Of a stretch of DNA of 37,045 nt, positions 1 through 37,045 are shown in pieces. The stretch's first letter is position 1, and every line of letters begins with the position of its first letter. The notes under the pieces are model-generated. The model did not search any database and had not been told where the DNA came from. It was given only the letters and a program-made list of their open reading frames with translations. This DNA is from Alphaproteobacteria bacterium (GTDB lineage: Bacteria > Pseudomonadota > Alphaproteobacteria > ATCC43930 > CGMCC-115725). The position numbers were made by a program, and so were the translations under genes. Where the stretch lies: contig JAJPHB010000160.1 in NCBI GenBank assembly GCA_021325525.1, positions 1 to 37,045 on the forward strand, written 5' to 3'.

Positions 1-578
1 AGATTGTCGAACTTCGACTTGGTGACGCTGTCATTGACGTTGATGGCCGGCACTTTGAGCTCGCCGCGCTTCATCATCTCGTAGAGCCGGTGGACGCCCG
101 TCGTCGTCTCCTCCGAGATGCCGCGCACCTGCGCCAGCAGGTCCGGATATTTGTCGTGCAGAACCTTGGTCGCATCGCCGCCGTCGTCGAGCACCATGTT
201 CGGAGTCCAGCCGTCCGGTCCCCGGAGGCACTGCTCGATGCACCATTCGTATTCCTCCTCGCTCTCGCCCTTCCAGGCGAAGACGGGGATGCCGCGCGCC
301 GCGATCGCCGCCGCGGCATGGTCCTGGGTCGAGAAGATGTTGCACGAACACCAGCGCAGGCTGGCGCCGAGATAGGCCAGCGTCTCGATGAGGACCGCGG
401 TCTGGATCGTCATGTGGAGGCAGCCGATGATGCGCGCCCCTTTGAGCGGCTTCGCCGTGCCGTATTCGCGGCGCAGCGCCATGAGGCCCGGCATCTCGGT
501 CTCGGCGATGGCGATCTCCTTGCGCCCCCAATCGGCGAGGGAGATGTCGGCGACCTTGTAATCGGTAAAGGTGGTCAT
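1..578 (-). CDS. ahcY: Adenosylhomocysteinase, N-terminal part (cut by window edge)
   Basis: Hydrolyses S-adenosylhomocysteine to adenosine and homocysteine in the cytosol, relieving product inhibition of methyltransferases and feeding the methionine cycle. About 192 residues are present; the C-terminal NAD-binding part lies beyond the left edge. Visible family features are the start [19 protein letters not shown], the substrate-domain stretch with [15 protein letters not shown], the region [18 protein letters not shown], and [11 protein letters not shown]. The ATG at 578 is chosen because the protein begins there as in the family and AGGAAC lies just upstream. In rhizobia ahcY commonly sits downstream of the chvIG-hprK-EIIA-HPr genes, as it does here, but here a hemerythrin gene on the other strand separates it and it has its own promoter candidate. 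Identification is firm. Confidence 0.96.
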
Positions 579-641
579 CACGGTTCCTGTGGGGGAAGGA
601 TCGAGCCGGCGCGGCGCGGCAATGCGGGGATGCGAGGCGGC

Positions 642-670
642 ATATAGCAGCGCAACGCGGTCGGGGCAAG
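642..670 (-). promoter_or_regulatory. Candidate housekeeping promoter for ahcY
   Basis: Read on the minus strand: CTTGCC, a 17-base spacer, then CTATAT. This differs from the rhizobial consensus CTTGAC-N17-CTATAT at one base of twelve and has exact spacing. The -10 ends about 63 bases before the ahcY ATG. Seen in sequence; activity is inferred. Confidence 0.6.
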
Positions 671-793
671 GTCGCCCGGCGCGCATCCGGCGCGCATCGC
701 GGCGGCATCTTCTCGGATGGCCGACGGAACACGGCGTGAGCGGCTTCCGTTTCCCGACCATAGGCCAATTCCGGCCACAGTTGGAGAGGGATA

Positions 794-1231
794 ATGAAAG
801 TCTGGGACCTGCTGAAGCACGACCACCGCGAGGTCGAGCAGATCTTCTCGCAGCTCGACAAGACGCAGGACAAGCAGCAGCAAGAAAAGCTGTTCGGCAA
901 GCTGAAGCACGAGCTCCAGCTCCACACGAAAGTCGAGGAGACGCATTTCTATCCGGCCCTCAAATCCGCCGACGAGACCAAGGACATGGTCGGCGAGGCG
1001 CTCGAGGAGCATGGCGAGGTCAAGAAGATGCTGACGCGGCTCTCCTCGCTCGCCGTCGGCGGCGACACCTGGCGCGAGGGCATCAAGGAGCTGCAGAGCA
1101 GCGTCGAGCACCATGTCGAGGAAGAGGAGAACGAGATCTTCCCGGCGGCGCAGAAGGCGCTCGACGAAGCTCAGGTCGAGGAAATCGGCCGCAAGATCGA
1201 GCAGGAGAAGCAGGCCGCAAAGGCGGGTTGA
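794..1231 (+). CDS. Hemerythrin HHE-domain protein
   Basis: A 145-residue all-helical protein of the hemerythrin HHE cation-binding family, expected to hold a non-haem diiron site and to bind oxygen, NO or iron in the cytosol. Candidate ligands are visible in the right order: H11, H44 and E48, H51 ([11 protein letters not shown]), H73 (EEHGEV), and H106/H107 with E110-E112 ([13 protein letters not shown]). The length fits a single domain, with a lysine- and glutamate-rich tail after residue 125. GGAGAGG lies 4-10 bases before the ATG. The gene is the only plus-strand gene in the left third; it diverges from ahcY and converges on the broken hicBA-like pair. The exact role (oxygen sensing, NO repair or iron storage) cannot be told from sequence. 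Confidence 0.92.
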
Positions 1232-1260
1232 CAGAGCTCCTCCGCTCCGACGACGAGGCT

Positions 1261-1289
1261 GGCCCGATCTCTACTCGAAGAGATCGGCC
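1261..1289. terminator. Hairpin between convergent genes
   Basis: GGC(C)CGATCTCT pairs with AGAGATCGGCC around a 6-base loop, an 11-bp stem with one bulged C. It lies 30 bases past the hemerythrin stop and covers the last codons of the convergent hicA-like gene. There is no T-run on either side, so a role as terminator is only inferred. Confidence 0.35.
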
Positions 1290-1512
1290 GCCAGCTCGTC
1301 GCGGCCCATCCCGAAGCGATCGGCTACGGAGGTGAGAATGGCGGCCAGCGTCCCCAGCTTGATCGGCCGGTGGTCTGGTATCGTGACGTGGTGCTCGCCT
1401 TTTGCTCCGTTGTCAGCCTGATATGACTGCCGCTTTGGCGAGTGATCCGGTATCCCAAATTGGCCAGCAGACTGGCGAGGTCTCGCCCGCTTAGGTCGCG
1501 CGGCAATCTCAT
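1271..1512 (-). pseudogene. HicA-family toxin-like gene with a -1 frameshift
   Basis: HicA toxins are small double-stranded-RNA-binding-fold mRNA interferases. The N-terminal half reads MRLPRDLSGRDLASLLANLG, then YRITRQSGSHIRLTTEQK, with the catalytic-type histidine in GSHIRL. The frame then runs into unrelated residues. Reading one base back at CAA-AAG-GCG restores KGEHHVTIPDHRPIKLGTL and continues to LAADLFE and a TAG at 1271-1273. That gives an 80-residue product with the usual HicA ending. The interval is 242 bases, not a multiple of three. The start is an ATG overlapping the TGA of the upstream hicB-like gene (ATGA), the normal coupling of such pairs. It could be a decayed gene, a one-base sequence error, or a recoded gene; the break lies at an A-AAG tetramer. 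Confidence 0.75.
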
Positions 1513-1714
1513 GCCGCGATGACTTCGTCGCGGACGATATGGAGGCGGATCAGTTTCGGTCCCGAACCGGGTTCGAAATGGCACTGCACGGCGTCGCGTA
1601 CCTGCGATCGCAGCGCTTCCAGCGTCTCCGCCTCGGTGAAGATCGCCTCTCCGAGCGCGCGGGCGACGTACCCCCCTCCGCCGCCTCCTCGACCAGAAAA
1701 ATCAGCTCGCTCAT
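1509..1714 (-). pseudogene. HicB-family antitoxin-like gene with a -1 frameshift
   Basis: HicB/UPF0150 proteins carry a partial RNase-H-like fold and neutralise HicA; short members like this one are often misnamed as a 2-oxoisovalerate dehydrogenase subunit. The protein begins MSELIFLVEEAAEGG and then leaves frame at a run of six G. Moving one base back gives GGYVARALGEAIFTEAETLE and continues through LRSQVRDAVQCHFEPGSG to IRLHIVRDEVIAA and a TGA overlapping the hicA-like start. The restored product would be 68 residues, the family's normal size. The interval is 206 bases, not a multiple of three. GAGGAG precedes the ATG at 1714. The pair follows ptsI by 84 bases. Decay, error and recoding are all possible. 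Confidence 0.75.
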
Positions 1715-1798
1715 CGCATCCCCGCTCCTCGACATCCTGAGGTTATGTCAATCGCCTGAGCGCGTCGAGCGGGCCTCGACCCCGCGGGACGCCGTCCG

Positions 1799-3595
1799 CT
1801 ACGCCAAGGTGTTGAAATCGTCGAGAAGAGCCGCGATTCGCCCCGAATCCCACTGGTCCATGATGGCGCGGGCGCGCCGGGTCGCGGCGATCGTGTCGAG
1901 CGAGCGGATGCGGCGCTTGACGCGAGGAATGTTGCTCGGCGCCATCGACAGCTCGCGGACGCCGAGGCCGATGAGCAGTGCCGAAAAGCGCGGATCGCCG
2001 CCCATCTCGCCGCAGACGCTGATGGGGATGCGGGCGCGGATCGCCGCTTCGATCGCGAACTGGATGAGGCGCAGCACGGCTGGATGCAGCGGATCGTAAA
2101 GATGCGCCACCTGCTCGTCGCCGCGGTCGATCGCCAGCGTGTACTGGATGAGGTCGTTGGTGCCGAGGGCGAAGAAATCGGCCTCGGCCGCCAGCGCATC
2201 GGCAGCAAGCGCCGCGCCCGGCACCTCGATCATGACGCCGAGCGGCGGCAGCGGATCGGCGATGGCGACGCCGCGCCGCTTGAGGCGCCGCGCCACCTGC
2301 GCCAGGGCCTCGCGCACGCGCCGCAGCTCTGAAAGCGTGCAGATCATCGGCAGGAGGATGCGCAGGGGGCCGTGCGCGGCCGCCCGCAGCATGGCCGCGA
2401 GCTGGGTGTCGAGGAGCTTGCGCTCCTTCAGCGAAAGGCGGATAGCGCGCAGCCCGAGCGCGGGATTGGCGCCGGGCGCGCCGCTCACCTCGGCCAGCGA
2501 TTCGGCGATCTTGTCGCCGCCGATATCGAGCGTCCTCAGGGTGACGGGGCGGCCGTTCATGCCGACGAGAAGGTCGCGGTAGGTCGCGTATTGCTCGTCC
2601 TCGCCCGGCAGATCGGCGCGGTTCATGTAGAGGAACTCGGTGCGCACGAGCCCGAGCCCGGCGGCCCCGGCGGCCAGCGCCTGATCGAGCTCGCGCGGCA
2701 GTTCGAGATTGGCCTGCAGGCCGATCTCGACGCCGTCGCGCGTCAGCGCCGGCAGGCGCCGCAGCTTGTCCAGCTGCCGGCGCTCGCGCTGGAGCTCCTC
2801 CCGGCGCGACCGGTACTCCGCGATCGTCGCCGCAGAGGGATTGATGATGACCGTCCCGGCCGTACCGTCGACGATGGCGGTCTCCCGCCGCTCCGCATGC
2901 GCGAGCAGCCCGACGGCGCCGACGACCGCGGGCAAGGCGAGCGCCCGCGCCATGATGGCGGTATGGCTTTCGGCGCCGCCGAGCGCCGTGGCGAAGCCGG
3001 CGACGCGGCGCGGGTCCATGAGGGCAATGTCCGCCGGTGTCAGCTCCTCGGCGAGGATGACCGTTCCCTCCCTCAACATGGCGAAGCCCTCGAAGGGCTT
3101 CTTGACGAGGTTGCGCATCAGGCGCGCGCCGACGACGCGGATATCGTCGAACCGCGCCGCGAGATAAGCATCGCGCATCCCGGCGAAGCGTTCGCCGATC
3201 TCGGCGATCTCCGCCTGCACCGCCGCCTCGGCGTTGCGGCGCTCCTCGGCGATCCGCCGGTCGACGCCGCGGATCAGGCGCGAGCTCGACAGCATCGCGA
3301 GGTGCGCATCGAGCAGATAGCCCATTTCCTCGGCCGCCGCGTCGGGCAGGTTCTGCGCCTTGGTCTTAAGCTTGCGGATCTGCTTGATCGAGACGGCGAC
3401 GGCCGCGGCGAAGCGGGCGCGCTCGGCCTCGATCTCTTCGGGCGCTATGCGGTAATCGGGAACCGCCGCGTCGAAATGGTCGCTGACATGGATGGGGCCG
3501 ATGGCGATCCCGGGAGAGACGGCAAGGCCGTGAAAGCTGCGCTCCTCGACAGCGCGCGGTCCGGGCTTGTCGAGCGGCGGCACGTCATTCCTCAT
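1799..3595 (-). CDS. ptsI: PTS enzyme I, phosphoenolpyruvate-protein phosphotransferase
   Basis: Takes phosphate from phosphoenolpyruvate onto a histidine and passes it to HPr. The 598 residues match classical enzyme I without the GAF domain of PtsP. Domain order: HPr-binding and phospho-histidine domain up to about residue 240 with H211 in GGAESHTAIMAR, then the PEP-binding barrel with GLVRTEFLYM, LRTLDIGGDK, GTNDLIQY and the catalytic C528 in SVCGEMGGDP. No sugar-specific EIIB/EIIC is nearby, so the chain looks regulatory. The start is uncertain: ATG at 3595 overlaps ptsH by 11 bases, while a GTG at 3583 has AGGAA upstream and overlaps nothing. It is last of five coupled PTS genes. Confidence 0.95.
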   Translation of the reverse strand: MRNDVPPLDKPGPRAVEERSFHGLAVSPGIAIGPIHVSDHFDAAVPDYRIAPEEIEAERARFAAAVAVSIKQIRKLKTKAQNLPDAAAEEMGYLLDAHLAMLSSSRLIRGVDRRIAEERRNAEAAVQAEIAEIGERFAGMRDAYLAARFDDIRVVGARLMRNLVKKPFEGFAMLREGTVILAEELTPADIALMDPRRVAGFATALGGAESHTAIMARALALPAVVGAVGLLAHAERRETAIVDGTAGTVIINPSAATIAEYRSRREELQRERRQLDKLRRLPALTRDGVEIGLQANLELPRELDQALAAGAAGLGLVRTEFLYMNRADLPGEDEQYATYRDLLVGMNGRPVTLRTLDIGGDKIAESLAEVSGAPGANPALGLRAIRLSLKERKLLDTQLAAMLRAAAHGPLRILLPMICTLSELRRVREALAQVARRLKRRGVAIADPLPPLGVMIEVPGAALAADALAAEADFFALGTNDLIQYTLAIDRGDEQVAHLYDPLHPAVLRLIQFAIEAAIRARIPISVCGEMGGDPRFSALLIGLGVRELSMAPSNIPRVKRRIRSLDTIAATRRARAIMDQWDSGRIAALLDDFNTLA

Positions 3596-3878
3596 CGAAG
3601 CCGCAGCTGACGAGGTCGGCGAGCGCGGCGAGCGCCCGCTCGGCATCGGGACCGGTGCCGCGCAGCTCGACCGTGGTACCGGGCCCCGCGGCCAGCATCA
3701 TGAGCCCCATGATGGAACGCCCCGAGACGGCGGTGCCGTTCTTCGCCACCGTGATATCGGCATCGAACTGATCGGCGAGCTTGACGAATCGCGCCGCCGC
3801 CCGCGCATGGAGGCCGCGCCGGTTGCAGATGGTGACGACACGCCGGAGCGGCGCGACGCCCTCGGCGGAGGCGTCCAT
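3585..3878 (-). CDS. ptsH: HPr phosphocarrier protein
   Basis: A 97-residue HPr that carries phosphate from enzyme I to EIIA. The phosphorylatable histidine is H24 in NRRGLHARAAARFVKLA, and the regulatory serine that HprK would phosphorylate is S55 in SGRSIMGLMML, so both input sites are present. It lies between the Man-type EIIA gene (21-base gap) and ptsI (short overlap). Together with hprK in the same operon this predicts two-way control: PEP-dependent at H24 and ATP-dependent at S55. The start ATG at 3878 follows the EIIA gene with a GGCGAG-type ribosome site. Confidence 0.95.
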   Translation of the reverse strand: MDASAEGVAPLRRVVTICNRRGLHARAAARFVKLADQFDADITVAKNGTAVSGRSIMGLMMLAAGPGTTVELRGTGPDAERALAALADLVSCGFDEE

Positions 3879-3899
3879 CAGCCAGGCTCGCCCATCGCC

Positions 3900-4307
3900 T
3901 CACCCCCGCGCATCGGCCAGCAGCTGCGAGGCGACGTTGATGTATTTGCGCCCGGCCTCCTGCGCCCCGCGCACGGCATTGGCGAGGGGTTCGCTCTGGC
4001 GCAGGCTCGCCAGCTTGATCAGCATCGGCAGGTTGATGCCGGCGATCACCTCGATCTTGGCGCGGTCCATGACCGAGATCGCCAGATTCGACGGGGTGCC
4101 GCCGAACATGTCGGTCAGCAGCACGACGCCGTCGCCGCTATCGGCCGCCTTGACGCAGTCGAGGATATCGGCGCGGCGTTGCTCCATATCGTCTTCGGGC
4201 CCGATGCAGACCGCGGCGACCTGGCTCTGCGGGCCGACCACGTGCTCGAGCGCGGCGATGAACTCCGCGGCGAGGCGGCCGTGGGTGACGAGAACCATTC
4301 CGATCAT
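3900..4307 (-). CDS. Man-family PTS EIIA component
   Basis: A 135-residue free-standing EIIA of the mannose family, commonly annotated manX or ptsN-like in alphaproteobacteria. The phospho-acceptor is H9 in MVLVTHGRLA; further family motifs are LLTDMFGGTPSN and AGINLPMLIKL. No EIIB, EIIC or EIID partner is present in the window, so it most likely acts as a regulatory phosphoprotein in the EI-HPr-EIIA chain and not in sugar uptake. Its ATG overlaps the rapZ stop (ATGA), so translation is probably coupled. Confidence 0.93.
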   Translation of the reverse strand: MIGMVLVTHGRLAAEFIAALEHVVGPQSQVAAVCIGPEDDMEQRRADILDCVKAADSGDGVVLLTDMFGGTPSNLAISVMDRAKIEVIAGINLPMLIKLASLRQSEPLANAVRGAQEAGRKYINVASQLLADARG

Positions 4308-5257
4308 GTCAGTTCCTTCAACCCGCCCGATGCGGCGACGACCGCGGCGGCGCTTCGCTGCGCCGCGGCGAGATCGCGATGCCCCACCTGGACGTTCTGC
4401 CCTTGCTGGCGCAGCCAGGCGGCGAGCCGCTCGGCGATGTAAACGGAGCGATGCTGGCCACCCGTGCAGCCGATGGCGATGGTGAGATAGCTCTTGCCCT
4501 CCCGGTGGTAGCGCGGCAGCAGCGGCAGGAGGAGCGCGGCCAGCGAGTCGAGGAAGGGCGTGCAGGCCGGGTCGGCGGCGATGCGGGCGCCCACGGCGGG
4601 ATCGAGACCCGTGAGGGGGCGCAGAACGGGATCGTAATACGGATTATCGAAGAACCGGACATCGAAAACCAGATCGGCATCGCGCGGCAAGCCATTCCGG
4701 TACGAGAAGGACGTCACGAAGACGTTAACGCCGGGTGCCGCATCGAGTGCAAAGTGACCCTCCAGCAGCCGCTTCAGATCGGCGACCGTGAGGGCGGAGG
4801 TATCGATAACGAGATCGGCCCGCTCGCGCAAGGGTGAAACACGTTCGCGCTCGAGGCGAATTCCGTCGCTGACCGGCCGGTCCCCGGCGAGCGGGTGGCG
4901 GCGGCGCGTTTCGGTGTAGCGCCGGCGCAGGAGCTCGTCCTCGCAATCGAGAAAGACGACGCGCAAATCGACGGCGCTGGTTCCGGCCAGCGGGTCGAGC
5001 GCGGCGAGGAAGCGGGCGATGCCGAAATCGCGGGTCCGGATGTCGATCCCGATCGCCAGCGGCGGATGCGAACCGGGGCCGCGATTGACGAGGTTCGGCA
5101 AGAGCGAGAGCGGCAGGTTGTCGACCGCCTCGTAGCCCAGATCCTCGAGCGCTTTGAGAGCGGTCGAATGCCCGGCTCCCGACATTCCCGTGACCAGCAG
5201 CACGCGATCGCGCGGCGCGGCGTCCGCCGCGGCCTCTTTGCCGGCGGCTTGGCTCAT
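4304..5257 (-). CDS. rapZ: RapZ-family nucleotide-binding / RNase adapter protein, variant P-loop
   Basis: 317 residues, close to the E. coli RapZ family (UPF0042/YvcJ). In E. coli RapZ senses glucosamine-6-phosphate and directs RNase E to the small RNA GlmZ; the alphaproteobacterial role is less clear. Seen: N-terminal P-loop-like GMSGAGHST at residues 24-32, ALEDLGYEAVDNLPLSLLPN, RRYTETRRRHPL, ADLVIDTS, and the conserved C-terminal domain with VFDVRFFDNPYYD, RPLTGLD and IGCTGGQHRSVYIAE. The Walker A lysine is replaced by histidine (codon CAT, H30). The start ATG at 5257 overlaps the hprK stop as ATGA with GAGGGAG upstream; the open frame continues upstream, but only into hprK-overlapping sequence. 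Confidence 0.93.
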   Translation of the reverse strand: MSQAAGKEAAADAAPRDRVLLVTGMSGAGHSTALKALEDLGYEAVDNLPLSLLPNLVNRGPGSHPPLAIGIDIRTRDFGIARFLAALDPLAGTSAVDLRVVFLDCEDELLRRRYTETRRRHPLAGDRPVSDGIRLERERVSPLRERADLVIDTSALTVADLKRLLEGHFALDAAPGVNVFVTSFSYRNGLPRDADLVFDVRFFDNPYYDPVLRPLTGLDPAVGARIAADPACTPFLDSLAALLLPLLPRYHREGKSYLTIAIGCTGGQHRSVYIAERLAAWLRQQGQNVQVGHRDLAAAQRSAAAVVAASGGLKELT

Positions 5258-5697
5258 CGTGCTCCCTCGACGACGCGCTCCGCCCGTCGCAAGGCGGCCA
5301 GGGCGGCGCGCAGCTTCGCCGCCGCCGAGGCCTCGAACGGGGCGAGGCGAAGCAGGGGAAGCGTGCAGTCGAGATAGCGGCACGCCAGAGGCTCCGGCAG
5401 GCGTTCGACACGGCCGGCATCGACCAGCTCGACGACGAGGGCGAGCCGCGCCTGCGGCACCGTCGGCACCGCGAGGATGCCGACGCCCCGGACCTCGAGA
5501 CGGCCGGCGATCGCGGGCGGCGCGCCGGCGATGATGCCGCCCTCGGCGCGGCGGAGCTCGGTCTGGTCATCGGAGACAAGCCGGGCGCCGCCGTCGATCA
5601 GGCGCAGCGCAAGATCAGATTTGCCGCTGCCGGGCGGACCCCGCAGCAACACCCCGACGCCGTCGATCGCGACACAAGTGCCGTGAATCAAAACCAT
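5254..5697 (-). CDS. hprK: HPr kinase/phosphorylase, short alphaproteobacterial form
   Basis: Phosphorylates the regulatory serine of HPr with ATP and can remove it with inorganic phosphate. At 147 residues it is only the C-terminal kinase domain; Gram-positive HprK is about 310 residues. The short form is normal in Alphaproteobacteria. Seen: MVLIHGTCVAIDG, the P-loop GPPGSGKSDLALR at about 20-32, LVSDDQTEL, and VRGVGIL, the HPr-contact region. It opens the five-gene run hprK-rapZ-EIIA-ptsH-ptsI and follows chvG by 181 bases. Confidence 0.93.
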   Translation of the reverse strand: MVLIHGTCVAIDGVGVLLRGPPGSGKSDLALRLIDGGARLVSDDQTELRRAEGGIIAGAPPAIAGRLEVRGVGILAVPTVPQARLALVVELVDAGRVERLPEPLACRYLDCTLPLLRLAPFEASAAAKLRAALAALRRAERVVEGAR

Positions 5698-5734
5698 TCG
5701 CGGATCAGGTTAAATGCAAGCCGCCCGATGACGA

Positions 5735-5763
5735 TCACAGCGCGATTATTGGCATGGATCAAG
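5735..5763 (-). promoter_or_regulatory. Possible promoter for the hprK-ptsI operon
   Basis: Minus strand: CTTGAT, 17 bases, CTGTGA. The -35 is close to CTTGAC, the -10 is poor. It ends 37 bases before the hprK ATG and after the hairpin at 5814-5841. Weak; the PTS genes may instead be read through from chvIG. Confidence 0.3.
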
Positions 5764-5813
5764 GGCGGCGCGCATCAACATTTGTTTGCCGGGGGTCCAA
5801 CTCCGGTCCCTCC

Positions 5814-5841
5814 GCGCCGCCGAGAATCAAGGCGGCGGCGC
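5814..5841. terminator. Inverted repeat between chvG and hprK
   Basis: Perfect 8-bp arms GCGCCGCC / GGCGGCGC around a 12-base loop, 38 bases after the chvG stop. No T-run follows on the minus strand. It could be an attenuator or a weak terminator; GC-rich chance pairing cannot be excluded. Confidence 0.3.
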
Positions 5842-5878
5842 TCTCCTCGCTAGAAGATGGCGAAGCCAGCCCCCCCCT

Positions 5879-7573
5879 TCAAGCGGCCGGAAGCCGCACC
5901 ACGAACCGGGCGCCGAGGACGCGACCGTCGGGCGCGCGGCGGTTCTCGGCGCGAATGCGGCCGCGATGCGCTTCGATGATCTGCCGCGAAATGGAAAGCC
6001 CGAGGCCGGAATGGGTGCCGAACTTCTCGCCGGCCGGGCGCTCGCTGTAGAAGCGATCGAAGATGGCGACGAGCTTCGCCTCCGGGATGCCGGGCCCCTC
6101 GTCCTCGACGGTGGCAAGCACGGCATCGCCGTCGCGCTGCAGCACGAGATCGATGGCGCCGCCCGGCGGGCTGAACGACACCGCATTGGCGATAAGGTTG
6201 CGGAAGACCTGAACGAGGCGGCTCTCGACGCCGCGCACGGTGAAATCGCCGGAGCGCCCCCCTCGCGGCAGCAGGAGGCGCAAATGCGGCGCCCCGTCGC
6301 CGGAGGTGGCCTCGTGCAGCTCGATCAAGGTCGCCAGCATGCGGTCGAGCGCGACCGGCGCGTATTCGAGGCGGGAGAGCTCGGCATCGAGGCGCGAGGC
6401 ATCGGAGATGTCGGTGATGAGGCGATCCAGGCGCTCGACATCCTCCTGGACGATGGCGAGAAGGCGGCGCTGCTTCACGGGATCCTCGATGCGCGCGGCC
6501 GTCTCGACGGCGCTCCGCAGCGAGGTGAGCGGGTTCTTGATCTCGTGCGCGACATCGGCGGCAAAGCGCTCGGTCGCATCCATCCGCTGCCACAGCGCCC
6601 GCGTCATGTCGCGGAAGGCGTTCGACAAGTCGCCGATCTCGTCGTGCCGATCGCTGAAATCCGGAATCGTGATCTGCCGGCCGTGGCCGCGGCGGACGCG
6701 CTCGGCGGCGGCGGCGAGGCGGCGCACGGGCCGGGCGATCGTCCCGGCGAGGTAGAGGGAAAGGCAGATCGTCACCGTCAGCGCCACGAGAAAGACGCGA
6801 AGGATGTCGAGACGGACGCTGCGGACCGCCTCTTCGAGATCGGCGCTGTTGACCGAGAGCAGGACGGCGCCCAGCACTTGCTTGTAGCGCTGGACCGGCA
6901 CGGCGACGCTGAGCTGCAGGCCGCCATTGACGCGGTCGCGCCGCACCGATTGGGCGCTGTATCCGAGAAGGGCGCGCTCGACCTCGGGATAGTCGGACGC
7001 CTTGGGATTGGCGCTCTCGCGGTATTCCGGCAGGTCGCCGCGGATCGGCAGCTTGCCGACGATCCAATCGTAGATGCCGTCGAAGATGCCGCCGATGACG
7101 CCGTGCCGGTCCGGGGGCGGCAATTCGCGGATCTGGACGACGCTGCCGGGGCCCCCGAGCGAGCGGCTGTCGGCGATCTGGCGGCCGTCGAGCGCGAAGA
7201 GGCGGGCGCGCGTGCGCGTCGGCTCGACGAGGCGGCGCATCATCTGCCGCCCGAGCTCGGGGATGAGCTCCTCGCCCTCGCCGAAGGAGTCGATGACGGC
7301 GCCTTCGCCGAGGGCGGCGGCGAAAATCTCGCCCTGCGTCTTCAGCGCCTGCAGCTCGGTGTCGATGAGGCTCGCCTCGTATTTGCCGAGATAGAGGAGG
7401 CCGATGCCGAGCAGCGCCAGGGCCAGCACATTGACGGCGAGGATGCGCAGGGTGAGCGGGGAGAAACGCCGCCGGCGCCGCGTCTCCGGCCCGGTCTCCG
7501 CCGCCCCGGCACGCGCCGCGCGCGCCGGCCGATGCTTCGCGTCAGCGATCGCGGTAGCGGTATCCGACGCCAT
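5879..7573 (-). CDS. chvG: ChvG sensor histidine kinase
   Basis: Inner-membrane sensor kinase of the ChvG-ChvI (ExoS-ChvI) system, which controls envelope, exopolysaccharide and acid-stress genes in rhizobia. 564 residues. Layout: arginine-rich cytosolic N-terminus, TM1 about 44-62, a periplasmic sensor domain about 63-256, TM2 about 257-279, HAMP, then the HisKA H-box [18 protein letters not shown] with H343. The ATPase domain has [24 protein letters not shown] and SGLGLSIS. The ATG at 7573 overlaps the end of chvI by 32 bases; it is the only plausible ATG before the first membrane segment. The periplasmic regulator ExoR is not in the window. Confidence 0.94.
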
Positions 7574-8240
7574 AGAGCGTCTCGATCTGCGCGAACTCGC
7601 CGTCGACCACCTTGAACTTCTTGCGCAGCCGCTTGATGTGGCTGTCGATCGTGCGGTCGTCGACATAGATGTGCTCGCCATAGGCCGCGTCCATGAGCTG
7701 GTCGCGGCTCTTGACATGGCCGGGCCGCGCCGCAAGCGACTTCAGGATGAGGAACTCGGTGACGGTGAGCTCGACCGGCATGCCCTTCCAGGTGCAGAGA
7801 TGGCGGGCCGGGTCGAGCACGAGCTCGCCGCGCTGAATCATCGGCTCGGTATCGGCCGGCCCCTTGCCCCGCGCCAATTCGCCGCGGCGCAGCAGCGTGC
7901 GGATCCGCTCGATGAGGAGGCGCTGCGAGAACGGCTTCTTGATGTAGTCGTCGGCACCCATCCTGAGGCCGAGCAGCTCGTCGACCTCGTCATCCTTCGA
8001 GGTGAGAAAGATGACGGGCATGGCGCTCTGCTTGCGGAGCTGGGTCAGCAGCTCCATCCCGTCCATCCGCGGCATCTTGATGTCGAGAATGGCAAGGTCG
8101 ACCGGCTGCGTCGAGAGGCCGCGCAGCGCCTCGGCGCCGTCGCCGTAGCAGCGCACGGTGAAGCCTTCGGCTTCGAGCGCGATCGAGACCGAGGTCAGGA
8201 TGTTGCGGTCGTCATCGACCAGAGCGATCGTATTGGCCAA
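7542..8240 (-). CDS. chvI: ChvI response regulator (OmpR family), TTG start
   Basis: 232-residue DNA-binding response regulator paired with ChvG. Receiver domain: [10 protein letters not shown], phospho-acceptor D53 in [21 protein letters not shown], and the conserved lysine in DDYIKKPF. The winged-helix effector domain has [13 protein letters not shown] and [18 protein letters not shown], ending YGVGYRYRD. The start is TTG: the family begins about three residues before TIALVDDD, and an AGGGGG ribosome site lies six bases upstream of TTG with no ATG available. Pairing with chvG by overlap implies coupled synthesis. Confidence 0.95.
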
Positions 8241-8346
8241 GTCTACCCCCTGCGGCGGAACGGAGCGGCGCGCCGCTGCGCATTCGACAACCCTGCGGCA
8301 TGCGGTGTCGCGCGCCGCTCAACCGCATCGCATGATCTTGCCGCTC

Positions 8347-8375
8347 AATATGGCCCCTTTGCGGCCAAGGTGAAG
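8347..8375 (-). promoter_or_regulatory. Candidate promoter for chvI-chvG
   Basis: Minus strand: CTTCAC, 17 bases, CATATT, near the rhizobial consensus CTTGAC-N17-CTATAT. It lies about 107 bases before the chvI TTG, in the 232-base gap between gdx and chvI that otherwise shows no gene, and would give a roughly 100-base leader. Confidence 0.5.
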
Positions 8376-8472
8376 CGGAAAAGCGGCGGCTGGATCGCTT
8401 CGCCTTCGGCTCTCGATGACGCAGCCGGCCCCGAGCCCCGTCTTCGCGAGCCGCGGGGAAAGCGATCCCGAG

Positions 8473-8796
8473 CTATGCCTCGCCGGTGAGCAGCTTCAGG
8501 CCGACGATGCCGGCGATGATGAGGGCGAGGCAGAGAAGCCGGAGGGCGCCCGTCGGCTCGGCGAAGAGAACCATGCCGAGGATCGCCGTGCCGCAGGCGC
8601 CGATGCCCGTCCATACCGCATAGGCGGTGCCGATCGGCAGGCTCTTCGCCGCGATCGCCAGCAGCACGACGCTGGCGGCCATGAGGGCAAGCGTCGCCGC
8701 AGAGGCGTAGAGGCGGCTGAAGCCGTCGCTGTATTTGAGGCCGATCGCCCAGCCGATCTCGAAGAGGCCGGCAAAAGTGAGACACAACCAGGCCAC
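8473..8796 (-). CDS. gdx: Small multidrug resistance protein, Gdx/SugE type
   Basis: A 107-residue SMR-family membrane protein with four predicted helices. The Gdx (formerly SugE) subgroup exports guanidinium in exchange for protons; other SMR members export quaternary ammonium compounds. The central glutamate E13 is in AGLFEIGWAIGLKYSDGFSR, and the subgroup signature KSLPIGTAYAVWTGIGA is present. A GTG at 8796 is chosen because GGGGAGGAAGC precedes it and the protein then begins like other SugE proteins. It follows rpoN by 71 bases on the same strand. No guanidine riboswitch was recognised upstream, so substrate assignment rests on family similarity. Confidence 0.9.
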   Translation of the reverse strand: MAWLCLTFAGLFEIGWAIGLKYSDGFSRLYASAATLALMAASVVLLAIAAKSLPIGTAYAVWTGIGACGTAILGMVLFAEPTGALRLLCLALIIAGIVGLKLLTGEA

Positions 8797-8867
8797 GCTT
8801 CCTCCCCTTCCGTGTGCGGGCAATCGCTGTTCCCGCCTGCCCTGCGGCACCGCATCCCGCCGCGTCG

Positions 8868-10361
8868 TCAAAGGCGCAGCGACCGTTCCCTGCGGCGCTG
8901 GACGGAAGACGGAATGCGCAGCGACTCGCGGTACTTTGCCACGGTGCGGCGGGCGATCTCGACTCCGTCTTTCTGCAGAATTTCGACGATCTGCTCGTCG
9001 GAGAGGACGTCATCGGCGGGTTCGGCGTCGATCAGCGCCTTGATCCGGAACCGCACGGCCTCGGCGGAGTGCGCATCGCCGCCGGCCGAGGCGGGGATCG
9101 CCGAGGAGAAGAAATATTTGAGCTCGTAGATGCCGCGTGGCGTCGCCATGAATTTGTTGGTGGTGACCCGGCTGACCGTGCTCTCGTGCATCGAGATCGC
9201 GGCGGCGATGTCGCGCAGGATGAGCGGCCGCAGAAACTGCACGCCCTGCTCGAAGAAGAGCGCCTGCTGATTGACGATTTCGGTGGCGACGCGGAGGATC
9301 GTCGTCGCCCGCTGATGCAGCGATTTGACGAGCCAGTTGGCGGATTGAAGGCGCTCGGCCAAATATTCCCGCTCGGCCTTGCCCTGGGCGTTCCGGCTCA
9401 AAGTGGCGTAGTAGCGGTTGTTGACGAGGACGCGCGGCAGGGTCTCGGGATTGAGCTCGATGTGCCAGCCGCCATCCGGCCGCGGCCGCATGAGGATGTC
9501 GGGCACGACGGCTTGCGGCGCGGCGCCGTCGAAGGCGAGGCCGGGCTTCGGATTGAGCGCCTTCAGCTCGGCGGCCATTTCGGCGAGGTCGGCGGCATCG
9601 ACGCCGCAGAGGCGCATGAGCGCCGCCGCGTCGCGTGCGGCGAGCAGCGGCAGATTGGCGAGCAGCGTCTCCATCGCCGGATCGAGGCGGTTGCGCTCGC
9701 GGAGCTGGAGGGCGAGGCATTCGGCGAGGCTGCGGGCGAAGACGCCAGGCGGATCGAAGCGCTGCAAGCGCTGGAGAACGTCTTCGACCCGCTCGCGCGG
9801 GCAATTGAGCGCCTGCGCCACGCCATCGAGATCGCCGGTCAGGTATCCGGCCTCGTCGAGCAGATCGACGAGATGGACGCCGATGACGCGGTCAGCGGGC
9901 GATTCGATCTCCATGACGAGCTGCTGGAGGAGATGATCGCGCAGGCTCGTCGGCTGCGCTTGCCCGACCTCGCCGCCGGGCGCGCCGTCCATCGCCTCGC
10001 CGCGGCCGCGCAATATCCACGCTTCCGGATCGCCCGCGAGGTCGAGATCGCCCTCGCCTTCGCTGCCGGCGGCATCGCGCCAGGCCTCGATGTCGTCGCC
10101 GGCGAGCGGGGGATCGCCGGCGCCGAGCGGCGTCGCGGCATCGGCGGCGGGCGGCGCGTCTTCGCCCGGCTCGTCCCGCTCGCCATCGCGCTCGGGCTCG
10201 CCCTCCTCGCGTTCGAGAAGCGGGTTCTCGATCAGCTCCTGCTCGACGAAGGCGGCGAGCTCGATGTTGGAGAGCTGCAGCAGCTTGATCGCCTGCTGCA
10301 GCTGCGGCGTCATGACGAGCGCCTGCGCTTGGCGAAGGTCGAGGCGCTGTGACAAAGCCAT
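8868..10361 (-). CDS. rpoN: RNA polymerase sigma-54 factor
   Basis: 497-residue alternative sigma factor that directs RNA polymerase to -24/-12 promoters and needs an AAA+ activator; it commonly controls nitrogen assimilation. Region I: MALSQRLDLRQAQALVMTPQ and QQAIKLLQLSN. An acidic, proline-rich region II spans about residues 50-130. The core-binding region has FDPPGVFARSLAECL, the DNA-binding region has MHESTVSRVTTNKFM, and the RpoN box ARRTVAKYRE is near residues 470-479. The ATG at 10361 lies 10 bases past the lptB stop with a weak ribosome site, so read-through from lptCAB is likely. The usual downstream neighbours hpf and ptsN are absent; gdx follows. Confidence 0.97.
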   Translation of the reverse strand: MALSQRLDLRQAQALVMTPQLQQAIKLLQLSNIELAAFVEQELIENPLLEREEGEPERDGERDEPGEDAPPAADAATPLGAGDPPLAGDDIEAWRDAAGSEGEGDLDLAGDPEAWILRGRGEAMDGAPGGEVGQAQPTSLRDHLLQQLVMEIESPADRVIGVHLVDLLDEAGYLTGDLDGVAQALNCPRERVEDVLQRLQRFDPPGVFARSLAECLALQLRERNRLDPAMETLLANLPLLAARDAAALMRLCGVDAADLAEMAAELKALNPKPGLAFDGAAPQAVVPDILMRPRPDGGWHIELNPETLPRVLVNNRYYATLSRNAQGKAEREYLAERLQSANWLVKSLHQRATTILRVATEIVNQQALFFEQGVQFLRPLILRDIAAAISMHESTVSRVTTNKFMATPRGIYELKYFFSSAIPASAGGDAHSAEAVRFRIKALIDAEPADDVLSDEQIVEILQKDGVEIARRTVAKYRESLRIPSSVQRRRERSLRL

Positions 10362-10371
10362 GGTTAAAGGC

Positions 10372-11178
10372 TTATAAGCTAAACCTTTCACCCAGGTAAA
10401 CGCGACGGACGTCGACGTCCGCGACAATCTCGGACGGGCGCCCCTCCATGAGGACTCGGCCCTCGTGAAGGATATAGGCGCGATCGACGATCTCGAGCGT
10501 CTCGCGGACGTTGTGATCGGTGATCAGGACGCCGATGCCGCGGTCCTTGAGATGCGCGACGAGGTCGCGGATGTCGCTGACGGCGATCGGGTCGATGCCG
10601 GCGAGCGGCTCGTCCAGCAGGATGAAATGCGGCTGCGTCGCCAGCGCCCGCGCGATCTCGACACGGCGCCTCTCGCCGCCCGAAAGCGCCAGCGCCGGGG
10701 CGCGGCGCAAATGGCTGATCGAGAATTCGGCGAGGAGGGCGTCGAGCATGGCCTCGCGCGCCTCGTGCACCGGCTCGACGATTTCGAGCACGGCGCGGAT
10801 GTTCTGCTCGACGGTGAGGCCGCGGAAGATCGACGCCTCCTGCGGCAGATAGCCAATGCCGAGCCGGGCGCGGCGATACATCGGCAAATCGGTGATGTCG
10901 TGCCCGTCGAGGCTGATCGTCCCGAGATCGGGCGCGATGAGGCCGGTGATGATGTAGAAGCAGGTCGTCTTGCCGGCTCCGTTCGGGCCGAGGAGCCCCA
11001 CCGCCTCGCCGCGCTGGACCGTGACGTTGACATCGCGCAGGACCGGGCGCTTGCGGAAGCTCTTGCCGAGGCTGCTGGCGACGAGCCCGGCATTGTCGGC
11101 GACGAGACGCGGGCCGATCTCCGCACGCAGCGCCTCTGCGAGCGGCGGCGCGGCGCCGTGCGGAAGGGCGGCGCTCAC
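10372..11178 (-). CDS. lptB: LPS export ABC transporter ATPase LptB
   Basis: Cytoplasmic ATPase that powers LPS extraction from the inner membrane with LptF/LptG (not in the window) and LptC. 268 residues: Walker [10 protein letters not shown] at 64-72, Q-loop in [16 protein letters not shown], signature [16 protein letters not shown], Walker [13 protein letters not shown], and switch histidine in [10 protein letters not shown]. It carries an extra N-terminal stretch of about 30 residues relative to E. coli LptB. Its ATG overlaps the lptA stop (ATGA). Confidence 0.97.
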
Positions 11179-12164
11179 TTGGCGGCCGCTGGTGGATGCT
11201 TGGCGCCGGGACGCGCGGCCGGCGCGGCGGGAGCGGCCGGCTCCTCAGTCGAGCGCGGCACGATGAGGGCCTCGACGGGCGCGGCCGGCGCGCCGCCGGA
11301 TCCCGGCAAGGCGCTCAGCAGGCGGCTGACATTATTGTTCATGTCGACCACGGCGTATTTTCCCCGCAGCTCGTTCTCGCCGCGCGTTATGGTGACGCTT
11401 CCCGCGAGGGTCGCAATTCCGTTGTCGACATTATAGACGCCGCTCGCGCCGCGCGCGATCTCGTTCGCGGTCGAGACGAGAACATGGCCTTGCGCATCGA
11501 TGCGGCTGATCCGCGCGGTGCCGTCGGCCGGCTTCACCACCTGCGCCGTCAGCACGTCGGCGGCAAGGCGGCGGCCATCCTCGCGAACGGCAACGGCGTC
11601 GCCGCGAGCCACGGCGATCTGCCGGTCGTCATACCATTCGAGACTGTCGCGCGCCGTCACCGTGATGCGCGGCGTGACGAGGCGCAGATGCTTGCCGGTG
11701 ACGACCGCCATGGCCCGGTCGAGGTCGTAGACCGCGTGATCGCCATAGACGGTCTCGGTCTCGGTCGCCAGGCGGACGTTGCCATCGGCTTCGACGCGGT
11801 AGATCTCGGTCGACCCGCCGCCGGAGGCGGGCGCCGGACCGGTTCCGCTGGGCGGCGGCGCGAAGGCCTCGGCGGCGCTCTTCTCCGCGCCCGCGAGCTT
11901 CGCCGCGCTCGGCACCGGCCGGTAATGGGCGATCAGCGTGTCGGCCGAGACGCTGGAGGTGCCCCGCGTCGCCTTCGCATTGCCGCGCGCGATGTAGACT
12001 TGCTCGTTCTGCCGCCACTCGATTCCGTTATCCGCTTCGATGTCGGTCGGACGGCGGTCATTGGGCCCGGCAAAGCCGAAGCCCTGCGCCAGGCCCGGGA
12101 GCGACGCCAAGCCGAGACCGCTGGCAACGAGGCTGATCAGCAGGGCCGCGCGGGCGCAGCTCAT
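11175..12164 (-). CDS. lptA: LptA/OstA-type periplasmic LPS bridge protein, enlarged
   Basis: Periplasmic beta-jellyroll protein expected to carry LPS from LptC towards LptD. 329 residues against about 185 in E. coli. A signal peptide covers about residues 1-26 (ending GLAQG). The OstA-like fold starts at [12 protein letters not shown] and includes [20 protein letters not shown] and [20 protein letters not shown]. Two additions are visible: a proline/glycine/serine-rich insert near residues 95-118, and an alanine/proline-rich tail from about 290. Larger forms are usual in Alphaproteobacteria. It sits between lptC and lptB with ATGA overlaps at both ends. Confidence 0.92.
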
Positions 12165-12844
12165 CTCGCCTCCCCGGTCGGGCGCGGCATCATGTGCAGC
12201 TTCGCCTTACCGGTGAAGACGATGATCTGGCCCCGATCGAGAAGGCGGAACCCCTCGGATCGGATGTCGCCCAGCATTCCCTGGCCTTCGACGGGGTCAT
12301 GCCCCTCGGCGGTCCCGGCCTGCAGATCGAGATGAGCGGCGTCGGTGCTGAGATCGTAGCCGCGGTCATGGAAAAGCTTCACGTCGCCGTAGAGATCGAG
12401 GAGCTGGCGCTGGGTCTTGTAGACGCCGGTATCGGCGGTCAGCGCCACCCAGGCGCCGCTGTTCAAGGTGATGTCCGCCTTCGGACCTTCGAGCGACATG
12501 AGATCGCTCTCGTTCGGCAGCTGGCGGGCGACATCGGCCGTCACGACGTAGGGACGGTGGTGCTTGTCGATGCCGCTGTAGCGGGCATTGACCATGTGCA
12601 GGTCGCGCGCGTCGCGCAAGTCGATCTTCGGCACCGTGAAGCGCAGATGCCCGATGACCGGGGCGAGGCGCGGCCAGACGGCGATGAGGAGGACGAGGCC
12701 CACCGCGACGGCCGGCAGCAGCAGCTTCATTGCCGCGACGAAGCGGCTGTAGCGGCCGCTCGGCAGCGCGGTCCGGCGCACCGGCATTTCCGCCGCCAGC
12801 GGCGCGACGTTGGGGCGTGGGAAAGCCTCGGCCTCCTGCGCCAT
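12161..12844 (-). CDS. lptC: LPS export protein LptC
   Basis: 227-residue bitopic inner-membrane protein that hands LPS from LptB2FG to LptA. One membrane segment at about 38-58 (KLLLPAVAVGLVLLIAVWP) is followed by a periplasmic beta domain: VVTADVARQLPN, LNSGAWVALTADTGVY, DGDVK-like LYGDVKLFHDRGYDLSTD, and AEGHDPVEGQG. The ATG at 12844 is one base past the kdsD stop; the upstream open frame lies inside kdsD and was ignored. Sequence identity in this family is low, but position and topology agree. Confidence 0.9.
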   Translation of the reverse strand: MAQEAEAFPRPNVAPLAAEMPVRRTALPSGRYSRFVAAMKLLLPAVAVGLVLLIAVWPRLAPVIGHLRFTVPKIDLRDARDLHMVNARYSGIDKHHRPYVVTADVARQLPNESDLMSLEGPKADITLNSGAWVALTADTGVYKTQRQLLDLYGDVKLFHDRGYDLSTDAAHLDLQAGTAEGHDPVEGQGMLGDIRSEGFRLLDRGQIIVFTGKAKLHMMPRPTGEAR

Positions 12845-12845
12845 G

Positions 12846-13847
12846 TCAGGCCGCGCCCGCCCGCAGGCAGTCATGGACATTGAGAATGCCGATCGGGCGA
12901 CCGGAATCCTCGACGACGAAGAGGCAGAGAATGCGCGGCGTGCCGGCATTCATCAGGCTGAGCGCCTCGCCGACCAGCGCGCGCGGGCGGATCGTGCGCG
13001 GGCTCGTGCTCATCACGGCCTCGACTCGGGCGGCGAGGAGCTCGGAGCTCATGTGTCGGCGCAGATCGCCGTCGGTGATGATGCCGACGAGGCGCCCCGC
13101 CTCGTCGACGACGCCGACGCAGCCGAAGGATTTCGCCGACATGACGAGGATCGCCTCGGCCATTCCGGTGCCGCCGGCGACGAGCGGCATCGCCTCGCCC
13201 CGATGCATGATGTCGCTGACGCGCAACAGCTTGCGGCCGAGCTGGCCGCCTGGATGCAGCACATGGAAATCGGTCACCGAGAAGCCCTTGCGCTCGAGCA
13301 GGGCAACGGCGATGGCATCGCCCAGCGCCAGCATCATCGTCGTCGAGGTGGTAGGCGCGAGCCCCATCGGGCAGGCCTCGGCGCTGTCGGGCAGCAGCAG
13401 GGCGACATCGGCCGCCTCGGCGAGGGCGCTGGCGGCGCGGCGCGTCATCGCGACAAGGGGAATGCGGAAGCGCCGCGAATAGGCGACAATATCGGCGAGC
13501 TCGGCGGTCTCGCCGGAGTTGGAGAGGGCAATGACGGCGTCGCCCGCCGCGATCATGCCGAGATCGCCGTGGCTCGCCTCGCCGGGATGGACGAATTGCG
13601 CCGGCGTGCCGGTCGAGGCGAGGGTCGCGGCGATCTTGCGCGCGACATGGCCGCTCTTCCCCATGCCGGTGACGATGACGCGGCCGCGAATGCCGGCGAT
13701 CAGCGCGACCGCCGCCTCGAAGCGCTCATCGAGGCCGTCGAGCAAGGCACGGAGCCCCTCCATCTCCATGCGCAGGACGCGCCGTGCCGCGAGGATGCCG
13801 GCGCTCTCGCCCGTTTCCTCGGCTGGCATGGCGGCGTGTTTCGGCAT
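12846..13847 (-). CDS. kdsD: Arabinose-5-phosphate isomerase, KpsF/GutQ/KdsD family
   Basis: Converts ribulose-5-phosphate to arabinose-5-phosphate, the first committed step to Kdo for the LPS core. 333 residues from the ATG at 13847. The SIS domain (about 45-185) has GMGKSGHVARKIAATLASTG, the metal/active-site stretch FVHPGEASHGDLG and ALSNSGET. The tandem CBS pair (about 205-330) has DIMHRGEAMPLV and VGIITDGDLRRHM. An ATG at 13829 is an alternative start; neither has a strong ribosome site. It heads the LPS-transport/rpoN run. The kdsC phosphatase gene found after kdsD in enterobacteria is absent. Confidence 0.95.
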   Translation of the reverse strand: MPKHAAMPAEETGESAGILAARRVLRMEMEGLRALLDGLDERFEAAVALIAGIRGRVIVTGMGKSGHVARKIAATLASTGTPAQFVHPGEASHGDLGMIAAGDAVIALSNSGETAELADIVAYSRRFRIPLVAMTRRAASALAEAADVALLLPDSAEACPMGLAPTTSTTMMLALGDAIAVALLERKGFSVTDFHVLHPGGQLGRKLLRVSDIMHRGEAMPLVAGGTGMAEAILVMSAKSFGCVGVVDEAGRLVGIITDGDLRRHMSSELLAARVEAVMSTSPRTIRPRALVGEALSLMNAGTPRILCLFVVEDSGRPIGILNVHDCLRAGAA

Positions 13848-13950
13848 GGCATCCGTCGTGTCGGCGAAGGGTTGCGACGGCCCGGCCCCCGCGGGTCGAC
13901 AGCGAGATATAGGGGATGCGAGACGCGACAATCCCCGACGCTCGCGGCTC

Positions 13951-13978
13951 ACTATGCCGATGCCGGTTTGAATGTCAA
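13951..13978 (-). promoter_or_regulatory. Candidate promoter for kdsD-lptCAB-rpoN
   Basis: Minus strand: a perfect TTGACA, 16 bases, then CATAGT, in the 177-base gap after the rnd-like gene and about 104 bases before the kdsD start. A separate CTATAT lies closer to the gene (around 13908-13913) without a good -35 partner. Confidence 0.45.
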
Positions 13979-14024
13979 CCAACGGGGCCGGGCCGTCGCC
14001 GAAGGCGCGACCATCGGCCGCTCG

Positions 14025-14636
14025 TCAATGCGCGAAGATGTCGACTTCCGGCCAACCTTCGAGGTCGAGGAGGGCGCGCGAGGGCAGGAAACGGAAGCAG
14101 GCCTGCGCGAGCTCGGTCCGCTTCTCGCGCGCCAGCATCTCGTCGAGCCGGCCGCGCAGCGCGTGCAGGTGGAGGACGTCCGAGGCCGCGTAGCGCAGCT
14201 GCTCGTCGGTCAAATCCTCGGCGCCCCAATCCGAGGATTGCTGCTGCTTCGACAGCTCGATGCCGAGCAGCTCCTTGCAGAGATCCTTGAGGCCGTGGCG
14301 GTCGGTGAAGGTCCGCGCCAGCTTCGAGGCGATCTTGGTGCAATAGACGGGCGCCGCCAGCACGCCGAGATAGCGCTTCAGCACGGCGATGTCGAAGCGC
14401 CCGAAATGGAACAGCTTCAAAATGCCGGGGTCGGCGAGAAGCGCGGCGAGGCGCGGCGCCGCATACTGGCCGGGCGCGAACTGCACCATGTGGCACACCC
14501 CGTCGCCAGCTGAGAGCTGCACGAGACAGAGCCGGTCGCGATGCGGATTGAGCCCCATCGTCTCGGTATCGAGGGCGACGACGTCGGACAGGTCGAGATC
14601 CGCGGGAAGGTCACCGCGATGCAGGTGAACGCTCAT
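14025..14636 (-). CDS. RNase D-like 3'-5' exonuclease (single exonuclease domain)
   Basis: 203-residue DEDDy exonuclease related to RNase D, which trims tRNA 3' ends. Catalytic residues: D23 and E25 in ALDTETMGL, D82 in HFGRFDIAVL, and Y149/D153 in RYAASDVLHL. The HRDC domains of full-length RNase D (about 375 residues) are missing; short exonuclease-only versions are common in Alphaproteobacteria. The ATG at 14636 gives the usual family start; the open frame upstream runs into the tRNA gene and was rejected. It lies 22 bases downstream of tRNA-Leu on the same strand. Confidence 0.92.
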   Translation of the reverse strand: MSVHLHRGDLPADLDLSDVVALDTETMGLNPHRDRLCLVQLSAGDGVCHMVQFAPGQYAAPRLAALLADPGILKLFHFGRFDIAVLKRYLGVLAAPVYCTKIASKLARTFTDRHGLKDLCKELLGIELSKQQQSSDWGAEDLTDEQLRYAASDVLHLHALRGRLDEMLAREKRTELAQACFRFLPSRALLDLEGWPEVDIFAH

Positions 14637-14658
14637 CTCCGCTTGCTCGACCCCGAGG

Positions 14659-14745
14659 TGGTGCCCAGGAGAAGACTCGAACTTCCACGAGCTTTCGCCC
14701 ACAGGTACCTGAAACCTGCGCGTCTACCAATTCCGCCACCTGGGC
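14659..14745 (-). tRNA. tRNA-Leu (anticodon CAG)
   Basis: 87-base class II tRNA with encoded CCA. Acceptor arms GCCCAGG and CCTGGGC pair fully, with discriminator A and CCA at 14659-14661. The D-arm contains GGCGGAATTGGTAGACGC, typical of bacterial tRNA-Leu. The anticodon stem-loop is CAGGT-TTCAGGT-ACCTG, giving CAG, which reads CUG codons. A long variable arm (GGGC-GAAA-GCTC type) and the T-arm GTTCGAGTC complete the fold. Confidence 0.97.
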
Positions 14746-14757
14746 AGGCAAGGCCTG

Positions 14758-14786
14758 TGATTAGTGCCGGCCCCGGCGGATGTCAA
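14758..14786 (-). promoter_or_regulatory. Promoter candidate for tRNA-Leu (and rnd-like gene)
   Basis: Minus strand: TTGACA, 17 bases, TAATCA. The -10 ends 12 bases before the mature tRNA 5' end, so transcription would start a few bases upstream of the tRNA. With no terminator visible in the 22 bases after the tRNA, the same transcript should continue into the exonuclease gene. Confidence 0.6.
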
Positions 14787-14901
14787 CGGGCTTCCCTGCC
14801 GATCTGCCGATCAGCCGCCGAGCGGCGGCGCTGTTCGCGTGCTCGGGAAGCCGCTATATTGCCGGCCGCTCCTTGGCAAGCATCGAGTGCGAGAAGGCGA
14901 A

Positions 14902-15855
14902 ATGGGATATTCGCGGGTCGCCGTGATCGGCGCCTCCGGCTTCATCGGCCGCTATGTCGTGCAGCGCCTCGCGGCCAAGGGCGCCGTCATCGCCGCCATC
15001 ATGCGCGATATCGAGGCGGGACGCTTCCTGCAGCCGATGGGCGATGTCGGGCAGATCGCGCGCATCCGCGCCAGCCTCCTCGACGAGGCGCGCCTCGCCC
15101 AGGCGCTGGCCGGCGCCGAGGCGGTCGTCAACCTCGCCGGCATTCTCTACGAGCGCGGGGCGCAACGCTTCGTCGCGGTGCATCACGAGGGGCCGGCTCG
15201 CCTCGGCCGTCTCGCGAAGACGGCGGGCGTCAAGCATCTCGTCCACATCTCGGCGCTCGCCGCCGATGCCGCCTCGCCCTCCGCCTATGCCCGCAGCAAG
15301 GCGGCGGGCGAAGCGGCGCTGCGCGACGCCTTCCCCGAAGCCGTTATCCTGCGCCCCTCGGTCGTCTTCGGTCCTGAAGACGATTTCTTCAACCGCTTCG
15401 CGGCGCTGGCGCAGGTCGCGCCGGCTCTGCCGCTCATCGGCGGCGGGCGGACGCGGTTCCAGCCGGTCTATGTCGGCGACGTCGCCGATGCCGTGGTGCG
15501 GGCCCTCGACGACCCGAAGGCAGCCGGTCGTACCTACGAGCTCGGCGGACCCGCAATCTATACCTTCCGCGAGCTGATGAAGCTGCTCCTCAACGAACTC
15601 GGACGCCGCCGCCTGCTCGTCAACCTGCCGTGGAGCCTCGCCAAATTCGAGGCGGCGTTCCTCGAATGGTTGCCGACGCCGCCCTTGACGCGCGATCAGG
15701 TGAGCCTCCTCACCCGCGACAGCGTCGTCTCGGAAGGCGCGCTGACGCTGAAGGATCTCGGCATCACGCCGACGCCGGTCGAATCCATCCTGCCGAGCTA
15801 CATGGATCGATACCGCCGCGGCGGCCGCTTCGGCAACCGCCGCACGGCGGCTTAG
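14902..15855 (+). CDS. NDUFA9-like NAD(P)-binding reductase (complex I associated SDR)
   Basis: 317-residue extended/atypical short-chain dehydrogenase, the bacterial relative of the mitochondrial complex I subunit NDUFA9. The Rossmann motif GASGFIG is at residues 10-16, followed by a VVNLAGILYERG strand, a YARSK motif (Y-x3-K), LRPSVVFGPEDDFFNRFA and the C-terminal FQPVYVGDVADAV and YELGGPAIYTFRELM typical of this subgroup. GAGAAGG precedes the ATG. It diverges from tRNA-Leu/rnd and is followed 22 bases later by a Nudix gene. Whether it binds complex I in bacteria is unknown; an NADPH- or quinone-linked role is inferred from the family. Confidence 0.9.
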   Translation: MGYSRVAVIGASGFIGRYVVQRLAAKGAVIAAIMRDIEAGRFLQPMGDVGQIARIRASLLDEARLAQALAGAEAVVNLAGILYERGAQRFVAVHHEGPARLGRLAKTAGVKHLVHISALAADAASPSAYARSKAAGEAALRDAFPEAVILRPSVVFGPEDDFFNRFAALAQVAPALPLIGGGRTRFQPVYVGDVADAVVRALDDPKAAGRTYELGGPAIYTFRELMKLLLNELGRRRLLVNLPWSLAKFEAAFLEWLPTPPLTRDQVSLLTRDSVVSEGALTLKDLGITPTPVESILPSYMDRYRRGGRFGNRRTAA

Positions 15856-15877
15856 CCGCCGCACGGCGCCTGCCCCG

Positions 15878-16324
15878 ATGAGCGCGCCGCCGGCGGCGGT
15901 CCTGCCCGTGGCGATCGGCATCGCCCGCCGCGGCGGCCAGATTCTGGCCCAGCATCTGTCGGAGGGCGCGCGGCGGCTCACGGGCGTGCGGCCTCCGGGC
16001 GGCGCCATCGCCTTCATGGAGCCGGCCGCCGACGCCTTGCACCGCGCCTTTCGCGAGGAATTCGGCTGTGCCGTCGCCATCGAAGGCGCGCCCGCGATCT
16101 TCGAGAGCCTTGACGATCGCCACGCCGCGCCCCGCCACGAGATCGTCTTCGCCTATCCGATCCGCCTCGAAGCGCGCCGATTCTATGAGCAGGACCGCTT
16201 CGAGCTGCTGGAAGGCGATGGCGGCTTCACCCTCATCGAGTGGGTCGAGGTGGCGCGCCTTGTCGGCGGCGAGGTGCCGCTCTTCCCGATAGGGCTCCTC
16301 GACCACCTCGCGCAGCCCCGGTAA
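15878..16324 (+). CDS. Nudix hydrolase-like protein with altered Nudix box
   Basis: 148-residue Nudix-fold protein; the family cleaves nucleoside diphosphates linked to another moiety, using Mg. The box runs from G42 to G63: GAIAFME-PAADALH-RAFREEFG. It matches G-x5-E-x7-RE-U-x-EE-x-GU except that the glutamate after the first arginine (the E of RE) is alanine (A57); E60 and E61, which supply metal ligands, remain. Substrate is not predictable. It probably forms a short operon with the NDUFA9-like gene and converges on a histidine phosphatase gene 18 bases away. Confidence 0.85.
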   Translation: MSAPPAAVLPVAIGIARRGGQILAQHLSEGARRLTGVRPPGGAIAFMEPAADALHRAFREEFGCAVAIEGAPAIFESLDDRHAAPRHEIVFAYPIRLEARRFYEQDRFELLEGDGGFTLIEWVEVARLVGGEVPLFPIGLLDHLAQPR

Positions 16325-16342
16325 CGGCTCGACACGCGCCGC

Positions 16343-16897
16343 TCATTCGACCGGATCGACCCGCCATGAGGGATGGTCCGGCGTCGGCGGCTCGTGCCGC
16401 AGCGGCGCGCAATTGGGGATGGCGTGCTCGCGGGCGAGCCGCGCATGCTGCTCGACCGCCCAATAGGTCCCGCCATGCGAGACGATGAGAACGGGGCCCT
16501 CCTGCGCCAGGGCGGCGTTGATGCCGCGCAGCGCGCGGGCGATGAAGCCGGGGTAGCTCTCCGCCCCGTCCGGAACCCAGCCGGCGCGCCACTCGGGCAG
16601 AAGATTGCGCATGCGCGTGCCTTCGGCGGCCCCGAACGCCACCTCCTTCAGATCGTCGATGACGATGATCGGCCGCCGCAGCGCCTCGTTGATGATGAGC
16701 GCCGTTTCGCGCGCACGGCGGAGTGGGCTGACGCAGATCGTGGCGACGGCGCAGCGCGCCAGCAGCGCCGCAGCGGCGCGGGCCTGGGCGCGGCCCTGTG
16801 CGTTGAGAGGAATGTCGGTCTGCCCCTGGAAGCGGCGCTCGCGGTTCCAGTCGGTCTCGCCATGCCGGAGATAATAGAAGCGGCACGGTCGAAGCAT
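16343..16897 (-). CDS. Histidine phosphatase (phosphoglycerate mutase-like)
   Basis: 184-residue single-domain histidine phosphatase. The phospho-histidine is H12 in YYLRHGETDWN, with SPLRRARETA supplying the second arginine (near R61), E85 in DLKEVAFGAAEG as likely proton donor, and H141 in LIVSHGG. Members act on sugar phosphates, cobalamin intermediates or phosphoproteins; the neighbours do not decide which. Its start faces gltD across a 283-base gap. Confidence 0.9.
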   Translation of the reverse strand: MLRPCRFYYLRHGETDWNRERRFQGQTDIPLNAQGRAQARAAAALLARCAVATICVSPLRRARETALIINEALRRPIIVIDDLKEVAFGAAEGTRMRNLLPEWRAGWVPDGAESYPGFIARALRGINAALAQEGPVLIVSHGGTYWAVEQHARLAREHAIPNCAPLRHEPPTPDHPSWRVDPVE

Positions 16898-17071
16898 GTT
16901 CTTGGCATCCGGGGTCGTTCGAGCGTCCGAGATGTAGCGCGAATCGCCGCGTCTCGGCGCGGAAAATTCGCCGGGAGCGAAAGGTCCGTTTCGGGACTAA
17001 ATGGATGCCGGCTCCGACAAAACTGCTGCTTTGACGGTGCGTGCAGCGCCCCACCCACAAAAAAAGGTAAG

Positions 17072-17086
17072 CTTATTTGCCATAAG
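17072..17086. promoter_or_regulatory. Inverted repeat upstream of gltD, possible regulator box
   Basis: CTTAT-TTGCC-ATAAG, a perfect 5-bp inverted repeat in an AT-rich pocket preceded by a run of seven A. The core TTAT-N5-ATAA also fits the T-N11-A pattern of LysR-type sites, and Lrp-like binding is possible. It lies 94 bases before the gltD start inside the 283-base gap 16898-17180, which otherwise shows no gene. No clear -35/-10 pair was found there. Confidence 0.35.
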
Positions 17087-17180
17087 AGGTGTTTTTCGCT
17101 CGCACGAAGCGCCGATTTGCGCTATGGCTCGCCAACGAGCGGCATGGCGGGCGGGGTCCGCGCCGCGGGCGAGGGGGGCG

Positions 17181-18629
17181 ATGCCGCAGAAGCTGCTGCA
17201 ATTCGTCGTGCGCGAGAAGGCGATGCCGCGCAAGCGGCAGGCGGCCGAGCGGCGCCGCGACTTTGCCGAGATTTATGGGGAGTTCGAGACCGAGGCGGCG
17301 GCGGAGCAGGCGGCGCGCTGCTCGCAATGCGGCATCCCCTATTGCCAAGTGCATTGCCCTCTCTCGAACAACATCCCGGACTGGCTGAAGCTCACCGCCG
17401 AGGGCCGGGTCGAGGAGGCCTACGAGGTCGCGGCCGCGACCAACAATTTTCCCGAGATCTGCGGCCGCATCTGCCCGCAAGACCGGCTCTGCGAGGGCAA
17501 TTGCGTCATCGAGAAGGGCTTTCAATCCGTCTCGATCGGCTCGGTCGAGAAGTTCATCACCGAAACCGCCTTCGCCGCGGGCTGGGTCACCCCGCCGAAG
17601 CCGCGGCGCGAGCGCGCGCAATCGGTCGGCATCGTCGGCGCCGGCCCCGCCGGCCTCGCCGCCGCGGAGCAGCTCCGCCGGAGCGGCTACCAGGTCACCG
17701 TCTATGACCGCTACGACCGGATCGGCGGCCTCCTCGTCTACGGCATTCCGAACTTCAAGCTGGAGAAGCAGGTCGTGGCGCGCCGTCACGCGCTTCTCGC
17801 CGAAGGCGGCATCGCCTTCGTCACGAATTTCGCGCTCGGGCGCGATGCGAGCCTTCCCGAGCTGCGGGCGCGGCACGACGCCGTGCTGATCGCGACCGGC
17901 GTCTACAAGGCGCGCGACATCGCCTGCCCCGGCATCGGCCTCAAGAACGTCGTGCCGGCGCTCGACTATCTCATCGCCGCCAATCGCAAGGGCCTCGGCG
18001 ATGCGGTGCCGGAGTTCGACAGCGGCGCGCTCGATGCGGCCGGCAGGGACGTCGTCGTGATCGGCGGCGGCGACACGGCAATGGATTGCGTGCGGACGGC
18101 GGTGCGGCAGGGCGCACGATCGGTGCGCTGCCTCTACCGCCGCGACCGCGAGAACATGCCGGGCTCGCAGCGCGAGGTCCGCCACGCCGAGGAGGAGGGC
18201 GTCGAATTCGTCTGGCTGGCGGCGCCCGAGGCGCTCCTCGGCAAGCGCAAGGTCAGCCGCATCCGCGCCCACCGCATGCATCTCGCGATGCCGGACAGCT
18301 CCGGCCGCCAAGTGCCCGAGCCAATCGCTGAGAGCCAGTTCGATCTCGAGACCGATCTCGTCATCAAGGCGCTGGGATTCGATCCCGAGGACGTGCCGGC
18401 GCTCTTCGGCGAGCCCGCGCTCAAAGTGACGCGCTGGGGCACGATCGCGATCGACCACCGCACGATGATGACCTCGCTCCCCGGCGTCTTCGCCGCCGGC
18501 GACATCGTCCGCGGCGCCTCCCTCGTCGTCTGGGCGATCCGCGACGGCCGCGACGCCGCGGCGCAGATCGAGCGCTATCTGGAGGCGCAGGCCGCTGCCG
18601 CGATCGTGCGCGCCGAGGCGGCGGAGTGA
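17181..18629 (+). CDS. gltD: Glutamate synthase small (beta) subunit
   Basis: 482-residue FAD/NADPH subunit that feeds electrons to GltB for ammonia assimilation (GOGAT). The N-terminal iron-sulfur region has eight cysteines in two groups: C47, C50, C55, C59 and C94, C98, C104, C108. The FAD fold starts at GAGPAG (153-158) with a second nucleotide fold at GGGDTA (295-300), and the end has FAAGDIVRGASLVVWAI. ATG at 17181 is chosen because GAGGGGGG precedes it and MPQKLLQFVV matches family starts; the open frame reaches further upstream without homology. Unlike the common gltB-gltD order, gltD comes first here, with 175 bases before gltB. Confidence 0.96.
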   Translation: MPQKLLQFVVREKAMPRKRQAAERRRDFAEIYGEFETEAAAEQAARCSQCGIPYCQVHCPLSNNIPDWLKLTAEGRVEEAYEVAAATNNFPEICGRICPQDRLCEGNCVIEKGFQSVSIGSVEKFITETAFAAGWVTPPKPRRERAQSVGIVGAGPAGLAAAEQLRRSGYQVTVYDRYDRIGGLLVYGIPNFKLEKQVVARRHALLAEGGIAFVTNFALGRDASLPELRARHDAVLIATGVYKARDIACPGIGLKNVVPALDYLIAANRKGLGDAVPEFDSGALDAAGRDVVVIGGGDTAMDCVRTAVRQGARSVRCLYRRDRENMPGSQREVRHAEEEGVEFVWLAAPEALLGKRKVSRIRAHRMHLAMPDSSGRQVPEPIAESQFDLETDLVIKALGFDPEDVPALFGEPALKVTRWGTIAIDHRTMMTSLPGVFAAGDIVRGASLVVWAIRDGRDAAAQIERYLEAQAAAAIVRAEAAE

Positions 18630-18652
18630 AGAAGGGGCCTGCATCGGCATCA

Positions 18653-18771
18653 TGCGTCCTTCGCGACGCGCCCCTGTCCGGGGCGCTCCTCAGGATGAGG
18701 TCCGTCGATGTTGGAATGCTCGATTTTTCTCATCCTGAGGAACGCCTGAAAGGCGCGTCTCGAAGGACGCA
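18653..18771. repeat. Nested palindromic intergenic repeat between gltD and gltB
   Basis: Outer arms 18653-18672 and 18752-18771 match as inverted repeats at 19 of 20 bases (TGCGTCCTTCG.../...CGAAGGACGCA). Inner arms 18688-18699 and 18729-18740 are perfect (CCTCAGGATGAG / CTCATCCTGAGG). Each half can also form its own hairpin (GGCGC/GCGCC type). The CCTCAGGATGAG core with GACGCGCC is characteristic of dispersed palindromes in Hyphomicrobiales genomes. In RNA it would fold into a long stem between the two glutamate synthase genes. Confidence 0.85.
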
Positions 18772-18804
18772 CGATACCGACCCCGATCTTTCGCGAGGCG
18801 CGTC

Positions 18805-23328
<4,524 letters not shown>

Positions 23329-23333
23329 ACCCG

Positions 23334-23425
23334 CCCCTCACCCGACCCTCTCCCCGCTTTCGCGGGGAGAGGGTCCTCGCGTTCTTCCTCTCACCCGCTT
23401 GCGGGGAGAGGGTCGGGGTGAGGGG
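23334..23425. repeat. Palindromic repeat after gltB (double hairpin)
   Basis: Begins 5 bases after the gltB stop. A perfect 14-bp stem 23344-23357 / 23362-23375 (GACCCTCTCCCCGC and complement) has a TTTC loop, and the whole 23334-23357 arm pairs again with 23401-23425 (one extra G). The CCCCTCACCC...GGGTGAGGGG form is a widely dispersed REP-like repeat in Alphaproteobacteria. It ends 18 bases before the GST start and may serve as terminator or mRNA stabiliser for gltB. Confidence 0.85.
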
Positions 23426-23443
23426 CCGGCGAAGGGAGCCTCC

Positions 23444-24049
23444 ATGCTGACCCTCTACGGTGATCGCGACTCCGGCAACAGCTACAAGGTAGAGCTCGTG
23501 CTGACCCAGCTCGGCAAGCCGCACCGCTACGTCGTGATCGACACCTTGAAGGGCGAGACGCGCACTGCGGAATTCCTCGCGAAGAACCCGAACGGCCGCG
23601 TGCCGGTCCTCGAGATCGATGACGGCACCTACCTTCCCGAATCGAACGCCATTCTCTGCTACCTCGCCGAGGGCAGCGCGCTTATGCCCACGGACCGCCT
23701 CGAACGCGCGCAGGTCCTGCAGTGGCTATTCTTCGAGCAGTACAATCACGAGCCCAACATCGCGACGGCGCGCCACTGGCTGCGCGCCGGACTGCTGACC
23801 CCGGAGCGCGAGTATGCCTTCGCGCAGAAGCGCCTCGCGGGCTACGCCGCGCTCGGCGTCATGGAGGATCATCTCGAGCGGCACCGCTTCTTCGTCGGCG
23901 AGCGCTACTCGATCGCCGATATCTGCCTCTACGCCTACACCCATGTCGCGGGTCAGGGCGACTTCGACCTCGCCCGCTTCCCGGCGGTGGAGGCTTGGCT
24001 CGACCGCGTCCGCTCTCAGCCTGGGCATGTGGCGATGCTGAAGGATTAG
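23444..24049 (+). CDS. Glutathione S-transferase family protein
   Basis: 201 residues with an N-terminal thioredoxin-like domain (MLTLYGDRDSGNSYKVELVL, the cis-proline in NGRVPVLEIDDG, and the glutathione-contact PESNAILCYLAEG) and a C-terminal helical domain with the capping motif FFVGERYSIADICLYAYTH. The family conjugates or reduces substrates with glutathione; the substrate is unknown. The ATG at 23444 has GAAGGGAG upstream; the open frame before it runs through the palindromic repeat and is not coding. Confidence 0.9.
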   Translation: MLTLYGDRDSGNSYKVELVLTQLGKPHRYVVIDTLKGETRTAEFLAKNPNGRVPVLEIDDGTYLPESNAILCYLAEGSALMPTDRLERAQVLQWLFFEQYNHEPNIATARHWLRAGLLTPEREYAFAQKRLAGYAALGVMEDHLERHRFFVGERYSIADICLYAYTHVAGQGDFDLARFPAVEAWLDRVRSQPGHVAMLKD

Positions 24050-24110
24050 GGACAGAGGCCCCTTCAACCGAAGGCGCCGCCCGCGTCGCTCCGACGGACT
24101 TGGTCGGGGT

Positions 24111-24149
24111 TTGCACCAAGAGTGCGGCGCTGATATCATTCTGATATCA
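24111..24149 (+). promoter_or_regulatory. Promoter with overlapping operator of the vapBC pair
   Basis: TTGCAC (24111-24116), 17 bases, TATCAT (24134-24139). Two identical palindromes TGATATCA at 24131-24138 and 24142-24149 are separated by three bases. The first covers the -10, the second runs into the AGGAGG ribosome site at 24149-24154. This is the layout expected for autorepression by a ribbon-helix-helix antitoxin. The match is seen; binding is inferred. Confidence 0.7.
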
Positions 24150-24160
24150 GGAGGCTTGGT

Positions 24161-24391
24161 ATGACCGATCTGCTCATACGTGATCTCGGTGCCGAGCTCA
24201 TTGAAAGGCTGAAGCTGCGCGCAAAAAATCACGGCCGGTCATTGCAAGCCGAGGTGAAGGCGATCCTGCAAAACAACGTCCCGCTGTCGATGGCCGAGGC
24301 GCGCGCGCAGGTCGAGCGCATTCGCGCCGAATTCACGGGCAAGAAATTCTCGGACAGTGCCGAGCTGATCCGCGAAGATCGCGAGCGATGA
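24161..24391 (+). CDS. FitA/VapB-type ribbon-helix-helix antitoxin
   Basis: 76-residue antitoxin: the N-terminal ribbon-helix-helix MTDLLIRDLGAELIERLKLRA, then NHGRSLQAEVKAILQ, typical of FitA-like proteins that bind the operator as dimers, and a C-terminal segment (about 45-76) that would wrap the toxin. It overlaps vapC by four bases (ATGA). AGGAGG precedes the ATG. The pair stands alone between a GST gene and fzlA, consistent with acquisition as a small module. Confidence 0.92.
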   Translation: MTDLLIRDLGAELIERLKLRAKNHGRSLQAEVKAILQNNVPLSMAEARAQVERIRAEFTGKKFSDSAELIREDRER

Positions 24392-24825
24392 CGCGGTTCG
24401 TCGTCGATGCCAGTGTCGCGGTCAAGTGGTTCCTGGACGAGAATGAATCGGCAGAGGCACGGCTCCTCCTTGCGAGGGATTATCGGCTGACTGCACCGGA
24501 CCTTGTCTTCGCGGAGGCTGCGAATATTCTTTGGAAGCGTGTGCGCCGGAAGGAAATGACGCCGACGCAGGCGCAATCCGTGCAGCTCGGGCTGTTCGAT
24601 ATCCCGATCGACGTCTTTGAAAGCGCGGCTCTGACCTCGGATGCGCTGCGGCTCGCCGCCGAAACGAATGCGACCGTATATGATTGCATGTATCTGGCCC
24701 TCGCCCTTCGGAACGGGTTTCTTCTGGTAACAGCCGACCAGCGGCTCTGCCGCAGGCTGGCGGACGGACCTTATGGCGCACCCGTCGTTCCGCTCGCCGA
24801 ATTCAGGCCCCCGGGCCTGCATTGA
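24388..24825 (+). CDS. VapC-family PIN-domain toxin
   Basis: 145-residue PIN-domain endoribonuclease, probably cutting tRNA or rRNA when free of its antitoxin. The four acidic residues are in place: D7 (VVDASVAVKWF), E43 (LVFAEAANILWK), D99 (ATVYDCMYLALA) and D117 (LLVTADQRL), so it looks catalytically intact. Only 9 bases separate it from fzlA, so toxin and cell-division gene may be on one transcript. Confidence 0.94.
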   Translation: MTRFVVDASVAVKWFLDENESAEARLLLARDYRLTAPDLVFAEAANILWKRVRRKEMTPTQAQSVQLGLFDIPIDVFESAALTSDALRLAAETNATVYDCMYLALALRNGFLLVTADQRLCRRLADGPYGAPVVPLAEFRPPGLH

Positions 24826-24834
24826 AGCCGATCG

Positions 24835-25503
24835 ATGCGCGTCCTCTACCACCTCTGGCTCTCCGCCTTCTCGCGCACGATTCGCGTCGTCTTGAAGGAG
24901 AAGAACCTCGAATTCACGCTGAAGGCCGAGAAGGTGTGGGAGCGGCGGCCGGAGTTCCTGGCGCTCAACCCGGCGGGCGAGGTGCCGGTGCTGATCGAAC
25001 CCGAGGGCGCGGTGCTGGTCGATGACCACGCCATCGCCGAATATCTCGACGAGGTCTATCGCGAGAAGATCCTGCTCGGCCTCAACCCCATCGACCGGGC
25101 CGAGGTGCGGCGCCTCGTCGCCTGGTTCGACGTCAAGATGAACCATGAGGTGACGGAGAACCTCGTCGGTGAGAAGATGATGAAGCGCTTTTTGGGTCTG
25201 GGGCAGCCCAATTCGAGCGCGATCCGCGCCGGCCATCTCAACCTCGTCCACCATCTCGACTATATCGGCTATCTGACGGAACGGCGGCGCTGGCTCGCCG
25301 GCGACAATTTCTCGCTCGCCGACATCACCGCGGCGGCGCATCTCTCGACCATCGACTATCTCGGCGACGTCCCCTGGGACGATCACGAGCCGGCGAAGGA
25401 ATGGTATGCGCGCATCAAGTCGCGCCCCTCCTTCCGCCCGCTCCTTTCCGACCACATCCCCGGCGCGCCGCCGCCCAAGCACTACGCCGATCTCGATTTC
25501 TGA
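24835..25503 (+). CDS. fzlA: FtsZ-binding GST-like protein FzlA
   Basis: 222-residue GST-fold protein that in Caulobacter binds FtsZ, curves its filaments and is needed for constriction. Seen: MRVLYHLWLSAFSRTIRVVLKEK, ALNPAGEVPVLIEPEGAVLVDDHAIAEYL, FSLADITAAAHLS and the characteristic C-terminal tail PPPKHYADLDF, which is the basis for choosing FzlA over a generic GST. It acts at the cytosolic face of the division site. It converges on a binding-protein gene with only six bases between stop codons. Confidence 0.85.
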   Translation: MRVLYHLWLSAFSRTIRVVLKEKNLEFTLKAEKVWERRPEFLALNPAGEVPVLIEPEGAVLVDDHAIAEYLDEVYREKILLGLNPIDRAEVRRLVAWFDVKMNHEVTENLVGEKMMKRFLGLGQPNSSAIRAGHLNLVHHLDYIGYLTERRRWLAGDNFSLADITAAAHLSTIDYLGDVPWDDHEPAKEWYARIKSRPSFRPLLSDHIPGAPPPKHYADLDF

Positions 25504-25509
25504 GCCGCC

Positions 25510-27018
25510 TCAGCCCTTTTCCGCGACGCCGCCGAGGCGCATGAGCCCGTCCGGATAGGCCGTGAAGCCGGTGATCCGCGCGCTCATGCCGTAGAGCCAT
25601 TTCTGGTGATAGAGGTAGATGATCGGCCGGTCGTCGAGAAGAATGCGCACGGCCTCGGCGTAGAGGGTCTTGCGCCGGGCTTCGTCGGTCGTCTCGCGCG
25701 CCGCTTCGAGCAGCTTGTCGAACGCCGGATTGCAATAGTGTCCGTCGTTGCCGGCGGCGCCGCAGGCAAGGAGCAGGCTGGTGTTGCCGTCGGGATCGAC
25801 GCGCCCGCTCCAGCCGATGAGATCGGCCTCGAACTTGCCCTGCCGCGCCTCGGCCAGCATGGTGATGAGCTCGATCGACTGCAGCTCGATGTCGATTCCG
25901 GCCTCCTTCGCCATGTCCTGCACGAGCTGGGCGACCGGGCGCAGCTCGTTGTTGGTCGGGACAAGCAGCGTCAAATGCGGGTGCGGCATTCCGGCCTCGG
26001 CGAGAAGCGCCTTCGCTTTGGCGACGTCGCGGCCCGGCACCGGCCGGTCGGCGACGTAATAGGGCGTGCCGGGCGGGAAGGGCTGGTTGCCGACGGCGAA
26101 GAGGCCGTTGAAAGCCACCTCGTCGATCGCCTTGCGGTCGAGCGACAATTCGAGCGCTTGGCGGAGGCGCTTGTCCTTGGCGAAGGGGTTCTTCGCCCCG
26201 TCGCCATTTCCGACATTGAAGGTGATGCCCTGATAAGCGAGGCCCGTCACCGCCGCCCAGGCGAGCGATTTGTCGGCTTTGAGCGCTTCGAGGTCGCTCG
26301 GGGCCAGGCGCTCGATGAGGTCGAGCTGCCCCGCCCGCAGATTGGCGAAGCGGACGCTGGCATCGGAGATCGGCAGGAAGGTGACGCGCGCGAAGTGATA
26401 GCGCGCCGCGTTCCAGTAGCCGGGATACATCTCCAGTACGATGCGGTCCTGCGGCACCCGCTCGACGAATTTGTAGGGCCCGGCGCAGACCGGATGCTGG
26501 TCGAACTTGTCGCCCGCCTCGGCCGCAGCTTTGGGCGCCACCATCATACCGGCGCGGTCGGTGAATTGCGCGACGAGCGGCGCGAAGGGCGCCTTGAGGC
26601 GGAGCCGCACGGTGAGCGGGTCGACGATTTCGGCGCTCGCCACCGCGGCGATCTCGCTCTTGCGCCGACTGCCGGGCAATGTCAGCTCGCGCTCGACATT
26701 GAATTTGACGGCCGCCGCATCGAAAGCCTCGCCGTCATGGAAGGTGACGCCGGAGCGCAGCTTGAAGGTGACGGAGAGCCCGTCCTCGGCGGTCGTCCAT
26801 TCCGTCGCGAGCTGCGGCACGATCCGGCCCTCGGGATCGATATCGACGAGCTTGTCGCAGAGCGAGGAGAGGACGTGGCGGCCGACGAAGGTCCAATTCT
26901 TCGCGGGATCGAGCGTATCGGGATCGTCCTGCAGCGCGATGCGCAGGTTTTGCGCCGCAGCCGTAGCCGGCAGAAGGGCGAGAAGGGCGAGGACGAAGAT
27001 GCTGGGTCGGCTGGTCAT
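25510..27018 (-). CDS. Periplasmic substrate-binding protein, peptide/nickel (DppA/OppA) type
   Basis: 502-residue family 5 solute-binding protein of an ABC importer. A signal peptide spans about residues 1-22 (LLALLPATAAAQ); no lipobox is seen. The mature part has LRIALQDDPDTLDPAKN, LATEWTTAEDGLSVTFKLRSGVTFHDGEAFDAAAVKFN (several motifs in sequence), GAGPYKF-type CAGPYKFVERV, and DLIERLAPSDLEALK. No permease or ATPase gene is adjacent, so it is an orphan binding protein; the ligand is unknown. GAGAGAG precedes the ATG. It diverges from cfa across 118 bases. Confidence 0.92.
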   Translation of the reverse strand: MTSRPSIFVLALLALLPATAAAQNLRIALQDDPDTLDPAKNWTFVGRHVLSSLCDKLVDIDPEGRIVPQLATEWTTAEDGLSVTFKLRSGVTFHDGEAFDAAAVKFNVERELTLPGSRRKSEIAAVASAEIVDPLTVRLRLKAPFAPLVAQFTDRAGMMVAPKAAAEAGDKFDQHPVCAGPYKFVERVPQDRIVLEMYPGYWNAARYHFARVTFLPISDASVRFANLRAGQLDLIERLAPSDLEALKADKSLAWAAVTGLAYQGITFNVGNGDGAKNPFAKDKRLRQALELSLDRKAIDEVAFNGLFAVGNQPFPPGTPYYVADRPVPGRDVAKAKALLAEAGMPHPHLTLLVPTNNELRPVAQLVQDMAKEAGIDIELQSIELITMLAEARQGKFEADLIGWSGRVDPDGNTSLLLACGAAGNDGHYCNPAFDKLLEAARETTDEARRKTLYAEAVRILLDDRPIIYLYHQKWLYGMSARITGFTAYPDGLMRLGGVAEKG

Positions 27019-27136
27019 GGACTCTCTCCGCTGCGGGACGGCGAACGATCGGCCATCTCGCCGCGCGCCGCAAGCCCGCTTCCGGCGTTAGTGCGATGCG
27101 CGCGGCCGCGCTGGCCGCCAGCCTGGGAGAGACTGC

Positions 27137-28453
27137 ATGGCGCTCCAGCATCGCGTCTTCCGCTTCCTCGCCCGCCGCCTCGCCGGTCGCGACCTGCCGC
27201 TGAGGCTCGTCCTCCCCGACGGCGCGACCTGCGATTTCGGCGCGGCGCCCAAGGTGGTGCTGCGCTTCAAATCGCGCCGCGCCCTTGCCCGGCTCTGCCG
27301 CGGCGATGTCGATCGGCTCGCCGAATGCTACGTCGAGGGCGATCTCGCGGTCGAGGGCGCGGTCCATGAGGTGATCGCCATCGGCGCCGCGCTCGCCGAG
27401 GCGCTGGCCGCAGCGGCGCCGCGCCTCGCCGCTTTGGCGCGCTTTCTCGCCACCTGGCGCGGCCGCCTCGCCGGCAAGCACAGCCGGCGGCGCGACGCCG
27501 CGGCGATCCGCTACCATTACGACGTCTCGAACGAGTTCTACGCGCTGTGGCTCGACCGCAATCTCGTCTATTCCTGCGCCTACTTCCACGACGGGACCGA
27601 GAGCATCGACACGGCGCAGGAGCAGAAGCTCGACCATATCTGCCGCAAGCTGCGCCTGTCGCAAGGCGAAAGGCTGCTCGACATCGGCTGCGGCTGGGGC
27701 GGCCTTCTGCTCTGGGCGGCGCAGCATTACGGCGTCACCGGCGTCGGCGTCACTTTGAGCGAGCGGCAATGCGAATACGCGCGCCGGCGGATCGCCCGCG
27801 AGGGAATGGAGGGCCTCATCGAGATCCGCCTTCAGGACTACCGCGACATTCCCGAGGATTCCGGCTTCGACAAGATCGCCTCGGTCGGCATGTTCGAGCA
27901 TGTCGGCCGCCGCAATCTCGGCCTCTATTTCCGCACGATCGACCGGCTCTTGAAGCCCGGCGGGCTCGCCCTCAACCACGGCATCACGGCAATGGACCGC
28001 GAGAGCCGCGGCAACGGCCCCGCCGGCGGCGCCTTCCTCGACAACTACGTCTTCCCCGACGGCGAGCTCGCGCATCTCTCGCGCGTGCTTTACGATATGG
28101 CGGGCGCCGGCTTCGACATTCTCGATGTCGAAAGCCTGCGGCCGCACTACGCGCTGACGCTCCAGCACTGGGTGCGGCGGCTCGAAGAGAAGCGCGCGGC
28201 CGCCATCGCCACCGCCGGAGCCGAGCGCTATCGCATCTGGCGGATCTTCATGGCCGGCACGGCGCACGCCTTCGATGCGGGGCTGCTCGACCTGCATCAG
28301 GTGCTGGTCGCAAAGCGCAGCGCCGCGGGACCGGCGCCGCGCCCGTGGACGCGCGCCTATCAATATCGCGACGAGAAGGTGCCGCTTGCAGGCGCGCTGG
28401 ACTGGAGCGAGGACGGCGTCAGCGCGCCGGCCTCCGCCGAGGCGAAACCGTAA
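27137..28453 (+). CDS. cfa: Cyclopropane-fatty-acyl-phospholipid synthase
   Basis: 438-residue methyltransferase that adds a methylene bridge from S-adenosylmethionine across double bonds of membrane phospholipid acyl chains, often in acid or stationary-phase stress. The N-terminal lipid-binding part is about 1-120; the catalytic domain has RYHYDVSNEFYALWLD, YSCAYF (C147), the SAM motif LDIGCGWGG at 181-189, EHVGRRNLGLYF, and the C-terminal YALTLQHWVRRLEE. It is longer than E. coli Cfa (382). GGGAGA precedes the ATG. The product SAH would be cleared by AhcY. Confidence 0.95.
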   Translation: MALQHRVFRFLARRLAGRDLPLRLVLPDGATCDFGAAPKVVLRFKSRRALARLCRGDVDRLAECYVEGDLAVEGAVHEVIAIGAALAEALAAAAPRLAALARFLATWRGRLAGKHSRRRDAAAIRYHYDVSNEFYALWLDRNLVYSCAYFHDGTESIDTAQEQKLDHICRKLRLSQGERLLDIGCGWGGLLLWAAQHYGVTGVGVTLSERQCEYARRRIAREGMEGLIEIRLQDYRDIPEDSGFDKIASVGMFEHVGRRNLGLYFRTIDRLLKPGGLALNHGITAMDRESRGNGPAGGAFLDNYVFPDGELAHLSRVLYDMAGAGFDILDVESLRPHYALTLQHWVRRLEEKRAAAIATAGAERYRIWRIFMAGTAHAFDAGLLDLHQVLVAKRSAAGPAPRPWTRAYQYRDEKVPLAGALDWSEDGVSAPASAEAKP

Positions 28454-28655
28454 GCCTCGCCATCGCATGCCGGAGCCGCGGCGGCAGGTCGGGCGCCCGC
28501 GGCCCCGGCCGGCGGCGGCGATCTCGCCGACATCCTGTTCTGAGCGACAGCCGCCGCGGCGCAAGACGCTGGCGGCGGCACACGAAGATGCTATCGTCGC
28601 GGCGCCACCCGCCGGGCCGCGCCGCGGCCGCGCGCTTCGAGAGGAGCCCCGCCGC

Positions 28656-29462
28656 GTGCTCATCGCGCAAATCACCGACCTCCACGCCCGCCCGCCGGGC
28701 CGGCTCTCCAACAGGGTCGTCGAGACCAACGCCATGCTGGCGAATGCCGTCGCGGCGATCGCGGCGCTGCGGCCGCTGCCCGATGTGGTGATCGCCACCG
28801 GCGATCTCGCCGATGCAGGTGAGGCGGAGGAATACCGCGTGCTGCGCGCCGAGCTCGGCAAGCTCGCGATGCCTGTCTATGTCATTCCGGGCAATCACGA
28901 CCGCCGCGAGAGCTTGCGCGAGGTCTTCGGCGATCTCGCCTATCTGCCGCGCGAAGGGCGGATCCGCTACGTCATCGACGAGCATCCGGTCCGCCTCGTC
29001 GCGCTCGACACGCAGCTCCCGGGCCGGACGGAGGGCGAGCTCGGCGCCGATCAGCTCGCCTGGCTCGACCGGCGCTTGGCCGAGGCGCCGGAGCGGCCCA
29101 CCATCGTCTTCATGCACCACCCGCCCTTCCCGACCGGCATCGCCCATATGGACCGCATCAACTGCGTCGACGGCGCCGCCATGGAAGCGGTGATCCGCCG
29201 CCACCGCCAAGTCGAGCGCGTGCTCTGCGGCCACCACCACCGCCCGATTCAGATTCGCTGGGCCGGGACAATCGGCAGCATCGCCCCCTCGACGGCGCAT
29301 CAAGTGACGCTCGATCTTCGCCCCGACGCCCCCGCCACCTTCGATCTCGAACCGCCGGCCTTCCATCTCCATGCCTGGGTGCCGGGCGCGGGCATCATCA
29401 CGCACCACGCCTATATCGACAGCTTCCCCGGCCCCTATCCTTTCGCGGGGGACAAGGAATAG
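28656..29462 (+). CDS. GpdQ-like metallophosphodiesterase (class III cyclic nucleotide PDE family)
   Basis: 268 residues. Dinuclear-metal residues match GpdQ positions closely: D8 and H10 (QITDLHA), D50 (IATGDLAD), N80 (PGNHD), H155 region (FMHHPPFPTGIAHMD), and H193/H195 (CGHHH). The stretch FMHHPP...MDRINCVDG and the STAHQV segment favour the GpdQ glycerophosphodiesterase branch over plain CpdA; both branches can also cleave cAMP. The GTG at 28656 is chosen for GAGAGGAG upstream and because it gives VLIAQITDLH. The 202-base gap after cfa holds only GC-rich sequence with no clear signal. Confidence 0.88.
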   Translation: MLIAQITDLHARPPGRLSNRVVETNAMLANAVAAIAALRPLPDVVIATGDLADAGEAEEYRVLRAELGKLAMPVYVIPGNHDRRESLREVFGDLAYLPREGRIRYVIDEHPVRLVALDTQLPGRTEGELGADQLAWLDRRLAEAPERPTIVFMHHPPFPTGIAHMDRINCVDGAAMEAVIRRHRQVERVLCGHHHRPIQIRWAGTIGSIAPSTAHQVTLDLRPDAPATFDLEPPAFHLHAWVPGAGIITHHAYIDSFPGPYPFAGDKE

Positions 29463-29493
29463 GCGCTGCGCCTCCCGCTCGCGAGCGGCGGCT

Positions 29494-30318
29494 TCATTCC
29501 GGCTTGGCCGGCGCCTTTTTCTTCCCCGCGGGCGCCGCCTTCCCGCTTGCTCCCGCCTCGAGATGCGCGAGATTGTCCTTAGCCGCGGCCCCCGCCGGCG
29601 TGCCCGGAGCGAGCGCGGCGAGGCGCTGCCAGTCCTGCCGCGCGCCCGCTTCATCGCCTGATAGGCGGCGGAGATTGCCGCGCTCCAGCAGCGCGTCGGG
29701 ATCGTCGGGGGCGCGGCGGAGCGCCGCCTCGACGTCGCGGAGCGCCGGCTCGAGCTGACCCGTCGCGCGATAGGCCGAGGCGCGGAAGACGAGGGCATCG
29801 ATCCGCTCCGGATCGCGCTTCAGCGCATGATCGAGATCGGCGATCGCCTCGCGATAGCGCTTCTCGGCGCCGTAGATCTCGGCGCGGTCGGTGAGGAGGC
29901 CCGGATCCTCGGGCGCCGCCGCCAGCGCCGCAGTGAGCGCGCTTTCCGCACGCGCCATGTCGCCGGCGAGAAGCCAGGCCTGGCCCGCCTGGTCGAGCAC
30001 CTCGGCGCGGAGCGCTGCCGGCGCCTTCGCCATCTCGGCCGCCAGCTTGTCGAGGCGCTTGCCCGCCTCGCTGTAGCGATGCAAGCCGATGAGTGCCACC
30101 GCGGCGCAATGTTCCGCCGGATGGCCGCCGCCGGTGCCGCGCCAGGCGAGCGCGCTGTCCCAGGCAGCCGCGGGATCGCGCCGCGCCTCCGCCATGCAGC
30201 GCGCATAATGCTCGGCCTCGACGCTCGGCAAATGCTGCGCGTGGGCGGCGGGCGCCGGCACGAGCAGCAGGAGAGCGACGGGAATGATCCCCGCCAATCC
30301 CAATGCTTTGGCGCTCAT
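29494..30318 (-). CDS. Periplasmic TPR protein of the RND operon
   Basis: 274 residues: a signal peptide (about 1-27, ending APAAHAQ), then TPR-like helical repeats from about 75 to 245 (for example AEVLDQAGQAWLLAGDMARAESAL, AEIYGAEKRYREAIADLDHAL, RASAYRATGQLEPALRDVEAAL, in separate repeats), and a lysine/alanine/proline-rich tail. No enzyme motif. Its ATG overlaps the stop of the RND permease (ATGA), so it is made with the pump. It may act as a periplasmic scaffold; no function is claimed. Confidence 0.8.
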   Translation of the reverse strand: MSAKALGLAGIIPVALLLLVPAPAAHAQHLPSVEAEHYARCMAEARRDPAAAWDSALAWRGTGGGHPAEHCAAVALIGLHRYSEAGKRLDKLAAEMAKAPAALRAEVLDQAGQAWLLAGDMARAESALTAALAAAPEDPGLLTDRAEIYGAEKRYREAIADLDHALKRDPERIDALVFRASAYRATGQLEPALRDVEAALRRAPDDPDALLERGNLRRLSGDEAGARQDWQRLAALAPGTPAGAAAKDNLAHLEAGASGKAAPAGKKKAPAKPE

Positions 30319-33300
30319 TCGCCGGGCGTCGCCATGCCTTCGCCGGAAACGAGCGCCGCTGCCGCCTCGCTTTCCGCCGTGCCGCCGAAATAGGCGCGCG
30401 CCTTCTCGAGGTAGATATACACGACCGGCGTGATGTAGAGCGTCAGCAGCTGCGACACGCAGAGACCGCCGACGACGGCGAGACCGAGCGGGCGGCGCAG
30501 CTCCGAGCCGGCACCGAAGCCGATGGCGATCGGCAAGGTTCCCATGATCGCCGCCATGGTCGTCATCATGATCGGCCGGAAGCGCAGGAGGCAGGCCTCG
30601 TGGATGGCGGATTCGGCCGTCGTTCCCGGCACCTTCCGCCGCTCGATCGCGAAGTCGATCATCATGATCGCGTTCTTCTTGACGATGCCGATCAGCATGA
30701 CGATGCCGATGATGGCGATGACGCTCAAATCCTGATGGAAGAGCATCAGCGTCAGCACCGCGCCGAGACCGGCGGCAGGGAGGCCCGAGAGGATGGTGAT
30801 CGGGTGGATGAAGCTCTCGTAGAGAATGCCGAGCACCATGTAGATGACGAGCACCGCGGCGGTCAGCAGCAGGCCCTGGCCGCGCAGCGATTCCTGGAAG
30901 ACCTGCGCCGTGCCTTGGAATCCGGTCGAGATGGTGACCGGCAGGTTCATCGTGCGCTCGAGCTGCTGGATGCGCTGCACGGCATCGCCGAGCGAGACGC
31001 CCGGGGCGAGGTTGAAGGAGATGGTGACGGAAGGCAGCTGTCCCTGGTGGTTGACGGTGAGCGGCCCGACCGAGCGCCGCACCGTCGCGAAGGCGTCGAG
31101 CGGGATGGGCGGCGCGTTCGAGCCGGTCGTCGGGCGGACATAGATGCGCGACAGCGCCGCCGGGTCGCGCTGGAATTGGGGATCGGCTTCGAGAATGACC
31201 TCGTAGTCGTTGGAGGAGGTGTAGATGGTCGAGACCTGGCGCTCGCCGAAGGCGCTGAAGAGCGTGTTGCGGATCGCCTCGGCGGTGATGCCGAATTGCG
31301 AAGCCTTGTCTGTGTCGACGTCGATGACCGCCTTGAGATTGCCGATCTGGAGGTCCGAGGTCACGTCCTGGAAGCCCGGCAGCTCGGCGAGCTTTTTGTC
31401 CAGGATCGGCGCGTAGTGATAGAGCTCGGCGAGGTCGCCGTCCTGCAGCGTGTACTGGTAGAGGCTCTTCGCGAGGCGGCCGCCGACGCGGATATTCTGG
31501 ATCGGCTGGAAGAAGACCTTCATGCCCGGCACCGCGGCAACGGCCCGACGCAGCTGCTGGATGACGGTGAGGACATCGTCCTTGCGCGCGTCATGCGGCT
31601 TCAGGTTGATGAAGATGCGGCCCTGATTGGTCGACGGGCTGAAGCCGGTGGCGCCGACGCTGGAATTGACGACCTCGACATTGGGATTGGCCTTGATGAC
31701 GGCGGCCACTGCCTTCTGCCGCTCGCTCATCGCCGCGAAGGAGGTGTCCTCGGCCGCCTCGGTGATCGCGAAAATGAGGCCCGTATCCTCGATCGGGAAG
31801 AACCCCTTGGGGACGATGGCGAAGAGGTAGAGCGCCGCGCCCAGCGAGGCGAAGGTGACGAGGAGAGTGGCGGCGCGCCAGCGCAGCACGCCGCGCAGCG
31901 TATAGGAATAGGCTTTGAGCCAGGCGTCGAACGCCGCCTCCGAGGCGCGGTAGAAGACGTTGTGACGCTCGTCCCGGCCCCGCACCTTCAAGAGCCGCGA
32001 GCTCAGCATCGGCGTCAGCGTCAGCGAGACGAGGCCCGAGATCATGATGGTGAGGCTGATGGTGACGGCGAATTCGCGGAACAGCCGCCCGACGATGCCG
32101 CCCATGAAGAGCACCGGGATGAAGACGGCGCACAGCGAGACCGTGATCGAGAGAATGGTGAAGCCGATTTCGGCCGAGCCTTTGAGCGCCGCCTCCATGG
32201 GGCGCATGCCGCTCTCGATGTGGCGGACGATGTTCTCCAGCATGACGATGGCATCGTCGACGACGAAGCCGACCGAGAGCGTGATCGCGAGCAGCGAGAG
32301 ATTGTCGATCGAATAGCCGCAGGCATACATGCCGGCGAAGGTGCCGATGAGCGACACGGGCAGCGCCAGCGCCGGGATGATCGTCGCCGTGACATTGCGC
32401 AGGAAGACGAAGATGACGAGGACGACGAGCGCCACCGTGAGGCCGAGCGTGAACTGCACGTCGGCCACCGAGTTGCGGATCGACACGGAGCGGTCGTTGA
32501 CGACTTCGAGATCGACCGAGGGCGGAATCGCCGCGCGGAAGATCGGGATCAGCGCCTTGACGCTGTCGACGACATCGACGGTGTTGGCGTCGGGCTGGCG
32601 CAGCACGGCGAGCAGGATGTTGCGCTTGCCGTTGAACCAGCTCGCCACCTGGTCATTCTCGACGCTGTCGACCACCGACGCGACCTCGCCGAGGCGAATG
32701 GGCGCGCCGTTGCGGTAAGCGACGATGATTGGCCGGTACTTGGCCGCCTCGGACAGAGTCGTCGCGGCTTCGAGGGTGAAAGTCTGCGCCGGCCCGTTGA
32801 TGGTGCCGACCGGCGTATTGGAGTTGGCGGCGGCGACGGCGTTGCGCAGATCGTCGATGCTGAGACCCTTTGCCGCCAGCGCCTCGGGGTTGGCGCGGAC
32901 GCGCACGGCGAATTTCTGCGCGCCGTAGACCTGCACTTGCGCGACGCCCGGCAGTGTCGAGACGCGCTGCGCGATCAGCGTCTCGCCGTACTCGTCGACG
33001 GTCGAGAGCGGCAGGATGTCCGAGGCGAGCGTCAGGAACAGCACCGGGAAATCCGAGGGATTGAACTTGCGGAAGCTGGGCGGCGTCGTCATCTCGACGG
33101 GCAGCTTGCGCGCCGCCGTCGTCAGCGCCGATTGCACGTCGAGCGCCGCGCCGTCGATGTTGCGCCCGAGATTGAACTGCATGGTGATGGCGGTAACGCC
33201 CTCGCCGCTCACCGAGGTGATGGAGTCGATGCCGGAGATGGTCGAGAATTGCCGCTCCAGCACCCCGGCGACCGAGGAGGCCATGGTCTCGGCGCTGGCG

Positions 33301-33458
33301 CCGGGCAGGTCCGCGGTCACGACGATGGTCGGGAAATCGATTTGCGGCAGCGCGGCCACCGGCAGCAGGCGATAGCCGAAGAGGCCGAAGATGACGAACG
33401 CCATCATCAGCAGCGTCGTCATGACCGGCCGATGAATGCAGGTGATCGGCAGGTTCAT
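30315..33458 (-). CDS. RND efflux permease, HAE1/MdtB-MdtC-like
   Basis: 1047-residue proton-driven trimeric pump of the inner membrane. It starts with the typical MNLPITCIHRPVMTTLLMMA, has two large periplasmic loops, and the paired aspartates D401-D402 of helix 4 (SVGFVVDDAIVMLENIV) that carry protons. The later half has FFPIEDTGLIFAI and GIVMLIGIVKKNAIMMIDFA. Closest by eye to MdtB/MuxB-type multidrug pumps. Only one permease gene is present, whereas MdtBC uses two. It is flanked by ATGA overlaps with the adaptor gene and the TPR gene. Confidence 0.95.
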   Translation of the reverse strand: MNLPITCIHRPVMTTLLMMAFVIFGLFGYRLLPVAALPQIDFPTIVVTADLPGASAETMASSVAGVLERQFSTISGIDSITSVSGEGVTAITMQFNLGRNIDGAALDVQSALTTAARKLPVEMTTPPSFRKFNPSDFPVLFLTLASDILPLSTVDEYGETLIAQRVSTLPGVAQVQVYGAQKFAVRVRANPEALAAKGLSIDDLRNAVAAANSNTPVGTINGPAQTFTLEAATTLSEAAKYRPIIVAYRNGAPIRLGEVASVVDSVENDQVASWFNGKRNILLAVLRQPDANTVDVVDSVKALIPIFRAAIPPSVDLEVVNDRSVSIRNSVADVQFTLGLTVALVVLVIFVFLRNVTATIIPALALPVSLIGTFAGMYACGYSIDNLSLLAITLSVGFVVDDAIVMLENIVRHIESGMRPMEAALKGSAEIGFTILSITVSLCAVFIPVLFMGGIVGRLFREFAVTISLTIMISGLVSLTLTPMLSSRLLKVRGRDERHNVFYRASEAAFDAWLKAYSYTLRGVLRWRAATLLVTFASLGAALYLFAIVPKGFFPIEDTGLIFAITEAAEDTSFAAMSERQKAVAAVIKANPNVEVVNSSVGATGFSPSTNQGRIFINLKPHDARKDDVLTVIQQLRRAVAAVPGMKVFFQPIQNIRVGGRLAKSLYQYTLQDGDLAELYHYAPILDKKLAELPGFQDVTSDLQIGNLKAVIDVDTDKASQFGITAEAIRNTLFSAFGERQVSTIYTSSNDYEVILEADPQFQRDPAALSRIYVRPTTGSNAPPIPLDAFATVRRSVGPLTVNHQGQLPSVTISFNLAPGVSLGDAVQRIQQLERTMNLPVTISTGFQGTAQVFQESLRGQGLLLTAAVLVIYMVLGILYESFIHPITILSGLPAAGLGAVLTLMLFHQDLSVIAIIGIVMLIGIVKKNAIMMIDFAIERRKVPGTTAESAIHEACLLRFRPIMMTTMAAIMGTLPIAIGFGAGSELRRPLGLAVVGGLCVSQLLTLYITPVVYIYLEKARAYFGGTAESEAAAALVSGEGMATPGE

Positions 33459-34600
33459 GAGGTGGCGCCGCCGGGCTTCGCGTCCATCGGCCGCGGCTCG
33501 ACCAGCGTGCCCTTGGTGAGGCGGAGCTGGCCGTCGACGACGACCTCTTCACCCTCGCTGAGGCCGCTGGCGATGATGCTTTCGCCGCCGGCCGAGCGGT
33601 CGACCGTGACGGTGCGCGGCTCGACTGTCTTGTCCGGCTTGATGACGTAGACGTAGCTCGATTCCTGGCCGACCTGGACCGCCTGCGCCGGAACGACGAG
33701 GGCGTTCGGCTCGACGCGCAAGGTGAGCGCGGTGGTGACGAACTGGCCCGGCCACAGATCCTCCGCCGGGTTCTGGAAGAGCCCGCGCAGCATGACCGTG
33801 CCCGTGCTGGCATCGACGGCGTTGTCGATGAAGGCGAGCTTGCCGGACTCGGCCTTCGTTTGCCCCGGCGCCTGCGCCGTCACCGTGAGGTCGCGCTTGC
33901 CCATCTCGGCGCGGATCGCCGGCAGATCGCGCTGCGGCACGGAGAAGGCGACGTAGATCGGCCGCATCTGATTGACGGTGAGCAGCGCGATCGTATCCAC
34001 GGCCTTGACGGCGTTGCCCTCCTTGAGGGCGATGGCGCCGACGCGGCCGTCGATCGAGGAGGTGATCGTGTAATAGGAGAGGAGCGTCTTCAGATTGTCG
34101 AGCGCCGCCTCGTCGGCGCGCACCGCCGCTTCGAGCGCCGCGGCGTTGGTCTGCGCCGTATCGGCGATCGATTGCGAGGCGTAGTTCTTGGCCGCGAGCT
34201 CCGCCTGGCGCGCCGCCTCGCGCCGGGCATTGGCGAGCTGGGCGCGGTCCTTGGCGAGCTGCGCGTCCGCCTGGCGCACCTGCGCCTCGGCGGCGCGGCT
34301 GTCGAGCTGGAACAGCACGTCGCCGGCCTTTACCTCCTGCCCGTCATGGACGTTGACTTTGGCGATCTGGCCGTCGATGCGCGATTTGACGACGACGGTC
34401 GCCACCGGCTGCACCGTGCCGATGGCGTTGATGACGACGGGCATGGGCTTGCGCTTGACGGTGGCGGCGACCACGGGCACCGCTTGCGGCGGCGGCGCCG
34501 CGAGCGAGGCCGGCGCCGGCGTCAAATGGTAATCACGGTAGGCGATCCCGGCGCCGGCCAAGACGGCAAGAACGGCCACGGCTATCAGAACGCGCTTCAT
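33455..34600 (-). CDS. RND membrane-fusion (periplasmic adaptor) protein, MdtA-like
   Basis: 381-residue adaptor that links the RND pump to an outer-membrane channel. An N-terminal membrane anchor (about 3-20, MKRVLIAVAVLAVLAGAGIA) lacks a lipobox. The lipoyl/barrel-sandwich halves (VVVKSRIDGQIAKVNVHDGQ and YYTITSSIDGRVGAIALKEG) flank an alpha-helical hairpin at about 105-160, followed by a beta-barrel and a membrane-proximal domain. It is the first gene of the operon. A TATAAA (minus strand, 34675-34680) upstream could be its -10, without a good -35. The outer-membrane factor must be encoded elsewhere. Confidence 0.94.
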   Translation of the reverse strand: MKRVLIAVAVLAVLAGAGIAYRDYHLTPAPASLAAPPPQAVPVVAATVKRKPMPVVINAIGTVQPVATVVVKSRIDGQIAKVNVHDGQEVKAGDVLFQLDSRAAEAQVRQADAQLAKDRAQLANARREAARQAELAAKNYASQSIADTAQTNAAALEAAVRADEAALDNLKTLLSYYTITSSIDGRVGAIALKEGNAVKAVDTIALLTVNQMRPIYVAFSVPQRDLPAIRAEMGKRDLTVTAQAPGQTKAESGKLAFIDNAVDASTGTVMLRGLFQNPAEDLWPGQFVTTALTLRVEPNALVVPAQAVQVGQESSYVYVIKPDKTVEPRTVTVDRSAGGESIIASGLSEGEEVVVDGQLRLTKGTLVEPRPMDAKPGGATS

Positions 34601-34893
34601 CGGTCGAAGCTTCCCGGTTCCCCAGCCCCCGATCCGAGCGCCATCGGCAGCTGCCGGCTGCGGATAGGGTGGATTTTATACGCCGAAGCGGCGGTTTGCA
34701 TCCCAAACGCGCACCGCCCGCCGCGCACCGCCCGGCCGGGCGGGATGGACGATCGCGTCATCGGCGCGCATCTATGCCACAGCCGCTTGGCTTTTGCCAA
34801 ATGAACGGCGCGTGAGCCGGCCCGCCACGGCGATTGCTTGCCCTCGCCGACCGTCCGGCGGCACCATGGCGACGCTGCCGAGGAGGGAAGGAC

Positions 34894-36135
34894 TTGAACG
34901 GCTTCGCCAATGTCGGGCGCGCCTTCGCGAACCGGAACTACCGCATCTACGCGACCGGGAATGCCATTTCCCTGACCGGGACCTGGCTTCAGCGCGTCGC
35001 CGTCGGCTGGCTCGCCTGGCAGTTGACGCGCTCCGGCACATGGCTCGGCCTCGTCTCCTTCGCCGACCTCTTCCCGACCGTGCTGCTCAGTCCCTGGGCG
35101 GGCGCGCTCGCCGACCGCCGCGACCGCGTCCGCGTCATCTGGGCAACTCAGATCATCGCCATGCTGCAGGCGGCGCTTCTCGCCCTTTTGACGGCTCTCC
35201 AACTCCTCGGCATTCTCGGCCTCTTTGCCCTGGCGGCGGCGCTCGGCATGGCCAACGCCGTCAACCAGCCGGCCCGCCTCGCCCTCATACCGAGCCTCGT
35301 CACGCGCGCCGATCTGCCCGCCGCGGTCGCCATCAACTCGATCATCTTCAACGGCGCCCGCTTCGTCGGTCCCATGGTCTTCGGCCTCGTCATCGCCGGC
35401 GGCGATGTCGCCCTCGCCTTCGCCCTCAACGCCTTGAGCTACGTCGCCTTCGTCGTCGCCCTGGCGCGGCTCGACCTGCCCGGCGGCGAAGGCCGGGCGA
35501 TGCGCCCGCGCATGCTGCGCGCCGTCGCCGAGGGCTATCTCTACGCCGCCCGCCATACCGGGATCGGCTCCATCCTGCTGCTGATGGCGGTGACCTCGCT
35601 CGGCACGCGCGGCTTCATCGAGATGCTGCCGGGCTTCGCCGATCAGGTATTCGGCCGCGGTCCGGAGGCTCTCGGCATGATGACCGCGACGGTCGGCTTC
35701 GGCGCCATCTGCGGCGGCTTCTGGATGGTGCGCCGCGGCGGGGTGGAAGGGCTGACCGGCATCGTCTTCGCCAATACGCTGCTGATGGCGGCGGCGCTTC
35801 TCGGCTTCACGGCGACGACGCGGTTCGCGGTCGCGCTCCCCTGCCTCTTCCTCGCCGGCTTCGGCCTCGTTGTCAGCGGCATCGGCGCGCAGACCCTCGT
35901 CCAGAGCGCCGTCGACGCGGCGATGCGCGGCCGCGTCCTCGCTCTCTACGGCATGATCTTCCGCGCCGGCCCCGCCCTCGGCGCCCTCGTCACCGGCACG
36001 CTCTCCTCGGCTTTCGGCCTCCGCCTGCCGGTCGCGGCGGGCGCCATGCTCTGCGCCCTCTATTGGCTCTGGGCGCGGCTCCGCCAGAGCGCCGTCGCGC
36101 GCGAGCTCGAAGCCGTTCCCGAGAGCGCCGAATGA
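34894..36135 (+). CDS. MFS transporter, EntS-like (MFS_3)
   Basis: 413-residue major facilitator exporter with about 12 membrane segments. Family features: FANRNYRIYATGNAISLTGTWLQ in helix 1, GWLAWQLTRSGTWLGLV, the loop motif GALADRRDRVRV after helix 2, and QPARLALIPSLV. The group includes the enterobactin exporter EntS, but no siderophore genes are near, so the substrate is unknown. The start is TTG at 34894: AGGAGG sits 7 bases upstream and the protein then begins LNGFANVGRAF as relatives do; an ATG at 34834 lacks this site. It overlaps the SDR gene by ATGA. Confidence 0.88.
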   Translation: MNGFANVGRAFANRNYRIYATGNAISLTGTWLQRVAVGWLAWQLTRSGTWLGLVSFADLFPTVLLSPWAGALADRRDRVRVIWATQIIAMLQAALLALLTALQLLGILGLFALAAALGMANAVNQPARLALIPSLVTRADLPAAVAINSIIFNGARFVGPMVFGLVIAGGDVALAFALNALSYVAFVVALARLDLPGGEGRAMRPRMLRAVAEGYLYAARHTGIGSILLLMAVTSLGTRGFIEMLPGFADQVFGRGPEALGMMTATVGFGAICGGFWMVRRGGVEGLTGIVFANTLLMAAALLGFTATTRFAVALPCLFLAGFGLVVSGIGAQTLVQSAVDAAMRGRVLALYGMIFRAGPALGALVTGTLSSAFGLRLPVAAGAMLCALYWLWARLRQSAVARELEAVPESAE

Positions 36136-37019
36136 CGGAAGCAGCGCCTCGCCTCTTCTGCTTCGGCCTCGGCTACAGCGCGCAAGCGCTGGCGCGGCGT
36201 CTTGCCGCGCGCGGCTGGCGCATCGCCGGCACCTGCCGCGACGAAGCCGGGCGCGCCCGCCTCGCTGAGGCCGGCTGCGAGACCTTCCTCTTCGATGGCG
36301 AGCAGCCGCTCGCAGACGCGCCGGCGGCGCTCGCCGGCACGACGCATCTCCTGAGCTCGGTGCCGCCCGGCGCCGCGGGCGACCCGGTCCTCCGCCATCA
36401 TGGCGGCGACCTCGCGCGGCTTGCCGGCAGGCTCGCCTGGGCCGGCTATCTCTCGACGACCGGCGTCTATGGCGATCGCGGCGGCGGGCTCGTCGACGAG
36501 GAGAGCGCGCTTCGCCCCACCGGCGAGCGCGGCCGGCGGCGCGTCGCCGCGGAAGCCGGCTGGCGCGCGCTCCATCGCAGGCACGGGCTGCCGCTCCATG
36601 TCTTTCGCCTTGCCGGCATCTACGGTCCGGGGCGGAGCGCGCTCGATGCGGTGCGCGCCGGCACGGCCCGGCGCATCGACAAGCCCGGCCAGCTCTTCTC
36701 GCGCATCCATGTCGAGGACATCGCGACCGTCATCGAAGCCTCGATCGCGCGGCCCCGCCCCGGCGTCGCCTACAATCTCTGCGACGACGAGCCGGCGCCG
36801 CCGCAAGAGGTCATCGCCTTCGCCTGCAGCCTGCTCGGCGTGCCGCCGCCGCCGCTCATCCCCTTCGCCGAAGCCGATCTGGCGCCGATGGCGCGCAGCT
36901 TCTACGACGACAACAAGCGCGTCTCCAACGCGCGCATCAAGAGCGAGCTCGGCGTCCGCCTCGCCTATCCCGATTACCGGGCGGGGCTGCGGGCCATCCT
37001 CGAGGCAGCGGGCGCGTGA
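36132..37019 (+). CDS. YeeZ-like NAD-dependent epimerase/SDR family protein
   Basis: 295-residue extended SDR-fold protein. The nucleotide-binding start is LFCFGLGYSAQALARRLAA, followed by YLSTTGVYGDRGG and FRLAGIYGPGRSALD, then SRIHVEDIATVIEASI. The classical Y-x3-K pair is not seen (the region reads GERGRRRVAAEAG), as in the YeeZ group, so catalytic activity is doubtful. The ATG overlaps the MFS stop codon. In several Hyphomicrobiales a similar gene lies beside fzlA; here they are 10 kb apart. The last 26 bases of the window show nothing further. Confidence 0.87.
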   Translation: MTEAAPRLFCFGLGYSAQALARRLAARGWRIAGTCRDEAGRARLAEAGCETFLFDGEQPLADAPAALAGTTHLLSSVPPGAAGDPVLRHHGGDLARLAGRLAWAGYLSTTGVYGDRGGGLVDEESALRPTGERGRRRVAAEAGWRALHRRHGLPLHVFRLAGIYGPGRSALDAVRAGTARRIDKPGQLFSRIHVEDIATVIEASIARPRPGVAYNLCDDEPAPPQEVIAFACSLLGVPPPPLIPFAEADLAPMARSFYDDNKRVSNARIKSELGVRLAYPDYRAGLRAILEAAGA

Positions 37020-37045
37020 GAAGGTTCAGCGCTGAGGACGCCAAG

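Follow-up and report, generated by a model that had tools for sequence, protein, structure and literature searches.

Why both genes of a small toxin-antitoxin pair should be split between two reading frames, each at a tract that looks slippery, is the question raised by the window, by which we mean the whole stretch of 37,045 nucleotides analysed here and which is itself an entire contig of a 4.79 Mb draft assembly. On the minus strand the sequence reads ptsI, then a hicB-like gene and then a hicA-like gene. A preliminary description had proposed that both genes are broken by the same -1 shift, and had offered decay, programmed recoding and sequence error as explanations.

The shift itself was borne out for each gene by profile matches in two frames. 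The hicB frame opens at an ATG (1714-1712) and stays open to a stop at 1550, and the residues past EEAAE that fit the family are encoded in another frame; a profile built from 73 relatives is divided likewise, its positions 1-15 matching in one frame and its positions 14-68 in the other. The departure lies, as described beforehand, at an in-frame G-GGG-GGT, a kind of run that also occurs in relatives whose hicB is read in one frame. Since the TGA that ends the continued frame (1511-1509) overlaps the hicA ATG in the arrangement ATGA, this continued frame is supported as the ancestral one. The hicA gene starts at 1512-1510 and remains in frame as far as CAAAAGG, which contains the A-AAG tetramer, with GEHHVTIP following in the -1 frame, again as first reported. 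The Pfam HicA_toxin model, with a cut-off of 27 bits, matched this gene above that value in the start frame and below it in the other, and the subfamily HicA profile also matched in two frames (positions 1-40 and 37-80). Each gene is thus one base short against the family frame, and both run on in the -1 frame without a second break. When the profiles were searched against the genome itself, the two hicA parts matched at E values of 1.1e-16 and 2.5e-13, which together with the larger hicB part (E 5e-28) excludes chance matches. As to the claim that the other genes of the window are intact, a codon-based frame-switch model marked only position 33463, where the genes 30315-33458 and 33455-34600 overlap by four bases, although this model does not mark hicBA either.

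Features of the hicBA locus and its neighbours; positions are those of the window
Feature	Position	Strand	Evidence
hicB 5' part, start frame, up to the six-G run; MSELIFLVEEAAEGG	1671..1714	-	Sequence; subfamily profile positions 1-15
hicB remainder, -1 frame, 55 residues, ending in the TGA that overlaps the hicA ATG (ATGA); GGYVARALGEAIFTEAETLEALRSQVRDAVQCHFEPGSGPKLIRLHIVRDEVIAA	1509..1676	-	Translated ORF; profile E 5e-28
Six-G run, frame change of hicB, in-frame G-GGG-GGT	1671..1676	-	Sequence; in-frame G-GGG-GGN run in 5/73 relatives
hicA 5' part, start frame, carrying the GSH motif	1393..1512	-	Pfam HicA_toxin 29.9 bits, positions 1-33
hicA 3' part, -1 frame (GEHHVTIP...); GEHHVTIPDHRPIKLGTLAAILTSVADRFGMGRDELAADLFE	1271..1399	-	Pfam HicA_toxin 15.4 bits (below cut-off), positions 32-54; subfamily profile E 1.1e-16, positions 37-80
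CAAAAGG, frame change of hicA	1398..1404	-	Sequence
ptsI, left neighbour; ahcY close behind in 4/13 relatives	1799..3646	-	Pfam domains, for which ptsI is the usual name
Hemerythrin-domain gene; no match after ptsI in the stretches of 13 relatives	794..1231	+	Pfam Hemerythrin 74.6 bits
ahcY-like gene, truncated at the contig end; bounds the insert on the right	3..578	-	Matches in relatives at 82-89% identity

The order of hicB before hicA, the ATGA overlap and the HicA profile match place the pair with type II HicAB systems (Pfam HicA_toxin, PF07927), in the hicB-first subfamily with a HicA of the MRLPRDLSG type. The HicA domain is present and a HicB partner is adjacent, as judged from the subfamily profile and the overlap. 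The start frame of hicA carries GSHIRL, in which GSH is invariant in 14 relatives, and we take the histidine to be the predicted active-site residue of the window HicA. No Pfam or NCBIfam model matched the hicB part, which was assigned through relatives that stand before hicA. The libraries lack this HicB altogether: three intact relatives stayed below every Pfam cut-off, and neither the window pieces nor one intact relative pair drew a HicAB model from NCBIfam. Over 55 residues, the larger HicB part shares 66% identity with a gene of a Geminocystis plasmid that stands beside an annotated HicA-family toxin; on that plasmid (NZ_AP014816.1) the subfamily hicB is annotated as '2-oxoisovalerate dehydrogenase', probably a propagated misannotation. 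In contrast to working HicAB systems, neither window gene has a continuous frame, and no full-length single-frame protein is encoded by either, each being split in two. Judged by its reading frames, hicBA in the window is a degenerate copy and not a working pair.

The surroundings of ptsI were compared in 13 relatives. The gene at 3..578, which we presume to be ahcY, lies 109-216 bases from ptsI in four of them and 1.8 kb away in one genus mate, and falls outside the stretch in the remaining eight; neither hicA, hicB nor the hemerythrin gene had a match in any of the 13 ptsI stretches (E ≤0.01). The hicA piece, searched at the protein level in 39 genomes of the family, was found in the window and in none of the 38 others, a DNA search for near relatives in 61 genomes gave nothing outside the window but short matching stretches of 28-56 bases, and hicB was found only in the window among a draw of 398 genomes. 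As to a phage origin, two viral loci were met. The codon score per codon was -0.28 for the start-frame part of hicA, 0.25 for the hicB part and 0.21 for the end of hicA, against a median of 0.42 for window genes, and G+C was 0.637 versus 0.705 for ptsI; the first part of hicA has foreign codon usage. Because the pair is absent in the relatives, it was probably acquired horizontally between ptsI and ahcY, an acquired module being the simplest reading. The hemerythrin-domain gene, likewise missing from the 13 ptsI stretches, may share the acquired insert with hicBA.

Apart from the single loss of frame, neither gene looks worn. At columns conserved in at least 85% of intact relatives, the window HicA differs at 3 of 34, where 62 intact relatives differ at 0-11 (median 1, with 16 of the 62 at three or more), and the window HicB differs at 1 of 28, so that both genes otherwise fall within the range of intact relatives. 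Both lesions are probably recent, to judge from this conservation.

We then asked how the subfamily fares elsewhere. In a first survey, genome contigs scanned with the start-frame (N-terminal) piece of hicA yielded 79 loci. By the subfamily profiles, hicA was intact at 63 and not intact at 16 (8 frameshifts, 4 stops and 4 partial genes), the count of intact genes being 63 of 79 by profile and 62 of 79 by length (by profile, L085 and L087 are intact and L054 is broken). By comparison, hicB was intact at 77 of the 79 loci, with one partial gene and one not found. Both genes were in frame at 62 loci. The lesions were of assorted kinds, comprising stops, frameshifts and truncations, and one locus (L025) appeared by eye to carry a tandem duplication. 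A class-level search of the alphaproteobacteria covered 385 genomes and gave a hicA-profile match (E ≤1e-6) in 12, one of them the genome of the window; at the five loci outside the window that belong to the subfamily by their HicB, hicA was broken in three and hicB full in all five, L182 and L184-L188 having been set aside as other HicAB subfamilies.

Since the first scan relied on the N-terminus of hicA, we performed a second survey anchored on HicB, in which a HicB alignment was searched in 395 genomes from the phylum of Nitrospira moscoviensis and met 83 places in 82 genomes. Downstream of these, hicA was intact at 52, carried stops at 6 and frameshifts at 2, was partial at 11 and went undetected at 12, where the last two calls can include a hicA too divergent for the profile. 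The hicB gene was full and open at 75 places, short at 6 and interrupted by a stop at 2, and all 8 short or stopped copies belonged to the 31 places where no intact hicA follows, none to the 52 where one does. No hicA was detectable beside any of the six short copies, which may be other families; setting them aside leaves two damaged hicB genes, and for this reason the survey supports, rather than proves, an order in which the toxin goes first. The two surveys overlap, at least 19 of the 82 HicB-anchored genomes having already been reached from the first survey and three of the six hicA stops being loci of that survey; an intermediate link between them took 40 of the 79 first-survey loci, and the 83 places exclude the loci of this intermediate survey that were absent from the HicB search, as well as L292-L294. 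Where an intact hicA is missing, hicB is still full and open at 23 places of 31, and such loci may prove useful for work on toxin loss and on solitary HicB.

Further random lesions in relatives, which had been named beforehand as a mark of decay, were therefore found, with 16 of 79 hicA genes damaged in one survey and 31 of 83 hicB places lacking an intact hicA in the other. The explanation that we favor, and to which we attach good though not overwhelming confidence, is that the window holds an acquired type II hicBA pair that has decayed, with hicA breaking before hicB. In this scheme the module would have entered the lineage between ptsI and ahcY, hicA would have lost its frame by one base, and hicB, then without purpose, would have lost its own in the G run, a natural site of slippage; neither gene should now give a working product beyond what spontaneous slippage allows. 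What the sequence displays directly is the loss of frame by a single base in each gene together with retention of most conserved family residues. The order of events is inferred from two considerations, namely that the cell would be poisoned if a needed antitoxin went first, and that damage to hicB in relatives occurs almost only beside a damaged or missing hicA. Against this account stand the failure to find a close relative that shares the locus and the rarity of doubly damaged copies in the first survey, where the only one (1/79) is a rearranged locus and where at another, L086, hicA is intact but no hicB was found. Taken alone the pair is an ordinary decayed accessory module, but within this HicAB subfamily the toxin has repeatedly been lost by single lesions while the antitoxin is mostly kept, as expected if toxin loss precedes. 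Passages of a Klebsiella survey describe orphan antitoxins, which lack a working toxin, as abundant (PMC7192599); our relatives, in which hicB often outlives hicA, resemble the situation in those passages, and the window differs from it in that its antitoxin is broken too.

Two lesions of the same sign and nothing more are the minimum of visible decay and would fit sequencing error or recoding as well. Under the first of these, the organism itself would carry one or both genes intact, and a draft in 172 contigs would have dropped single bases, a reading helped by the G run at one site and by the fact that both changes are one-base losses that leave most conserved residues in place. To gauge it we ran the frame-switch model, trained on the window genes, over 61 stretches that include the window and make up 1,045,150 bases, or about 22% of the genome. 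The model called 67 switches; for 43 of these the upstream frame ended within 75 bases, as happens where genes overlap, which leaves 24 as an upper bound on the frame losses visible to it. If losses fall this often, the probability that a second one lies within 270 bases of a given first is about 1 in 80. The model recovered 222 of 250 simulated losses when genes had at least 200 codons and 56 of 77 when they had 70-110, and since it missed hicBA itself, loss of frame in genes of foreign composition is undercounted. G/C runs of length 6, 7 and 8 were found 57, 7 and 1 times, respectively, inside switch-free genes, indicating that long runs are not generally misread. Across the sampled 22% or so of the genome, with genes of foreign composition missed, we found neither a raised rate of frame loss nor misread runs. 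General sequencing error is thus unlikely while a local error is possible, and as an account of this locus we give error a minor but real share of the probability.

The alternative that programmed -1 frameshifting limits the output of one or both proteins draws on the formal, in-frame G-GGG-GGT heptamer of hicB, a GAGGAGG stretch shortly upstream of it, and the openness of both genes across the shift. In form, hicB shares an X-XXY-YYZ heptamer with the programmed -1 frameshift sites of dnaX and insertion sequences, but neither a downstream structure nor conservation was found. RNA after the two sites folded no better than shuffled sequence (four stretches, two per site, z 0.57, 0.58, 0.81 and 1.49, in a test that leaves pseudoknots outside), and an in-frame G-GGG-GGN run stands at the same codons in 5 of the 73 relatives in which the motif was read, with their hicB open in one frame (GGC in three, GGA in one and GGG in one, with GGT in none). 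The purines upstream code for a conserved Glu-Glu, and slippery-looking G runs can come merely from coding Glu-Gly-Gly. At the hicA site there is only a tetramer, A-AAG being a weak slip motif. Furthermore, hicB needs no shift in 77 of 79 loci, so that the frame change is not conserved, and the hicA lesions of relatives include plain stops. Among the papers met in literature searches, PMC12297915 among them, no title or abstract opening reports programmed frameshifting of a toxin-antitoxin gene. We accordingly regard programmed frameshifting as very improbable. A phase-variable hicB, switched on and off by replication slippage in its pure six-G coding run and tolerated because hicA is also off, strikes us as scarcely credible: contingency tracts are usually longer than six bases, runs of this length occur 57 times in switch-free genes of the sampled part of the genome, and relatives use mixed glycine codons at the site. 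The wider proposal that the G run serves either recoding or phase switching, in which slippage during translation or replication would give low or variable HicB matched to limited HicA, would make the pair throttled rather than dead, and we hold it to be highly unlikely. Among the three options offered at the outset, decay is hence supported, programmed recoding finds no support and sequence error is unlikely.

Closer inspection of the lesions in relatives bore on a candidate hot spot at HicA codons 36-40, which had been suggested by the first survey and the alphaproteobacterial loci, where the GEHHxTIP core is free of lesions. For stops, codon makeup suffices as an explanation: eight distinct stops lie at about codons 14, 14, 26, 36, 36, 39, 47 and 47, and in 56 intact relatives positions 14, 26, 36 and 47 are often occupied by codons that a single change would turn into a stop. 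Over HicA positions 1-60, codons 36-40 hold 2.32 of 11.86 such near-stop codons, and codons 41-46 only 0.09. Several partial hicA matches break off at 36-39, a natural end point for local alignments, and the case for a hot spot of frameshifts and truncations at codons 36-40 is weakened.

Other toxin-antitoxin genes are present in this genome. The window carries a second pair on the plus strand with both frames open, consisting of a FitA-like ribbon-helix-helix antitoxin (24161-24385) and a PIN-domain toxin (24388-24825), the latter with the lowest codon score among the scored window genes. On another contig (C11, locus L003), a hicA preceded by a hicB-like gene was found at 1198-1476 and 1495-1704, again with open frames, its HicA_toxin match reaching 58.8 bits and its HicB-like match, at 20.7 bits, lying below cut-off.
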